In this document: positions 1 through 61,869 of the stretch, in pieces
Layout: each line of letters begins with the position of its first letter
Position numbering within the stretch: the first letter of the stretch is position 1
NCBI GenBank assembly: GCA_021732415.1
Contig: JAKFVC010000035.1
Span: 1 to 61,869 of the forward strand
Direction: 5' to 3'
From: Planctomycetaceae bacterium
Lineage (GTDB): Bacteria > Planctomycetota > Planctomycetia > Planctomycetales > Planctomycetaceae
DNA length: 61,869 bases
Made by a program: the position numbers and the translations under genes
Notes under the pieces: generated by a model
Database searches by the model: none
What the model saw: the letters and a program-made list of their open reading frames with translations, nothing else
Told to the model about the DNA's origin: nothing

Positions 1-227
1 TGCGACAGCGATCCTCTCACCGCATTCTGGGAACACCGCGCCACCACACGATCCGGATTCCACTCCTGCTGCCAGGAAAACCACAAGCAGGCGGCCTGAT
101 CCAAAAAGCAAACCCCGTCCCGCACTCCCGACGCTGTTCGAGTTCGTTGTAGCGGAATCTCGTAAGAGTTCCGCCCGATACTAGATAGACGCCCGCGGAA
201 CTCTTACGAGATTCCGCTACAGAGATT
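1..227. other. Window edge, no gene; contains a perfect hairpin repeat
   Basis: I see no convincing coding sequence before the methyltransferase stop at 228. The only clear structure is an inverted repeat: arm 148-174 (starts TGTAGCGGAATCTCGTAAG) pairs perfectly over 27 nt with 195-221 across a 20-nt loop. It lies just downstream of the methyltransferase gene, so it could act as a transcript-end hairpin, but it has no T-run. A degraded version of the same word recurs inside the repeat at 44027-44183. Confidence 0.6.
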
Positions 228-1037
228 TCAAGGCTTCGCCGCCGGCTCAGGCTGCTTCTCAAAGATAATGACGTGTTGCCGAGGCAGCGTGCCGATCGTC
301 TCTTTCCACTTGAGTTGGAACTCGGGCTGGTTGATCTCTTTTTTGACTTGCACTTGAGTCATCTTGTGGACCAGCTTGATCGGTACCTGAGGGTCTTCTT
401 TACGGTATTCGACGAAGACCACCCGGCCGCCGGGCTTCAGCGATTTGGAGATCTCCGACATCATCTCGTAGGGGAACGCGAATTCGTGATAGACGTCGAC
501 CATGATCGCGAGGTCCACTGAAGCGGGCTCAAGCTGCGGGGTCTTCTCGGTGCCGAGGCGGCCCTCGACATTCGTCACACCTTGGGCGGTGAGTTTCTTG
601 TCGAGGAGATCGAGCATTTCCTGCTGGACGTCCACGGCGAGAACCTTGCCAGTCTCGCCGACTTGCTTGGCCATCATCACGCTCAGGATACCGCTGCCGG
701 CCCCGATGTCAGCGATGACCTGGCCGGGTTGCAGCTTGAGGGCTTCCACGAGTTTCGTGGGCGCTTCTTCTTGTTCTCGCTCAGGACGTTCGAGCCAGAT
801 TGCCCCCTGGAATCCCATGACGTGAGCGATTTCGCGGCCCATGTAGAACTTGCCGATGCCGTTTGGATCGTGCTGTTTGCGGAATTCGTATTTGGGCTTT
901 TCGGAGTTGGCGGTGTCTTTCTTCGGCGTCTCCGGTTTGGGATCGGCCTTGTCTTCTGCAAAAGTTTGAGAGCCGAGTCCCGCACTGATCAAACATAGGC
1001 AAACCGACCAGCAAGCCATGGAGCGATGGAGAGTCAT
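228..1037 (-). CDS. Exported SAM-dependent methyltransferase
   Basis: 269 aa. Residues 1-27 form a signal peptide ending in a TFA-E cleavage-like site, followed by a charged Pro/Lys linker (28-50). The catalytic part is a class I Rossmann methyltransferase: motif I VIADIGAGSG at 107-116, the acidic SAM-ribose position in VLAVDVQ at 132-138, and a later FVEYR strand. Family knowledge says it moves a methyl group from SAM, but the substrate cannot be read. An AGGA box 7 nt upstream supports the start. It follows the Trm112-like gene on the same strand, separated by a small hairpin (1081-1111). The signal peptide implies a periplasmic or envelope location, which is unusual because SAM is cytosolic; either the N-terminus is a membrane tether or the protein has an atypical role. 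Confidence 0.8.
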   Translation of the reverse strand: MTLHRSMACWSVCLCLISAGLGSQTFAEDKADPKPETPKKDTANSEKPKYEFRKQHDPNGIGKFYMGREIAHVMGFQGAIWLERPEREQEEAPTKLVEALKLQPGQVIADIGAGSGILSVMMAKQVGETGKVLAVDVQQEMLDLLDKKLTAQGVTNVEGRLGTEKTPQLEPASVDLAIMVDVYHEFAFPYEMMSEISKSLKPGGRVVFVEYRKEDPQVPIKLVHKMTQVQVKKEINQPEFQLKWKETIGTLPRQHVIIFEKQPEPAAKP

Positions 1038-1080
1038 GTCGGAATCCTAGCTGAATTTATATTGTGTTTATTACCAAGAT

Positions 1081-1111
1081 TGGCACGCAGACGCTGGCAG
1101 CGTCTGCCACG
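1081..1111. repeat. Short hairpin of the GCAGACGCT word family
   Basis: GCAGACGCT, a 3-nt loop and AGCGTCTGC form a perfect 9-bp stem between the methyltransferase start and the Trm112-like stop (1117). Two linked imperfect copies of the same word occur at 23691-23740, so this is a dispersed family rather than a chance hairpin. Confidence 0.6.
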
Positions 1112-1116
1112 GGGGG

Positions 1117-1350
1117 TTATCCCGCGATCTTCCCGGTCACTCGATCGCGGCCGTGTTTTTCCATCAGGCTGCCCCATTCCTCGGTGCTCATTTCGACCGC
1201 CTCTTCGGGAATCAAGACGGGGATTTCCTGCTTGATTTCGTACTTGAGGCGGCAGCCGGGATCTGAACTCACGAGCCATTCGCCGTCATGGACGAGAGGC
1301 GCTTTGGACTTGGGGCAGCGAATTAATTCCAACAGACCTTGCAGGTTCAT
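1117..1350 (-). CDS. Trm112-like small zinc-ribbon-type protein
   Basis: 77 aa. The N-terminus (LLELIRCP at 6-13) and the segment ending in IPVLIPEEA match the Trm112/YcaR family, whose members are usually 60-75 aa and, in eukaryotes and archaea, activate methyltransferases. Only one Cys is left in each expected knuckle (Cys13 and one near residue 33), so the classic CxxC zinc site is incomplete. It lies just upstream of the exported methyltransferase on the same strand. Partnership is tempting but unproven, because that enzyme carries a signal peptide. The family call is fairly secure; the role is unknown. Confidence 0.75.
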   Translation of the reverse strand: MNLQGLLELIRCPKSKAPLVHDGEWLVSSDPGCRLKYEIKQEIPVLIPEEAVEMSTEEWGSLMEKHGRDRVTGKIAG

Positions 1351-1370
1351 GAGCTCGACTTTGTAGCACC

Positions 1371-1437
1371 GTAGCCCGACTCTTTGAGTCGGGACAATTC
1401 CAATTGATAACGACCCGACTCAGAGAGTCGGGCAACG
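1371..1437. repeat. Double hairpin, CCCGACTC word family
   Basis: Two self-complementary units (1375-1393 and 1414-1432, each CCCGACTC...GAGTCGGG) sit in tandem and can also pair with each other. They fill the gap between the Trm112-like gene start and the sugar isomerase stop codon, which begins at the last bases of the repeat. Other copies of the word are near 42381 and 46330. Confidence 0.7.
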
Positions 1438-2457
1438 CTAGAACCCGCGTGCCTTCCGGATGTGCTCGAAGGTCCGCAACTCGTAGTCAATCTGCACGTA
1501 ATCCAGGATCGAACACAAGCTGCGGCAGGCGACTCCCAGGCCATCCGGCCCACTGAATCCGCCGAACTGACCGCCACCCTTCAGGTGCGGCTCGAGTTCC
1601 AGGAACACGCCCGGAGCACCAATCTTCTGCATGCTGGCGTTGAGTTCCGGCAGATGTTGTCGCAGGTCACGCAGGATGCGTTCGTGGCCCGAATCACCCA
1701 GGCTGGCGGGGACAAAATTGCGCAGACGCTCTTCCTCGACAACACCGGTCCACGGCAGGCCGGGATCGACTTGATAGTCCTTGATGTGCAGCCAGCCGAG
1801 GTACGGCCGCATGGCTTCGTATTCGGCGAAACACTCCACCACATTGAGATTCTGCGAGCTCAAGTTGCCGCCGTCGAAAATCAGGACCATGTGCGGGCTG
1901 TTGACTTGCTTGGCAATCTCACCCAGCAGCCGACCATTTTGTCCGATGAGGTTGGCTTCGACTTCCAGACCATACACGACGCCAGCGGCAGCGCACTTCT
2001 CGGTGATCCGGCCGATTTGTTCGATGGCTTGAGGAAGATACTTTGTTGGATCATCACCGCGCGGCTGATAGAACGAGAACCCGCGGATCAGTTTGGTCTC
2101 GAGGAACGTCGCCCGGTCGATGGCGGTCTGGACGTCTTTGGCCAGGTAGTCGGCGAAGGGGACATAACGGTTGTGGGTCCCGTCGTCCTTATCGATCAGC
2201 TTCACCTTGCCGATCGGGGAACCGATACTGGCGACGTGAATGCCATACGCGGCGTGCAACTCCTTCAACGTCTTCAGCTCGGCATCGCTCAGCGTCATGA
2301 TGTGCTTGGTCTCACCGGAGCCCGTCACATCGATGAACCGGGGGCTGTAATATTGCAGCCCCATCGCGGCGAGAGCCGTCAATTGCTCGACTGCGGTCTT
2401 CTTAAAGCCAACTTCATCCGCAAAAGCACTCAGAATAATCGAATGGGGCGAAGTCAT
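1438..2457 (-). CDS. Sugar phosphate isomerase/epimerase-like TIM-barrel protein
   Basis: 339 aa from the ATG at 2457. Upstream in-frame codons exist but lack homology-like sequence; a GAGAG box about 9 nt before this ATG supports the choice. The protein has the AP-endonuclease-2/xylose-isomerase-like TIM-barrel pattern: an N-terminal SAFADEVG strand, [12 protein letters not shown] in mid-protein, LIFDGGNL and the metal-binding-like WLHIKDYQ, then [12 protein letters not shown] near the C-terminus. Members isomerise or epimerise keto-sugars or inositol derivatives using a divalent metal; the substrate here is unknown. No signal peptide is seen on this start, so it is likely cytoplasmic. It is co-directional with the Trm112-like gene, separated by a double hairpin. 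Confidence 0.8.
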
Positions 2458-2731
2458 CGACAAATCTCTCGCTGGGTAAGAGAACGGGCTGCACAAGGCT
2501 GGCAGCCCAGTCTGGGGCGGTTGCTCAAGCTGCTGAGCCATCAAATCCAACTGGCTGCTGATTATCAGGATACGGCGACAGCAGCCGGGTGAAGACGCAA
2601 TTTACTTTACAGCCGAAGGGATCATCCGCCAAGTGTTTCGAGAAGATCGAACAGTGGACTGATAGGAGCGAGAAGTCCTCTGCGGGAACGCTCATGTGTG
2701 AACATTCATTTCGTGACATGATCATTTTACG

Positions 2732-2737
2732 TATAAT
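2732..2737 (+). promoter_or_regulatory. Candidate -10 box for the higBA pair
   Basis: A perfect TATAAT lies 64 nt before the chosen toxin ATG (2801) in an AT-rich pocket. A GTGACA at 2713-2718 resembles a -35 box, but the 13-nt spacing is too short, so only the -10 is proposed. Confidence 0.3.
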
Positions 2738-2800
2738 TTTGGAGCTTTGAATTCAGCAGTCGCGATAGACAACAGAGGACCTCACGCGGACGCACACCCA

Positions 2801-3097
2801 ATGAATCTGACCTTCAAAAAAGCCTGGCTAGAAGATCTGGCATTCAATCCCAATGCCCGTACGAAACTCAGCCGGGCCATTGTTCGAGCCTACCGCGAAC
2901 GTATTTCACAGATTGTCGACGCGACCGATGAACGTGACTTGAGGGCGATCAAGGACGCTCACTTCGAGAAACTCAAGATTGAATTAGCTGGCAAATACTC
3001 CATGCGGCTGTGTGGCGGCTGGCGCGTCATTTTTGAAATTGTGCCCGGAACTCCGAAAAACACGATCCACGTCGTTGATGTCGACGATTACCATTAA
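2801..3097 (+). CDS. higB: RelE/HigB-family toxin, putative mRNA interferase
   Basis: 98 aa. The Lys/Arg-rich N-terminal helices, the LKIELAGKYSMRL strand and the ending GGWRVIFEIVPG...IHVVDVDDYH match HigB-like (RelE superfamily) toxins, which cleave mRNA at the ribosome; usual length is about 90-110 aa. The ATG at 2801 was chosen because family homology starts there, although its Shine-Dalgarno is poor and a TTG at 2747 is in frame. The antitoxin gene begins 52 nt downstream. Toxin before antitoxin is the higBA order. Activity is inferred, not shown. Confidence 0.8.
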   Translation: MNLTFKKAWLEDLAFNPNARTKLSRAIVRAYRERISQIVDATDERDLRAIKDAHFEKLKIELAGKYSMRLCGGWRVIFEIVPGTPKNTIHVVDVDDYH

Positions 3098-3149
3098 GTA
3101 TGGCGGCTGACGATACAGCGGGTGTTACCCGTTCCAAAAAGGACAAATC

Positions 3150-3413
3150 ATGCACATCCCCGTAATGCATCCGGGACGAACTCTCCTCGGTGAATTGCTA
3201 GAGCGCAATTGGACGCTCCAGGAACTTGCCGCAAAGCTTGGTGAGGAACCTGCGCATGTGCGAGATTTCCTCATGGAGTTCGCCGACTTGACCCCAGAAC
3301 TTGCCAAAAAGATCGCTAAGCTCTTAGGGACCAGCGAAGATTTCTGGCTGAACATGCAGTCCCGCTACGACTCCGCGAACCAGGAATCGCCAGAGATCGT
3401 GGACGCTAAGTGA
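3150..3413 (+). CDS. higA: HigA-type XRE-family antitoxin
   Basis: 87 aa. After MHPGRTLLGELLE, a helix-turn-helix runs over residues 24-60 (LQELAAKLG as first helix, DLTPELAKKIAKLLG and SEDFWLNMQ after it); the FWLNMQ motif is characteristic of HigA/VapI-like antitoxins. Such proteins bind the toxin and repress the operon promoter. An AAGGA box 6 nt upstream gives a good start. The gene lies directly after the toxin in the same orientation; autoregulation is expected from the family. Confidence 0.87.
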   Translation: MHIPVMHPGRTLLGELLERNWTLQELAAKLGEEPAHVRDFLMEFADLTPELAKKIAKLLGTSEDFWLNMQSRYDSANQESPEIVDAK

Positions 3414-3771
3414 TATCAGCACGCGTTTTAATCGAATTTGGTTCCCGCCAGTTACCCAGAAAAGCTGCCTGAAAAGTTTTCGCCGACTGCCTAATACTAC
3501 CTTGGTGAGGTTACGCCTCGGGCTGAGTTATCCGGGAAAAGACTTGCGAGTTCCATCCACGCGCGTTAACGTGACGATAGATTAAAAGTAGAACTGGTTA
3601 AAGAAGTTGCATCGAACTGACGGGTTGTGAGTTCACTCGATTTGCTCCTGCCACTGTTTGCCGCCAAAGTCGCCTACCTACACGAGATCAGCGATTCCTG
3701 AAGCGCAGACCGCTCTCAGGTTGAGGCTGCTCTCAAGCCCACGGATGTTTTAAGGTTTGGAGTCCTCCTCC
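3414..3771. other. Gene-free gap of about 360 nt
   Basis: No ORF with coding character, tRNA or long inverted repeat is visible between the antitoxin and the DUF1549 gene. It presumably holds the promoter of the DUF1549-DUF1501 pair, but no sigma-70 pair stands out. Confidence 0.5.
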
Positions 3772-5436
3772 ATGCATGTCCGAAATCCGCATCGCCGTCG
3801 TCTGACTTCATTCGTGCTGTTGGCAGGAATGATCACCGTTAGCGGTCTGTCTGCCGTCAGCATTGCGGGTGAGTTGTTGCCGCCGGAGAAGACGATCGAA
3901 GAGGTCGTCGACCATTACATCCAGGCCCGACACGCCACCGAGAAAGTGACCCCTGCCCCGCAGTCGACCGACGCCAATCTGATCCGTCGGTTGAGTCTCG
4001 ATCTGGCCGGCCGCATTCCGACTGTGACGGAAGCCCAAGCCTATGTCGCCGCGACCGAACCCGACAAGCGGGCCCGAGCGGTCGAACGTTTGCTGGCGAG
4101 TCCCGATTCTGCTTATCAACAGCGGAACGAACTCGACACGTTGCTGATGCCGAAGACCAACGATGGTGCCTGGCGCGAGTACCTGTTGAAGGCCTGCCAG
4201 GAGAACCGTCCGTGGGATCAGTTGTTCCGCGAGATGATGCTCACGAGTGACGCCGACGAAGGGAAGAAGGCCGCGTTGATGTTCCTCAAGTCCCGGGCTC
4301 GGGACCTGGATGAACTGACCAACGATACGTGCAAAATCTTCTTCGGTGTCAGCATCAACTGTGCGAAGTGTCACGATCATCCGCTCGTGCTGGACTGGCA
4401 TCAGGACCATTACTTCGGGTTCTATTCGTTCTTTCAGCGGACCTACATGAATAAACGCAATCAGCTCTCGGAACGGACCGAAGGGCTGGTGAAGTTCAAG
4501 ACCACAGAGGGTGTCGAGAAATCCGCGAAGTTCATGTTCCTGACCGGCAGCGTGATCGATGAACCCCCTGCCCCGACGCTGAATGACGACGAGAAGAAGG
4601 CGATCGAAAAAGCTCGCAAGGAAGACGAAGACAAGAAGGAAGGTCCCCCGCCGCCGGTCCCCGCCTTCAGTCCTCGCACACGCCTGGTCGAACTGGCTTT
4701 GAAGTCCGAGGAAAATCGGTTCTTCAGCCGGTCGATCGTCAATCGCGTGTGGGCTCGGTTGATGGGACGCGGTCTGGTGATGCCGCTCGATCAGATGCAT
4801 TCTGAGAATCCCGCCAGTCATCCGGAGTTGCTCGATTGGTTGTCTCGGGATTTGGTCACGCATGGCTACGATTTGAAACGCTTGCTGCGTGGCATTGTCC
4901 TGAGCCAGGCGTACTCCCGGTCCTCCACTTGGAATGGCCCGGAGACCCAGCCCCACGACCAGCTGTTTGCCGTGGGCCTGACTCGCACGTTGACGCCGCG
5001 GCAGTACTCGCTGGCGTTGTTGTTTGCGAGCCGGAACTCGAAAAGTCTGCCCGAGGACGTCCTGTCACCCGACTGGGCCAATCGCCGTAAGGATTTGGAA
5101 AACCACTCGCAACATCTGGCCAATCAGCTCGAAGTTCCCTCCGACAATTTTCAGGTCGGGGTGAGTGAAGCACTCTTCTTTGCCAACAATCAGCACGTGC
5201 AGAATGATCTGTTGAGCGAAGGGGGAGATCGCCTGGCGGGTGTGTTGAAAACTATTCCCGATCGCAATGAGCAACTAAAACTGGCCTTCTGGACCGTGTA
5301 TACTCGAGACCCGGAAGCCGAAGAAGTCGCGGCCATTTCGCAGTTCCTGGACGCTCGGGCGGATCGGTTGAATGTCGCCTGGCAACAAGTGATCTGGTCG
5401 ATGTTGACGAGTTCTGAATTGCGATTTAATCACTGA
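3772..5436 (+). CDS. Secreted DUF1549/DUF1553 protein (PSCyt2-PSD1)
   Basis: 554 aa. Residues 1-33 are a signal peptide. Residues about 45-250 match the planctomycete DUF1549 domain (LIRRLSLDLAGRIPTVTEA at 70-88) with a cytochrome-c-like CAKCHDHP at 197-204. A Lys/Glu/Pro-rich linker (about 280-300) leads to DUF1553 (FFSRSIVNRVWARLMGRGL onward) to the end. A GGAG box 9 nt upstream fixes the ATG at 3772. Family members are exported, nearly always paired with DUF1501 proteins, and are of unknown biochemical role; the CxxCH suggests one covalent haem. The DUF1501 gene follows 158 nt later, with an inverted repeat in the gap. Several of these pairs are expected per planctomycete genome. Confidence 0.88.
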   Translation: MHVRNPHRRRLTSFVLLAGMITVSGLSAVSIAGELLPPEKTIEEVVDHYIQARHATEKVTPAPQSTDANLIRRLSLDLAGRIPTVTEAQAYVAATEPDKRARAVERLLASPDSAYQQRNELDTLLMPKTNDGAWREYLLKACQENRPWDQLFREMMLTSDADEGKKAALMFLKSRARDLDELTNDTCKIFFGVSINCAKCHDHPLVLDWHQDHYFGFYSFFQRTYMNKRNQLSERTEGLVKFKTTEGVEKSAKFMFLTGSVIDEPPAPTLNDDEKKAIEKARKEDEDKKEGPPPPVPAFSPRTRLVELALKSEENRFFSRSIVNRVWARLMGRGLVMPLDQMHSENPASHPELLDWLSRDLVTHGYDLKRLLRGIVLSQAYSRSSTWNGPETQPHDQLFAVGLTRTLTPRQYSLALLFASRNSKSLPEDVLSPDWANRRKDLENHSQHLANQLEVPSDNFQVGVSEALFFANNQHVQNDLLSEGGDRLAGVLKTIPDRNEQLKLAFWTVYTRDPEAEEVAAISQFLDARADRLNVAWQQVIWSMLTSSELRFNH

Positions 5437-5454
5437 GATTTTTTGGAATGTTGA

Positions 5455-5540
5455 TGGGAGGGTGAGGCTCCTGCCGAACCGCGTGGTCTATCGATACTCG
5501 CCAGACTTTGCGGCTCGGCGGGAGCCTCGCCCTCCCGCCA
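5455..5540. repeat. Inverted repeat between DUF1549 and DUF1501 genes (GGGAGGGTGAGG family)
   Basis: Arm 5455-5482 (TGGGAGGGTGAGGCTCCTGC start) pairs imperfectly with 5510-5540. It lies inside what is probably a two-gene operon. The same word family makes the perfect stem at 35876-35996 and a half-site at 28883-28920. Confidence 0.7.
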
Positions 5541-5594
5541 CCCCGGTTAGCCAAGAACACACATACAATTTGTGACGTAGCTAAGGGACCAGCC

Positions 5595-6908
5595 ATGCCA
5601 ATTTCGAGTCAGACACAGAGTGGCTTGAGTATGCCGAACGTGGGCCGCCGTGCGTTTCTGGGGGCCGCTGCCGCCGGAGCCGGGGCCTTTGCGGCCGATA
5701 TGTCGGGGCTCGATATCCTGAAGCACAAGCTGCTCGCCGACGAATTGAAGCGGCAGGAAAAGCATGTGATCCTCTTGTGGTTGGCCGGTGGTGCCAGTCA
5801 GTTCGAGACTTGGGATCCCAAACCCGGCCGGCCGACCGGTGGTCCGTTCCGCGCCATCGATACCAATGTCTCTGGCATTCGCATTTCCGAATTGATGCCC
5901 AAGCTGGCTCAGCGGATGCAGTACACCGGCATCATCCGGTCGCTCAATACCCGTAATGCCGATCACGGTGGCGGAACGACGTTGATGGAAACGGGACGCC
6001 CGCCCGAAGGTGGTCTCGACTATCCCGATCTGGGGGCGATTCTGGCTCACGAACTGGGCCGGGCCGACAGCCAGGTGCCGGACTATGTCTCGCTCTACAC
6101 GTCGACTGAAGGCCGTCACAAGGGAGGCCCCGGGTTCCTGGGTTCTCGCTATGCTCCGATGTTCCTCGATAAGGATGTGATGCCCGAGAACATCAAGCGG
6201 CTGGATGTTGTTTCGGAACTCGATCATCGCGAACGAGATGACTTGCGAAATCTGCTCAGCCAGCGATTTGCCCGGACGCGCCACAACAATACGGTCGGCA
6301 GCCACAATTCGGCCTACCAACGCGTCCGCGGTTTGATGGCCAGTGAAAAGCTGTTCGACATTTCTCAAGAACCGCAGGCGATTCGCGACAAATACGGCCC
6401 GACTCAATTTGCCGAGCAGTGCATTGTCGCTCGTCGCCTGGTCGAAGCGGGAACGCCGTTCGTCAAGGTGGCTCGCGCGTGGTGGGACAGCCACGGTCAG
6501 AATTTCGAGACACACCTCGAACTGGTTGCCGAGCTTGATCACGTGATGTCGACGCTGATGGACGATCTGCGAGAACGCGGGCTGCTCGAGAAGACGCTGA
6601 TCATTACCATGGGCGAGTTCGGCCGCACACCGCAGATCAACCCCAGCCTGGGCCGCGATCACTTCGCCTCCGCCTGGAGTGCCTCGCTGACCGGTTGCGG
6701 TATCAAGGGTGGTACGGTGTTCGGCAAGACGGACGACGACGGCCACAAGGTGGCCGATGGTGAAGTCGGTGCTCCCGAGTTCTACGCGACGATCCTGCAG
6801 GCGCTCGGCATCGATCACGAGAAGCACTTCACGTATCTGGGCTCACGACCGATTCCGTTGACCGAACCCGGAACGAAGCCGATCACGCAGTTGCTGAGCA
6901 ACGTGTGA
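5595..6908 (+). CDS. Tat-exported DUF1501 protein (sulfatase/phosphatase-fold)
   Basis: 437 aa from the ATG at 5595, preceded by AAGGGA. A twin-arginine leader (GRRAFLGAAAAGAG, Arg18-Arg19) indicates folded export. The body matches DUF1501, an alkaline-phosphatase-superfamily-like fold: WLAGGASQFETWDPK, SLNTRNADHGGGTT, and the metal-site-like ITMGEFGRTP with GRDHF near residues 337-357. These proteins are the constant partners of DUF1549/DUF1553 proteins in planctomycetes; the substrate is unknown, with hydrolysis of sulfated or phosphorylated polymers only a guess. The pair here is intact and full length. Confidence 0.88.
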   Translation: MPISSQTQSGLSMPNVGRRAFLGAAAAGAGAFAADMSGLDILKHKLLADELKRQEKHVILLWLAGGASQFETWDPKPGRPTGGPFRAIDTNVSGIRISELMPKLAQRMQYTGIIRSLNTRNADHGGGTTLMETGRPPEGGLDYPDLGAILAHELGRADSQVPDYVSLYTSTEGRHKGGPGFLGSRYAPMFLDKDVMPENIKRLDVVSELDHRERDDLRNLLSQRFARTRHNNTVGSHNSAYQRVRGLMASEKLFDISQEPQAIRDKYGPTQFAEQCIVARRLVEAGTPFVKVARAWWDSHGQNFETHLELVAELDHVMSTLMDDLRERGLLEKTLIITMGEFGRTPQINPSLGRDHFASAWSASLTGCGIKGGTVFGKTDDDGHKVADGEVGAPEFYATILQALGIDHEKHFTYLGSRPIPLTEPGTKPITQLLSNV

Positions 6909-6929
6909 CGCGATCAATTTCGATTCTTG

Positions 6930-7298
6930 GCGAGCCCGGCGGCGTAACGGCTAGTTGATTTAATCAAGTCCCAATCGCGTATTTTCGTTTTCGCGGCAGT
7001 TGCTACCCGTTGAACATAGGTTTGAACGCTTAAACCAGATCACCGTTCACATTAAGTATACTGCATTTATGTTTACATGCCGATTAAATCAACAGCCCGG
7101 TAAGCCCCGGGATTCTTCGTGTCCTTTGTGACCTTCTGTAATTACATTTCTTAAACAGATGATCGCGAAGGACACGAAGAAAATTAAACACAGAGGCACA
7201 GAGGACACAGAGTGGGGGAATTTCTCTGTGTCCTCTGTGCCTCTGTGTTTCCAAATTGGAATTCTAAAGAACCCCGGGGCTCACGCCGCCGCGCTCAC
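6930..7298. repeat. Compound nested palindrome block downstream of DUF1501
   Basis: The outer arms are the GC-rich word GAGCCCGGCGGCGTAA (6932 onward) and its complement ending near 7298. Inside lie, in order: an element at 6949-7097 with terminal repeats GGCT(A)GTTGATTTAATC; the CCGGTAAGCCCCGGG remainder of the outer arm; the TTCTTCGTGTCCTT palindrome (7113-7139 with 7155-7181); and a perfect 27-nt palindrome (7186-7212 with 7224-7250, word CACAGAGG). The order suggests that elements inserted into, or grew inside, an older hairpin. Confidence 0.7.
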
Positions 7299-7413
7299 TA
7301 GCACTTAGATTGAGCGACTTGGCAGTACTCTGCTTGCTGGCGGGGCATTGCCGTCAATACGGGTACGAATTCCCGGGCAAGCGATGGTTTGCGTTGCCTG
7401 ATGGCGTTATTCT

Positions 7414-7612
7414 CTAAATAGCTTGGCGTGATTCTGGGACACAGCTCGTGCCACTGGTTCATGACTGTACTCGGTCATTAACCAGTGCTCACCCAGCGAC
7501 CTGACACAAATTCGGGACATCATAGTCGAAGACAGCACTGTTTAACGACTGAGTACAGTCGCGAAACAGTGGCACAAGTGGAACTGTCCCGGAATCGTGC
7601 AAGGCTATTTAG
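7414..7612. mobile_element. MITE-like element with about 70-nt imperfect terminal inverted repeats
   Basis: The left end CTAAATAGC at 7414 continues to about 7482. It is complementary, with small gaps, to 7540-7612, which ends GCTATTTAG. About 57 nt separate the arms. It contains no ORF and no transposase. A clean target duplication was not seen. It ends 55 nt before pyrF, so it forms part of the pyrF upstream region. Confidence 0.5.
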
Positions 7613-7667
7613 TTCATTCGCTGCCCAGCGTGCGGCGTGATTCTCGAGATAACCCCAGGCCCCCGCA

Positions 7668-8597
7668 ATGACGAGCTACATCGGTCGACTGAACGCCGCG
7701 ATTCTTCGCAAACGAAACTCTGTGGTCGTGGGCTTAGATCCCCGTTTCGCAGACTTGCCCGAGGAATTGCAATCGCGGTACCGCAATCAAGGCGATCCAC
7801 TGGCTTCGAAAGCGGCGGCCTTCGAGGAATTTTCTAAACGGATCATTGACGTCGTCGCGTCGCTGGTTCCCGCTGTGAAGCCTCAAGCAGCCTTCTTCGA
7901 GGAACTCGGCCCGGCAGGATGCTCGGCCCTGGCGGCCGTCATTCAGCATGCTCGGCGAGCCGGACTGATTGTCATTTGCGATGCCAAGCGTGGAGACATT
8001 GGATCGACAGCCGAAGCGTACGCTCGTGGCTACCTGGCGGGCGAAGACCCGAAGGCGGCCCCTTGGGGTGCGGACGCCCTGACCGTCAACGCGTACATGG
8101 GCCGCGATACCCTGCAGCCGTTTATCGATGTGGCTCAGCAGCGCGGCGGCGGTCTGTACATTTTGGTGAGGACCAGCAATCCAGGTTCCGGCGTATTTCA
8201 AGATCGCGTTTCGGACGGGCAGACTCTTTATCGCCATGTGGCGGCTGTGGTCGAGCAGATCAACGTGGAGACCCGCGGCAGCGAGCCCTACGGTTCCTTC
8301 GGTGCGGTGGTCGGGGCCACCTATCCTCAAGAGATCGTCGAACTCCGAGCCGCCATGCCGCACACCCAGTTTCTGGTGCCCGGCTACGGCAGCCAGGGTG
8401 GCACCGCCGAGGACGTCGCGGCAGCATTCGATTCACAGGGACTAGGGGCCGTCATCAACAGTTCGCGCGGCATCATCTTCGCGCATAAGCGGGCACCTTA
8501 CTCGCAGCAGTTTGGACCGTCGGATTGGGAAGCGGCAGTCGCCGCTGCGACGCGCGACATGATCGCGGATTTAGGCAAGCATGTGTCCATGCCGTGA
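7668..8597 (+). CDS. pyrF: Orotidine 5'-phosphate decarboxylase, type 2
   Basis: 309 aa. Converts OMP to UMP, the last step of de novo pyrimidine synthesis, in the cytoplasm. VGLDPR at 21-26, the KPQAAFFE strand at 71-78 and the catalytic Lys/Asp motif DAKRGDIG at 105-112 identify the longer type 2 family (about 270-310 aa, versus about 230 for the E. coli type). The C-terminal VPGYGSQGG phosphate-binding loop is present. The Shine-Dalgarno is weak (CCCCGCA before the ATG). It stands alone; the MITE-like element just upstream may shape its 5' leader. carA at 44.9-46.0 kb is the only other pyrimidine gene in the window. Confidence 0.93.
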
Positions 8598-8605
8598 AAT
8601 CTCTT

Positions 8606-8832
8606 GTGGGATGGGACTCCAGTCCCGTCTGAGGCCCGTGACCGTTCGATTTGAGCCATCTTCGATTCTCGCGAACTTCGCGCAGCGCACGAGTTGCTGC
8701 TCAGAGGGGACGTGGATGGTTCATTCGTCGCGGCAATGAAACACAACGCAGGCGCTGCGCGAAGCTCGCGATGGATCAAAGTCTATTGAGTTGAACGTTA
8801 CAGGCTCAGACGGGACTGGAGTCCCATCCCAC
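8606..8832. repeat. Composite giant inverted repeat, copy 1 (GTGGGAYGGG family)
   Basis: The outer arm 8606-8633 pairs with about 8804-8832 (GTGGGATGGGACTCCAGTCC and its complement). A second inner pair, CTCGCGAACTTCGCGCAGCG at 8668-8690 with 8752-8771, lies inside. It fills the gap between the convergent pyrF and pilin-like genes. Two further full-length copies are at 42379-42601 and 48785-49129. Confidence 0.8.
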
Positions 8833-8848
8833 GTCCACTGCGCGCAAG

Positions 8849-8896
8849 AAAAAAATCCGTTGCCAATTGTCGGTTTCCCGACAATTGACAACGGAT
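8849..8896 (-). terminator. Intrinsic terminator of the pilin-like gene
   Basis: On the minus strand, a near-perfect 19-bp stem (8855-8873 with 8878-8896, loop about 4 nt) is followed directly by seven T residues (8849-8855). It lies 27 nt after the pilin-like stop codon. It is the best classical terminator in the window. Confidence 0.88.
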
Positions 8897-8922
8897 TCCA
8901 GACCACAGCCAGAGGTCATGTC

Positions 8923-9228
8923 TTAGTGCTCGCCGGTGGGAGAGACGCTGCAGACGATGTCGCAGTCGCAGTCACCCGCGTCGCGGTTGTCCCAGAACGC
9001 ACTGCCCGAGCTTTGTCCCTTGTGGCCGGCGGCCCCATTGTATTGATAGGTCTGATTGATCGAACCGATGGCTGAGCCGACGTCTTCCAGTTCCTGATTG
9101 ATGTTGAAGGCGACTTCGGAGAGGCCGACGATCAGGGAGAGGACGCCGATCGTGGCGACCAGGACCAATTCGGCAGAGACAATGAAACCGGCTTCGTCGT
9201 GCAACAGGTTGGTGAGGATGTTCGTCAT
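8923..9228 (-). CDS. Small Flp/TadE-pilin-like membrane protein
   Basis: 101 aa from the ATG at 9228, with AAGGA 9 nt upstream. Residues 1-12 (LTNLLHDEAG) lead into one hydrophobic helix, about 13-38 (FIVSAELVLVATIGVLSLIV), followed by a soluble tail ending in a short Cys/Asp-rich segment (DAGDCDCDIVC). The layout, a short leader with Glu at the start of the helix (AELVLVAT), resembles planctomycete Flp-type pilins or pseudopilins, which are trimmed by a prepilin peptidase and assembled in the envelope. No tad/pil genes are nearby, so function is inferred. A sigma-54-like promoter upstream and a strong terminator downstream make it a single-gene unit. Confidence 0.7.
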   Translation of the reverse strand: MTNILTNLLHDEAGFIVSAELVLVATIGVLSLIVGLSEVAFNINQELEDVGSAIGSINQTYQYNGAAGHKGQSSGSAFWDNRDAGDCDCDIVCSVSPTGEH

Positions 9229-9326
9229 GGCTGTGGTTCCTTCTGCGTCGTCTACTTGGCTGTGAATCTGGGTGTGAGTCTGACCGGCGTGTTTGGTGAC
9301 CGGTCGTTTGTATGGAAGAGATGTAA

Positions 9327-9343
9327 AGCAGCCCGTATGCCAA
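9327..9343 (-). promoter_or_regulatory. Sigma-54-like promoter of the pilin-like gene
   Basis: Read on the minus strand this is TTGGCATACGGGCTGCT. The -24 element TTGGCA is perfect, and GG and GC are separated by exactly 10 nt as required, with the -12 element CTGCT against TTGCT. It lies about 100 nt before the ATG at 9228. Sigma-54 control of pilin genes is well known in other bacteria; here it is inferred from sequence only. Confidence 0.45.
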
Positions 9344-9381
9344 TCGATACATTTTGTTTCGGTTTCTTTACAGTGTGACAC

Positions 9382-9740
9382 AACGTGGGGCGTAAATCAT
9401 TGCATTGCAGTGACTAACGGCGAGTCCACAGAGATTCGACAGCGGCCATTCGCGGAAGCTGAGTGATGCCGAAACTCACCATGTTGCGGGAGCAATGGCA
9501 TCATGAGGCGAGAAGGCCACGTTGAGATGTCGGGAATAACTCGATGAGGTTGTGTGCCCCGTTCGAGGGCGCACATGAGACCGCGAAATATTCCCGCATT
9601 GCGAGTTGCGAATAGGATCAGGGGAATCCGGACTCGTGGCGCCCAATGCGGGATGATGCCCAAGGATTCACAATTTGGTGTCGGTGAGCGGATCTGAGAA
9701 AATGAACCGCTATGCCGCAATTGTGGATCCGGGCCAGATC
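9382..9740. other. Unassigned stretch upstream of the pilin-like gene
   Basis: No ORF with plausible protein character. A hairpin-prone spot near 9550 (GTGTGCCCC...GGGCGCAC) is visible. I cannot assign a function. Confidence 0.4.
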
Positions 9741-9744
9741 ACGT

Positions 9745-9885
9745 CTTCGCATTTATCCCGGAGGGATTAAAGAGAGTAGCCGGTGGTTGAGCGCAGCGAC
9801 ACCACCGGAAAGCGTTCAACGATGGAATCTCGACCCTGAAGGGGTCGCAGAACCGATGCTCTGCGACCCCCTCTGAGGTCTGAGA
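9745..9885. repeat. CCCGGAGGG / CCGGTGGT / GACCCTGAAGGGGTC repeat block
   Basis: A run of short palindromes: CCCGGAGGGA, then CCGGTGGTTGAGCGCAGCG... closed by CCACCGG, then GACCCTGAAGGGGTCGCAGA pairing with TCTGCGACCCC. From memory, similar words occur as dispersed intergenic repeats in planctomycete genomes. There is no coding content. Confidence 0.55.
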
Positions 9886-9925
9886 TGACATGATCAATCG
9901 CCAAAGAGAGTGGACAATAGTTTAA

Positions 9926-10645
9926 AGGGATCAAAGAAGTCGAAGGTGATCAAAGAAGTCGAAGGGTTCAAAGAAGTCGCGGCGCAACATCCCAAGCTAG
10001 GTGAGCCCGGCGGCGTCAGCCCCGGGTAGAGTAGCGACGTGGTTCCGTGGTAAATCGTCTACCTATTGAAGATCCCTGGTGCAGCAAAGCGAGTCGCCAC
10101 CCTACCCCCGGCCTCACGGCACGGGGCTCACCTAGGGCTTTAATCGCTCGATGTGCTCAAAGAAGTCGAAGAAGTCGAAGAAGGCGAAGAGTTCAAAGGG
10201 ATCAAAGAAGTCGAAGGGATCAAAGAAGTCGAAGGGATCAAAGAAGTCGCGGCGCAACACCCCAAGCTAGGTGAGCCCGGCGGCGTCAGCCAAATGGTAC
10301 TGACTTTGTGACTTGGCCAATCAGCCGGTACGCGTTAGCGTCCGGTTCTTTGGAAATATGAGTCGATTGTGGCCCGAACCGTGGGCTAACGCCCAACGGC
10401 TGATTTGTCGAACAGCCAAAGCGAGTGCCATTTGGCGTCAGTCCCGGGGTAGAGTAGCGACGTGGTTCCGTGGTAAATCGTCTATCTGTTGAAGATCGCT
10501 GGTACAGCAAAGCGAGTCGCCACCCCAACCCCGGCCTCACGGCACGGGGCTCACCTGGGGTTTTAGGCGCTCGATGTGCTCAAAGAAGTCAAAGAAGGTG
10601 AAGAGTTCAAAGGGATCAAAGAAGTTCAAAGGGAACACCCGAATT
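9926..10645. repeat. Purine-rich tandem repeats (about 18-nt GGGATCAAAGAAGTCGAA unit) with duplicated hairpin module
   Basis: Arrays of GATCAAAGAAGTCGAAG-type units occur at about 9926-9975, 10152-10250 and 10576-10640. Between them lies a roughly 190-nt module, present twice (from about 9976 and from about 10250), that opens with AGGTGAGCCCGGCGGCGTC and closes with its near-complement ...CACGGGGCTCACCT. The second module is interrupted by a 146-bp element (10290-10435). Both + strand frames through the arrays are repetitive (Lys/Ser or Ile/Lys/Glu/Val), but no start, RBS or conserved flank supports a gene. Confidence 0.75.
10290..10435. mobile_element. 146-bp MITE-like insertion with TIRs and 6-bp target duplication
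   Basis: The ends are CCAAATGGTACT (10290-10301) and AGTGCCATTTGG (10424-10435), 11 of 12 complementary, and complementarity continues imperfectly for about 58 nt per arm. CGTCAG flanks it on both sides (10284-10289 and 10436-10441). The sister module about 270 nt upstream carries the same flank uninterrupted (GGCGGCGTCAGCCCCGGG), an empty-site comparison within one window. There is no ORF; a transposase would have to act in trans. Confidence 0.7.
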
Positions 10646-10655
10646 TACGCGGGCC

Positions 10656-10952
10656 TGTAGGATGGCCGCCCCGGCCGTCGAGTGCCTGACTTTCGACGAG
10701 CGATTTTGCAAAGACTTCAAAGCGCGCCCAATCGCGCCGAGCTGTTTGGTTTGGCACTCTAGGGCTGGTAGTGTTCGATCGTCGAACGCAGACGGCCGGG
10801 GCGGCCATCCTACGGCTGCTTCGCTATCGACCAGCAATTGTCCAAAGAATTCAAAGATCGCAGGTCAATTCGCGCGGAGATGGTTGGTTGGGCACTCTGG
10901 CTTGGTTGGTGTGTGAGAGTCGAATGCAGACGGCCGGGGCGGCCATCCTACG
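10656..10952. repeat. Three copies of the GACGGCCGGGGCGGCC repeat
   Basis: One copy is inverted (10656-10679) and two are direct (10788-10815, 10926-10952); all carry TGTAGGATGGCCGCCCCGG or its complement. The two direct copies share another 40 nt or so of diverged upstream sequence. Gene-free. Confidence 0.65.
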
Positions 10953-11245
10953 GTTCCTAAGGCTACCTTGTTAACTTCCCCTTGACCGTTTTGGCGACTC
11001 CGCTTATCGTTCTGACACTTTCCCGAAGTCCAATCGAATATTGTCTCGGTCTGCGTCCTGACGTTTGACGTCCTGTCAACGTTTGTGGTCCGAGATCTCC
11101 ATCCCTGCTGCTTGCCCTACTACCCGCCATTTTCCAACGGACGTCCACTCGGCCGCTGGTTTCGCGTTGCATTTTATTCCAGACACTGATCATCGCCGGT
11201 CGGCCTCAGCGGCTGCGGCTTGATCTTGTTGGAGAAGCTTGCTGT
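10953..11245. other. Leader region of the FlgI-like gene
   Basis: About 290 nt without repeats or a convincing ORF, presumably containing the promoter of the gene at 11246. No clear sigma-70 pair was identified. Confidence 0.4.
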
Positions 11246-13381
11246 ATGCGTCTATCCCTGAAAATCAATACCGTATTGTGCTGCCTGGGTCTCATGGCCT
11301 TGGGTGGCTGCATGGAATTGAATCTGTTCCGATTCCAGAACGCGGAGAAAGACCGCGATGCGGATGAGGACAACAAGGACCGTCGCAAAGAGACGGAATT
11401 TGTCGGTAATTACGCCGCGATCTCGGGCAACAACGTGATCGCCATTCACGGTGTCGGCCTGGTGACAGGCTTGAATAACACGGGTGAAGACCCGCCGCCG
11501 TCGATTTATCGCACGCAGCTCGAAGACGACATGAAGAAGCGTGGTGTCACGAATTATCGCGAACAGTTGCAGTCGACTTCGACGGCCCTGGTCCTGTTGA
11601 CGGCTTACCTGCCGGCAGACATTCAGAAGGGCCACAGTTTCGATGTGGAAGTCCGGTTGCCTCCCAATACGGAAGCCACGAGTCTCGAGGGTGGCTGGTT
11701 GTTGCCAGCTGATATGACCGAACAGGCCAACGTTCAAGGCCAGGGGACTCTCAAGGGCAAGATCTTCGGCAAGGCCGCGGGGCCCATTCTGGTCTCGATT
11801 GCCAAGGGCGAAAATCAGGAAGGCGTGCTGAAGCGTGGTCGTATTCTCGGCGGCGGTATCGGCTATAAGGATCGAACCCTGGGACTCTATTTGCGCAGCG
11901 ATTTCCGCAGCGTTCGTAACACGAGCCGTATTGCGGACCGCATTGGGACTCGTTTCCATTTCTACGATCACGGTCAGAAGAAATCGCTCGCAGAAGCGAA
12001 GGACGACCAATACGTGCAGTTGAAGGTCCACCCGCGCTACAAAGACAACTACCCGCGCTACATGCAGGTGATTCGACACGTGGCGTTCCGTGAGAACGAT
12101 ATCCAGCGTCGCGACCGCATGGAGCGACTGCAGGAAGATCTGGTCGACCCCGATCGGGCCGCCAAGGCTGCGATTCAGTACGAAGCGATCGGTACCGAGT
12201 CGATCCTGTTCTTGAAAAAGGCTCTCAATAATCCGAGTGCCGAAGTCCGGTTTTATTCTGCAGAGGCCCTGGCCTATCTGGGTGACGACACGGGCGCCGA
12301 AGAGTTGGCGAAATTGGCCAAAGACGAACCCGCCTTCCGCGTGTACTGCGTGGCGGCATTGTCGGCTTTGGACGAAGCGGTGTGCTTCCAGTTGCTCAAA
12401 GACTTGATGGACGAGACCAGTGCGGAAACCAAGTACGGAGCCTTCCGTGCGTTGTGGACTTTGGATAAGAACGACCCCTACATTCGCGGCAGAAAGCTAA
12501 ACGACCACTTCATGCTGCACGTCGTCGATTCCAAGGGTGATCCGATGATTCACCTGACTCGGCATCGTCGGCCGGAAGTGGTGCTGTTTGGAGCCAATCA
12601 GAAATTTCGGACGCCGCTGGCTTTGACCGCGGGTAGCCATATTAATGTGAATTCCCAGGCGGGTGCCGAATCGGTCACGTTGACTCGATTTGCGCTTGGC
12701 CAGCCCGATCAACGCAAGATCGTATCGACCAAGGTCGTGGACGTCATCGAAGCGGCCGCCGAGATGGGGGCCACTTATCCTGACGTCGCCCAGATGCTGG
12801 CCCAAGCGTCGGCTCAATACAATGTGGAAGGCCGCCTGGAACTCGACGCCCTGCCGCAGGCCGGACGGTTGTATTATCGTACCGTGACGGATGGTGATAA
12901 GGATTCCAAGAAATCAACCAAGGTGGGCCGGCCATCTTCGAATCCGAATCTCTTCCCCGTGTTGAATCCGCTGGGTGAGGCGCCTGAAGACAGCGATGAA
13001 GTGGAATTGCCGATCGAGGGCGGAGAGCCTGACCCTGCGTCAGACGCCGGCGCGGCCAGCTTGACCGACATCAGCAAAGATTCCAAGGCACCGTCTCAAG
13101 CCGATTCGTCCAAGGGTAAGAAAGCGGAAGCCGAAGATCTGCCTCCCAGCCAGGCCAAGTCGAAATCGTGGTTTGGTTGGTTCGGCAAATCTAAGTCCGA
13201 TGAAGCAGAGGAAGAATTGCCAGCGGCGACATCATCCGATGACGAACAGCCCAAGGCCGAGAAATCCAGCACCGAAAAACCTCGTTCGCGAGGCAAGAAG
13301 AGTGATACCGCTGAGAGCGAACCCACTGACGAGAAACTGCCTCCTGCTGAAGGATCCACCAGTAAGTTCGAGATCGAATAG
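11246..13381 (+). CDS. FlgI-like (P-ring) lipoprotein with HEAT repeats
   Basis: 711 aa. The lipobox LGGC (Cys22) marks a lipoprotein. Residues about 50-290 match the flagellar P-ring protein FlgI: GVGLVTGLNNTGEDP near 69-83, then VLLTAYLPADIQKGHSFDVE and the SLEGGWLL strand. About 300-415 are HEAT-like helical repeats (NNPSAEVRFYSAEALAYLGD). A further domain follows to about 545, then a charged Ser/Lys/Glu tail (550-711) of low complexity. FlgI proper is about 360 aa, Sec-exported and not a lipoprotein, so this is a distinct, roughly doubled architecture. No flagellar genes flank it. It probably sits in the envelope as a ring or scaffold protein; flagellar use is uncertain. GGAG about 13 nt upstream supports the start. 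Confidence 0.75.
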   Translation: MRLSLKINTVLCCLGLMALGGCMELNLFRFQNAEKDRDADEDNKDRRKETEFVGNYAAISGNNVIAIHGVGLVTGLNNTGEDPPPSIYRTQLEDDMKKRGVTNYREQLQSTSTALVLLTAYLPADIQKGHSFDVEVRLPPNTEATSLEGGWLLPADMTEQANVQGQGTLKGKIFGKAAGPILVSIAKGENQEGVLKRGRILGGGIGYKDRTLGLYLRSDFRSVRNTSRIADRIGTRFHFYDHGQKKSLAEAKDDQYVQLKVHPRYKDNYPRYMQVIRHVAFRENDIQRRDRMERLQEDLVDPDRAAKAAIQYEAIGTESILFLKKALNNPSAEVRFYSAEALAYLGDDTGAEELAKLAKDEPAFRVYCVAALSALDEAVCFQLLKDLMDETSAETKYGAFRALWTLDKNDPYIRGRKLNDHFMLHVVDSKGDPMIHLTRHRRPEVVLFGANQKFRTPLALTAGSHINVNSQAGAESVTLTRFALGQPDQRKIVSTKVVDVIEAAAEMGATYPDVAQMLAQASAQYNVEGRLELDALPQAGRLYYRTVTDGDKDSKKSTKVGRPSSNPNLFPVLNPLGEAPEDSDEVELPIEGGEPDPASDAGAASLTDISKDSKAPSQADSSKGKKAEAEDLPPSQAKSKSWFGWFGKSKSDEAEEELPAATSSDDEQPKAEKSSTEKPRSRGKKSDTAESEPTDEKLPPAEGSTSKFEIE

Positions 13382-13835
13382 TAATAAACACCGTTATGTC
13401 ACTGTTTGCCTGAATCATGAGATTGGCAATCGATCTCTCCAAAACTTCGCATTTCTTCGTGTCCTTCGTGACCTTCTGTAATAAAAAGATTGGAACAGAA
13501 GGTCACAAAGGACACGAAGATTTACTAAGAAAAGAAACGGGTATTTGATCACAGGTTGCTTCTGGTCAGGACCTATTCGTGTCATTTGTGTGATTCGTGG
13601 TTCTTCTGCTTTAGGAATTTCTCGACCACGAATCACACAAATAACACGAATCAGGACTGAGAAATCGTGTTGCAATGATGTTTCAGGGCATTGTGAGAAG
13701 TAACTCATCCGTCCTTTTGTATTTCGTTGTATGGTAGTCGACAGTCGCTAATAACCATCCGCCCCGTAGATTTAACTACGCCGGACGCTCGCCTTTTTTT
13801 GTGTTCGGCCAAACGTCACGTCTGTTGAGTCCCCG
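13382..13835. repeat. Two inverted repeats between the FlgI-like gene and smc
   Basis: Palindrome 1 is the TTCTTCGTGTCCTT family (13453-13479 with 13495-13520, near perfect). Palindrome 2 is the ATTCGTGTCATTTGTGTG family (13575-13600 with 13626-13651, 25 of 26 paired). The remaining sequence to 13835 holds no ORF and presumably the smc promoter. Confidence 0.8.
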
Positions 13836-16800
13836 ATGCTCAAGTCCCTCGAATTGTTCGGCTTTAAGAGCTTTGCCGACCGAACGTCGTTCGAGTTTTC
13901 GGCTGGGATCACGTGCGTCGTCGGTCCGAACGGCAGTGGTAAGAGCAACGTCGTCGACTCGATCAAATGGGTGCTGGGCGATCAAAGTCCCAAGAGCCTC
14001 CGCGGCAAGGAGATGACCGACGTCATCTTCAACGGTTCGGGCGGCCGCAAGCCCGCCGGCTATGCTGAAGCGACTCTGACCTTCGATAACTCGAAGAATA
14101 TTCTCAACGTCGACACCACCGAAGTGCAGGTCGGCCGACGCATCTACCGCAGCGGCGAAGCCGAGTATCTCATCAACCGGGCTCCGGCGCGGCTGAAGGA
14201 TATTAAAGACCTCTTCATGGGGACCGGGGCGGGAACCTCGGCCTATAGCATCATTGAACAGGGGCGAGTCGATGCCCTGTTGCAGGCGACCAATGTGGCT
14301 CGTCGCACGGTGTTTGAAGAAGCGGCCGGCATCAGCAAGTTCAACGCCCGCAAGCAGGACGCTCTCCGCAAGCTGGAACGCGTCGCGCAGAATCTGGTGC
14401 GACTGACCGACATCGTGGATGAAGTCCGCGGCCAGTTGACGGCGCTCCGATCGCAGGCCACCAAGGCGACGAAGTTCCGCGAATACACGGAAGAGCTGAA
14501 GACTCTGCGAGTGGGGTTGGCTGCAGATGACTATCGAGTCCTCTCGGTCGACTTGGAAAAATTCCGGCAGGAGATGACGCTGATTGCGTCGCGGCTGGAA
14601 GAACTGACCGCCGATCATCAGCAGATTGAACTAGAGCAGTCGACTGTCGATGCTCAAGTGGCGGAATGCGAAGATCGACTGCGTGTGGTGGAGCGTCTGG
14701 CCGCAGAAAATCGAGAAGCCGCCGCGACCCATGAAGCGACCATCCTGCATCAGTCGGCCCGCAAGGCGGAACTCGAAGCGGAAATCGTTCGCCTGCAGCA
14801 ACAGCAGGAAGAACTGCAGGCGCGAGCGTCCGCTGCGACTGGTGAACTTCAGCAGGCCGATGGCGATCTGAACTATATCCTGACGTCGTTCGAAGCGCGA
14901 CAGGCGGAACTGCAAGGTCGCGAGCAGACGTTGCGGGATCTCTCTGCAGCCATTCATCGGCACCGCGAGCAACTCGATCAGCAGCGCGAGCGGCAACTGG
15001 TCCTGATGCAGCAAGTGACCGTGCTGCAGAATCGCGTGGGGAGTTTCGACTCTCAGTTCGCCGCATTGGAGACTTCTCGCAAGCGGGCCAGCGTGCGTCG
15101 CGATCAACTGGATCGGGACATTGCGGGAGTTCAGGCGGATCTCGATCGTCGTCAGATTGGGATCGAAGCGGCCTTGGGGCAGATCAGCCAGCAGCGCGAG
15201 GTTGTGCAGGAGATACGTGGCCGGCGCGAAGAGTTGCTCATCAAGCAGGAAGAAACGCAGCGCAATCTGGCTCTCAATCGCGAACAACGCAGTGCCGGGC
15301 AGGCCCGCAAGAATTTGCTGGAGGACCTGGAACGCCGGCAGGAAGGCGTGGGCGTCGGCGTTAAGGAAATCCTGGCCCGGGCCAAGGATACTCCGGTGCC
15401 GCCGTGGAACACGGTTCTGGGGAGCGTTGCCGAACTGCTGTCGACGGAGATTGATCAGGCCGCACTGTTGGAAGTCGCGCTCGGGAACCGCGCCCAGGTC
15501 ATTGTCCTGTCGGAGTACGGCCCGCTGCTGGAGTACCTGCACGAGGGCCGTTGCCAGATTTCAGGCCGCGTGGGCTTCCTCGCATTGGGAGGAACCGATG
15601 CTGGCAGTCTGATAATTCATGACGAGACGATGGCCCGGCGACCCGGTGTGTCGGCTCAACGGTACGCCTCGCAACTGGCAGAACAACTGCAGATCTTCAG
15701 TGGTCCGGACTTCAGCAAATCTCCCGGAGTGACCTGCCGCGCTGACCAGTTGGTGACGTCGGCGTCGGGATACCCGCAGCTGGCAGAACAACTGTTGCGC
15801 GACACGTGGATCGTCGAGTCGCTGGATATTGCATTTGAACTCGCCGCGGGTGACGGCCTTTATGCGCGGTTTGTCACATTGCAGGGCGAATTGCTGGAAA
15901 GCAACGGGACCCTCTACGTCGGCACCGTGCGCAGCGAGACGGCTCTGGTCTCTCGCAAGAGCGAACTGCGCAGCCTGAAGAACGATCTCATCCGGTTGGA
16001 TCGTCAGATTCAAACAGAAGAAACTCAGCTCACAGAAATCGCCCAGGGACTGGTGCAGATCGATCGCGAACTGACGGCGATGCAGGCTGAAATCGAACGG
16101 ACTGCGGACCAGTTGGGCGATCTGAAGTCGGGCATCAGCGGGCAGGAAATGCAGCGCGATCGCTATCGCCGCGAACGGGATGAAGTTCAGGCGGAACTTG
16201 ACGAACTGATTGCCGAGCAAGGCACGTTCGAAACAGATGCGGCGCAGTCCCGTGTCGAGATGCTGGCGGCCGAAGCGGAGCTCGTTGAGTTGCGGGCGTT
16301 TCTCGAAGGGGCCGACGGGCAACTCATCGCGGACGAGATCCGGTTGCGTGAAGGACAGGAGCAGCTCAATCAGGAGCAGTTTGATTTCGCCAAGCAAGAA
16401 GAGCGAATCAACAATTTGCAGAACGCCAGGGTGCGTCTGGACCAGGAGCGCTATCAGCGCGACTTGCAGCGGGAAGAGGCCGAACGGCGGTTGCAGGTGA
16501 TTCTCAGCAAGACCGAGCAGATCGAAGTGCACTTGCAGACCAGCCGCAGTGTCGTCGCCGAGATGAACGAGCAGAAGGCCGTCTTGATGGTGCAGGTGGC
16601 TGAACGCCAGGCCGAGAAGGACCAGGTCCGGCAGCGTCGGAGTGCGATGTCCGAACAGGAACTGCGATTGCGGCATCAGCGTCGCGAATTGCAGGATCAA
16701 CAGCATGCGTTTGAGCTGAAGGCTCGCGAGATCACGCAGCAGGTTCAGCATCTCACCGAGCGCCTGCAGGATGAGTATCAACTCGATCTGCAAACGGTCG

Positions 16801-17672
16801 CCGCGACCGGTGTGTCAGCCTGTTTGCGACCGCCGGAGCCCGCGACCGATGATGCCATTGAGGACGGGATCGCGACGAGTGATCTGGAATCGGCGATGGA
16901 CTTCATCGAAGTTGTGCCCGAGTTGCCAGTGGCTCCGACGATTGATGAGACGTTTGCCATCGACCCGCAAGTGCGAGCGGCAGTCGAAGAGCAAATCGAC
17001 CGTCTGCGTCGCAAGCTGAAGTTGATGGGGAACGTCAACGTCGAGAGCTTGCGTGATCTTGATGATCTCGAAACGCGTTATAACCGTTTATATGCCCAGC
17101 TGCAGGACTTGGTGGAGGCCAAGGCGGCGTTGGAAGAAATTGTTCGCCGGATCAACACCGAGAGCAAGCGGATGTTTCTGGAGACGTTCACGGAGATCCG
17201 CGTTCATTTCCAGCAGTTGTTCCGAAAGCTGTTCGGCGGCGGCGAAGGCGATGTCGTCCTCGAAGACCCTGAGAACGTCCTCGAATGCGGCATCGATGTG
17301 GTGGCTCGTCCCCCCGGTAAGGAACTGCGCAGCATCTCACTGTTAAGCGGTGGTGAGAAGACCCTGACTGCGGTGGCGTTGTTGATGGCCATCTTCCAAA
17401 GTCGTCCCAGTCCGTTCTGTATTCTGGACGAAGTGGACGCGGCCTTGGATGAAGGCAATGTCGAGCGTTACATGAAGGTGGTCCAGGAATTTCGCGAGAC
17501 CACGCAGTTCATCGTGATCACGCACTCCAAGCGGACGATGTCGACGGGCGATGTGCTGTACGGCGTGACGATGGAAGAATCTGGGGTATCGAAACGGATG
17601 TCGGTACGGTTTGATGACATCAGTGAGGATGGCAATTTCAAGAACGAGCAACCGGGCGAAGCGGCAGCATGA
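13836..17672 (+). CDS. smc: Chromosome segregation ATPase Smc
   Basis: 1278 aa. Core of the bacterial condensin that organises and segregates chromosomes with ScpA/ScpB. The N-terminal ATPase half has Walker A GPNGSGKS at 30-37. Coiled coil runs from about 165 to 480, the hinge is about 495-690, and the returning coiled coil runs to about 990. The C-terminal half has the ABC signature [11 protein letters not shown] near 1169 and Walker [15 protein letters not shown] near 1192. At about 100 aa longer than typical Smc, it carries an unusual acidic, Pro/Asp-rich linker around 1000-1040 just before the C-terminal head. The ATP-grasp gene overlaps its stop codon by 4 nt, so the two are translationally coupled. 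Confidence 0.95.
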
Positions 17673-18820
17673 ACCCCTTGGTGATCTTCGGAGCGAGTAC
17701 CCGCGCGGCCGCGTTTTCCGCGATCCGTGCCGGATTCGACCCCATCTGCGGCGACATGTTTGCCGATGCTGATTTGCGGGCGTTTGCGACGGTGCTCGAC
17801 GTGCCTCACTATCCACACAAACTGGCTGAGGCCGTCGCGCATTTGCCTGCCCTGCCCTGGATCTACACGGGAGCGCTTGAGAACTCGCCGTCAGAGGTCG
17901 ATCGGTTGTGTGAGCGAAACACGTTGTGGGGTAACTCTTCGGGGAGCTTGAAACGCTGTCGGAATCCGTGGTTTTGCCGGGATATCCTGCAACAGGCGGG
18001 GTTGCCGGTTCTTGGATTATGTTCCAGTGCGTCGGCACCTCCGCGCGACGGAAAGTGGTTGATGAAGCCGTTGCGCTCCGCGGCGGGCCGAGCAATTGCC
18101 GTCTGGGGTGCGGACACTTCCGTGCTGGCGGAGCCGCATTATTTCCAGCAGTTGGCGACGGGAACCCCGATTGCCGCAGCGTTTCTGGCCACTTCTGAAT
18201 CGGCCGAGTTGTTGGGTATCTCGCAACAGTTGATTGGCTGGGGGCAGTTGAATGCCCCCGGATTCGGCTATTGCGGCTCCATCTTTCCCTGGTCAGATTG
18301 CGATCCGAAATTGGGGGAACTGATTCGTCAGATCGGTTCCGTGATCAGCCGTGAGTGCGGGCTGCGTGGACTGTTCGGCATCGATCTCATCCGTGATGGC
18401 CAGACTGCCTGGTTGACCGAGGTCAATCCGCGCTATACGGCTTCGATGGAGTTGCTCGAGCATTATTGGCAGGTGCCACTGTTAGACTGGCACCGACGGG
18501 CGTGCGTCGAAGACGGCTTTGACGTGCGGTTGCCCGAGGTTCCCTGGGCGTCTCAAGGACGGTATTGCTGCAAGGTGATCATGTACGCCAACCGCGCAGC
18601 ACGAGCTCTCGATTTGACTGCGGAGATCCCCTCTGCAATTGATCTAGCGACCCTACCGCAGCTCGCTGATATCCCAGTCCCGGGAACCGAGATTTTCCCT
18701 GGGCAACCAGTCTTTACGTGCCTGGCAACGGGGGATCAGCCTTCAATATTGCAGCACGGCTTGATGCAACGAGCAGCAGATATCTGGTACGATTTTCCCT
18801 CACCGGAGGCGCGCCTGTGA
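17669..18820 (+). CDS. ATP-grasp domain ligase-like protein
   Basis: 383 aa. Starts in an ATGA overlap with the smc stop. An N-terminal Rossmann-like preATP-grasp part ([20 protein letters not shown]) is followed by an ATP-grasp fold: the ATP-binding lysine in [13 protein letters not shown], then FGIDLIRDG and the metal-binding [13 protein letters not shown] near residues 250-263. ATP-grasp enzymes join a carboxylate to an amine or thiol via an acyl phosphate. It resembles, in my recollection, an uncharacterised carboligase family seen in methanopterin-using bacteria and planctomycetes, but I am unsure. There is no obvious functional link to Smc. Its stop codon lies inside a hairpin (18817-18850). 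Confidence 0.75.
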
Positions 18821-18850
18821 TAGCCCGGGTTCGGGAACCTGGGCTATCAC
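18817..18850. terminator. Hairpin between convergent genes, overlapping a stop codon
   Basis: GTGATAGCCCGGGTTC (18817-18832) pairs with GAACCTGGGCTATCAC (18835-18850) with one mismatch. The ATP-grasp TGA stop is within the left arm, and the convergent SMP-30-like gene ends at 18871. No T-run follows on either strand, so it may be an mRNA-end stabiliser rather than a classical terminator. Confidence 0.5.
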
Positions 18851-18870
18851 GGCTGCGAGATTCCAGCATT

Positions 18871-20013
18871 TCACGCGATGTGGGCACCGCGGGTTTCGAC
18901 ATAGACCGCGTACAACGAGGAGCTTCCCGTCATAAACAAACGGTTGCGTTTCGTCCCGCCGAAGCAGACGTTGCTGCAGATTTCGGGAAGCAGAATCTGG
19001 CCGATGCGGACACCTTCGGGAGAGAAAATGTGGACGCCGTCGTAGCCATCCCCCACCCATCCGGCACTCGCCCAGATGTTGCCGTCTGCGTCGCAGCGGA
19101 TGCCGTCGGCCAGGCCGGCACGGGTGACCTCTTTGCCGTCCTTGTCGACGCCATCTGCCAGTGCCATCGAGGCAAACTCGCGGCCGTTGACGAGTTTCTT
19201 CTCGTCGGTCACATCCCAGATGCGGATGTTTTTGGGGGCGTCCTCATAGTGCGAGGCCCCCGTGTCAGCGGCATACAGCTTCTTGTAATCTGGAGAGAAG
19301 CACAGGCCGTTGGGCTTGAAGATGTCGTCGGCAACCTTGGTCAGCTTCAGGTTCTGCCCGTCAATTCGGTAGATCGCTTCTTTTTGAATGGGCTGGACCG
19401 TTTGCGACTCGACCTTCGTCCCTTCGTAGTTCATCAATGCACCGTAGCCGGGATCGGTGAACCAGATGTCTCCGTTGGGATGGACGACCGCGTCATTGGG
19501 AGCGTTCAACGAGACACCGTTGAACTTCTCGGCGAGGACCGTCACCTTGCCGTCGTATTCATAGCGGACCACGCGGCGTGTGTTGTGCTGGCAAGAGATC
19601 TGGCGTCCCTGGTAATCGAAGGTATTCCCGTTGCTGTTCTCAGCGGGATTGCGGAACGTGCTGACGTGCCCGTCTTCTTCGAGCCAGCGCATCTGGACGT
19701 TGTTGGGGATGTCGCTCCAGACCAGATAGCGACCGACGCCGTTCCACGCGGGACCTTCGGCCCAGAGCATCTGGTCGCTGTGGTAGAGACGTTGAATGGG
19801 GCTGTTGCCCATCTTGTATTTCGCGAACTTCTTGTCGAGCACGACGACATCGGGTTCAGGATACCGCACGGGGGCCGCAAACGGGCCGTAGTCACGAGCC
19901 AAAGCTTGCGAGGCCGCCAAGCCGACGGCCCCGGCGGCAGCCAGAAATGTACGGCGAGACAAGGCAGAGTCGGTCGAAGTGCCGCGTTGAGCGGAAACGG
20001 GCTGATCAGACAT
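18871..20013 (-). CDS. Tat-exported SMP-30/gluconolactonase-like beta-propeller
   Basis: 380 aa. A twin-arginine leader (SRRTFLAAAGAVGLAASQALA split around Arg20-Arg21) indicates periplasmic export. The body has the six-bladed propeller hallmarks of the SMP-30/gluconolaconase/LRE family: WAEGPAWNGVGRYLVWSD, NAPNDAVVHPNGDIWFTDPG, PNGLCFSPDYKKLYAADTG, and a C-terminal DGIRCDADGNIW. The family hydrolyses sugar lactones with a bound divalent metal (Glu/Asn/Asp ligands, all visible as EGPAW, NAPND and PNG-D-). The substrate here is not readable. It is downstream of cstA on the same strand, but a repeat separates them. Confidence 0.87.
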   Translation of the reverse strand: MSDQPVSAQRGTSTDSALSRRTFLAAAGAVGLAASQALARDYGPFAAPVRYPEPDVVVLDKKFAKYKMGNSPIQRLYHSDQMLWAEGPAWNGVGRYLVWSDIPNNVQMRWLEEDGHVSTFRNPAENSNGNTFDYQGRQISCQHNTRRVVRYEYDGKVTVLAEKFNGVSLNAPNDAVVHPNGDIWFTDPGYGALMNYEGTKVESQTVQPIQKEAIYRIDGQNLKLTKVADDIFKPNGLCFSPDYKKLYAADTGASHYEDAPKNIRIWDVTDEKKLVNGREFASMALADGVDKDGKEVTRAGLADGIRCDADGNIWASAGWVGDGYDGVHIFSPEGVRIGQILLPEICSNVCFGGTKRNRLFMTGSSSLYAVYVETRGAHIA

Positions 20014-20137
20014 GAAGGCTCCTCGGAAACGGAATGTGCATCAGGAAGCAACGCGCGGCCGTGGAAAAATATCCGCGCAGACTGCACGCACCTTAACACA
20101 CGTCCTTGCGGGAGGAAAGGGGCAAGCACATGTCCGA

Positions 20138-20195
20138 TTGGTTCGATAAGTCCCATGGGTCCCATTAAAACGCTGATGGGACTTATCGAACCAAT
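20138..20195. repeat. GGGACTTATC-family palindrome
   Basis: ATTGGTTCGATAAGTCCCAT at 20138-20157 is perfectly complementary to 20176-20195 across an 18-nt loop. It lies between cstA (stop 20216) and the SMP-30-like start (20013). The same word builds 29963-30044 and 46414-46539. Confidence 0.8.
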
Positions 20196-20215
20196 GGGAC
20201 GGATGGGAGGCAACG

Positions 20216-21988
20216 TTAAGCCGTTGCCAGGCGCGGTTCTTCCGCCGGCGGTTTTGGCAGCGGACCGAGGACGGCAATTAAAGCCTCAACCAGGATCAGC
20301 ACTCCAAGAATCGCGAGTACGCTGGCGACCACGGGCACTGGTACCACGGTCTGAGACGCGGCGGCCTTGGCGGCGGCTGCGGCGGTGAGAGGAGGCGGCC
20401 AGATCATGCGGAGCAGAGCCCACATACTCATCGTATACATCAACACGCACGGCACACCGACGACCGGAATGACCCACGCGGCGCGATAGGTTCGCCACAG
20501 CCAGACCGAGACTCCCAACAACGTCAGCGCGGCAAGGAGTTGGTTGCTGGCTCCGAACAAATTCCAGTAAATCAGCCAGATCGCAACGGGTTTCCCATTG
20601 GGGGCGATCGGTTGGCCCAACAAGAAAATCAGCGGCACGCCGGCGGTCAGAATTGTTCCCAGCCATTTTCCGGCGGAGCCCGACAACCCGGTCAACTCCT
20701 GAATGATGTATCGGCCGAGTCGCGTGCAAACGTCGAGCGTGTCGTAGACGAATGTCGTGAAGGCCATCAATCCAAAGGACACGGCAAACGTTTGCGGGAT
20801 GCCCAGCAAGCCCATGAAGTTGCCAATGCCAATCGCGTACAAGAAGTTCGGTTTGGGAGTGCCGCCGTTGATAAGGGGGTCAGTGGGTTTCAGCATCATC
20901 ACACAACAGAGCGAGATGATGGCGACCATGGCCTCCATCAGCATGGCACCATATCCCACCAGCCGCGCGTCGGTTTCCTTCCGCAATTGTTTGGACGTCG
21001 TGCCGGAGGCGATGATTGAATGGAAGCCCGAGCAGGCTCCGCAGGCGATGGTGATAAACAACAGCGGGACCAGTGGTCGGGGCATGCCGTCGGCGTCCGG
21101 AACATCGAAGCCACGGAAGGCATCATATTCGATCGTCTTGCCACCGAAGACAATTCCCAAGCCGCCCGCCAGCAGGACCGCGTACAGGAAGTAGCCGCCC
21201 AGGTGGCCTCGCGGCTGCAACAACAGCCACATCGGGATGACTGAGGCAATCAGGCAATAAGCCAGCAAGGAGACGTTCCAGAAGCGTTGGGCACTCGCCG
21301 GACTGAGGTTGAAGATCTGGCCCACATCGAACGGGATGTACTGCCCGCCCCAGATCGACAAGGCGACCAGCGGCAGGAAGACCACGGTCGCGACGTTGAC
21401 GGTCATCAATTTGTACCGCAAGACGAGGCCCATGATGATCGGAATCAGCAGGTACAGCAGTGATGATGTCGCGATGCCGCCCCCCAGCACAACCGCATCA
21501 TTTTCCAGCGGTTGGTTGCCGAGGAACGACGATGCGGTGACATCGGTGAAGGCCACGATGATGTAGATCAGGGCCATCCAGACGAAACTCAAGAACAAAA
21601 CGTACGAGCGGGGCGACATGTGGTCCCGAACGACTTCCGCGATCGAGCGGGCCTTGTGTCGGATCGAAGCGACGAGTGCGGTGAAATCATGGACGCCACC
21701 AATGAAGATTGATCCCACCAGAATCCAAATTAACGCCGGCACCCAGCCAAACGTGACACCCGCGAGGATCGGCCCCACGATGGGCCCTGCCGCGGCGATC
21801 GCGGAAAAGTGCTGGCTGAGCAGAAACTTGGACTCGATGGGAACATAGTCCACATCGTCCCGCATGGTGGTCGCAGGGGTGTCGACATTGGGATCGAGAT
21901 GCAGCAAACGGACCAGCAGCGGTCCATAGGTGTAGTAGGCCGTGATGAGGCAAATCGCCGAAAACAAAACAACTACGAGCATGCTCAT
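20216..21988 (-). CDS. cstA: Carbon starvation protein CstA family peptide/pyruvate transporter
   Basis: 590 aa. A polytopic inner-membrane protein with about 15-16 hydrophobic helices. CstA hallmarks are visible: AIAAAGPIVGPILAG, GGVHDFTALVASIRHKARSI, ACGACSGFHSIIASGTTSKQL, and MAFTTFVYDTLDVCTRLGRYI. CstA/BtsT transporters take up peptides or pyruvate during nutrient limitation. The E. coli protein is about 700 aa; this shorter length is common outside enterobacteria. The ATG at 21988 has GGAAG 9 nt upstream; a TTG 15 nt earlier is in frame but would lie inside that box. No BtsSR-type regulator is adjacent. Confidence 0.9.
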   Translation of the reverse strand: MSMLVVVLFSAICLITAYYTYGPLLVRLLHLDPNVDTPATTMRDDVDYVPIESKFLLSQHFSAIAAAGPIVGPILAGVTFGWVPALIWILVGSIFIGGVHDFTALVASIRHKARSIAEVVRDHMSPRSYVLFLSFVWMALIYIIVAFTDVTASSFLGNQPLENDAVVLGGGIATSSLLYLLIPIIMGLVLRYKLMTVNVATVVFLPLVALSIWGGQYIPFDVGQIFNLSPASAQRFWNVSLLAYCLIASVIPMWLLLQPRGHLGGYFLYAVLLAGGLGIVFGGKTIEYDAFRGFDVPDADGMPRPLVPLLFITIACGACSGFHSIIASGTTSKQLRKETDARLVGYGAMLMEAMVAIISLCCVMMLKPTDPLINGGTPKPNFLYAIGIGNFMGLLGIPQTFAVSFGLMAFTTFVYDTLDVCTRLGRYIIQELTGLSGSAGKWLGTILTAGVPLIFLLGQPIAPNGKPVAIWLIYWNLFGASNQLLAALTLLGVSVWLWRTYRAAWVIPVVGVPCVLMYTMSMWALLRMIWPPPLTAAAAAKAAASQTVVPVPVVASVLAILGVLILVEALIAVLGPLPKPPAEEPRLATA

Positions 21989-22097
21989 GGTGAGGGCTTC
22001 CAACTCATTCGGACGGTACGAACTGCACTAACCTGTGGTCCTGACAGTATAGATTATTCTCGAAACAGTCGAAACGGATGATTCTTGAGATACGTGT

Positions 22098-22271
22098 CGT
22101 GGGACGGGTCTCCAGGCCCGTCCGTCCCGCTGGGAAACGGCCGTGCCCACAGGACGTGCATCGAATGTATCCTTCGTGTCCTTCTGTAAAAAATGGTTTG
22201 GAACAGAAGGTCACGAAGGACGCGAAGAAATGCCAAACGGGGGACGGACGGGCCTGGAGACCCGTCCCACG
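22098..22271. repeat. Nested palindrome: CGTGGGACGGG arms enclosing a TTCGTGTCCTT palindrome
   Basis: Outer arm 22098-22128 pairs with 22241-22271 nearly perfectly. Its loop contains a separate palindrome (22171-22187 with 22203-22228) of the same family as 7113-7181, 13453-13520 and 37690-37757. It fills the gap between the tsaE stop and the cstA start. Confidence 0.8.
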
Positions 22272-22286
22272 ATACTCGAGCTTGCC

Positions 22287-22790
22287 TTAGGTCTCGTGAC
22301 CTCGCAATTTGTTCAAGATTCTGAGGGAGATCTCGCCTCCGGCTTGCCATTGGAACTGCCGTGTCGATTCGCCCGTGGCGCTGACTCGAATCGTGAGTGT
22401 GTCGGCAGGCAAGACCTCTGCCACTCGTTCTGCCCATTCGATGATGCACACGCCGCGCAACGAGAGATATTCGTCGAAACCCAGGTCCAGAAATTCGTCG
22501 ACGTTGCGCAGCCGGTAGGTATCAAAGTGAAATACCGGCAGCCGGCCAGCATACTCTTGGACCAGGGCGAATGTGGGACTGTTGACGAGCCGCCGTTCGA
22601 CCCCGAGGCCTTCCGCAATGCCTTGCGTCAGATGGGTCTTGCCGGCTCCCAGATTTCCGGAGAGGGCGATGACGCTGCTGGCTTCGAGGGCCGCGCCGAG
22701 TTTGGCCCCCAGTTCGCGAGTTGCATCGACGCTGTGGGTCTCGCACGACCAATTCGGCAGCGGTGATTTTGAAGCAGGTTCGAGCGACAT
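22287..22790 (-). CDS. tsaE: tRNA threonylcarbamoyladenosine biosynthesis ATPase TsaE
   Basis: 167 aa. P-loop ATPase that works with TsaB and TsaD to put the t6A modification at tRNA position 37. Walker A reads GNLGAGKTHLTQG near 43-55. The family signature NSPTFALVQEY, the HFDTYRL strand and IIEWAERV follow in the right order. The length is typical (150-170). The ATG at 22790 is where family homology begins; the Shine-Dalgarno is weak. It lies downstream of the DUF1326 gene, with a terminator-like hairpin between, so it probably has its own promoter. Confidence 0.93.
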   Translation of the reverse strand: MSLEPASKSPLPNWSCETHSVDATRELGAKLGAALEASSVIALSGNLGAGKTHLTQGIAEGLGVERRLVNSPTFALVQEYAGRLPVFHFDTYRLRNVDEFLDLGFDEYLSLRGVCIIEWAERVAEVLPADTLTIRVSATGESTRQFQWQAGGEISLRILNKLRGHET

Positions 22791-22810
22791 GGAGCTTTTC
22801 GTGGAACGAG

Positions 22811-22844
22811 AAACGCCCCCAACTTCCGTGAAAAGTTGGGGGCG
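22811..22844 (-). terminator. Terminator-like hairpin after the DUF1326 gene
   Basis: On the minus strand a 12-bp GC-rich stem (22833-22844 with 22814-22825; CGCCCCCAACTT and complement) with a 7-nt loop is followed by GTTTC. It lies about 90 nt after the DUF1326 stop. The T-tract is short, so strength is uncertain. Confidence 0.6.
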
Positions 22845-22932
22845 CGGTGAGATCTCAACATCAACCGTTGGGCCCTGAACCCTGAACCCTGAACTGTGAA
22901 CCGGTTGCCAGTGCGTCCCGGCTGATCGGTGA

Positions 22933-23604
22933 TTACCGGCGGAACGTCCCGAGGAACGCGCTGCGGGCACCGTTGACTTCCCACGTGTTATTCAGGCCGT
23001 CACCTGTGTAGCTGGTCAGCAACGCATACGCAGGTTGCGAGTTCGATATCTTGGTCAGGGGCGGATAGAAGACGGCTTCGTTGGTGCAAACGCAGTCCTT
23101 CTTGGACATCGCCCGAGTCTCAATCCGTGCCAAGTCACCCGCCACCAGTTTGCCCTTGCCGGACAAGTGATCGTTGACGAGAGTGATCGGAGCCGTGTCG
23201 ACCTTGACGATCTGATCGGAAAGCTTGGGGGTCGATGATTTCACGAAGGCCACCAGGGCTTCACGTTGTTCGGGGCTGGCCTTTTCGTCGACGAGAATCA
23301 CCGACTTTACCGGGAACGGATTGACGGCGAACGAGGGATTGAAGCCCAGCGTGTCTTTGGCATTCAGCACCAGCACGGCACTCATGCCAGCCAGATCGAC
23401 GCCGTTCCAACTCCCCTGGTCGACCTTCCAGGCCATCAAGGCTTCGCGACCTGCCTGGCCGATCTGGCCATTGGCAAAACACGGTCCGGTGTAGACGTCG
23501 CAGGACCGAGACTCGATATATTCACCAGTAATCTGAGCTGCCTGGGCGACGCTCGTGGCACACAGCGCTAGAACACTCAAGCTGCAAATCAACGCATTCT
23601 TCAT
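22933..23604 (-). CDS. Exported DUF1326-family protein
   Basis: 223 aa from the ATG at 23604, with a strong GGAGG about 9 nt upstream. Residues 1-22 are a signal peptide (CATSVAQAA cleavage region). The mature start YIESRSCDVYTGPCFANGQ, then AWKVDQGSWNGVDLAG, is the DUF1326 signature (Cys-x-Val-Tyr-x-Gly-x-Cys). The biochemical function of this family is unknown; the conserved Cys pair could bind metal or form a disulfide. A second Cys pair (KDCVCTNEAVFYP) is near residue 180. It is a stand-alone unit between a kinase gene and a hairpin. Confidence 0.82.
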   Translation of the reverse strand: MKNALICSLSVLALCATSVAQAAQITGEYIESRSCDVYTGPCFANGQIGQAGREALMAWKVDQGSWNGVDLAGMSAVLVLNAKDTLGFNPSFAVNPFPVKSVILVDEKASPEQREALVAFVKSSTPKLSDQIVKVDTAPITLVNDHLSGKGKLVAGDLARIETRAMSKKDCVCTNEAVFYPPLTKISNSQPAYALLTSYTGDGLNNTWEVNGARSAFLGTFRR

Positions 23605-23690
23605 CGAAGAACCTCCAGAGATATGGTCAGATAGCAAACGTAGAGATAAATCTTCACACGCATCACACCGGGAGTCAAGCGGGCTTTATC

Positions 23691-23740
23691 CGTGGCAGAC
23701 GCTGGCAGCATCTGCACCGACGTTGGCAGCGTCGGCCACG
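23691..23740. repeat. Paired hairpins of the GCAGACGCTGGCAGC family
   Basis: CGTGGCAGACGCTGGCAGC... and its imperfect complement ...GCTGCCAACG-type arm occupy the short gap between the kinase stop (23773) and the DUF1326 start (23604). Same family as 1081-1111. Confidence 0.55.
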
Positions 23741-23772
23741 TGCCCGCGATCAGAACTCAGGCTTCTCCGCCC

Positions 23773-26700
23773 TTATTCGTCATTTCCCAGGTTGCGTTTC
23801 ACGTCACTGACCGCAGCCGTTTCCGGCGGCATCGTGACGTTCAGTTTTTCCAGGCGGGAAAGGTCGACACCTGCGTTTCCGCCGTCATTCGCGCCAGAGA
23901 GAGCTGGGTTGCCATTGGCGTTTTCGTCGAGCTGAAAATCAGCGGGATTGAGCTCGGCATAGGGGCGTCCCGACCACTGCTTCTTCCACAGGACGATCGT
24001 CGCGTGCGGATCAATTTCTTTGCTGTCCCAGCGGAACTTCCATTCTTCATAGTCCCAGACGGTCGTCTTGGATCCATCGGTTGTGGTGCGTGTCCAGTAC
24101 GATTCGAAGCCGTCGTAGAAATTCTTTTGGCCATTCCAATTCAGCAACTTCAACAAATCGTCGGGCGGTTCACTGCTGGCCATCGAAATCAACGGAGCAG
24201 CGTGGTGCTCGGGTGAGGTGATGGTCGTGAAGATGTTATTCGAGGATTCCACCAGGACTTGTCCGAGCTTGCGGGGAGCCTCGCCGCCGTCCATCACAAT
24301 CAGGCCCTCATTCACCGCGGCCGTGATCTGGTCGAGACGCAAGGTCAGCAGTGTCTGCTTCTCGGGAGCGTCCATTGAGCCCTGAGCACGCAAGACGGTT
24401 CCGTCCAATGCCAGCAAGCAGTTTTCCAGATCGACGCGCGCCGACAGGAACGTTCTGACTACGAACAAATCGGTTCCGCCCCGGACCATCGAATCCTTCA
24501 ACTGCACGGTGAGTTGGTTGGACATCTGGCCGGAGTTCATCATCTCCATGTCGGCCACCATGCGCGACGGGCCGCCACGAAACTCAACCACGGCAGACGG
24601 TCGCTTCGCCGGGTTGTTGACGGTGACGGTGACGCGTTGCAGGCGGACCGCTTCTGCCCGCTGGGTGCTGATCAGCGCCCAGCCTTCAGTCGCCGCAATG
24701 GCCGCTTTGACGTTCATCAGCAGGCTGACGTCGACGAGATCCAACGCACCCCCGCCGACCAATTTCATCATCCGGGTTTCGTAACCCGAGGCTGGGATTT
24801 CTTTGGGAACGAATTCGATGACCGGACGAAATCCCTTGGCTGCGCGGATCGTGATCTTGTTCCGAATGCTCAGCGGGGACTCTGTACGCAGTCCGGTGAA
24901 TCGGAGCTCGATCACATTCCCATCCTGGGCGACGGCACACGCCGCTTCGAGAGTCGGGAACGTTTGCTCGGGAGATCCGTCCGACTTGACCACCACGATG
25001 GCTGATTGAGACGTCACATCGGCCGCAGTCACCGCCGGATTGGAATCAGGTGTTCCGGGGTTCGGGTTGTCGGTCGGCTTGGGACCGGTCGGGGCGGGGT
25101 TGCCTTCGATCGACTCCGTGGGCTTACCCGCCTCAGACGCGCTGGGCTTGGATCCGGTACGACTGGCAAGTAAGTCCGGCTGGAACTCGCGGGGACCAAT
25201 CATCACCCCCTGTGGAGGGTCATTGACCAAGGGCGACAGTGCAAACGGGCCCTTTTCCGATCCGCTGCCGAATACCAGCTTGGGATCGGACAACGAGCCG
25301 GGAATCAGCGATTTCGGAATCGTGACCGTTCCAGGAGATTCCGGTTCGGCTGAGCCTCCGACTAACTCGGTGGTCGCAGGTGCCCCGGGATTGTCATTGG
25401 CAGCAATGGCCGTGGGCTGTTGATTGGAGGGGCGCGTTTCCGCTGGAGAAGTCTCGCGCGGTGAGTTGGACGTACCAGGTTTTGCGGGATCGGTGGCGGA
25501 TGTCGCGGGTGGCGCACCTCCGTCAATGTCCGCATCGGGATCGAACGGATTGACCCCGGCAGCCTGCTGCGAGAGATTGTTGCTACGATCGCGGCGAGGT
25601 CCTAGGTACTGCAGATAACCCACAATTAGTAACAGGCCGACGGCGGTGGCCAGCCAACTGGCGTGGCGTTCCCAGAACGAATCCTTGGTCGATTGCGACG
25701 AGAGCCACATGAGCCCTTCCGAACTCATGCTCCGCAGCCCTAACGATCCGGCCACAACCAGCAGGTCGCGGATCAGTTCTTCGGCGGTTTGATAACGACG
25801 GCGAGGTTCGCTGGCCATCATCATCTTCACGATGGCAGCCAGTTCCGGGCTGACCTTGCGATTTTTGACTCGTGGATCAGGGGCATCTTTACCCGAATGA
25901 TCGAGCAACTTTTGCAGGACCGTTCCCTGAGGATAGGGGGGCTCACCGGTCAGCAAATGATATAAGGTACAACCCAGCGAGTAGATGTCGCTTCGGACAT
26001 CGACGGATCGCGGATCCTTCGCCTGCTCGGGCGAAATGTAGTCGAACGTTCCGAGCGTCGTCCCGGCCACCGTGAGATCGGCTTCGTTCTCACGGTGTTC
26101 GCTACGGGCCAGTCCCAGATCAACCAACTTGGCTCGTCCGGACGGGGTGATGATGATATTCGATGGCTTGATGTCGCGATGCACGACGCCATGGGCTGAA
26201 GCATGGGCGACCGCGGAGGCGACTTGCAGCGTGTAATTGACCGCTTCTGCGGGAGTCAACTTGCCGCGTTGCTGGACGATTTCACGCAGGTTGGTGCCGC
26301 GAATGAATTCGAACGCAATGAAGTGCAGACCCTTGTCTTCGCCGATGAAGAACACACGGGCGATGTTGTCATGATCCAGTTGCGCCGCAGCCTGGGCCTC
26401 GTTGCGGAAACGTTGGACCGATGAGATATCGCGTGACAGGCTGGGAGGCAGGATCTTCAACGCCACCGGACGATTCAAACGTGTATCGATGGCGTGAAAG
26501 ACTGCGCCCATGCCACCGCTGCGGATGGCGTTCTCGATGCGGAAATGCCCCAATTCGATCCCGGCAGGATTCGGGAAGGATTGCTGCAAGGCCTCGGGGT
26601 TCGGAAACAGCACGCCGCAGATCGTTGAGGAGGGTGCGGGCAATTCTGCGGGTGGCGACTCAGCAGCGGCAGCCCGACGCTCAAGATTGATGACCGTCTC

Positions 26701-26802
26701 GGAATTCCGCACGACGCCAGCACGCGGTGGATACACCGTCCCCGCTCCGCCGACTGGCGGTGGAAAAGTGCTGCCTCGTTTGGGTTCGGGTTCGGATGTC
26801 AC
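23773..26802 (-). CDS. Membrane-anchored Ser/Thr protein kinase with large exported C-terminal part
   Basis: 1009 aa. A disordered N-terminus (1-80) is followed by a Hanks-type kinase domain at about 85-350: glycine loop IRSGGMGAVF (93-102), ATP lysine in VALK (Lys116), catalytic HRDIKPSN (208-215), metal motif DLG in place of DFG (228-230), then YISPEQ and SDIYSLGCTLYHLL. One transmembrane helix (381-400) is followed by a Pro/Ser/Gly-rich linker and a large C-terminal region (about 610-1009) with parallel-beta-helix-like strands, presumably outside the cytoplasm. All catalytic residues are present. Planctomycetes encode many such receptor kinases; ligand and substrates are unknown. The ATG at 26802 precedes a well-formed coding start. 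Confidence 0.88.
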   Translation of the reverse strand: MTSEPEPKRGSTFPPPVGGAGTVYPPRAGVVRNSETVINLERRAAAAESPPAELPAPSSTICGVLFPNPEALQQSFPNPAGIELGHFRIENAIRSGGMGAVFHAIDTRLNRPVALKILPPSLSRDISSVQRFRNEAQAAAQLDHDNIARVFFIGEDKGLHFIAFEFIRGTNLREIVQQRGKLTPAEAVNYTLQVASAVAHASAHGVVHRDIKPSNIIITPSGRAKLVDLGLARSEHRENEADLTVAGTTLGTFDYISPEQAKDPRSVDVRSDIYSLGCTLYHLLTGEPPYPQGTVLQKLLDHSGKDAPDPRVKNRKVSPELAAIVKMMMASEPRRRYQTAEELIRDLLVVAGSLGLRSMSSEGLMWLSSQSTKDSFWERHASWLATAVGLLLIVGYLQYLGPRRDRSNNLSQQAAGVNPFDPDADIDGGAPPATSATDPAKPGTSNSPRETSPAETRPSNQQPTAIAANDNPGAPATTELVGGSAEPESPGTVTIPKSLIPGSLSDPKLVFGSGSEKGPFALSPLVNDPPQGVMIGPREFQPDLLASRTGSKPSASEAGKPTESIEGNPAPTGPKPTDNPNPGTPDSNPAVTAADVTSQSAIVVVKSDGSPEQTFPTLEAACAVAQDGNVIELRFTGLRTESPLSIRNKITIRAAKGFRPVIEFVPKEIPASGYETRMMKLVGGGALDLVDVSLLMNVKAAIAATEGWALISTQRAEAVRLQRVTVTVNNPAKRPSAVVEFRGGPSRMVADMEMMNSGQMSNQLTVQLKDSMVRGGTDLFVVRTFLSARVDLENCLLALDGTVLRAQGSMDAPEKQTLLTLRLDQITAAVNEGLIVMDGGEAPRKLGQVLVESSNNIFTTITSPEHHAAPLISMASSEPPDDLLKLLNWNGQKNFYDGFESYWTRTTTDGSKTTVWDYEEWKFRWDSKEIDPHATIVLWKKQWSGRPYAELNPADFQLDENANGNPALSGANDGGNAGVDLSRLEKLNVTMPPETAAVSDVKRNLGNDE

Positions 26803-27530
26803 CGACCGGCCTCCTTAGCCAGTGAGACGAAATGTCTAGATTGAGCGAGTTGGCGGACACCCACCGTCGATGGCGATGACGCTATCTGTGAATTTCACAT
26901 CAACGAATGCTGAATTTAGACCGGAATCACTTTGATCGATTGCAGAACTGAATCACTCACAGATTGAATCATGTCTGAGCGACAATCTCATACCTGATAA
27001 GTTCGGGCCCCGTTTTCGATCACTCCGACAAACGAACATCGTCGCTCGTTGGCGGGAGAATTATAGGACAGTCTGACCGAATGGTGTGGACTGACCAAGA
27101 ATTATGAGCCGCACATTGCGTGTGCAGGTCGTGTGCCAAATGAATCACAAGATATCAAAAAAGACAATATGCTTAGATGTCGATATCCGACGAATTTCGA
27201 TGACTTGGTCTGCTCGTCAAACTCGTGTTGCCCTGATTTCCCGCGGCTGACTTCGTGAGTAGTCAGTCCGCTAGGGAAGATTGATCAGTCACTGCCCGCG
27301 GTTTCCCATTCTTCATGGAAATTCGCGGGCATTATTCAGGCAGGTAAGTTGGGTGTAGCTTATCACAACGAAAGTACCACGACAGTGTAAACTTGGCACT
27401 GCAGGGCGAAATTCTGGAAAGTTTTTGGCCTGTCAAAAAGCTTCGATTTCGATTGTCGGATGATCTAAAAAGCGCCCCGATTTCGATTCTCGTGCATCGA
27501 ATTCGCGCACGACTGACAACGATTGCGCGG
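26803..27530. other. Gene-free region of about 730 nt upstream of the kinase
   Basis: No ORF with protein character, tRNA or word-family repeat up to 27292. Base composition is more AT-rich than flanking genes. The only strong structure is the hairpin at 27293-27331. The kinase promoter must lie near 26810-26950. Confidence 0.45.
27293..27331. terminator. Strong isolated hairpin, possible terminator of an unseen + strand transcript
   Basis: TGCCCGCG-GTTTCC (27293-27306) pairs with GGAAAT-TCGCGGGCA (27316-27331) around a loop near CATTCTTCAT, and ATTATTC follows on the + strand. No protein gene ends nearby on that strand, so if it is a terminator it would belong to a small RNA from the region 27000-27290. 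Confidence 0.35.
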
Positions 27531-27821
27531 TTATTGTTCGACCCGACGCTGCAAGGCCTCACCGATGGCGTTCAGACCATCGTGGATTTTTTGCAGCATC
27601 TGTTGCGTGAATTTGTCGCTTTCCAGAACTTCGCCCGCGCGATTCCGCACGGTAATATCGCGCGCTTCATTGACGCCTGCTTTCGGATGCAACAGGTCGT
27701 CGAGTGACTGTAACTTGGGTAGAAAACTTAAATCCAAGTGTTCTGCCAAGTCGCGGGCCTGATGCTCGGCATGGACGAACAACTCCCTCAGGGGCATCTG
27801 ATCGAGTGACCGATCTGACAT
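27531..27821 (-). CDS. Small conserved-looking protein of unknown function
   Basis: 96 aa, acidic and helical: it begins MSDRSLDQMPLRELFVHAEH and ends with an amphipathic KIHDGLNAIGEALQRRVEQ helix. No signal peptide, membrane helix or Cys. I do not recognise a family. Support for a real gene is a perfect-looking GAAGGAG ribosome-binding site 8 nt before the ATG and clean codon structure. It is alone, between two gene-free regions. Confidence 0.65.
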   Translation of the reverse strand: MSDRSLDQMPLRELFVHAEHQARDLAEHLDLSFLPKLQSLDDLLHPKAGVNEARDITVRNRAGEVLESDKFTQQMLQKIHDGLNAIGEALQRRVEQ

Positions 27822-28138
27822 GCGTCGGCTCCTTCAGTTTGAGCTTGGAAAACAGAACCGGGACGCGGACGATTCTTCCCGTATCCCTTGATTTGCGCGG
27901 AGCTTCAGATTTGAGTCGATTGGTTCGTTAGAATGACGAATGTCCAATAGTCAGAGAATTCACGAAGCACAACCTTCATCTAGTCATTGGGATCTGGTCA
28001 TTCGACATTCTTTCGTCATTCGGGTTTCGTCATTCGGTGATGTTTTTCATGAGCTTGTAGTATAAACGATTTTTCTGTTGACTGTGAAAACAAAAAACTC
28101 CCCCGGCCATCCAAACCTGCCCACAGTCTGGATTCCCG
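27822..28138. repeat. GAATGACGAATG-type partial inverted repeat upstream of the phosphodiesterase
   Basis: Between about 27932 and 28045 the word GAATGACGAATGTC and its complements (GACATTCTTTCGTCATTC, CGTCATTCGG) recur in both orientations, another word family forming an imperfect palindrome. No ORF. Confidence 0.5.
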
Positions 28139-28861
28139 ATGAAGATCTTGTTGGTTGCTGACATTCACGCGAACTGGCCCGCCCTGCAGGCGATCAATGA
28201 AACATTTGACGCTTGCCTGGTGCTGGGGGACATCGTGGACTACGGCACGAACCCCGGCCCGTGCGTCGATTGGGTTCGTCGCCATGCCACGTTCGCCATT
28301 CGTGGTAACCACGATCACGCGGTGGTTCAAAGCGTCGAAGCGCGTGGGGGGAGTGGACTCAAAGGTCTGGCCGCTGTCACTCGGCCCCTGCAGCGGCAGT
28401 TGCTCGACAAGGTGCAATTGAAATATCTCTCGCGGCTGCCGGTCACCCAGTCGTTCTGTCTCGACAACCTGAACTTCCTGCTGGTGCATGCCACGCCACG
28501 CGATCCGCTCGATGAATATCTGCCGAATGAAGTCGGAGCCTGGCGCGAGGTGCTGCATTCCGTGGATGCCGATATTGTGTGCGTGGGACATACTCACATT
28601 CCGTTTGAACTGGATGTCGACGGCATTCGCGTGATCAATCCCGGCAGCGTAGGACAACCTCGTGATGGCGACCCGCGGTGTGCTTATGCGGTGATCGAAA
28701 ACCGGCAGGTCCACTTTCACCGTGTGGAGTACGACATTGATTTAACCGTGGCCCAGATGAGAGAAACCGGCATGGAGCCGTGGGTCATCAACCTGGCCGA
28801 GTCCATGTTGCGGACGGGTGGCAAGCCGACTGTCGCCAGTCAGTATCCCGCGTCGAAGTGA
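28139..28861 (+). CDS. Calcineurin-like metallophosphoesterase (YfcE/MJ0936 type)
   Basis: 240 aa, cytoplasmic. All metal ligands of the compact phosphodiesterase family are present: DIHANW (Asp8, His10), GDIVDYG (Asp31), GNHDH (57-61), the histidine of VHATPRD in mid-protein, and GHTHIPF near 160. The C-terminal NPGSVGQPRDGDPR strand is also typical. Relatives hydrolyse phosphodiesters such as cyclic nucleotides or bis-pNPP, but the physiological substrate is usually unknown. Its stop codon lies in the loop of a short hairpin (28851-28873, stem CGTCGAAG). No operon partner. Confidence 0.85.
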   Translation: MKILLVADIHANWPALQAINETFDACLVLGDIVDYGTNPGPCVDWVRRHATFAIRGNHDHAVVQSVEARGGSGLKGLAAVTRPLQRQLLDKVQLKYLSRLPVTQSFCLDNLNFLLVHATPRDPLDEYLPNEVGAWREVLHSVDADIVCVGHTHIPFELDVDGIRVINPGSVGQPRDGDPRCAYAVIENRQVHFHRVEYDIDLTVAQMRETGMEPWVINLAESMLRTGGKPTVASQYPASK

Positions 28862-29454
28862 AGTGCTTCGACGTCATGGTAGGCTGAGGGACGCAGAGGG
28901 TACCCCGCCGAACCGCAAGCGCAATTCGATCCTCGCTAGGCCGTGATTGATGATTCCAATACCTACTAAATCAAGGGATCAGATTCACCACGGTGACACG
29001 GAGAACACGGAGAAATTCAAATCAGATCTCCGTGCTCTCCGTGTCTCCGTGGTGAAATCGTCTGTGTAGTGATTCATCAAACACAGCCGACAATAACGGA
29101 TTTTGAGCTTCTACCCACGCCGTAACCTCTTGTTAGAATAGCGGATAGAGTGAGCTATGGGGGTTTGGGGTATCCAAATTTCGAACTTCTTGGTACACTT
29201 TTGCGAATTCGGATTCTCTGAGCGGTCCTTCTGGCTGGGAACCTATTGAGGCATTTCAGAGAAATTGTGTATGCTCTCGACATTACTAAACACCACAACT
29301 TGGGTAACGACCGCACGTCGTGGGACAATGAAGTTTGAGCAATGGGTTGGGCCGCGCAGTTCTCTGCGCACCATGCTTACGGGCCGTGTCTGGTCACCGG
29401 TGGCATGCCAATCCGGCGCGAAATGACTCACGCGTTGGCCGTTGGGGATCCATC
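28862..29454. repeat. Gap with a near-perfect palindrome and a half-site
   Basis: Arm 28986-29013 (CACCACGGTGACACGGAGAA start) pairs with 29027-29054 with about three mismatches and a 13-nt loop. At 28883-28920 lies a solitary arm of the GGTACCCCGCCGAACCGC family, whose partnered form is at 35876-35996. The rest, to the response regulator start, shows no gene. Confidence 0.7.
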
Positions 29455-29934
29455 ATGCGTCTCGATTATACGACGGGACCGTCGCGCATTTTGATTGCGG
29501 ACGATAATCAGCAAAACTGCGAATTATTGGAAGCTTATCTGGCCGGCGAAGGCTATTTGATCGACTTTTCCAGCGATGGCGAAGCAACGCTCAAACAGGT
29601 CGAACGCGAACAGCCCGATCTGATTCTGCTCGATATCATGATGCCGCGGATGAGCGGTTACGAAGTCTGTGAGCGGCTGAAGAAATCAGATGCCACTTGC
29701 GACATTCCGATCATCATGGTCACCGCCCTGAATGAATCGGGCGACATCGAGAAGGCCGTTAACGCCGGTGCGGACGACTTCCTATCGAAACCCGTCAACA
29801 AGCTAGAGCTGACCACGCGCGTCAGATCGCTGTTGCGAGTCCGGCACCTGACCAATGAACGCGATCGGCTGTTGGCTTACCTGGCCGAAGTTGACGGTCT
29901 GGTCGAGCGTATTCCGCAAGTGCCGTCGATGTAG
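29455..29934 (+). CDS. Stand-alone response regulator receiver protein
   Basis: 159 aa from the ATG at 29455 (GGGGAT 6 nt upstream). A CheY-like receiver: acidic pair Asp16-Asp17, phosphoacceptor Asp60 in LILLDIMMP, Thr90 and Lys112 in FLSKPVN. After the receiver (about 130) there is only a 30-residue helical tail, so no DNA-binding or enzyme output domain. It likely acts by protein-protein contact in a phosphorelay. No histidine kinase is adjacent; the two Ser/Thr kinases nearby are not its usual partners. Confidence 0.88.
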   Translation: MRLDYTTGPSRILIADDNQQNCELLEAYLAGEGYLIDFSSDGEATLKQVEREQPDLILLDIMMPRMSGYEVCERLKKSDATCDIPIIMVTALNESGDIEKAVNAGADDFLSKPVNKLELTTRVRSLLRVRHLTNERDRLLAYLAEVDGLVERIPQVPSM

Positions 29935-29962
29935 TTGGTAATCAACAGTCTGTCCGGCAAAG

Positions 29963-30044
29963 AGATGGGACTTATCGGACGGATGGGACTTATGGGATCA
30001 AAATCATAAGTCCCATTGGTCCCATCCGTCCGACAAGTCCCATT
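29963..30044. repeat. GGGACTTATCGGACGG palindrome
   Basis: Arm 29963-29998 is complementary to 30005-30044 with few mismatches and a very short loop. It stands 28 nt after the response regulator stop. The word itself repeats inside each arm (GATGGGACTTAT twice), showing internal amplification. The rest of the gap to 30396 has no gene. Confidence 0.8.
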
Positions 30045-30396
30045 CTGTTTTCTATTGCCTGGGGCCTCTAATTGCCGCCATTCCAGCGCTCCCGGTTATA
30101 ACGAACACGCCGATTCGACCGGAAAATCCATCTCGCGGCGCAGATTTATTTGCCACGATCTGCCGAACAGTTCATAATCAGGCGTAAATTCTTAAATAGA
30201 CGACTTTTCTTTCTCGCTCTTGGTCGTGCGGATGGCACCATGAGGAGAACCTGATCAGCGATCGCTGGTCAAACACGCGCGATTTTCACGTCGATCCTGA
30301 CGTACTTCTTCTTATTTTTGTTGATACGCTGGCGTCAGAACGACTGTCTGCCTCGTTTTTGATTCGTTCTTCCTACTTTCGGAAAGGGTGACTCGC

Positions 30397-32121
30397 ATGA
30401 GTGCTCCCCAGCCCAAGCAATCGACGGCTCAGAATCTGGATGCCACGCTGGTTCCGGATGCAGCGACTCCCCCTCCCGCCGGTAACTCAACTGGGGAAGA
30501 CTTCGCACCGCACAAGACCGCAGCCGCCAATCTGGATGCGACTGCCATCGGAGAAGCGGGTGCGTCCCCGAAAGCGCCGATCCCTCCGGCCGCGGCCCAA
30601 AAACCTGCCGGTGGTGAGAAGAAGGCGACTCAACTGGGTGACTTCCGCCTGATGAAGAAGCTGGGACAGGGAGGCATGGGTGAAGTCTTTCTCGCCCATC
30701 AAGTCAGCCTGGACCGGCAGGTCGCCTTGAAGGTGATGAACAAGCAATTCTCCAAGCAGGAGAACTTTGTCAAACGCTTCAAACGCGAAGCCCAGACGAT
30801 GGCCAAGCTGAACCATCCGAACATCGTTCAAGGCTACGCGGTCGGGGAAGAGCAAGGGCTGCTGTATCTGGCGATGGAACTCGTCAAAGGCCATGAACGA
30901 GGCCGCAGTCTGCAGGATTGGATGAACAACCAGCAGAAGCTGGAAGTGGGCGACGCACTGCACGTGATCTTGATCGTCGCTGATGCCTTAAAGTACGCCA
31001 ATGAAATGAGCCTGATTCATCGGGACATCAAGCCTGATAACATGCTCGTGACCGAGAAGGGGGTCGTGAAGCTGTCCGATATGGGGCTGGCGAAAGCCAC
31101 TGACGAAGACATGTCGATGACCCAGAGCGGCACCGGCCTGGGCACACCCTACTACATGCCGCCGGAGCAGGCTGCCGATGCCAAGCATGTGGATCATCGC
31201 AGCGATATCTATGCCTTGGGCTGCACGTTCTATTACTTCGTGACCGGCGAGTTACCTTTCAAGGGAACTTCGGCGATGGAATTGATTCTCGCCAAGACCA
31301 AAGGCACTTTCACGAGGGCACGTTCTCTCAATAAAGAGATCCCCGATCGACTTGATTTGATTATCGACAAGATGCTCGCCAAGGATCCGAAGTCGCGCTA
31401 TCAGACCTATGAAGAGCTGATCCGCGATCTGCAGTCCATCGGCCGGGCGAATACTGTCTTGTCGTTTATCGCCAGTACGGGAGTCGCTGTCGCGGCGCCC
31501 TCGGCGACCGTTTTGGCGGGCAGTTCGGTGGGTGGAGTGGCATCTGTTCCCCGGCCGGCAAGCTCAGCGGCCCCCAAGGCTCCCGTCGCCAGTGCCGCGG
31601 CCGCTCAAACACAGGAAGAAGCACTGTGGCACGTGATTCAGACGCAGCCCAGCGGGCCGCCGAAGAAGGCGAAGTTCACGACTCAGCAGATCCGGCAATT
31701 GTTGAAAGCCGGGACGCTCGATGCCAAAACCAAAGGCTGCCCGGTCAACAGCACCGATTATCGTCCCCTCGCGAGTTACCCGGAATTTGAGCAGGCTGTG
31801 AAGGCGAAGATGGTCCAGGCCAGCGCCGCGAAGAAGACCCAGGAATTCGACAAACTCTATGAGCAGATCGATCGCGCCCAGCGCTGGCGGCCCTGGGTGA
31901 AATGGTTCCAGGGATTATTTGATGGCGTGAAAGGTCTGATTTCACTGGTGATCTATCTGGGAGTTCTGATTGGGATCGGCGTCGGGCTGTACCTGTACTG
32001 GCCGCTGCTCGTGAAGTCTGTGGGATTGGGAAGCAGTGGAGCCCCTGCCGCGGCAACTGCCCCGGTCGCTGCCCCACCCGTGGTGCCGCTTCCGCAGCCG
32101 GGAACTCCGACGACGCCCTAA
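30397..32121 (+). CDS. Ser/Thr protein kinase with GYF_2-like domain and membrane helix
   Basis: 574 aa from the ATG at 30397 (GGAAAGGG 7-14 nt upstream). The N-terminus (1-75) is disordered and holds the motif NLDAT twice (residues 13-17 and 45-49), like FHA-type phosphothreonine docking sites. The kinase domain is about 83-350: GQGGMGEVF (91-99), Lys112 in VALK, HRDIKPDN (208-215), DMG replacing DFG (228-230), YMPPEQ. A linker rich in Ala/Ser leads to a segment about 405-470 (WHVIQTQPSGPPKKAKFT) resembling GYF_2/DUF4339 domains. A single membrane helix is near 510-535, followed by a Pro/Ala tail. Active-site residues are complete; targets are unknown. Confidence 0.87.
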   Translation: MSAPQPKQSTAQNLDATLVPDAATPPPAGNSTGEDFAPHKTAAANLDATAIGEAGASPKAPIPPAAAQKPAGGEKKATQLGDFRLMKKLGQGGMGEVFLAHQVSLDRQVALKVMNKQFSKQENFVKRFKREAQTMAKLNHPNIVQGYAVGEEQGLLYLAMELVKGHERGRSLQDWMNNQQKLEVGDALHVILIVADALKYANEMSLIHRDIKPDNMLVTEKGVVKLSDMGLAKATDEDMSMTQSGTGLGTPYYMPPEQAADAKHVDHRSDIYALGCTFYYFVTGELPFKGTSAMELILAKTKGTFTRARSLNKEIPDRLDLIIDKMLAKDPKSRYQTYEELIRDLQSIGRANTVLSFIASTGVAVAAPSATVLAGSSVGGVASVPRPASSAAPKAPVASAAAAQTQEEALWHVIQTQPSGPPKKAKFTTQQIRQLLKAGTLDAKTKGCPVNSTDYRPLASYPEFEQAVKAKMVQASAAKKTQEFDKLYEQIDRAQRWRPWVKWFQGLFDGVKGLISLVIYLGVLIGIGVGLYLYWPLLVKSVGLGSSGAPAAATAPVAAPPVVPLPQPGTPTTP

Positions 32122-32160
32122 TCGTGACTCGGGATCGTTTGGTCGACGATTCAGGAGCTT

Positions 32161-32320
32161 TTTTGCCACAGAATGACACAGATTAAACACGGAATGGGTC
32201 AGCGCTTGTTGGCGTTTTCTGGTGAGACGCCGCGGACACGCCAAGTTTGATGGAATGCCGGACGGACTGGCTTTAGGTCTGCATTTTTCCGTGTTTAATC
32301 TGTGTCATTCTGTGGCAAAA
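32161..32320. repeat. Perfect 34-nt palindrome arms with a 92-nt loop
   Basis: Arm 32161-32194 (TTTTGCCACAGAATGACACA start) is perfectly complementary to 32287-32320. The loop 32195-32286 is GC-rich with no ORF. It is 39 nt after the kinase stop; read on the + strand it ends in ...GGCAAAAAACTC. A long perfect duplex in RNA is expected. Confidence 0.85.
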
Positions 32321-32578
32321 AACTCTTCGTAACCGTCGCAGCACGCGCGGCATGCCTATTCCATTAGCCCGGAGTCGAATTCTCCCGGGGCCTCACATTT
32401 CGGATCCTCTCGCTCGATCTTCTGGACGATCCGTTACAATTGCTAGAATGAACAGACGAAGCCCCGGCGCGCGGGGATCACCTCTTTGTCACAGGGAGTG
32501 GCTCACTCGATTTCTCGAGCCACATGGGAAAGTCGGCCCTGCCCTTGCCGGGTTGATTCGGATGGGAGTGCCGAAACT
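32321..32578. other. Leader of the cyclase/DUF4159 gene
   Basis: About 260 nt with no repeat or gene recognised. An in-frame extension of the downstream gene reaches 32486 but is Cys/Arg-rich and unlike a leader, so it is treated as untranslated. Confidence 0.4.
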
Positions 32579-34972
32579 ATGAACCGTCTTCAACACAACA
32601 TCCAGCGCCTACTCGGCGCACTGTGCTTGCTGGTTGCCGCGGTTGCTCCTTTGCAGGCCCAGGCGCCAGAAAAGGTCGTGACCGAAAAAAGCGTCAAACG
32701 ATCCATCGAAAAGGGCCAGGAATTCCTGCTGCATCAGCAGGGACAAAATGGGGCGTGGACCGATGCGGAATACGCCGTCGGCAAGACCAGCTTGGCCCTG
32801 TTGACGCTGATCAATTGCGGCATGACCCTGGAAGATGAGCCCGTCCAGCGCGCCTTGACCTATTTGCGTGGTCCCAAAGAGCCGAGCATGACCTACGAGG
32901 TTTCTCTGAAGATCATGGCATTGGCGGCGGCCAAGGATGGAAATCGGGATGCCACCCGAATCCTGGGTTTGGCAACCAAACTCGCCGGTCAGCAGAAGAA
33001 GAACGGTGACGGCGCGGGGGGCTGGTCCTACAACTTCACCGATAACAGCCGAGTCGGCGGAGTCGACCGCAGTAACGCCCAGTTTGCAGTCTTGGGACTG
33101 CGTGAAGCGCAATACGCCAATATCGCCGTGGATCGAGCCGTCTGGGAGCTGATTCGCGACTATTGGACCTCTCAACAAAGTACGGACGGCGGCTGGAACT
33201 ACAACCAGAGCGGCCCCAACAACAACAGCAGCACGGGCAGCATGACGGTGGCTGGCATCACGACCCAGGTCATCGTGGAATCGATGCTGCGGAATGAGCC
33301 TGACGAAAACCCGGATGGATCGCCCAATTGCTGTGGCCAGCCCGAGCAGAATGAATCTCTCGACCGGGGCTTGAAATGGCTCGAACGCAGCTTTGCCGTG
33401 GGACACAATCCGGGCGGTGGCGGTGGCGGGACACTTTATTATCTGTACGGTTTGGAACGTGCCGGTCGGCTCAGTGGCCGACGCTTTTTTGGCTCGCACG
33501 ATTGGTATCGTGAAGGAGCGGAATTCCTGATTCGCATGCAGTCACCGCGCGACGGAAGTTGGCGCGGCCAGGGGCATGGTGAATCAGATGAAGTCGTTTC
33601 CACGAGCTTTGCGCTGCTGTTCCTGTCGAAGGGCCTCGCCCCCGTTCTGATCAACAAGCTGCAGTACGAATCGGAAGATGCTGACCCAAAGAACGATCAC
33701 CACTGGAATCGGCATCGTCACGACATCCGCAATCTGACCGACCTGATCACGGGCCTGCCCGGCTGGCCGAAGCTGGTCACGTGGCAGCAGTTGGATATGC
33801 GGGTCGTAGCGCAGCGTGGCGGTCTGGAAGATTTGATGCTGTCGCCGATTCTCTATATCAGCGGTGACAAGGCCCCGAAATTCAGCCCAGCGGAGATCAG
33901 CTTGCTGCGGCAGTATGCCCTCAACGGCGGGTTTATCCTGGGAGTGGCGACCTGTACCAAGACCGATTTTGACCAAGGATTCCGGGAGATCGTCAAGCAG
34001 ATGTATCCCGACGGTGAGAGTCAATTGAAACGTTTGACCGCCGAGCATCCCGTCTTCCGCAGCGAATATCTGATCGACCCGGAATCGACCGAATTGTGGG
34101 GCGTGGATGTCGGCTGCCGGACGAGCATTATGTACTCGCCGCACGACCTGGCGTGTCTGTGGAACAAGTGGAGCATCGTCGAGCCGCCGAAACGATCGCC
34201 GCAGATGAAGGCGATGATTACCAAATCGACGCGGGTCGGGATCAATGTGGTCGCCTATGCCACGGGACGCGAGCCTCCGAGTTCGATCGCCGATCATGAA
34301 CTGGTGAACGTCGCTGCGGCCAATGACGAACTGGAACGCGGCTTCCTGCAGGTGGCCAAGTTGCGACATACCGGCGGTTGGGACGCGGCCCCGAACGCCG
34401 TGCGGAACTTGCTGGTGGCGTTGAATGCGTATGCCGGCGTCACGGCCAATACGAAGGTGAAGAACATCACGCCGGTTGATGAATCGCTGAAGAATTACCC
34501 GCTGGTGTATATGCACGGCCGGAATGCCTTCAACCTCAACAAGCAGGAGCAGGAACGTTTGCGAACGCAAATCAATCGCGGTGCGATGTTGTTCGCCGAT
34601 TCCTGCTGTGCCTCGCCGCAATTCGACAAGAGTTTTCGGGATTTGATGGTGCAGATGTTTCCGGATCACAAGTTGACCCGGATTCCCGCCAATCATGAGC
34701 TGTTTACGTCCAAGGTCGCCCACGACCTCGCCAATGTGCGGCGGCGCGAGCCCAATGGCGGCGAACCCGGAAAACCATTTAAACCGACAACCGTGGTTGG
34801 TGAACCGGTGCTCGAAGGGATTGAAATCGACGGCCGCTACGTCGTGATCTACAGCAAATACGATCTGAGTTGCGCCCTGGAGCGCCAAGCTTCGGCAGCG
34901 TGTGCCGGGTATATTTCCGAGGACGCGGTGAAGATTGCAGTCAATGTCGTGATGTATTCGATCTTGCGCTAA
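32579..34972 (+). CDS. Secreted terpene-cyclase-like alpha-barrel protein fused to DUF4159-type domains
   Basis: 797 aa. The ATG at 32579 has GGGAG 10 nt upstream and opens a clear signal peptide (1-26, ending LQAQA). Residues about 40-370 consist of squalene/hopene-cyclase or prenyltransferase-like helical repeats (YLRGPKEPSMTYEVSLKIMA, then STDGGWNYNQSG). These lack the DxDD acid motif of true cyclases, so catalysis is doubtful. From about 400 two copies of a DUF4159-like module follow (YISGDKAPKFSP...; then INRGAMLFADSCCASPQFDK and ...VVIYSKYDLSCALE near the end). DUF4159 proteins are exported and of unknown role, often near MoxR/VWA operons. It may bind cell-envelope polymers; function is unknown. 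Confidence 0.78.
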   Translation: MNRLQHNIQRLLGALCLLVAAVAPLQAQAPEKVVTEKSVKRSIEKGQEFLLHQQGQNGAWTDAEYAVGKTSLALLTLINCGMTLEDEPVQRALTYLRGPKEPSMTYEVSLKIMALAAAKDGNRDATRILGLATKLAGQQKKNGDGAGGWSYNFTDNSRVGGVDRSNAQFAVLGLREAQYANIAVDRAVWELIRDYWTSQQSTDGGWNYNQSGPNNNSSTGSMTVAGITTQVIVESMLRNEPDENPDGSPNCCGQPEQNESLDRGLKWLERSFAVGHNPGGGGGGTLYYLYGLERAGRLSGRRFFGSHDWYREGAEFLIRMQSPRDGSWRGQGHGESDEVVSTSFALLFLSKGLAPVLINKLQYESEDADPKNDHHWNRHRHDIRNLTDLITGLPGWPKLVTWQQLDMRVVAQRGGLEDLMLSPILYISGDKAPKFSPAEISLLRQYALNGGFILGVATCTKTDFDQGFREIVKQMYPDGESQLKRLTAEHPVFRSEYLIDPESTELWGVDVGCRTSIMYSPHDLACLWNKWSIVEPPKRSPQMKAMITKSTRVGINVVAYATGREPPSSIADHELVNVAAANDELERGFLQVAKLRHTGGWDAAPNAVRNLLVALNAYAGVTANTKVKNITPVDESLKNYPLVYMHGRNAFNLNKQEQERLRTQINRGAMLFADSCCASPQFDKSFRDLMVQMFPDHKLTRIPANHELFTSKVAHDLANVRRREPNGGEPGKPFKPTTVVGEPVLEGIEIDGRYVVIYSKYDLSCALERQASAACAGYISEDAVKIAVNVVMYSILR

Positions 34973-35081
34973 GCGAGCCCGGCGGCAGTGCGAATCGTGG
35001 GACGGGTCTCCAGGCCCGTCCGTCCAGCGTTTTTGTAACTCACGGGCATAGAACCTCCAATACGAGCGAAAAAACAACAGC
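34973..35081. repeat. Single CGTGGGACGGG repeat unit
   Basis: CGTGGGACGGGTCTCCAGGC at 34996 onward is one arm of the composite family and is itself a small hairpin (GACGGG...CCCGTC). No inverted partner is present before the SDR start. It is preceded by the GAGCCCGGCGGC word at 34975. Confidence 0.6.
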
Positions 35082-35840
35082 ATGTTCGGCAGTTTGAGCG
35101 GCCAGAAGGCCGTAGTCACCGGTGCTTCCAGCGGAATCGGGCGAGCGATTGCTCTGGAGTTTGCGCGTGCGGGGGCGGATGTCGTCGTACATGCGAACCG
35201 CAGTTGCGAGCAGGCGGAATTAGTCGCAGGGGAAGTTCGGGAACTGGGTTGCAACGCCCATGTGTTGCTGGCCGATCTGAGTGATCCGACGCATCTCGTC
35301 GCGTTTCAACAAGCGGCTTGGGAGAAGCTGGGAGCCGTCGACATCTGGGTCAACAATGCCGGTGCAGACTTATTGACCGGCCCGGCTGCAGGTTGGGATT
35401 ATTCGCAGAAATTGCAGCGGTTGCTGGACGTCGATGTGCGCAGCGGCGTGTTGCTCTCGCATGAAGTTGGTCAGCGCATGAAGGCGGCCGGACGCGGCGT
35501 GATCCTCAATATTGGCTGGGATCAGGCGGACCGCGGGATGGAAGGGAACAGTGGCGAACTGTTTGCCGCCGCCAAGAATGCGATCATGGGCTTTACGCGA
35601 TCTCTGGCGGTCAGTCTGGCACCGGAAGTCCGCGTGAATTGCATCGCCCCGGGATGGATTCGCACTGCCTGGGGCGACGGCGCCAGCGATACCTGGCAGT
35701 CGCGGGTGCTGCGTGAAACACCACTGCAACGTTGGGGCTTACCCGAAGACATCGCCAAGCTGGCCCGGTTTCTGGCGAGTCCCGATGCCAGCTATTTAAC
35801 CGGCCAAGTCATCAACGCCAACGGCGGGGCAATTCGCTGA
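35082..35840 (+). CDS. SDR-family protein lacking the catalytic Ser and Tyr
   Basis: 252 aa. A classical short-chain dehydrogenase fold: cofactor loop TGASSGIG (13-20), NNAG (91-94), and C-terminal APGWIRT plus a YLTGQVINANGG ending as in FabG. However, the active-site YxxxK reads FAAAK (Phe161, Lys165), and the Ser strand is replaced by LNIGWDQ (about 142-148). The codons are unambiguous (TTT for Phe161). FabG-like enzymes need Ser/Tyr/Lys for hydride transfer, so this is likely non-catalytic or uses a different mechanism. It could still bind NAD(P) or a pterin. It is convergent with the AlgJ-like gene. Confidence 0.85.
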   Translation: MFGSLSGQKAVVTGASSGIGRAIALEFARAGADVVVHANRSCEQAELVAGEVRELGCNAHVLLADLSDPTHLVAFQQAAWEKLGAVDIWVNNAGADLLTGPAAGWDYSQKLQRLLDVDVRSGVLLSHEVGQRMKAAGRGVILNIGWDQADRGMEGNSGELFAAAKNAIMGFTRSLAVSLAPEVRVNCIAPGWIRTAWGDGASDTWQSRVLRETPLQRWGLPEDIAKLARFLASPDASYLTGQVINANGGAIR

Positions 35841-35875
35841 TAGTCGAAGAAGTCCCATTCAATTCAGGATTCGAG

Positions 35876-35996
35876 TCGACGGGAGGGTGAGGGACCCAGA
35901 GGGTACCCCGCCGAACCGAATAGTCTGGCGAGTGCCGATAAACGCTTGCGGTTCGGCGGGGTACCCTCTGGGTCCCTCACCCTCCCATGGCGTCGA
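35876..35996. repeat. Near-perfect long palindrome between convergent genes (GGGAGGGTGAGG family)
   Basis: Arm 35876-35918 is complementary to 35949-35996, with about 38 consecutive pairs, and a 30-nt loop. It fills the gap between the SDR stop (35840) and the AlgJ-like stop (36005), the position expected of a bidirectional transcript-end structure; no T-run is seen. Confidence 0.85.
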
Positions 35997-36004
35997 AATG
36001 TCCA

Positions 36005-37642
36005 TTACGGCTGACCCCAGTAGGTTGGCAGATCGATCAACCGGAAATCGGGATCCTCTAACTCGGCCCTCGCGAATCGGCCGAACTGGCGTTCCGCTTT
36101 GGACCAGGGAACGAGCTTGAGCCGGACGTGCTGCCCGGTCTTCCATCCGGCCATTGTCGTGAGCTTCCGATCTTGCATGCCCCACACATACACCACGATT
36201 TCCGCGGGGATTTTTTCGTTGCCCACCGACCGCACCGATTGGAGATGCAACGGGATCAAAGCTTCCCGGTACGGCAAACTCGCCGGATTCGGAAGCTGGC
36301 CCGCTTGGACAATCACACCCTCGGCGACAGCTTCGACCGTCCGAGGTTGTTGAACCGGGGACGACTTGGATGGAGCGGGAAGTGGCAATACTTGCCAGTC
36401 ACCCAGCGACAGTTCGCGTTCTGCGAACTCCCAGATGACGACTTTTTTGCCAGCCAGTCTGTCTGGACCAGCCTGCAATTGGCGCAGGAGTTCTCGGCGG
36501 GCGGCCAACGCTCCACCGGCATTCAGCGCGATGCGATCGACGGGCTGACGGAGTGCCAGACTGAGGTGCTCGGCGAATCCCGCAGACGTTCCCCAGCCAA
36601 GTTCCGCTTGAGAATAGATGTTCGTGAAGCTATCACCCAGCAGCAGAATTTCTGCACTGGGGTCGGGGTTCCATTCGGAATGATCGACGTTTCGAACTTG
36701 AGTGATCTCACAAGTCTCCGCGGCGATCACTTGAGCTGCGGTGTCGCCTCCCAGCAGCCGCGCGGTATCGCCCACGTTCTCCACTGAGACCTTTTTTGTT
36801 TCGTATACGGTCGGCTGTCGGGCAGCATTCTGAACCGTTGAATGTACTTGTTGAGCAACCAACTCGGCAGTGATTTGTATGCCTGCAGGAGTCCAATGCG
36901 AATCAGTCCTCAGATATCTGGATTGAGGCATGTTCCTTGGACGGTCCTGTAGTCCGGCTGTCGGATCGCACAACTCAATCCGGCTCTGGCCAAGTTCCGA
37001 AACAAACTGTGAAAAGCTGGCGTTATGAATGGGCCAGCCGTCTGCATGCTTTCGATGTTTCGCGGCGAGCAACGCCCCCTTCGATGGAATGGGGACGATG
37101 ATCAACTGGATCCCGCGAGCCTGCAGATCAGCGGCAAATTGCCTGATCGCTGGCAAAGGATTCGTTGTCCGGGATGTCGTTGCGGTCCCCGGGCGAATGC
37201 GATGTGGCTCGAGGAATCCCGGTCCGGTCAGCGCTTCGACATCGGGACGAAAGAACAACCAACCGTCGGAGCCCACAACCACTTGCTCATTGCCGCTACG
37301 CAGCGGACCCGTGAGGCCCGCCTGCAGCCAAGCCCGTGGTCGCCTGATTGGCCAGGCGGATTCGGTCACGTGGGTTTCGTAGTTGCGAAACTCCTCACAG
37401 AGTTGCTGATTCGCAGCCATGATCCGCTGATACGCAGAATCCTTGGGATTCCCGCCTGCCGCGAGGACCCCCGGAATTGCGGGCAACAGCCGGAGGACTG
37501 TGGGCCACTCGCGCGGTTGGGAATAGATTTCACTGGCGAACTGAATGACCGGCAAAGAAAAAATGATTGCGAGAAAGACGCCGCTCGTCGCGATTGCCAG
37601 TCGTGGATTACAGCTGTTTGATTCCGTCAGAGTCGAATTCAT
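36005..37642 (-). CDS. AlgJ/AlgX-like SGNH O-acetyltransferase
   Basis: 545 aa. An N-terminal membrane anchor or signal (about 15-35) is followed by the AlgX/AlgJ fold: VVVGSDGWLFFRPDVE, then the paired motif RTDSHWTPAG near 245-254 (catalytic Asp-x-His) and the nucleophile elbow LLGDSFTNIYS near 333-343. All three catalytic residues (Ser in GDSF, Asp and His in DSH) are present. Relatives transfer acetyl groups to exopolysaccharides such as alginate in the periplasm, fed by a membrane-bound AlgI-type partner. No AlgI-like gene lies in the window, so the polymer is unknown. It is the last of four co-directional minus-strand genes. Confidence 0.8.
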   Translation of the reverse strand: MNSTLTESNSCNPRLAIATSGVFLAIIFSLPVIQFASEIYSQPREWPTVLRLLPAIPGVLAAGGNPKDSAYQRIMAANQQLCEEFRNYETHVTESAWPIRRPRAWLQAGLTGPLRSGNEQVVVGSDGWLFFRPDVEALTGPGFLEPHRIRPGTATTSRTTNPLPAIRQFAADLQARGIQLIIVPIPSKGALLAAKHRKHADGWPIHNASFSQFVSELGQSRIELCDPTAGLQDRPRNMPQSRYLRTDSHWTPAGIQITAELVAQQVHSTVQNAARQPTVYETKKVSVENVGDTARLLGGDTAAQVIAAETCEITQVRNVDHSEWNPDPSAEILLLGDSFTNIYSQAELGWGTSAGFAEHLSLALRQPVDRIALNAGGALAARRELLRQLQAGPDRLAGKKVVIWEFAERELSLGDWQVLPLPAPSKSSPVQQPRTVEAVAEGVIVQAGQLPNPASLPYREALIPLHLQSVRSVGNEKIPAEIVVYVWGMQDRKLTTMAGWKTGQHVRLKLVPWSKAERQFGRFARAELEDPDFRLIDLPTYWGQP

Positions 37643-37689
37643 GTGATTGTGTCAGCTGAACTTATGATGGAATTCTTACATGTCCCTGC

Positions 37690-37757
37690 TTTCTTCGTGT
37701 CCTTTGTGAGCTTCTGTTCAATTCTATTTTTAACAGAAGCTCACGAAGGACACGAAG
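37690..37757. repeat. TTCTTCGTGTCCTT palindrome (AGCTTCTG variant)
   Basis: TTCTTCGTGTCCTTTGTGAG at 37691 pairs with CTCACGAAGGACACGAAG ending near 37757. It lies between the metalloprotease-like stop (37785) and the AlgJ-like start (37642). The variant base (GAGCTTCTG for GACCTTCTG) is matched by a compensating change in the other arm. Confidence 0.8.
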
Positions 37758-37784
37758 GGGTTGAATGTTAAAACTGAGGCCCAC

Positions 37785-39284
37785 CTAAGGGGTTCCTACC
37801 AACTCGACTTCTGTCTGAACCTCTCCCGAATTATCGAATAACTGATTCCAGGAGTCGTTCAATCGCAGATACATTGTCCCGGTGTGCGGTGCAACAAACG
37901 TCGTGTCAGGACCGAGGGGGATCAATTTCAAGATGTCTCGATTGGCGGCGTCAGCGGTCGGTTCGGGGCGGATCATTCCCAGCAGGCGACCTATTGGCTG
38001 GCCCGCGAAGTAACGGATGCTGATCCCTTGCGGCTCGCTGATCCACGGCTTTGTCGTCTTGGCCAAAGTAAATCGGCCGGTGGCCTTCACGCGATAAGTC
38101 TTGCCGGCAATCAATTTCACTCGGGATGATTGCCAGCCGCGATCGGCGGAAATTGTCGCCGCTGCAGGTTTCCCTGACGCTGCCAGCTCCACGCCGGGTT
38201 GAAAGTCGATGGCACTCCGTTCGATGTCATGGGCGTACTGAATCTGCGAGGCAAACAGCAGCCATTCGTCACACAAGTCTGATCGCAGGGGCAGGAAGAG
38301 TTTTTTTGATACCTCTTTGAAGCCGCCATTCATCACCTGTTTGGCCAACTCACGAAACGGTGGTTGATAGCGCGGGTGAGTATTCAAAAAGTGGCAGAGC
38401 GCCCACGACCAGGCATAAGGAGGCAGCTTGGCATAGTCGTCGAATTCGTAAGCGGAAATCTCATCGACAGTCGGCAACTTGCCCGCCGCGATCTCTTCCT
38501 GCAGCACGGAAACCCGGCTCCAGCCCGGGCACCTGTCCGAGGAATCTGGCATGATGCCGAAGATGTATTTGCCCTTGTCATCTCGCACGTGAGTCCCAAA
38601 CAGTTCGGCCATTCCTTCGACATACCACGGCGGGCAGTCGACGGATGGCATCACGTGCATAAAGCAATGGGTGGCTTCGTGCAGCATCAGGTGTCGGGTG
38701 TAGTACGGAGTCGCCTGTTGATTCCACCAGAACTCGTTCCCCAGATACCAGCCTTCGTGCGGTTGGGCCGGCCCTTCGGTGAGGATCCCTGAGTCTTGGA
38801 ATCGCTGTGCATCGGCCATCAGGTAGCCGGTCATCTGGTAAGGAGTTGGCTTGTTGCCAGGCGGAGGTGGCAGTGGTCCGAAGTAAGCCTCCATCAAACC
38901 GTAAAGCTGCGCGACCGCATCGGTCAGACCGTCGAGTTCCTTCACAGGCAAATCCGAGTACAAGATCAGCCGGTCTGAGGTAACCTTCACGAAGCCGCGT
39001 TCTGCCAGCTTGAGATCGTCCCGCTTAGGACGGTCGTCGGGAGGCCGGTGAGTCTTCTGAATGTTCTTCGCATTTTCTGGTGTCTCCGCAGGGATGATCT
39101 TTGCGGGCTCTATCGGAGCTGGCTCACTCTGGTTGGTGACAGATGGTGCCTTGGTGGTCTTCGACTTTGCTTTCTTCGCAGCAGGTTGAGGATTTGCTTT
39201 TGCGGGCGACGATCCACCGCATCCCGCAAGCGTCCCACAAACCAGGAACGCGACGATTAGGCGAACAGCGAGATGCGTGCCCAT
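37785..39284 (-). CDS. Lipoprotein with HEATH metalloprotease-like site
   Basis: 499 aa from the ATG at 39284. Residues 1-20 form a lipoprotein signal with LAGC (Cys near 20). A Pro/Lys/Ala-rich stretch follows. A zincin-like site MLHEATHCFMHV (HExxH-type HEATH at about 198-202) and a downstream glutamate in PPWYVEGMAELFG give a gluzincin pattern resembling DUF1570/peptidase-MA-like proteins; the C-terminus (about 370-499) is a separate beta-rich domain. Predicted role: envelope zinc peptidase or an inactive relative. The start codon lies only 6 nt from a repeat (39291-39439), leaving no room for a Shine-Dalgarno; an earlier in-frame ATG at 39356 inside the repeat loop is an alternative. Confidence 0.75.
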   Translation of the reverse strand: MGTHLAVRLIVAFLVCGTLAGCGGSSPAKANPQPAAKKAKSKTTKAPSVTNQSEPAPIEPAKIIPAETPENAKNIQKTHRPPDDRPKRDDLKLAERGFVKVTSDRLILYSDLPVKELDGLTDAVAQLYGLMEAYFGPLPPPPGNKPTPYQMTGYLMADAQRFQDSGILTEGPAQPHEGWYLGNEFWWNQQATPYYTRHLMLHEATHCFMHVMPSVDCPPWYVEGMAELFGTHVRDDKGKYIFGIMPDSSDRCPGWSRVSVLQEEIAAGKLPTVDEISAYEFDDYAKLPPYAWSWALCHFLNTHPRYQPPFRELAKQVMNGGFKEVSKKLFLPLRSDLCDEWLLFASQIQYAHDIERSAIDFQPGVELAASGKPAAATISADRGWQSSRVKLIAGKTYRVKATGRFTLAKTTKPWISEPQGISIRYFAGQPIGRLLGMIRPEPTADAANRDILKLIPLGPDTTFVAPHTGTMYLRLNDSWNQLFDNSGEVQTEVELVGTP

Positions 39285-39290
39285 GACCCC

Positions 39291-39439
39291 GTAGGACGGG
39301 CACTCTTGCCCGTCTGCAGGGGCCTTGAGAAGTCGAAAGTTGCTCACGGTAGGCATCACGGTTCGCTGAGTTTTGTCGTGTACAAAGCCAACACCGACAT
39401 GGTGAATCAATCACAGACGGGCAGGAGTGCCCATCCTAC
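39291..39439. repeat. Palindrome that exactly fills an intergenic gap
   Basis: GTAGGACGGGCACTCTTGCC (39291-39316 arm) pairs with 39414-39439 almost perfectly. It starts 6 nt before the metalloprotease-like ATG and ends one base before the prpB stop codon (39440). The loop is about 97 nt. Confidence 0.8.
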
Positions 39440-40327
39440 TTAACACTTCGCGTTTTCCGCATACTGCTGGTCTCGTCGATCATAGTCGCTGTAGTCCAGC
39501 AACTCGTACAACCGCTTCCGCGTTTGCATGGAATCCACGAAATCGCGCTGCGTCCCCTCCGCCGCCAATTGACCCAATGCCGTTTCCACCGCCTGCATGG
39601 CGACTCGGAATAACGTGACTGGAAACAACGCTGCGGCATATCCCAGTCCCGCCAATTCGGCGAGCGACAACAACGGGCTCTTCCCGAATTCCGTCATATT
39701 CGCGAGCAACGGTGCCTTCACAGATTTCGCAAATAAGGCGAATTCTTCGGCGGTTTCAAGAGCCTCCGGGAAGATCATATCGGCCCCGACTGCCAGGTAA
39801 GCGTGCGCACGCGCGACGGCTGCTTCGAATCCATCAACGCCACGCGCATCCGTCCGGGCAATGATCACGAATGAGGGATCCTTTCGCGCCGCAACGGCCG
39901 CGCGGATCTTGTTCACCATGATCTCTGTGGGGACCAGGATCTTGCCGTTGAGATGGCCGCACCGCTTGGGATTTTCCTGATCTTCCAAGTGCAATCCGGC
40001 CAGGCCTGCCGCTTCGTATTGCTGCACCGTCCGCTCGACGCTCAGAGGTCCGCCGAAGCCGGTGTCGGCATCCGAGATGACCGGAATCGAAACCGCTTCG
40101 GCGAGATACCGGCCTTGCGTGATGAATTCGGTCGCCGTCAGCAGACCAATATCCGGCACCGCGGCCAATCCCGCCGACAGGCTGGCTCCAGACTGGTAGA
40201 CCGCTTGAAATCCGGCGCGTTCGGCGAGACGCGCAGTCAAGGCATTGAAGACGCCGGGAATGGCAATCGTCCCCTTCGCAAAGGCATCGCGGAATTTTTG
40301 GCCGGGAGAACGGGTAAGTTCAGACAT
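39440..40327 (-). CDS. prpB: Isocitrate lyase/PEP mutase superfamily, 2-methylisocitrate lyase-like
   Basis: 295 aa. TIM-barrel lyase. SDADTGFG (85-92) and LEDQ (114-117) supply the Mg2+ ligands, and KRCGHLNGK (121-129) carries the catalytic Cys of methylisocitrate lyases (usual motif KKCGH). IIARTDA follows. It would split 2-methylisocitrate into succinate and pyruvate in the methylcitrate cycle. The length matches PrpB. No prpC or prpD is visible nearby, so a related oxaloacetate- or phosphonate-type lyase is possible, but the K(R)CGH motif favours PrpB. The neighbour upstream is an unknown protein 50 nt away on the same strand. Confidence 0.87.
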   Translation of the reverse strand: MSELTRSPGQKFRDAFAKGTIAIPGVFNALTARLAERAGFQAVYQSGASLSAGLAAVPDIGLLTATEFITQGRYLAEAVSIPVISDADTGFGGPLSVERTVQQYEAAGLAGLHLEDQENPKRCGHLNGKILVPTEIMVNKIRAAVAARKDPSFVIIARTDARGVDGFEAAVARAHAYLAVGADMIFPEALETAEEFALFAKSVKAPLLANMTEFGKSPLLSLAELAGLGYAAALFPVTLFRVAMQAVETALGQLAAEGTQRDFVDSMQTRKRLYELLDYSDYDRRDQQYAENAKC

Positions 40328-40377
40328 GCGCCGAAGCTTTCAGACGGAGTAGGAATGAGGCCGAATCAGGACTGCGG

Positions 40378-41598
40378 TCAACCAGTCTGGGGTCGGGCGT
40401 TCAAATTTGAAAATTGGTCAGTCACCGGTCGCCATTGTACCTTATCGATGGGATGGCCAATCGCGTCGAAATACGTGGCCGCCATCAGCAGTTGCATCTC
40501 GGCGGCTTGAATTCGACGCGCGGCAATACCCAACGGCGAATCTTCGTTCCCGGCACAGGCCTCACAGAGATCGACGAACGCGAACGGGTCCCAGCTGCCC
40601 TTGCCCGTCAAGCGGGTCTTCCAGGTCTGGCCATCGACGACATCTTGCAACGCCCGCGTCGCGTACGGAATCAGCTCCGACATGACCGGATGCAAGTGGA
40701 ATTGCCGGAACCAATACTTGGCGTTGCCATAGTCAGGTTCCCGGCGATGTAAGATCGCGTGCCAGTAGTCGCCCGCGTGGCGTTTTCCGAGTCCCTCGAT
40801 GCTTTGCGAAAGCTGGTGGCTCGCGTCTGCCGCATCATGCCACAGCAGCAGGCCGGCTTTGATGGCAACCGAATCCGCGACAGACGCCTGATCGGTGTCT
40901 GGAATAAACTGACTGGGTTTGGTGCGCTCAATGTGCTTCACCAGCCATTCGTTTTCCGGTCTGGGTCGATGAGAAATTAAACCCGGAATGGATACCTCGG
41001 ATGGCGCGACAAACGACAAGGGACCATCTTTGGATTCTGGTCGCGAGATCTGTCCGGCAGGGACGTCATAACGTATCACCCAGCTTCCGACTGCGGCTCC
41101 CGATGTGGCACTTGTAACTCGTTCTGGACGTCCGGCAGCCCGGATCAACCAATCCCAAATCGGTTCTGAGTGCCCGCTGGAGAGCTCCGTCAAAGCGGTG
41201 AGTACGGATCGATTGATACAGATCAAGGAATACTGCGCAGGGTTATTCCAACAGAGTGCAACGGCCGCCGGACAGTGTTCACCGACAAAACGCTCGGCCG
41301 CAGCAGAAGCCTCGACCGGCTGCAACCAGATTGGGGCTGTTTCCGCGTACTGCAGATCGGGGTCAGGATCATGGAAGTCCCGCAGTGCCGCCATGGTCAG
41401 ATTCTGCGGCAAACGCTGGAAATCTTCCACGGTCACTGCAGCTCGTTCGTCAACGAGCACAATCCAGTCGGCGCGGCCGGAATCGATCGCGGCTTGCCAT
41501 TGTGATCCTTCGCACGGAAACAACAATCCGCCGACCTGCAGCACCTGGTCTTGAATGACGTCCCATAACGGGTGCGTGCGATGCAGAATGACATCCAT
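40378..41598 (-). CDS. Unknown 406-aa protein
   Basis: 406 aa from the ATG at 41598. No signal peptide, membrane helix or recognised motif. The N-terminal half has alternating strands (LLFPCEGSQWQAA, DWIVLVDERAAV) that could be Rossmann-like. The C-terminal part is helix-rich with conserved-looking HDAADASHQLSQSIEGL and RHAGDYWHAILHRREPD, reminiscent of uncharacterised planctomycete proteins. Codon use matches the neighbours, so it is a real gene. It is 50 nt upstream of the prpB-like gene, possibly in one transcript. I assign no function. Confidence 0.7.
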   Translation of the reverse strand: MDVILHRTHPLWDVIQDQVLQVGGLLFPCEGSQWQAAIDSGRADWIVLVDERAAVTVEDFQRLPQNLTMAALRDFHDPDPDLQYAETAPIWLQPVEASAAAERFVGEHCPAAVALCWNNPAQYSLICINRSVLTALTELSSGHSEPIWDWLIRAAGRPERVTSATSGAAVGSWVIRYDVPAGQISRPESKDGPLSFVAPSEVSIPGLISHRPRPENEWLVKHIERTKPSQFIPDTDQASVADSVAIKAGLLLWHDAADASHQLSQSIEGLGKRHAGDYWHAILHRREPDYGNAKYWFRQFHLHPVMSELIPYATRALQDVVDGQTWKTRLTGKGSWDPFAFVDLCEACAGNEDSPLGIAARRIQAAEMQLLMAATYFDAIGHPIDKVQWRPVTDQFSNLNARPQTG

Positions 41599-42090
41599 TG
41601 TGGCGGTCAAGATTTAGGTCTCCGCAGGTGTGGTCCCAGTGATGATGATTTCAACAGGCATCGGGCAACTGATGTCCCTTCCGTCCGTTCAGTCCCTGAT
41701 GTCCTTTTCTTCCCAGTAATTTCAAAGGACAAAAAGGACAGAAGGGTCGGAAAGGACATCAGGCCAGCCCTGGCTGATACCCAATTGTAGCGCCATTTCT
41801 ACCGAGCTGCGATTCCATAATGGCCTCTAATTCAGTCAATTTGTCGTTTTTTGACTACTTCCACGATCCGCACAATAATCGGATGTTCCCCCTTCGGATT
41901 ACTTCCAACACGCGCAAGAGAATGTTAAAGTGTTCCTCCATGCAGACGACCCGTACACTGACTGCCCTTGGTGAAGTCGAGTTGAATCGGTCGGCTGTAG
42001 TGTTGCGGCGAGGTTGCTCACAACGACAGTGAGTTTGATCGCGTCGCAGAGTGTTGTTGCTTATTATTTTGAGTGTGAGGATTGGCCGAC
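41599..42090. repeat. Gap with a TGATGTCC palindrome and the csp leader
   Basis: The arm near 41669-41708 (CTGATGTCCCTTCCGTCCG) pairs imperfectly with 41724-41762. The remaining 320 nt to the cold-shock ATG is gene-free. A long 5' untranslated leader is common for csp genes, but no conserved cold box was identified. Confidence 0.6.
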
Positions 42091-42288
42091 ATGCCGCAGG
42101 GAACCATTAAGAAGATCGTATCGGACAAGGGTTTTGGGTTCATTTCCGGTGAGAAAGGGGACATTTTCTTCCATTTGTCCTCCGTTCAAGGAAAGCGATT
42201 CGAAGAACTGACTGAAGGCGAATCGGTCGAGTACGAGACCGAGATCAGTCAGAAGGGTCCCCGTGCGGTGAGTGTCCGGGCTGTCTAA
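42091..42288 (+). CDS. Cold-shock domain protein
   Basis: 65 aa from the ATG at 42091. A single cold-shock OB fold: RNP1 KGFGFIS and RNP2 DIFFHLS bind single-stranded RNA/DNA, as in CspA. Length is typical. A TTG three codons earlier is in frame, but GAGG spacing favours the ATG. It is followed 37 nt later by a GC-rich hairpin and T-rich terminator, so it is monocistronic. Role: RNA chaperone; regulation by temperature or growth cannot be read here. Confidence 0.92.
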   Translation: MPQGTIKKIVSDKGFGFISGEKGDIFFHLSSVQGKRFEELTEGESVEYETEISQKGPRAVSVRAV

Positions 42289-42324
42289 GCTCCGCTCACT
42301 GACCATATGACCGCGACCATCAGG

Positions 42325-42363
42325 CCGCACGTGTGCTCGTCACGCGTGCGGTTTTGTTGTTTG
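42325..42363 (+). terminator. Intrinsic terminator of the cold-shock gene
   Basis: CCGCACG (42325-42331) pairs with CGTGCGG (42345-42351), with partial extension in the loop, and is followed by TTTTGTTGTTT. Position and orientation fit the csp gene. Confidence 0.8.
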
Positions 42364-42378
42364 TAGCCTGACTTTTCT

Positions 42379-42601
42379 GTAGCCCGACTCTCCAGAGTCG
42401 GGTGAGCCCGTAACATTCGACGCGACACAAATTCGCCCCTCGCGATCTTCGCGCAGCGCACGGCTGGCGTGTCGTGGGAAGTCGCGAATTTCTTAACGAC
42501 TCTTCTGGAACTCAGGCCGTGCGCTACGCGAAGCTCCCATAAGTCGATTGATTGTTACGTCGCTGGTTACGGGCTCAGACGGGTCTGGAGACCCATCCCA
42601 C
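42379..42601. repeat. Composite giant inverted repeat, copy 2
   Basis: The left outer arm has been converted to the CCCGACTC word (GTAGCCCGACTCTCCAGAGT...GAGCCCGTAAC), while the right outer arm keeps GTTACGGGCTCAGACGGG...CCCAC. Their shared part, GAGCCCGTAAC and complement, still pairs. Inner arms 42439-42463 and 42517-42535 (CTCGCGATCTTCGCGCAGCG and complement) match copy 1. It lies between the convergent csp and pabB genes. Confidence 0.75.
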
Positions 42602-42611
42602 GGCAGATGCG

Positions 42612-44018
42612 CTACAGCGCCCGCAACATTCCTGCGGCTTTATGCAGGGTTTCCAGGTATTCGCTCTCGGGATCCGACTGCGCCACGATCCCGCCTCCGA
42701 CGGGGAATTGAATCCAACCCCGGCTGACGGTGAAAGTCCGAATCAGGATCGAACTGTCCATCTGGCCGTCGAATCCCAGGTAACACAGGCTCCCGCAGTA
42801 CGGCCCGCGGACGGTCGGTTCCAACTCTGCGATGATCTCCATCGCTCGCACCTTGGGAGCTCCGGTGATGGATCCACCCGGAAAAGCGGCCCTCAATAAA
42901 TCCCAGCCGCTCGCTCCTGCTCGGAGTTCCCCGCGCACTTCTGAAACGAGATGTTGAACCGTCTCGTAGGTCTCCACCACGCACAATTCGGGCACGCGGA
43001 CGGAACCGGGCCGGCATACCTTGGACAGATCGTTCCGTAACAAATCGACGATCATGACGTTCTCCGCCATGTCCTTTTCGCTCTCCCGCAGTTCGTCGCC
43101 GGTAAACAAATCGGCCTCGGGAATCGCCTGGCGTCGTCGTGTTCCCTTGATCGGGCGAGTTTCCACAATCCCGTCCGCCACACGGACAAATCGTTCGGGA
43201 GAGGCACTGGCGACAACCCAATCGGGATGTTCAAAATAGCCCGCGAATGGGGCCGGATTACGGACTCGCAGCCGGGCATATAGATCCAGCGGATCCTCTC
43301 GCAGAGGAGCCAGCAGGCGTTGCGAAAGATTGACCTGAAACACATCTCCCGCGTAGATGTAGTCGATTGCCTTCTGCACGGTCTGCAGATAGTTGTCTCG
43401 AGAAAAATTGCTGGTCACGCTGGCATGACCGGGAACCGGAAACTGTGGAGCCAGATCGCCTGCGGGCAAGTCGGACCGGGTGGATTTCCAGCTTGTGGGA
43501 GCCGCAGTACGCAGCAAATCCTGGATTTGAGCGATCCGCTCGCGGGCTCGGGTCTCCCGCAACTGCGGATCCGTTTCAGGAAACCCGTGCGAGATGATCC
43601 AAGCCCGGTTGGATTCATGATCCCACGCCAGAACCCAGTCATACACCCCTAAGGCGATGTCCGCGACGGGGAATTCCTGATACTGCGGCCGGTCGATACG
43701 TTCCCAAAGCTGGCCCGTTTCGTAGCCGATCAGTCCGGCGACTCCCCCTTGAAAGGGCGGCAATCCCGGTACTGGTTCTGTCGCGAATTGTTCCAGCTCT
43801 GCGACCAGAGCTGTCCACGGATCGTTGCCGTAGGTCACCTGTGGTACGACAACTCTCCTGAACGGATCAGCGGTTAAGAAAGAAAAACGCCCCACGTGCT
43901 CACGACGCAGGGCACTCTCCAAAAGAATCGTCCAAGGCAACTGCCGGACCGCCCGCACTGCCGCCAGCACATCAGGTACGGGCGACAGTTCCTCGATCAG
44001 TGGCGGGCTATGGAGCAT
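42612..44018 (-). CDS. pabB: Aminodeoxychorismate synthase component I
   Basis: 468 aa from the ATG at 44018. Chorismate-utilising enzyme: ETRPIKGTRRR carries the PIKGT motif typical of PabB (TrpE has PIAGT), and SEKDMAENVMIVDLLRND, AAFPGGSITGAPK and a GGGIV-type C-terminus complete the fold. With PabA it makes 4-amino-4-deoxychorismate for folate or methanopterin precursors. There is no fused glutaminase or lyase domain. The start codon abuts a CGTGGGACGGG repeat (44027-44183), leaving no evident Shine-Dalgarno. Anthranilate synthase is the main alternative. Confidence 0.87.
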   Translation of the reverse strand: MLHSPPLIEELSPVPDVLAAVRAVRQLPWTILLESALRREHVGRFSFLTADPFRRVVVPQVTYGNDPWTALVAELEQFATEPVPGLPPFQGGVAGLIGYETGQLWERIDRPQYQEFPVADIALGVYDWVLAWDHESNRAWIISHGFPETDPQLRETRARERIAQIQDLLRTAAPTSWKSTRSDLPAGDLAPQFPVPGHASVTSNFSRDNYLQTVQKAIDYIYAGDVFQVNLSQRLLAPLREDPLDLYARLRVRNPAPFAGYFEHPDWVVASASPERFVRVADGIVETRPIKGTRRRQAIPEADLFTGDELRESEKDMAENVMIVDLLRNDLSKVCRPGSVRVPELCVVETYETVQHLVSEVRGELRAGASGWDLLRAAFPGGSITGAPKVRAMEIIAELEPTVRGPYCGSLCYLGFDGQMDSSILIRTFTVSRGWIQFPVGGGIVAQSDPESEYLETLHKAAGMLRAL

Positions 44019-44026
44019 TGGCGTGC

Positions 44027-44183
44027 CGTGGGACGGGTCTCCAGGCCCGTCAGTCCAGTACGTAGAAGAATTCGTAAGAATTCTTAAGTTTGTCTGCATG
44101 CGGCGGAAGTCTTTCGACGTTCCGCTACAGGCTGCATCGCGTTGATAGCCGAGGGACGGACGGGCCTGGAGACCCGTCCCACG
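44027..44183. repeat. CGTGGGACGGG palindrome with a decayed inner palindrome
   Basis: Outer arms 44027 onward and to 44183 pair nearly perfectly. The loop holds a degraded copy of the 148-221 word (GTAAGAATTCTT..., TTCCGCTACAG). It starts 9 nt before the pabB ATG and ends 12 nt after the ndk stop, so it occupies the whole gap. Confidence 0.8.
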
Positions 44184-44194
44184 ATGCGCAACGC

Positions 44195-44659
44195 TTACTT
44201 CCCTTCGTCGCTCGCGCAGACCCAAGCCGACAACGACGAGGTGTATTCGAGCAACTCTTCCGGCTTGAAGTAGACCGCAATTTCCTTGGCGGCCGCTTCC
44301 GGGCTGTCGCTGCCATGCATCAGGTTCATCTGGCGGCTGACACCGAAGTCGCCGCGGATCGTTCCTGGAGGAGCGTCGGCACCATTGGTCGGGCCCATCA
44401 TCGTACGGACGACTGACACGGCCTTGGGACCCTCGGCGACGAGAGCGACGACGGGCCCGGCGGTGATGAATTCTTCCAGCAACGGATAGAACGGCTTCGA
44501 CACATGTTCGGCGTAGTGCTGGCGGGACAACTCGGGGGTCACGCGCAGCATCTTCAAGCCGACAATCTTCAATCCCTTGGTTTCCAGGCGAGACAGCAAT
44601 TGTCCCGTCAACCGGCGTTGGACAGCATCAGGCTTAAACAGAATCAGGGTACGTTGCAT
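44195..44659 (-). CDS. ndk: Nucleoside diphosphate kinase
   Basis: 154 aa. Transfers phosphate from ATP to NDPs through a phosphohistidine. ILFKPDAVQRR at 6-16 and the catalytic NLMHGSDSPE (His115) are diagnostic; GTIRGDFGVS precedes it. Length is typical (140-155). GGAACTGCA before the ATG gives a weak ribosome-binding site. Same strand as pabB, but the gap is a long palindrome, so co-transcription is uncertain. Confidence 0.96.
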   Translation of the reverse strand: MQRTLILFKPDAVQRRLTGQLLSRLETKGLKIVGLKMLRVTPELSRQHYAEHVSKPFYPLLEEFITAGPVVALVAEGPKAVSVVRTMMGPTNGADAPPGTIRGDFGVSRQMNLMHGSDSPEAAAKEIAVYFKPEELLEYTSSLSAWVCASDEGK

Positions 44660-44750
44660 TGCAGTTCCTAAAACTCAATCAATTTCGAGTGGGTGCAGGC
44701 GGCAACCGTGCCGCCATCGCGTGGGATTGTGGGACGTTGACACTTACCTG

Positions 44751-44860
44751 CATGGTGTGAGCGTATGAGGGTGAGAGAGTATGAGAGTCACGGCAGATCC
44801 AAGCAGGATCTCAATCGTCTTCCACTCTCTCACACTCACACCCTCGTACTCTCACACATG
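44751..44860. repeat. GTGTGAG-word imperfect palindrome
   Basis: GGTGTGAGCGTATGAGGGTG at 44754 onward pairs imperfectly with ACTCTCTCACACTCACACCC... (44824-44860). It stands between carA (stop 44896) and ndk (start 44659). A related copy is at 60918-61033. Confidence 0.7.
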
Positions 44861-44895
44861 CCGAGTGTTCCATTCGACGCCCAAATATCAAGATC

Positions 44896-46023
44896 TCAGA
44901 CGCCCATCAGCGTCAGAAAATTGTTAAACAGATAACGGCTATCGTGCGGCCCTGCGGCGGCTTCGGGGTGGTATTGGACACTGAATGCTGGCACGTCCAG
45001 CAGCCGAATGCCCTCGACGGTCTGGTCATTCAGATTCAAGTGGGTGACTTCGACGTTCTTCGGCAGCGTCTCAGATCGCAGAGCGAAGCCGTGATTCTGA
45101 CTGGTGATTTCCACCCTGCCCGTCTGATGATTCAGCACCGGTTGATTGGCACCGCGGTGACCGAACTTCAGTTTGTAGATCTCGGCTCCCGCTGCCAGCC
45201 CGAGCAACTGGTGCCCGAGGCAAATGCCGAAGACGGGCGTTTTCCCCAACAACTCGCGGACAGTCGTGATGGCATAGTCCAGCGGCCGAGGATCGCCGGG
45301 GCCGTTCGAGAGGAAGACTCCGTCGGGTTTCAGCGCTAGGATCTCTTGCGAGGTCGCTGTCCCCGGAACGATGGTCACTTCGCAGCCGCTCTCCTGCAGG
45401 TGACGGGCAATGTTCAATTTCATGCCGTAGTCGATCGCGACGACATGCGGAGTCCGCGACAGTTTTCGTGCGGGGGCGTCGCCGGCCTTGGCCAGTTTGG
45501 ACAACCCTTCGGTCCAGCCGTAGCTCTTCTCTGGCAACACTTCGCGGATCAAATCGCGGCCGATCAGACCCGGGCACTCGCGAACTTTCTTGAGCAGTGA
45601 TTCGTTATCGATATCGACGTTAGAAATCAGCCCGGTCATGGCACCACGCGTCCGGAGGCGTCGCACCAGGGACCGGGTGTCGATCCCTTCAATTCCGACC
45701 ACGCCGTTGTCTCGCAAATAATCGTCCAGCGTTTGCGTCGAGCGATAGTTGCTGGGAGTACGGCAGAGTTCGCGCACCACGAAGCCTGATAGAGACAGCC
45801 CGCGGCTCTCGACATCTTCCAGATTGATGCCGTAGTTTCCGATCATCGGATAGGTCATCGTCACGATCTGTCCACAGTAGGACGGATCGGTCAGGATCTC
45901 CTGATACCCCGTGAGGCTGGTGTTAAAACAAACTTCTCCAAATACTTCGCCGGAGGCCCCGAATGCACGTCCGGTGTAAATTGTCCCGTCTTCCAGTACC
46001 AGCTTGGCGATTTTTTCAGTCAT
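44896..46023 (-). CDS. carA: Carbamoyl-phosphate synthase small (glutaminase) subunit
   Basis: 375 aa. Hydrolyses glutamine and channels ammonia to CarB for carbamoyl phosphate (arginine and pyrimidine synthesis). N-terminal FGEVCFNTSLTGYQEILTDP is the CarA signature; the class I amidotransferase triad is visible as GICLGHQ (Cys near 267) and QYHPEAAAGPHD near the end. Full length. carB is not in the window. Start ATG 46023. The upstream 590-nt gap contains a GGGACTTAT palindrome. Confidence 0.96.
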   Translation of the reverse strand: MTEKIAKLVLEDGTIYTGRAFGASGEVFGEVCFNTSLTGYQEILTDPSYCGQIVTMTYPMIGNYGINLEDVESRGLSLSGFVVRELCRTPSNYRSTQTLDDYLRDNGVVGIEGIDTRSLVRRLRTRGAMTGLISNVDIDNESLLKKVRECPGLIGRDLIREVLPEKSYGWTEGLSKLAKAGDAPARKLSRTPHVVAIDYGMKLNIARHLQESGCEVTIVPGTATSQEILALKPDGVFLSNGPGDPRPLDYAITTVRELLGKTPVFGICLGHQLLGLAAGAEIYKLKFGHRGANQPVLNHQTGRVEITSQNHGFALRSETLPKNVEVTHLNLNDQTVEGIRLLDVPAFSVQYHPEAAAGPHDSRYLFNNFLTLMGV

Positions 46024-46613
46024 TACTTGTCCGTGCCGTTGGTGTCGACGCTTCTCGACCGGGTCTCGCTGACATCAGGCAGGGAGACAGTCACGGAAGG
46101 AAGGATCAACAATTGGGTAAATGCACTGGCCGAAATTTTTAAGGCGGGGATCGGCCGCCGCAGCATTTCATGGGTATGCTTAACGACCAATCTGGGATTC
46201 CGGCGTGCGCGCAACGCCGCTCTCCTGCGATGCCGCCGACGGATTATATACCAGCCAGACGGGTGAATTTGAAGCGAACGTAACGATTTTCTGCCCGTAG
46301 TCCTATTGTCCGTGGACGAAATGCCAGGCATCCGACTCGGAGAGTCGGGCTACAAAGGCTTCTTGTCGGTTGCGATTCAGATATACTGACAGGATGGCAT
46401 TGGTTTGGAAACGCATGGGACTTATGGGACTGATGGGACACATGGGACTGATGGGATTCCAATTCGCCGCGAATCGGGGCGGGTTGTTGCGATCATTCCC
46501 ATAAGTCCCATTGGTCACATCCGTCTCATAAGTCCCATGAATTCTGCCCAAGCAAAATCCCACCAAATACACGGATGGCTGGCAAGTACCACGGATCGGG
46601 AAAGGAAAGCGAG
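46024..46613. repeat. Gap between divergent carA and ccsA-like genes with a GGGACTTAT palindrome
   Basis: Arms 46414-46461 and 46496-46539 (CATGGGACTTATGGGACTGA and complement) form an imperfect palindrome with internal word repetition. A CCCGACTC/GAGTCGGG unit lies near 46330. The carA promoter must be in 46024-46300; no clear box was found. Confidence 0.7.
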
Positions 46614-47507
46614 ATGAATTTCAGTCGCATCGGTGTCGGTTGCTTCCTGGCAACTTATGCCGTCGTGTTTTGCCTGGAATGGCTGCGGCTGGCTGGCCGG
46701 AGTCAGATCAACCGCGCCCTGATCCTGCTGGGCGGCGGTATTGGTCTCGCCACGCACACCGCTTATTTGGTCATCCGCTCCAACACGACTCAGCAACTGC
46801 CTCTGTTAAGTTCCTCCCAGGACTGGCTGCTGGTGCTGGCCTGGTTGGCGGTTGTCTCGTACATGTTTTTGACGGCCCTCGATCGCGATCTGGCGGTGGG
46901 AATCTTTCTCCTGCCGATTGTTTTGGTGCTGACCTCTTCGACCTATTTCGTCAGTGATACGACCAACCGAAGGCTCGATTCTCTCTACGGCTGGAAGATG
47001 TTGCATGCGGCCCTGCTGGTGTTGGGAATGCTGGGGGTCCTGGTTGGGTTTGTGCTCTCGATGATGTATCTCGTGCAGCAACGGCGACTGAAGCATCATC
47101 ACCTGACCCCCACCGGATTGGGGCTGCCGAATCTCGAAAAGCTGGCTCGGTTGAACCGCTGGGCCATCATGATTGCAGTCCCGCTGTTGACGGGAGGGAT
47201 GGGCATCGGTGTGGGCTTGGGACTCTACGCCAAATCCAATCAGGAATCGATTCCATTCAATGACCCGGTCATCATTGGCAGCACCATCGGCTGGCTGTTC
47301 ATGTTTGCCCTGTTTGTCTGGTTGATGACGACACCGCGCACGACGGGACGACAGGTCGCATCACTGACGTTGTGGGCCGCGGGATTTTTGATGTTTACGC
47401 TGATCGGTCTGCAGGTGGCGACCGGCAAGAAGATATTTGAATTGAAGACTTGGCACGTGCAGGCTCCTGTGCCGCAACACCTCTGGCTGGCGAGGCACGC
47501 TCGGTGA
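46614..47507 (+). CDS. CcsA/HemX-like membrane protein
   Basis: 297 aa from the ATG at 46614 (AAGGAAAG upstream). About eight hydrophobic helices, with the cytochrome-c assembly CcsA/CcmC-family pattern (YGWKMLHAALLVLGMLGVLVG in the middle; WLFMFALFVWL late). The gene immediately before hemA in many bacteria is HemX, a CcsA-family membrane protein thought to influence glutamyl-tRNA reductase; position and length fit HemX better than a full CcsA. The classic WWD segment for haem export is not evident. Its stop codon overlaps the hemA GTG by 4 nt, so expression is coupled. Confidence 0.8.
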   Translation: MNFSRIGVGCFLATYAVVFCLEWLRLAGRSQINRALILLGGGIGLATHTAYLVIRSNTTQQLPLLSSSQDWLLVLAWLAVVSYMFLTALDRDLAVGIFLLPIVLVLTSSTYFVSDTTNRRLDSLYGWKMLHAALLVLGMLGVLVGFVLSMMYLVQQRRLKHHHLTPTGLGLPNLEKLARLNRWAIMIAVPLLTGGMGIGVGLGLYAKSNQESIPFNDPVIIGSTIGWLFMFALFVWLMTTPRTTGRQVASLTLWAAGFLMFTLIGLQVATGKKIFELKTWHVQAPVPQHLWLARHAR

Positions 47508-48772
47508 ATTTGCAGTTGGTCACATGTAATCACCAGACTTCAGATCTGGCCGTTCGCGAGCGGTTGGCGTTCCAACCGCAGCGACTGGGCGAGGCTTACG
47601 AGACCCTGCGCGCCCGCTTTCCCGAATCGGAAATGATCGTCCTGTCGACCTGCAACCGCGTCGAACTCTATGCAGCCCATGAGGGAGCCGAACACGCCCC
47701 CGGTCATCGCGAATTGGCCGAATTCCTGGCGGAGTTTCACAAGGTTCCGTTGCAGGATTTTTACAGCGATCTCAAGGAGCACACCGGCCCGGAAGTGGTG
47801 CGGCATCTGTTTCAAGTCGCCGCCAGCCTCGACAGCATGGTGCTGGGTGAGCCGCAGATCGTGGCCCAGGTCCGCGATGCGTACCGTCAAGCACAGGAAA
47901 AAGATGCATCCGGCCCCATCACCAGTTCCCTCTTCGAGCGGGCGTTTAGCGTTTCGAAACGCATCCGCACTGAAACGCGTCTGGCGGAAGGCCGGGTCTC
48001 CATCGCCAGCGTGGCCGTCGGTGAGTTTGGTAAGAGTATTTTCGAACGGTTCGATGACAAGCGGGTGCTGATCATTGGTGCGGGACAAATGGCCGAGGAG
48101 ACTCTGCGATACCTCCACGACGAAGGGGCACGCGATATTCTGGTCGCCAACCGGACCTTTGATCGAGCCGAGAAACTCGCTGCCGAATGGGGCGGAAAGG
48201 CTGTTCCCTGGGATCAACTGGATCTGCATTTGGGCACGGCAGATATCATCGTCAGCACGACCGGGGCCAGCCTGGTCGATGCTCCGCGGTTTCGCAAGAT
48301 TCGTCAGAAATACGGTGAGAAAACGACGTTCATTCTCGATCTGGGAGCCCCCCGGGATTTCGCACCGGAAGTCCGCAAGATCGACGACAACGTCTTCTTG
48401 TTCTGCATCGACGACCTGCAGGAGATCTGTGACAAGAACCGCAAACTCCGGCAGAAAGAGGTCGAGAAGGCCGTCACGATCATCGATCAGGAAACCGAAT
48501 CGTTCATGAAAGACCTGTCGCACCGCGCGACGGGCCCCATCGTGAAACGCCTGCGAGAACAATGGCGGGACGTCGTCGACGCCGAGACCGTGCGGCTCTT
48601 CAACAAGCTACCGCACCTGGAACGCGACCGTGTGGAAATCGAAAAGATGATCGAGCGGATGGTCAACAAGCTGTTGCATCCGCCGCTGGAAGTCTTGCGC
48701 GACGAATCTCGCGAAGGTTCACCGCACGGGTTGCTCGATGCGCTGAAGCGGTTGTTTCGGATCGGTGATTAG
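47504..48772 (+). CDS. hemA: Glutamyl-tRNA reductase
   Basis: 422 aa from a GTG start overlapping the upstream stop (GTGA). Catalyses NADPH-dependent reduction of Glu-tRNA to glutamate-1-semialdehyde, the first step of C5 haem synthesis. STCNRVELYA holds the catalytic Cys50; SLDSMVLGEPQIVAQV and the NADPH loop IIGAGQMAEE follow, and a C-terminal dimerisation helix completes it. An in-frame ATG 54 nt earlier lies inside the upstream gene and is unlikely. It ends just before a composite palindrome (48785-49129). Confidence 0.95.
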   Translation: MNLQLVTCNHQTSDLAVRERLAFQPQRLGEAYETLRARFPESEMIVLSTCNRVELYAAHEGAEHAPGHRELAEFLAEFHKVPLQDFYSDLKEHTGPEVVRHLFQVAASLDSMVLGEPQIVAQVRDAYRQAQEKDASGPITSSLFERAFSVSKRIRTETRLAEGRVSIASVAVGEFGKSIFERFDDKRVLIIGAGQMAEETLRYLHDEGARDILVANRTFDRAEKLAAEWGGKAVPWDQLDLHLGTADIIVSTTGASLVDAPRFRKIRQKYGEKTTFILDLGAPRDFAPEVRKIDDNVFLFCIDDLQEICDKNRKLRQKEVEKAVTIIDQETESFMKDLSHRATGPIVKRLREQWRDVVDAETVRLFNKLPHLERDRVEIEKMIERMVNKLLHPPLEVLRDESREGSPHGLLDALKRLFRIGD

Positions 48773-48784
48773 AGAAGCCGCATC

Positions 48785-49129
48785 GTGGGACGGGTCTCCG
48801 ACCCGTCTGAGCCCGTAGCAATCGATCTTACAGTGACCAACCCCTCGCGAATTTGGCGGAGCATACGACTCGCATCAATCAATACGGCCTGTTATCTCAG
48901 GAAACTCAGGATTTCGGGTGCCACTGGCTGTGCCAGTGCTTTGCCGGATCGAGTGTCGCAAGGCCACCGGCACTGGCATAGCCAGTGGCACCCAACCGCA
49001 GGTTTCAGGGTTGTCAAACACTTGGCTTTATTGATTGATGCCGGCGGTGCGCTGCGCGAAGCTCGCTAGGCTTTTATGGTGTGTTATGTCGCTGGTTACG
49101 GGCTCAGACGGGTCGGAGACCCGTCCCAC
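48785..49129. repeat. Composite giant inverted repeat, copy 3 (largest, with extra nested arms)
   Basis: Four nested complementary pairs: outer GTGGGACGGGTCTCCGACCC...GAGCCCGTAGC with its complement; CCTCGCGAATTTGGCGGAGC with GTGCGCTGCGCGAAGCTCGC; CATCAATCAATA with TTATTGATTGATG; and the innermost CACTGGCTGTGCCAGTG word with CACTGGCATAGCCAGTG. About 345 bp between convergent hemA and the secreted-protein gene. No ORF. Confidence 0.8.
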
Positions 49130-49138
49130 GACATACCA

Positions 49139-50740
49139 TCAATTCGGCAACTGGAGTCCCGAATCTGCCGTCGTCTCCACATCCAAGATCCGTGCGGACG
49201 GTCTCGAGAGATCGATCAGCAACGGCTCCGTGGTATCCAGACGTTGCACGTTCCCGGCGCTATCGCGGGCTTCGATCCGGAAGAAGATGCGGGGAGCGAT
49301 TCCTGCCGCCATCGTCCAGACGTGGCTGCCCGTGTTGTCCAGGCCGCCGGCGATCGGCTGCCACGGACCGTTGGTGCTGGCTCCGTACCAGAGAGAAATT
49401 GGCCGTTCGGCCAGGTTCTCGTCTTGCACCATCCAGCGAATCAGCAGCTTGTTGAGAGACTGTCCGCGACCTTGTTCGACCGGCAGCAGTTGCACCCGCG
49501 GGGCCGTTTCGTCGACATTGACGACGATGCTGGGCCGCTCGCCCGGTTGGGGCGGATCGGCCGCCAATCCCACGCCGCTGCGAACGATCAGCGTGAAGCC
49601 GTAAGCGCCTTCTCGAGGAACACTCACGATGAACGGGCTGCGTTTGTCGGCGTCTTCGCCGTAACGATACCAACTGGCTCCGTTGTCCTGCGTGATAAAC
49701 AGCTCGACACTGCTGATACCGGAGGGGCCGACCTCTTCAATCCGGTAGCCAATCTGGAACTGGCGTTGATTGACAACTCGTGCCGCACCATCCCGCCGAG
49801 GAGTCTGACCGAATGATGTCTCCTGGCTGCGGAAGCCGGGGATGCCCGCCCCCTGCTGCATCGAAGCGAAGCCGCTCAGCGGACGCTGGCCCTGATCCCG
49901 TGCAGCGAGTTCCTGCCGGCCGCTGGGGAAGTCCGAGAACCCTCCCGGTTGGTCCCACGAGTCTCGATTCAATGTTTCCTGTTCGGCTGCGGGAATTTGC
50001 CCGCGGGGCTTGGTGGCTGCCTGAGTATCCGGCGGCAAGTCGTTACCGGCGACTGGATCACGGAAGTCGGGACCCGTCCGCCCGTTGCCGCTGCCTGGTG
50101 CAATCTGGACCTTTGTTTCGGCCTGGCCCATATTTCCGGCGAGATCGGCGACCGCTCCCCGCACGGCGACCATGCCACCCTGCGGAACGTTCCATTCCGT
50201 CGAATCGGCGGCCTTGGGAACGACCGGGACAGTCTGCCAATTGGTTCCGCCTGCCTGTACGTATTCCAGTCTCAACTTGGATGCATCGAGATGTTCATCC
50301 CGAGCATTCCACGAGAGTTGAACGCGACCCGGCGCGACTTGCCGCAGGTTGAGCGATAGTTGCGGAGACGTAGTGTCGACGATGACCTGTAATCCAGGAT
50401 GCACGGCTTCTTCAGCGGGATGCAATTGATTACGGCCGTCCAAAGTTCGTACGCAGAACCAGTACTCGCCTTCACTGGGGGCCTGGAAATTGAACTTGCC
50501 CGGCTGCGGAGGCACGGCCTGGCTGGGCTGCCACCGAATCCCCAGATCGGTCGAAACGTAGAGCCGGATTTCACGAGCGCCGAGTTTCTGCATCTCGTCG
50601 GCATCGAAATGATAGGGGATGCGGAACCGGGGTTTGTTGGAATAAACCGGCTTCGAGGCTGGTGGCGCTGCATGCGCGACCGAACCAACCCCGTAGGTCA
50701 CCAGGGCCAGGCAAATCCATTTGAGGTGTCGCATCGGCAT
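49139..50740 (-). CDS. Secreted protein with repeated beta-sandwich-like modules
   Basis: 533 aa from the ATG at 50740 (GGAGG about 7 nt upstream; another ATG two codons in). Residues 1-24 are a signal peptide (ending VAHAA). Two sets of Ig/fibronectin-like modules are separated by a Gln/Gly/Pro-rich linker (about 225-310). Both halves share the pattern of a strand ending in an Asp-x-Gly-x-x-Trp turn (STDLGIRWQPS; TQDNGASWYRYG), then GEYWFCVRTLDG or GAYGFTLIVRSG, then VDTTSPQ or VDETAPR. I recognise no enzyme motif. Probably a cell-surface or periplasmic structural or binding protein; function unknown. Confidence 0.7.
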   Translation of the reverse strand: MPMRHLKWICLALVTYGVGSVAHAAPPASKPVYSNKPRFRIPYHFDADEMQKLGAREIRLYVSTDLGIRWQPSQAVPPQPGKFNFQAPSEGEYWFCVRTLDGRNQLHPAEEAVHPGLQVIVDTTSPQLSLNLRQVAPGRVQLSWNARDEHLDASKLRLEYVQAGGTNWQTVPVVPKAADSTEWNVPQGGMVAVRGAVADLAGNMGQAETKVQIAPGSGNGRTGPDFRDPVAGNDLPPDTQAATKPRGQIPAAEQETLNRDSWDQPGGFSDFPSGRQELAARDQGQRPLSGFASMQQGAGIPGFRSQETSFGQTPRRDGAARVVNQRQFQIGYRIEEVGPSGISSVELFITQDNGASWYRYGEDADKRSPFIVSVPREGAYGFTLIVRSGVGLAADPPQPGERPSIVVNVDETAPRVQLLPVEQGRGQSLNKLLIRWMVQDENLAERPISLWYGASTNGPWQPIAGGLDNTGSHVWTMAAGIAPRIFFRIEARDSAGNVQRLDTTEPLLIDLSRPSARILDVETTADSGLQLPN

Positions 50741-51051
50741 CGCTCCCTCCTGCGAGTATCCCTGATCACCGTGGTCACAGTTGTGGTGCGACCGCCAGCT
50801 TCGATTCGCGCACGTACAGCGAACCACAGAGACACTCTTCGCTCTCCTTTCGTCGGTATCGTCCTGAGCAAAGGAAGTGCTTCAGTCGAATACCACGATG
50901 GCGTTGAGTTTTCCGAAGGGAAGGAACAGTCTTGATAAACCAGAGAATCCGGGTAGGAAAGGCGAGCATCCCGTAGGTCAGGCTGTGCCTGACGAATTGC
51001 GGGTTCCGCCCGATGATCGCCATCGTCAGGCACAGCCTGACCTACGACGAA
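50741..51051. repeat. Gap with perfect palindrome 50972-51046
   Basis: CGTAGGTCAGGCTGTGCCTG (50972-50995 arm) is perfectly complementary to 51023-51046. The eda stop codon (51052) follows 6 nt later. The rest of the gap is AT-balanced with no gene. Confidence 0.75.
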
Positions 51052-51699
51052 TTACTTCCCGCGTGCCTTCTTCACTGCGGCGACATACTGTTCCGCTAGT
51101 GACTTGATGCGGCCGACATCGCCGGTGTCGACGGCCTTCTTTTCAACCAGTGCGCTTCCCAGACCGACGGCACAAGCGCCGGCTTTGAAAAAGGCGTCGA
51201 TCGTTGTGAGGTCGACTCCACCGGTCGGCAAGAGTCGAATCTGCGGGAGCGGACCGTGGACCGCTTTCAGGTAGTTCGGCCCGCCGACATCGGCCGGGAA
51301 CACCTTGACGATATCCGCGCCGGCTTCCCAGGCGGTCAGGATTTCGGTCGGCGTAAACGCACCCGGCAGGCACAACTTGTCGTAGCGTTTGCAGAGCTGG
51401 ATGACTTCCGTGTTGACGGTCGGAGACACGATGAATTCGGCGCCGGCCAGGATCGCCGCGCGTGCCGTTTCGGTATCCAGCACGGTGCCGGCTCCCAGCA
51501 GAACGTTCTTCCCGAGTTCCTTTTTGACAGCCGAAATGATCTCCAGCACATTCGGTACGGTGAAGGTCACTTCGAGCACATCGACGCCACCCTCATAGAG
51601 AGCCCGCGCGACGTTGACGATCTGCTCACTGGAGGAGGCCCGAATGATGGCCACCATGCCGCAATCCAAGACGCGCTGTAAATCAACATGCTTGCTCAT
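51052..51699 (-). CDS. eda: 2-dehydro-3-deoxyphosphogluconate (KDPG) aldolase
   Basis: 215 aa from the ATG at 51699. Class I TIM-barrel aldolase that splits KDPG to pyruvate and glyceraldehyde-3-phosphate. GMVAIIRA, VLEVTFTVPN with its conserved Glu, GAGTVLD, and the Schiff-base lysine in ADIVKVFPAD are present, with the phosphate loop PTGGVD after it. Length and order are typical. An edd partner is not in the window, so a related KDPGal aldolase cannot be excluded. It is divergently arranged with the GntR gene across about 250 nt. Confidence 0.9.
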   Translation of the reverse strand: MSKHVDLQRVLDCGMVAIIRASSSEQIVNVARALYEGGVDVLEVTFTVPNVLEIISAVKKELGKNVLLGAGTVLDTETARAAILAGAEFIVSPTVNTEVIQLCKRYDKLCLPGAFTPTEILTAWEAGADIVKVFPADVGGPNYLKAVHGPLPQIRLLPTGGVDLTTIDAFFKAGACAVGLGSALVEKKAVDTGDVGRIKSLAEQYVAAVKKARGK

Positions 51700-51893
51700 T
51701 GTGTCTCTGGCTGTCTCGCAAAAAAGTGCTGGAAGTTTGGCAATTCGCACGGGGCGGCGATGCCCAATGTGGGGTGTCATCATAGCCAAATTGGATCTGA
51801 GGTAACACTTTGAGACAGCACCCAAGGGCTGTTTGGGTGAAATCTAGTGGTGCCGTCGATTTTCTAGACAATTCTGTTGATCACCCCGATCAA

Positions 51894-51916
51894 CCGTATT
51901 ACAGTACCGATACAGT
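51894..51916. promoter_or_regulatory. Candidate operator: tandem ACCGTATACAGT / ACCGATACAGT
   Basis: Two near-identical words sit head to tail 37-59 nt before the GntR ATG. A separate perfect 6-bp inverted repeat, TTGATC-ACCCC-GATCAA, lies at 51878-51894. Either could be the autoregulatory site of the YtrA-type repressor; neither has been matched to a known site. Confidence 0.3.
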
Positions 51917-51952
51917 GACACGGTTGCCGCAGTCGCAGGTGGGGGCTTAACT

Positions 51953-52330
51953 ATGCAATTTCGGCTGGATGCCAGTGACGGAGTTCCGATCTATCTGCAG
52001 TTGATGCAGCAGATCAAGTACTTCATTGCCACGGGGCGCTTGTCTGCCGGTGAGCAACTTCCATCGGTCCGCAAGCTGTCCGAACAACTCGTCGTGAATC
52101 CCAATACCGTGGCCCGCGCCTATCGCGAATTGGAACAAGTGGGAGTTCTCGCCACTCGTCCGGGGGCCGGCGTGTTTGTCTCGCCTACGGCTTCGCCGCT
52201 CGCCAAACGCGAACAACATCTGTTGCTTATTGAGAAGATCGATGCGGTGCTCGTCGAGGCTAAGCATCTCGACGTGAACACCGAGGGTGTCGTGCAATTG
52301 GTGCGGCAGCGGGCTCGCATCGTTCCCTGA
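51953..52330 (+). CDS. GntR-family transcriptional regulator, YtrA subfamily
   Basis: 125 aa. N-terminal winged helix-turn-helix (PIYLQLMQQIKYFIATGRLS, then LPSVRKLSEQL and VARAYRELEQ) of the GntR type, with only a short C-terminal tail, which defines the YtrA subfamily. These usually repress an adjacent ABC transporter operon. Here an ABC ATPase begins 32 nt after its stop and a membrane subunit follows, matching that arrangement. Inducers of such systems are often cell-envelope antibiotics, but that is only family knowledge. Confidence 0.9.
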   Translation: MQFRLDASDGVPIYLQLMQQIKYFIATGRLSAGEQLPSVRKLSEQLVVNPNTVARAYRELEQVGVLATRPGAGVFVSPTASPLAKREQHLLLIEKIDAVLVEAKHLDVNTEGVVQLVRQRARIVP

Positions 52331-52362
52331 ATTACCGCCTTATGTCCTGTTAAGGGTGTATC

Positions 52363-53247
52363 ATGTCTCAACCCGTGGTCACAATTCGCGAGCTCAGCCG
52401 CCGATTTGGTTCTCGGATGGCACTCGACCGTATCAACCTGACGATCCCCCAGGGGACGGTCTACGGACTGGTCGGCGGCAACGGTGCGGGCAAAACGACG
52501 CTCATCAAGCATATCCTGGGACTATTGCACGCCGAAGAGGGGATGGTGCAAGTCTTCGGATACAACCCCGTGGTCGATCCCCCGGCTGTGCTCAGCCGGA
52601 TTGGGTACTTGTCGGAAGACCGCGATATCGCCGGCTGGATGCGCGTGGATGAATTGCTGAATTACACGCGTGCCTTCTTTCCCGACTGGGACTCCGTCTT
52701 CGCGAACGAACTCCTGGATACGTTTGAACTGTCGGCGAATCAGAAAGTGAAAACGTTGTCGCGCGGGCAGTTGGCTCGAGTGGGATTGCTGACCGCACTG
52801 GCGCATCGTCCCGCCTTGTTGCTCTTGGATGAACCGTCGTCGGGCCTCGACCCTGTGGTGAGAAAAGATATCCTGGGGGCCATTATTCGGACGGTTGCTG
52901 ATGAAGGGCGAACGGTGCTGTTTTCATCACATCTGCTGGATGAAGTCGAGCGGGTTGCTGATCAGGTCGCCATGTTGTCCAACGGCCGGCTGGTGCTGAA
53001 TGATTCGCTGGAAAATATCAAATCCCGCCAGCGGGTTGTCACCGTGCGGTTCCTGCACGAAATCTCGCACAAGCCGCTGATTCCGGGATTGATCAACCTG
53101 GATGGATCGGCCGCGGAGTGGAAGTATCTGTGCCCCGAGGGAACGGCTCGCTTGCGGGAAACGGCGGCGAGTATCGGGGCGGAGATTCTGGAAGAGACGA
53201 TTCCGAGTCTCGATGAGATTTTTGAGGGACATAGTCGGCGACCATGA
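52363..53247 (+). CDS. ABC transporter ATP-binding protein
   Basis: 294 aa. Walker A GGNGAGKTT (38-46), Walker B ALLLLDEPSSGLDP near 152-165 and an H-loop histidine in FSSHLLDEVE are present. The signature reads LSRGQ instead of LSGGQ, which occurs in some YtrB-like transporters. The C-terminal part after about 230 is a short accessory domain. Second gene of the GntR operon; the membrane subunit at 53605 is its likely partner. Direction (import or export) is unknown, export more likely. Confidence 0.9.
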   Translation: MSQPVVTIRELSRRFGSRMALDRINLTIPQGTVYGLVGGNGAGKTTLIKHILGLLHAEEGMVQVFGYNPVVDPPAVLSRIGYLSEDRDIAGWMRVDELLNYTRAFFPDWDSVFANELLDTFELSANQKVKTLSRGQLARVGLLTALAHRPALLLLDEPSSGLDPVVRKDILGAIIRTVADEGRTVLFSSHLLDEVERVADQVAMLSNGRLVLNDSLENIKSRQRVVTVRFLHEISHKPLIPGLINLDGSAAEWKYLCPEGTARLRETAASIGAEILEETIPSLDEIFEGHSRRP

Positions 53248-53313
53248 ATGCACATGAGTGTGGTTACTGCAATCGACTCAATGCATCGGTCAAATGCTGA
53301 ATAAATGAGGGAA

Positions 53314-53487
53314 TTTGCTCCCCTCGCCCTGGTACTCCGGGGCTGGGGGTGAGGGGCTCGATCAACCAGCGACGCGGCGTTCAGAATTTCCAAGGCAAAC
53401 ACAACTTTGAACATTCAATCGAATGACGCTCGGAAAGCCCCTCACCCCCGACACCTCTCCCCGGAGTACCAGGGCGAGGGGAGCAAA
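53314..53487. repeat. Long palindrome inside the ABC transporter operon (CTCCCCTCGCCCTGG family)
   Basis: TTTGCTCCCCTCGCCCTGGT (arm about 53314-53358) pairs with 53436-53487. It separates the ATPase stop (53247) from the permease start (53605). Another copy is cut off at the window end (61836-61869). Confidence 0.8.
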
Positions 53488-53604
53488 ATCCCATCATATT
53501 TTCAGTGATTTCCTCAGTTTTGCTGGTGGTGTAAATACCAATGGAAGTGTGGCTACGCGTCAATGATCGCGTTGTAATATCGTGTCAGTTCAAAGGACAT
53601 CAAT

Positions 53605-55305
53605 ATGCTGACTGCAGCCTCCGCCTTGTGTTGGGAAATTCGCCGCAGTATGCGTTTCAATCTGTGGTTGACGTTCTTTGCGTTCCTGCTAATTGCCGGT
53701 TGCACGCTGGTCCCGATATACAGCCATCAATTCCGGGAGTACGAGTTGCCACCGGACTACTGGCGAACGACTCCCGGCGTCCATCTGGCAGTGACGGCTA
53801 TCAGCCTGGGAATCTGCTTGTTCGGAATTGGCCAGGGGATTGGCATGTCCACGCGACAATATTCGTTCCCAGTGACTTCTCAAACCCTCGCCGCGCGGCG
53901 ACTCGTACCCGGAGCTCTCTGGAGTGCTGGACTGTACTCGTTCGTCAGCGTTCTATTCAACGTCCTATTTGCAGCCCGGTGGCCATTTTTGGGGCCCGCG
54001 CTCACCTATGCGGTCAGCTTTATGGTGATGTATGCGACAGTTTATCGATTTCGCGGCAATGACAACCGCATGGGATTCGCCGGGGTGCTCATGTGGACCG
54101 TCGTCATGGTGTGGATTTACGGGCACTATGTGCCGCTCGGTCCCTCTTCGAACCGAGATTTTCATGCGTGGCAGGAACTGTCTATCACCGAACTGATCAT
54201 TCTCGGATTCACCGCGGTGCTCGCGTGGCGGAGCCTGGTTAATACCATCGAGATTGATCGGCACGGAGCGGGTTGGGGACGAGTGATTCACGCCACGGAG
54301 CCAAGCCTGCTTGCGGCCGGCGCCCGCGGCAAACCATTGCGTCCGTTCTGGTCGGCCAGTACTGCCGTGTTCTGGTTCGAATGGAAACAAAATGGTTGGC
54401 TGGTTCCCTGCGTGTTGATCGGAGTGACTTCGCTGGTCGCGATTCTGAGAGTTTCTTACCTGATCTGGAGTCCGACCTTTAGGCGAATGCCGGGTACTCC
54501 CCATGAAGCCGAGTTGTTCGCACTGATCCTTGCTTTCATCCCACTTTCCGTAGCCGCCCCGTGGTTTTCGAGCCTCTTTACGACTTACGGGAAACGGGCC
54601 ATCGCGCAGCAGGCGTGGCCTACCAGTCAATCGACGTTGCCAGTCTCTGATAGTGCCTTCGGGTGGATCATTTTCATGCGTTGCCTGGTCAGTTCGCTGG
54701 TCACGGTGCTCGGGACGCTGCTCGTTGGATTCCTGTGGATGGGGGCGATCGAAATCGTGCTGCGGCTGGATGGTCGGCCGACAACTTTTCAACCTATGGG
54801 GTGGGGCGGCGAGCGACGGTTCGAGACTGAGGCCTACATTGCCAGCATGGTGTTCGTTGCGTGGCTGGCCGCCGGATTGTCTACGGCGACTTCGCTGAGC
54901 GGCCGGCGTTGGATCGCAGCCATTCCACTGGGCATTATTCCGGCCTGGATCGCACTATTATACTCCTCTTCGATGCTACCCTACGAGCACAGGGAGATGT
55001 ACATTTTGACGCCCATCTGCCTGTTCCTGGGCTCGATGCTTGTAGGCACGACCTTGGCCTATGCAGTCGGCACGATGTGGGGAGTGATTGGCGGCCGGAC
55101 TCTGCTGCTTGGCGGAGCCAGCCTATTTGTCTCGGAAGCCATCGGTATCGGATTGTGGAACTGGTCGGTGAAGATCGCCAATGCCCAAGGCCCCTACTCA
55201 GGTGACTACGGGTCCAAGTTTGTGATGCTGGTGGTTGTGCTGGCACTGGCCGCAACGCCTCCCGCCATTGTTCCGCTGGCTACGTACTACAACCGCCATC
55301 GGTAA
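53605..55305 (+). CDS. ABC transporter membrane (permease-like) protein
   Basis: 566 aa. Start ATG 53605 with AAAGGAC upstream. About twelve hydrophobic helices, e.g. FNLWLTFFAFLLIAGC near 18-33 and pairs of helices throughout, arranged like two six-helix halves with a cytoplasmic loop near residue 230. No exporter ATPase motifs. As the second transporter gene of the GntR operon it is the likely permease for the ATPase above, although its size differs from standard ABC-2 permeases. Substrate unknown. Confidence 0.75.
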   Translation: MLTAASALCWEIRRSMRFNLWLTFFAFLLIAGCTLVPIYSHQFREYELPPDYWRTTPGVHLAVTAISLGICLFGIGQGIGMSTRQYSFPVTSQTLAARRLVPGALWSAGLYSFVSVLFNVLFAARWPFLGPALTYAVSFMVMYATVYRFRGNDNRMGFAGVLMWTVVMVWIYGHYVPLGPSSNRDFHAWQELSITELIILGFTAVLAWRSLVNTIEIDRHGAGWGRVIHATEPSLLAAGARGKPLRPFWSASTAVFWFEWKQNGWLVPCVLIGVTSLVAILRVSYLIWSPTFRRMPGTPHEAELFALILAFIPLSVAAPWFSSLFTTYGKRAIAQQAWPTSQSTLPVSDSAFGWIIFMRCLVSSLVTVLGTLLVGFLWMGAIEIVLRLDGRPTTFQPMGWGGERRFETEAYIASMVFVAWLAAGLSTATSLSGRRWIAAIPLGIIPAWIALLYSSSMLPYEHREMYILTPICLFLGSMLVGTTLAYAVGTMWGVIGGRTLLLGGASLFVSEAIGIGLWNWSVKIANAQGPYSGDYGSKFVMLVVVLALAATPPAIVPLATYYNRHR

Positions 55306-55319
55306 ATGAGTAACGCGGT

Positions 55320-55385
55320 CTTGTCGTCGTCCCTTTTGTCGTTTCCGTCCTTTATGTCCTTTGAAGGGACAGAAGGGACAGAAAA
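55320..55385. repeat. Imperfect AAGGGACAGAAG palindrome after the permease gene
   Basis: TCCCTTTTGTC... and GAAGGGACAGAAGGGACAG form imperfect arms in 55330-55385. Shares the GGGACAGAAG word with the 41669 repeat. Confidence 0.55.
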
Positions 55386-55410
55386 TATCTGACCACAGAG
55401 CGATCTGCGA

Positions 55411-55450
55411 CAAACAAAAACACCCCGGAATTAATCCCGGGGTGTTCTTA
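55411..55450. terminator. Bidirectional intrinsic terminator between permease and typA
   Basis: AACACCCCGG (55419-55428) pairs perfectly with CCGGGGTGTT (55437-55446). On the minus strand it is followed by TTTGTTTG for typA; on the + strand by CTTATTTCTTG for the ABC operon. Confidence 0.8.
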
Positions 55451-55474
55451 TTTCTTGCTTGCCGTCGATTGGGA

Positions 55475-57304
55475 CTAGACCCCAACCGGCGTCCCGCGGG
55501 TGCTGCGTTTGCGGCCGACTTCGGTCAGGATCATCTTGCGGAGCCGAATGATCTTCGGAGTCACTTCGACGAACTCGTCGTCTTCGATGTACTCCAAAGC
55601 TTGTTCGAGGCTCATCTCACGCGGCGGCTTGAGCAGCATGTTTTCGTCCGAGCCGGAGGCCCGCATGTTGGTCAGCTTCTTTTCCTTGATGGGGTTAACC
55701 ACCATGTCGTTTTCGCGAGCGTTCTCGCCGACGATCATGCCTTCGTAGACGTCGTCACCCGGTGCCACGAACAGTTCTGATCGTTCTTGCAACTTCCACA
55801 GAGCGAAACCGACCACCCGGCCATTTTCTTGCGAAACCAGTACCCCGTTCGCACGGTGCGGGACTTCGCCTTCCATCGGCTGATAGCATTCGAAGCGGTG
55901 ATTCATGATCGCTTCGCCCTTGCTGACGTTCAGCACGCGGGTCCGCAAACCGATCAGGCCGCGAGCCGGAATCAGGAATTCCAGGTGCGACTGGCCGAGG
56001 TCATTGCTGGCCATGTGCTTCAATGAACCGCGACGGGCACAGACCAATTCCATGATGCCACCCATGTCCGGCGTCGGCACATCCACGGTCAACAGTTCGA
56101 ACGGCTCGTGCCATTCGCCGTCAATTCGCTTCCGAATGACCTGCGGCTTGCCGATCGACATCTCGTAACCCTCGCGACGCATTTGTTCGATCAAGACCGA
56201 CAAGTGCAGCAAGCCACGGCCGGAAACGTTGAAGCTGTCGATGCCGCTGGTGCTTTCTTCGACTCGCAACGCAACGTTGGATTCCAGTTCTCGCTTCAGG
56301 CGGTCTCGCAGGTGGCGTGTCGTCAAATACTTGCCATCGCGGCCAGCCAGCGGAGACGTGTTGATCGTGAACAACATCGACAGGGTTGGTTCGTCGACCT
56401 TGATGCGGGTCAGGGCGCGGGGATTTTCGAAGTCAGCCACCGTGTCGCCGATTTCCGGATTGGGCAAGCCGACCAAGGCCACGATGTCACCGGCTTCGGC
56501 GACTTCAGTTTCCACCCGGCCCAGCTTATCGAAGACTTCGACTGCCACGACTTCGCCGCGTTCGTTCTTGCCATCCGCCTTCATCATGACGATCTTCTGG
56601 CCCTTGCGAACCTTGCCGCAAGTGATGCGGCCCGTCGCCATACGGCCCACGAATTCCGACCAGTGCAGCGTCGTGACCATCATCTGGAACGGCTCGTCAG
56701 GACGAGCTTCCGGGCCGGGGATCTTTTCGATCACCAAGTCGAGCAACAGAGAAATGTCGGTGGTCTTCACCTTGGGATCGTGCGTGGCATAGCCTTCGCG
56801 ACCGCTGGTAAAGATGTACGGGAAGTCGAGCGTTTCGTCGTCGGCACCCAGTTCCACCAGCAAGTCGAAGACTTCGGACAGGACCTCTTGCGGACGACAG
56901 TCTGGCCGGTCGATCTTGTTGATGACGACGATCGGCTGCAGCTTGGCTTCCAGAGCCTTCTTGACGACGAACCGCGTCTGGGGCTTCGGACCTTCGAAGG
57001 CATCGACCAGGATCAGGGCACCGTCCGCCATCATCAACACGCGTTCGACTTCGCCACCGAAGTCGGCGTGGCCTGGGGTGTCGATGACGTTGATCTTCGT
57101 GCCCTTGTAGTTCACGGAGATATTCTTCGCCAGGATTGTGATCCCGCGTTCACGTTCCAGGTCGTTGGAATCGAGGATGCATTCCCCTTGAAGCTGTGAT
57201 TCACGGAATTGGCCGCTTTGCTTCAGGATGGCATCGACGAGAGACGTTTTGCCGTGGTCAACGTGTGCAATGATGGCGATGTTACGAATATCTGGACGTC
57301 GCAT
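55475..57304 (-). CDS. typA: Ribosome-associated GTPase BipA/TypA
   Basis: 609 aa from the ATG at 57304. A translational GTPase related to EF-G: G1 HVDHGKTSLV near 14-23, G3 DTPGHADFGGEVER, G4 NKIDRP. The C-terminal BipA-specific region contains GRGLLHLSVLIEQMRREGYE and ends with the TypA ARG-rich tail. It assists ribosome assembly, especially at low temperature. Length 600-615 is typical. It has its own terminator and lies convergent to the ABC operon. An in-frame codon 42 nt upstream is less likely. Confidence 0.95.
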   Translation of the reverse strand: MRRPDIRNIAIIAHVDHGKTSLVDAILKQSGQFRESQLQGECILDSNDLERERGITILAKNISVNYKGTKINVIDTPGHADFGGEVERVLMMADGALILVDAFEGPKPQTRFVVKKALEAKLQPIVVINKIDRPDCRPQEVLSEVFDLLVELGADDETLDFPYIFTSGREGYATHDPKVKTTDISLLLDLVIEKIPGPEARPDEPFQMMVTTLHWSEFVGRMATGRITCGKVRKGQKIVMMKADGKNERGEVVAVEVFDKLGRVETEVAEAGDIVALVGLPNPEIGDTVADFENPRALTRIKVDEPTLSMLFTINTSPLAGRDGKYLTTRHLRDRLKRELESNVALRVEESTSGIDSFNVSGRGLLHLSVLIEQMRREGYEMSIGKPQVIRKRIDGEWHEPFELLTVDVPTPDMGGIMELVCARRGSLKHMASNDLGQSHLEFLIPARGLIGLRTRVLNVSKGEAIMNHRFECYQPMEGEVPHRANGVLVSQENGRVVGFALWKLQERSELFVAPGDDVYEGMIVGENARENDMVVNPIKEKKLTNMRASGSDENMLLKPPREMSLEQALEYIEDDEFVEVTPKIIRLRKMILTEVGRKRSTRGTPVGV

Positions 57305-58170
57305 GAACTGAATCAACCCATTTCGTAGCGACAGAAATTCAAACACGGGGGGCGACTACACGTGCCACCTGTGGCGTGCCGAATCACTGGGCTCTGTTTA
57401 TAAGTGTATACCTGCAAAGAGGAAGCAAAAACTGGCGAGCTGCATTCTCGGTGGGGTATTCTCTAGTGTGTGGACGGACCATCTCCGCAAAAATCGTCCG
57501 GCGCAGCAGTAGTTTACCAGTCTGGGCCTTCACAAAACAAGAGGGATTCTGTGAAGAACTCAAGTATGCCGAGCTCATCGCGATCTTCTGGAACGTGGAT
57601 TGGTTCTCGCGGCAGGAATTCCTCAACCGCCGAAATCGAGACGGGGAATTCACAGTTTTTGAGGGGGACACTTAGCCACATCGTGCCTCGAACTGAAATC
57701 CCAAAGAGTTTTTTGGAACACTGATCTCCGCTAATCCACACTAATCAAAGACATTTTCGAGCGGGCGGATCGGCAAACCGCCAGTTTTTCGTAATTTCAA
57801 ATCCCCATCAGTGAAGATTAGCGGAGATTAGTGTTCCAAAAATCTTCTTTGCATTTTCTGTCTGAGGAGAACACGTTGAAGACCTATCCACAGATTTCGC
57901 AGATGACGCCGATGGGGAACGAATTAAGGGAGGAACCGTTCGAAACTACTGTCTGAACTCGCGTGTCTGCAGGTGTTCTTGTTGCCTTAAAATCTTCCTC
58001 AATCTGCGTCATCTGCGAAATCTGTGGATCACCTCCCTCCAGAGTTCAGGATAAACCGGTCTTGCCAGAATCGGCGAGGTATTGATAATCCCGCCTCCGC
58101 AACTCAATCCCCGTTAGTCCTACCTCAATCTCATAACTGCCGGTTTTCACCGGAACAGGATGGGCGCGCT
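57305..58170. repeat. Gap with two large palindromes before the zinc-ribbon gene
   Basis: Palindrome 1: 57710-57746 pairs with 57807-57842 (GGAACACTGATCTCCGCTAA and complement), loop about 60 nt. Palindrome 2: 57886-57909 pairs perfectly with 58006-58029 (ATCCACAGATTTCGCAGATG and complement), loop 96 nt. The part from 57305 to 57700 has only shadow-like ORFs and presumably the typA promoter. Confidence 0.8.
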
Positions 58171-59109
58171 ATGTGGTGTGCCAAATGCCAAACCGAAGTC
58201 GCAGTCGAAGCCCGGCCCAACAGCCAGCGGTTGCAGTGCGCCTCGTGCGGTTCCGAGATCCTGCCCAAGATGTCGGGCCGTTCCTCGCCGATGCCTCCCG
58301 CGAACCAATTGCCGCCGAACCAGCCCCCTGCCGACCGGCCGACTGATCCCGGAGACGTCCCTCCCGTTGCAGGTAAGAATCCGCATGATTTGCTGGCACG
58401 CTGGGCCGGTAATCAGATGTTCGACCCGTTCGGCCCGTTGGTCCCTCCTGAACCGCGCCGGGAACCGCCTCGTGCGCCGCATATCGAACCGCCCAAACCC
58501 AAATCAGAATCTCGTCCGCCGGTGAATCCGGATCAGGCGCCGCGCTATCGCATTGATCCAGCTTTCACGCAGGGCTGGAGCGACATCCCGGCGCCGCATG
58601 TTTCCGCGCCGCTACCGCAGCAGGGATCGAGATCTTCGAAACTTGTCGACCGCGAGATGCCGCCGGGCTACGTGGCCCATGCTCCGGCACGGTTGCGAGG
58701 TCCCCATTTCGATCCGGCCCGGATGCGTCAACCGATCCAGAAATCGGGGTGGATTGCCTGGTTCGGACAGACGTTGGCCTACATCGGAGCCGCCACGTTG
58801 ACTGCTGGAGCCGGCATGGTATTAGTCGGATACCTCGGCGGGCCGACGCATTACGCACCGACCGGCTGGTTCACGACCACCGTCGGCCAGATGCTGCTGT
58901 TTCTGGGAGTCGTGACGCTGGTCTCTGCCGGTATGGAACAGACGACGGTCGAAGTCGCCTCTCGGATTGATACTCTCGGCGAGCAACTCGACCGCATGGA
59001 GTATCACAGCCAGACCATCGGCCAAGGGAACGACTCAGATATCGAATCTGAATTGCGAGCCGAAATCGCCCATCTCCGTCAGCAGTTGAGCGACCAGGGA
59101 CGCGGTTAA
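58171..59109 (+). CDS. Membrane protein with N-terminal zinc ribbon
   Basis: 312 aa from the ATG at 58171 (AGGA upstream). Cys3-x2-Cys6 and Cys23-x2-Cys26 form a rubredoxin-like zinc ribbon. A Pro-rich disordered stretch follows (30-190). Two membrane helices lie at about 195-215 and 235-255, each followed by Gly/Ala-rich turns, and a short coiled-coil-like tail ends the protein (DTLGEQLDRMEYHSQT). I recognise no enzyme. It converges with a second zinc-ribbon membrane protein only 17 nt away, suggesting a related role. Confidence 0.65.
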   Translation: MWCAKCQTEVAVEARPNSQRLQCASCGSEILPKMSGRSSPMPPANQLPPNQPPADRPTDPGDVPPVAGKNPHDLLARWAGNQMFDPFGPLVPPEPRREPPRAPHIEPPKPKSESRPPVNPDQAPRYRIDPAFTQGWSDIPAPHVSAPLPQQGSRSSKLVDREMPPGYVAHAPARLRGPHFDPARMRQPIQKSGWIAWFGQTLAYIGAATLTAGAGMVLVGYLGGPTHYAPTGWFTTTVGQMLLFLGVVTLVSAGMEQTTVEVASRIDTLGEQLDRMEYHSQTIGQGNDSDIESELRAEIAHLRQQLSDQGRG

Positions 59110-59126
59110 AGCCGTAGCCGCTCACT

Positions 59127-60833
59127 TCAACTATCGGCCTGAATATCCTTGCTGTCGAATTCGACTTCGACCACGGTGGTCACCCCCCACATCGATTGCG
59201 GGTTGTATCCCTTCCGAAAATGAACGCGCCAGCAGAGCGGGCCTTTCAGGCTGCTCAAGTCCTCGTCGATGCTTGGGATGTACGTTTCCCACTCTTGTTG
59301 GGGCTTTAAGGGAGTGTCGAGCTCCTGGCCCTTCAACAACCATTCGCCACCAATCGGGAAGGTATAAACGGGGATCCGCTTTCCCTTCCGTTTGCATTCG
59401 GATTGCTGGCACACGTAGTTGTTGGAGCGATCCTGGAGAGGATTGTCCCGATCCGGTGCGCGTTGAAAGAGTAGTCTCTCATCCAAGGCAGGAAATGTCT
59501 GGTCGGATGAGACGTTTTCAAACTTGACCCACAGTTTGAGCACTGGTGTCAGCGTCGCGGGTTTGGTCTGCTTTTCGTCGCCGAAGTGGACGAATTCCAG
59601 CGGCCCCCGAGTCACCTTCAAAGGGGTCACCATCAGATTCCCGTAGCGTTTCGATTCGCCTAACTTCAGTCGGTACGCAGACACGAGCGGATCTTCTTCA
59701 ACCAGCGTCAGCCCATATTGGCCATTCTTAAACTTGGGTCTGACGTCCGGAAGATCGAGTGTCGACGAACTTCCTCGAGCCCACAGGTACAGAAATCCCA
59801 GGGTCATCGCGCTGGCATAACTGGCGACGATGACGAACAGGACACGCGGAACCGTGGCGTCACGGCGCGCCGCCGAGGTCACAATCTCTTGGGCAGTTGA
59901 CGCCGGTGCCTCTGCCCGGGGGACCACGGGGGGCGGCGTGAATGTCGGGGCAGCGCTGGGCGCCACCATCGTTGTCGGGGCGGGCGACGCATTGACGGCG
60001 ACGGTCGGGGGCGTGCTGAAGTTCCCGAAGTTGGCGAATGAGGGTTCGGCACCGGGGAACGAAATCGCAGGTTCTTCCACGCGAGAGTTCTCGACGCGCG
60101 TCGGATTCCAAATATCCGTCTGATTGGCGGGAGTCGCGTTCGGGGGCGGTGACAAGTTCACCGTGGACGGGCTGGCGTCAACAACCGGCATGGCTGGCAT
60201 CAACAAGGTCGCCGATTCCGGCTCAGCCAGCGGCGGGGCTGGGAGAACTGGAGCCGGTATCGCTGGCGGAGTTTCCACGGGAGCCGGGGGGAGTGCCAGA
60301 TTGATTTGAGGCATCCACGAATCAGACGCCGTCGGGGCGGAAGGCAGTCCAATTTGCGGCTGGGGATCCCAAGTCGGGACAGCGACAGGCTCCGGGCTGG
60401 GGACGATCGCCGGCGCGGCAGCGGCTGGCACTTCGGGGGCAGCCGGAGGTGCAGGCGGCGCCGGAGGGGGCGTCAGGTTGATCTCCGGAAACAAGGGTTC
60501 CGGCTGAGATGCTGCCACGGGCGGGGGCTCGAAAGACACCGGAAACATCGAGGCCGGGGGCGGTGCGACTGGAGCTGGCGGCGGCACGAATTCTGGTGTA
60601 GCAAATTGAATGGGCGGAGGCGCCTGCGAAATAAAGGTCTCCGGAGCTTCAATCTGCGGCGGAACAAATTGCGGGACGGGGGGCGAGAAAGTCGGAGGTG
60701 GAGCTTGTACAGCGGGCGGAGCAGGATCGCCGATTTGCAGATGAGCACCGCAGTGCGGACAAGCAACGACGACGCCCGTGTGTTCCACTAAGAGTCGGCC
60801 CTGGCAGTTGCCACAGACCACTTCCATCGCCAT
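59127..60833 (-). CDS. Proline-rich membrane protein with N-terminal zinc ribbon
   Basis: 568 aa from the ATG at 60833 (GGAGAAAG upstream). Cys7-x2-Cys10 and Cys25-x2-Cys28 match the zinc ribbon of the convergent neighbour. Residues 35-330 are extremely rich in Pro and Ala with many PPP and APPP runs. A membrane helix near 342-362 (VLFVIVASYASAMTLGFLYL) separates this from a C-terminal beta-rich domain. Likely cytoplasmic or envelope-spanning scaffold; function unknown. Its low-complexity codons make the Pro-rich length less certain. Confidence 0.68.
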   Translation of the reverse strand: MAMEVVCGNCQGRLLVEHTGVVVACPHCGAHLQIGDPAPPAVQAPPPTFSPPVPQFVPPQIEAPETFISQAPPPIQFATPEFVPPPAPVAPPPASMFPVSFEPPPVAASQPEPLFPEINLTPPPAPPAPPAAPEVPAAAAPAIVPSPEPVAVPTWDPQPQIGLPSAPTASDSWMPQINLALPPAPVETPPAIPAPVLPAPPLAEPESATLLMPAMPVVDASPSTVNLSPPPNATPANQTDIWNPTRVENSRVEEPAISFPGAEPSFANFGNFSTPPTVAVNASPAPTTMVAPSAAPTFTPPPVVPRAEAPASTAQEIVTSAARRDATVPRVLFVIVASYASAMTLGFLYLWARGSSSTLDLPDVRPKFKNGQYGLTLVEEDPLVSAYRLKLGESKRYGNLMVTPLKVTRGPLEFVHFGDEKQTKPATLTPVLKLWVKFENVSSDQTFPALDERLLFQRAPDRDNPLQDRSNNYVCQQSECKRKGKRIPVYTFPIGGEWLLKGQELDTPLKPQQEWETYIPSIDEDLSSLKGPLCWRVHFRKGYNPQSMWGVTTVVEVEFDSKDIQADS

Positions 60834-61095
60834 AGATCACTTTCTCCGGACAATCGAAATCAATGCATGTGTTTAGGGCACTTGTGAGAAGCTTCGAACG
60901 CGTGAGCGTCAGGTTTGCATGGTGTGAGTGTGTGAGGGATAGAGTGTTGGGGAGTCAGCGGATACCGAATCAGACGTGCTCAACCGGCGGATTCCGCAAC
61001 TCTCACACTCTCATACTCCAACACCCTCACACTTCACGCCGAAAAGATCATGTCTGAACGATGATTCGGCGTTGCAAGCATGAAGCTGACCCATT
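60834..61095. repeat. GTGTGAG-word palindrome between zinc-ribbon gene and bioD
   Basis: GGTGTGAGTGTGTGAGGGAT (from 60920) pairs imperfectly with 60999-61033. Related to 44751-44860. No gene in the gap. Confidence 0.65.
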
Positions 61096-61791
61096 CTAAC
61101 TGCCCTCCAGCAAACCAATCATTCTCAGGAAAGCCGGATGGTGAAGCAAGTCACCTTGAGGGGAATATGGCAGAACCCCCAGAAAAGGAGCGGGGCAGCG
61201 TCGAGCGAGCTCCTCGGGATTGGAATTCACCGACTCATCTGCCCCTGACGGTTGTGCCGCGTTCAAGACAACACCGCAGACCTGCAGCCCGCGTCGCTGG
61301 GCGGCCTCGACGGTCAACAGCGTGTGGTTAATGGTGCCCAATCCCAGGCGCGCGACGACCAGCACCGGGTAACCGAGGGCCACCGCCAGGTCGGCATTGG
61401 ACTCGGAATCAGACAGCGGGGACAGCCACCCCCCTGCCCCTTCCACGACCAGCGAGTCGACCTGAGATTCCCACCAGCGGGCGCCGCTTAGCAGCAATTG
61501 GGAATCGACAGTTCGGCCGGCATACCGCGCGGCCACCGGCGGAGCGAGCGGTGCCGGAAATGACTGCGGGCAGATGCGTTCCTTGGGGAATTGGCCATCC
61601 AGAGCAGCGAAGTAAGCTTCCACATCGCCCCAGAATGGCTCGCCATTGGGGCCGGTTTCGCTGCCGCTGGCCACTGGTTTATAGGCCCCGATGTTGCGGC
61701 CTTGGGCTCGCCAGTGCCGCACCAGCGCCGCGGCAACCGTGGTTTTGCCGACTCCCGTATCGGTTCCGGTGACGAACAGACGCTGTTGCAT
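61096..61791 (-). CDS. bioD: Dethiobiotin synthetase
   Basis: 231 aa. Forms the ureido ring of dethiobiotin from DAPA, CO2 and ATP in biotin synthesis. P-loop GTDTGVGKTTVAAAL (9-23), KPVASGSE and the later VVEGAGGWLSP are diagnostic; length is typical (about 220-230). No other bio gene is in view; any biotin operon would extend beyond 61791, where a repeat arm begins. Confidence 0.93.
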   Translation of the reverse strand: MQQRLFVTGTDTGVGKTTVAAALVRHWRAQGRNIGAYKPVASGSETGPNGEPFWGDVEAYFAALDGQFPKERICPQSFPAPLAPPVAARYAGRTVDSQLLLSGARWWESQVDSLVVEGAGGWLSPLSDSESNADLAVALGYPVLVVARLGLGTINHTLLTVEAAQRRGLQVCGVVLNAAQPSGADESVNSNPEELARRCPAPFLGVLPYSPQGDLLHHPAFLRMIGLLEGS

Positions 61792-61835
61792 GTGGGTGTT
61801 TAGTCAGAGAAATTCTGGAAAAATGAAGGAAGGTG

Positions 61836-61869
61836 CTCCCCTCGCCCTGGTACTCCGGGGAGAGGGGCT
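61836..61869. repeat. Truncated copy of the CTCCCCTCGCCCTGG palindrome at window end
   Basis: GCTCCCCTCGCCCTGGTACT matches the left arm at 53314-53358. The other arm would lie beyond the window. Confidence 0.75.

Follow-up and report, generated by a model that had tools for sequence, protein, structure and literature searches.

Why does one of two neighbouring palindromic modules carry a long hairpin that the other lacks, and which enzyme might have moved it? This question was raised by a locus in the window, the whole stretch of 61,869 nucleotides analysed here (Planctomycetaceae bacterium, contig JAKFVC010000035.1).

The interrupted module and its element

An uninterrupted palindromic host module, AGGTGAGCC...GGCTCACCT, is located at positions 9999-10133 of the window with an empty target at 10012-10021, and the same host module with an insertion is located at 10269-10556 (neither these features nor those below are assigned to a strand). 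Upon alignment of the two modules, the insert plus one copy of the target was the sole large difference between them: with its flanks joined, the second module measures 136 nt against 135 nt of the first, the two being distinguished by one gap and a few substitutions. The alignment confirmed what had been claimed in a reading based on the sequence only, that the sister module about 270 nt upstream keeps the empty target. The inverted ends and the flanking CGTCAG described in that sequence-only reading are likewise present in the window, the apparent ends being CCAAATGGTACT at 10290-10301 and AGTGCCATTTGG at 10424-10435, with CGTCAG at 10284-10289 and 10436-10441 on either side of the insertion. 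The predicted fold of the insertion at 10290-10435 is one long hairpin from base 1 to base 146 with 52 base pairs (folding z of -7.0 for RNA and -5.0 for DNA; an equal value in none of 200 shuffles in both cases). The earlier statement that the entire element folds is therefore upheld, while the arms, said to be complementary for about 58 nt, pair with interruptions. An Rfam scan of 9700-11250 gave nothing at E <= 0.1.

When the boundaries are set by a ten-base target duplication (see below), the mobile hairpin element covers 10292-10433 (142 bp, ends AAATGGTACT...AGTGCCATTT), preceded by the left target copy GGCGTCAGCC at 10282-10291 and followed by the right copy GGCGTCAGTC at 10434-10443, which carries one substitution relative to GGCGTCAGCC. 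The element sits centrally in the target motif within the palindromic repeat module. Its inner core hairpin, AATCAGCC...GGCTGATT at 10319-10404 (about 86 bp), is also found without the outer arms.

Downstream of the modules lies a gene with the FlgI domain (PF02119), and its counterpart in a related MAG (RYN_439, locus L074) is 90% identical in the best segment. At this orthologous locus three such modules are present, all three of them uninterrupted. Across the module region of a second relative (L075), no alignment was obtained. A second filled and empty pair was found elsewhere, locus L007 being flanked on both sides by CGTTAG and the module at L050 being empty with CGTTAG.

In the own genome, one end of the palindromic modules was detected at 251 sites and the control at one, and together with the window modules at 9999-10133 and 10269-10556 these sites make up a large palindromic module family with ends AGGYGAGCCSGGYGGCGTMAGCC. 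In a subset inspected by eye, the AGGYGAGCCSGGYGGCGTMAGCC-ended modules form many inverted pairs with different interiors and without evident target duplication. Repeated GGATGGCCGCCCCGGCCGTC segments at 10660-10960 represent a further palindromic repeat adjoining the array, and the CAAAGAAGTCGAAGGG tract at 9900-10260 resembles, by unaligned comparison, the repeats with which the AAA_25 genes L004, L005 and L006 end at the 3' side and which encode KEFKEVEG-like tails.

With the 146-base insertion as a query against the own genome, an assembly of 9.87 Mb in 350 contigs, at least 46 rows of matches at no fewer than 40 places were obtained, as counted from the 40 candidates scored out of 138. 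Nine copies are of full length, and 13 pairs of ends were recognised once diverged or longer arms were allowed; many rows cover the core and one arm, or the core alone. Copies in the congener G072 show 88-95% identity to the window element. In another congener, G030, five of the five scored matches were limited to the core (approximately query 27-115, 90-92% identity), indicating that cores lacking the arms can occur. Both other copies and a presence/absence difference, on which the sequence-only reading had made its claim of a mobile element depend, were thus found, the latter in all three modules of the related MAG.

The ends are spread far more widely. When one mismatch was allowed, AAAGYGAGTRCCATTTGG was matched in 29 of 170 genomes of the family (the reversed-pattern control in four of 170, with one match each), and a slightly wider end pattern gave 169 sites in a single genome, G129. 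Among 397 genomes of the class, 20 contain exact matches to the ends, and exact AAAGTGAGTGCCATTGGG gave no match in IMG/VR. The interiors between the common ends differ: besides the window core and another hairpin with GGCGCTAGCC, several more were seen. Among 80 end pairs, GGCNNNNGCC was exact in at least one flank in 66, counting the outer CC/GG, and by eye this target often lies inside another palindromic repeat. Being short (142 bp), multi-copy and devoid of a transposase gene, with terminal inverted repeats, a target duplication and empty sites, the window element has the properties of a MITE.

Length of the target duplication

The insertion had been proposed to generate a duplication of 6 bp. 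When the hexamers adjoining the apparent ends were compared, 27 of 59 pairs matched exactly (the 59 pairs being 78 rows minus 19 with more than two end mismatches or overlapping pairs), while 10,000 rounds of permutation of the right flanks gave 8.0 exact matches on average and 18 at maximum. A total of 80 end pairs, 70 short and 10 IS-sized, were then scored base by base; this set leaves out 11 named AAA_25 loci and overlapping pairs, and L407 is absent from it as well, most likely because its sequence was first encountered in one of the omitted loci, so that the in-gene insertion is uncounted. A 10-bp duplication (at least 8 of 10 bases) was observed for 56 pairs, 26 of them perfect (eight being IS copies), and an 11-bp duplication for three. 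The other 21 pairs showed no direct duplication: nine have inverted flanks (GGCGTCAGCC...GGCTGACGCC) and 12 have neither arrangement. The nine inverted-flank pairs (for instance L261, L273 and L018) look as if the element had replaced the tip of a host hairpin.

The two readings differ in the outermost letters. Outer dinucleotides departing from GG/CC were found 16 times, five of them recurring on the side of the element (L235, L302 twice, L384 and L416) and 11 not; six further departures sit only on the inner side. Among the 11 unrepeated departures five read TC, and at these loci (L001, L232, L243, L285 and L415) a left CC always stands against a right TC at position 9 of ten. At L384, one of the IS copies in genome G346 described below, the duplicated target ends with GG instead of CC on both sides, while the seven sister copies have CC behind the left hexamer, and the outer letters must therefore belong to the target. 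If six bases were duplicated and the ends were fixed, few repeats would be expected by chance, and the five repeated departures are read as true duplication. The unrepeated ones must then be explained by later mutation, which is supported at L001 because CC stands at this place in module 1 as well as in each of the three L074 modules. The repeated departures, taken together with the published ends and repeat length of IS4 elements, favour an element of 142 bp (10292-10433) with a duplication that is probably 10 bp and not 6, for which the base-level evidence is good, not unanimous. The six-base reading was dropped on this balance (IS4 ends and length, and five of the 16 outer departures repeated against 11 not). 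From the original proposal, insertion and duplication are retained, while the length is most likely 10, sometimes 11, the outermost CC/GG being part of the target.

A candidate partner in the IS4 family

The sequence-only reading had pointed to a transposase with matching terminal repeats. An IS with closely similar terminal repeats was found in other planctomycetes, and none that is close in the own assembly. Genome G346 contains eight copies of a 1,487-bp IS4-family element, each with an ORF of 462 aa; the eight exact end matches in this genome are one end each of the eight copies. All eight have a perfect 10/10 duplication, of which the targets start with GGC. The ends of the window element agree with these IS ends at 15 and 16 of 18 bases. 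The ORF scored 150.2 bits against the IS4 model of NCBIfam (NF033592, cut-off 115) and 37.5 bits against PF01609 (cut-off 23). Its best plasmid match, with 39% identity, is a protein annotated as IS4 family transposase on plasmid pSINAC01 of Singulisphaera acidiphila (NC_019893.1), where the IS (L418) carries the ends with one mismatch each and an 11/11 duplication. Locus L418, with nearly the same ends, belongs to another order of planctomycetes.

As described in PMC2266710, members of the IS4 family have a single ORF with the arrangement D(60-110)D(100-150)E and Y(2)R(3)E(6)K. The spacings of the catalytic residues and YREK motifs lie within these ranges for both transposases (D139-D219-E327 and YWKRNDIEVDIRNIK in G346; D134-D214-E319 and YGQRQNIETDLRDLK in Singulisphaera). 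For the IS4 subgroup, Table 1 of the same paper gives ends of the form -AATR--------WTW, a size of 1400-1650, repeats of 10-13 bp and YREK. The G346 element, with ends CAATGGCACTCACTTT, agrees in ends, size, repeats and YREK if the outer CC/GG is assigned to the target, and by its ends, motif and NCBIfam score it would fit the IS4 subgroup.

Among 22 further distinct homologous loci, taken from a longer list of matches, an end (up to three mismatches) was present in the fetched stretch at 10 of the 11 with at least 39% identity, and at none of the 11 with 34% identity or less, where one match with four mismatches was seen; several of the ten end-bearing loci are broken or located at contig ends. 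In the own assembly, a protein search gave no close transposase, the single match being of 30% identity without the ends, and the hunt for a parent element in this genome yielded 31 end-like places, nine loci of which were read by eye around the match. The autonomous elements with common ends are thus the G346 IS and the Singulisphaera IS. An IS present in several copies may have escaped assembly, in the gaps between the 350 contigs, or may have been lost, and the genus presumably once had the transposase. The link between MITE and IS consists of the ends (16-18 bp), the target and the duplication, with no longer homology.

Several other candidates were set aside. None of the DDE_Tnp_1 loci in six genomes (30 of 48 listed matches) was bounded by these ends. 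A perfect end at L341/L309 in G083 turned out to belong to a different DDE insertion sequence, with ends TTGGACAGCGCCACTTTT, that interrupts one of the MITEs; it occupies approximately 8036-9705 of L309 (G083:C47) and runs to the contig end. In 40 stretches taken from G129, G083 and G113, the long end pairs were judged to be spurious, one end having six mismatches.

Considering these lines altogether, the window feature is very probably a non-autonomous MITE mobilised by a transposase of the IS4 lineage that prefers GGCNNNNGCC in REP-like palindromes; we infer that this mobilisation takes place in trans. A DDE transposase of the G346-type IS4 lineage would bind both ends of the element in trans, with a preference for GGCNNNNGCC, a motif belonging to the REP-like repeats in these genomes. 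The ends would be joined to opposite target strands about one helical turn (10 bp) apart, and repair of the gaps would produce the target duplication; the mobilisation would be of the cut-and-paste type, as PMC2266710 states for the IS4 family. Because each duplicated copy is GGCNNNNGCC again, the target would be regenerated on both sides and elements would come to nest in palindromes. The interior is seemingly free to vary, which would explain the unrelated hairpins between the same ends.

Other mechanisms were considered against the same data. A REPIN, in which a Y1 (RAYT) transposase would mobilise an inverted REP pair in single-stranded form and leave no target duplication, is improbable. 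The inner core does resemble a pair of short hairpins in inverted orientation and is also found by itself, and 13 Y1 transposase matches are present in the own genome; however, the element was near none of the 13 Y1 loci at E <= 1e-3, a looser motif scan within 1.5 kb of the Y1 genes gave one weak arm match at one of the 13, and the full element duplicates its target and has its ends in common with an IS4-type DDE element. For the full element a REPIN is thus unlikely, while the core alone could be moved by RAYT. We consider it quite improbable that recombination or template switching among palindromes, instead of transposition, gave rise to module 2: similar palindromes are abundant in the genome (251 sites of one module end), and the inverted flanks of 9 of the 80 end pairs would be expected if a host hairpin tip had been exchanged, but direct duplications tracking the local target were found in 59 of the 80 pairs, far above permutation, and the same duplication is made by an IS whose ends are closely similar and whose transposase looks intact. 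Least probable of all is integration of a circular form by a tyrosine recombinase at a 6-bp core (CNNNNG) with GG/CC arms, since, even though the target resembles a short palindromic core site, the 6-bp count fits and 11 of the 16 departures outside the six bases are unrepeated, the flanks usually equal each other and vary by site with neither staying with the element, repeats were seen for five departures beyond the 6 bp, and the partner found is a DDE transposase.

Insertion in AAA_25 genes and relation to known systems

The element was also found in frame within protein genes, in four paralogs of the own genome (one of them cut by a contig end) and in one gene of G072. The carriers are L003, L004, L005, L006 and L407 (G072:C10), the insertion being common to G000 and G072; three of three element-carrying genes scanned contain the Pfam AAA_25 domain, while paralogs such as L214 and L203, and L195 of G030, are without the element. 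In the G072 gene, the seven bases adjoining the ends match at all seven positions, and GGCATGCAGCC stands on both sides when the outer letters are included. The addition amounts to 142 + 11 = 153 bases, or 51 codons, at a site that by eye is a linker varying among paralogs. Eight non-genic copies were read in the gene orientation, and a ninth on the opposite strand; of the eight, the window copy is open in the frame of the gene, and stops interrupt each of the three frames in the other seven. Because the window copy is itself open in that frame, selection cannot be deduced from an open frame, and pN/pS on the in-gene copies gave too few changes for the element-coded peptide. These carriers represent one in-frame insertion event in one gene family, the AAA_25 paralogs, and the other two-ended copies of the own genome that were examined sit in repeats.

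A broader proposal, somewhat less likely than not, is that an IS4-type lineage of planctomycetes has become specialised on palindromes, with MITEs as interchangeable carriers of REP-like hairpins: the regenerated GGCNNNNGCC would lead to nested mosaic hairpins, and occasional in-frame entry into a gene would turn a hairpin into protein.

IS elements that target REP sequences (including those of the IS4 family), MITEs and in-frame palindromic elements are each already known; the titles and abstract openings listed for open-licence PMC papers gave no description of this planctomycete element family. Bacteria contain short palindromic repeats in abundance, and certain classes of them have no known enzyme that moves them, as stated in PMC3733652. 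One class is here tied to one transposase family, and since the link by ends, target and duplication leads to a transposase with open copies, it can be tested at the bench. Regeneration of the target would provide a simple route to nested palindromes.

A close likeness is with ISRm22 of Sinorhizobium meliloti, an IS4-family element whose insertions lie on the symmetry axis of REP palindromes (PMC1525189), as an attack on REP-like palindromes by an IS4-type transposase is the most likely origin of the window insertion. According to its description, ISRm22 makes six-base direct repeats with GC pairs at the repeat ends, which are imperfect in three of nine copies; recombination between copies or adjacent deletions were invoked by the authors (PMC1525189). 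ISRm22 differs in being a full IS of another subgroup, placed in IS4Sa (PMC2266710), and its description in PMC1525189 includes no MITEs. REPINs and tagged REPs, described as REP dimers inside longer palindromes (PMC3116915, PMC3733652), are similarly short hairpin repeats of high copy number, but the window element has the ends of a DDE element and a target duplication, with no Y1 gene association found at 13 loci. Finally, a palindrome of about 150 bp inserted in frame in a protein gene is described for the Rickettsia palindromic elements (PMC10969869). The in-frame insertion is alike in the two systems, with one event in one gene family here, and the AAA_25 case represents a palindromic hairpin kept as coding sequence outside Rickettsia.
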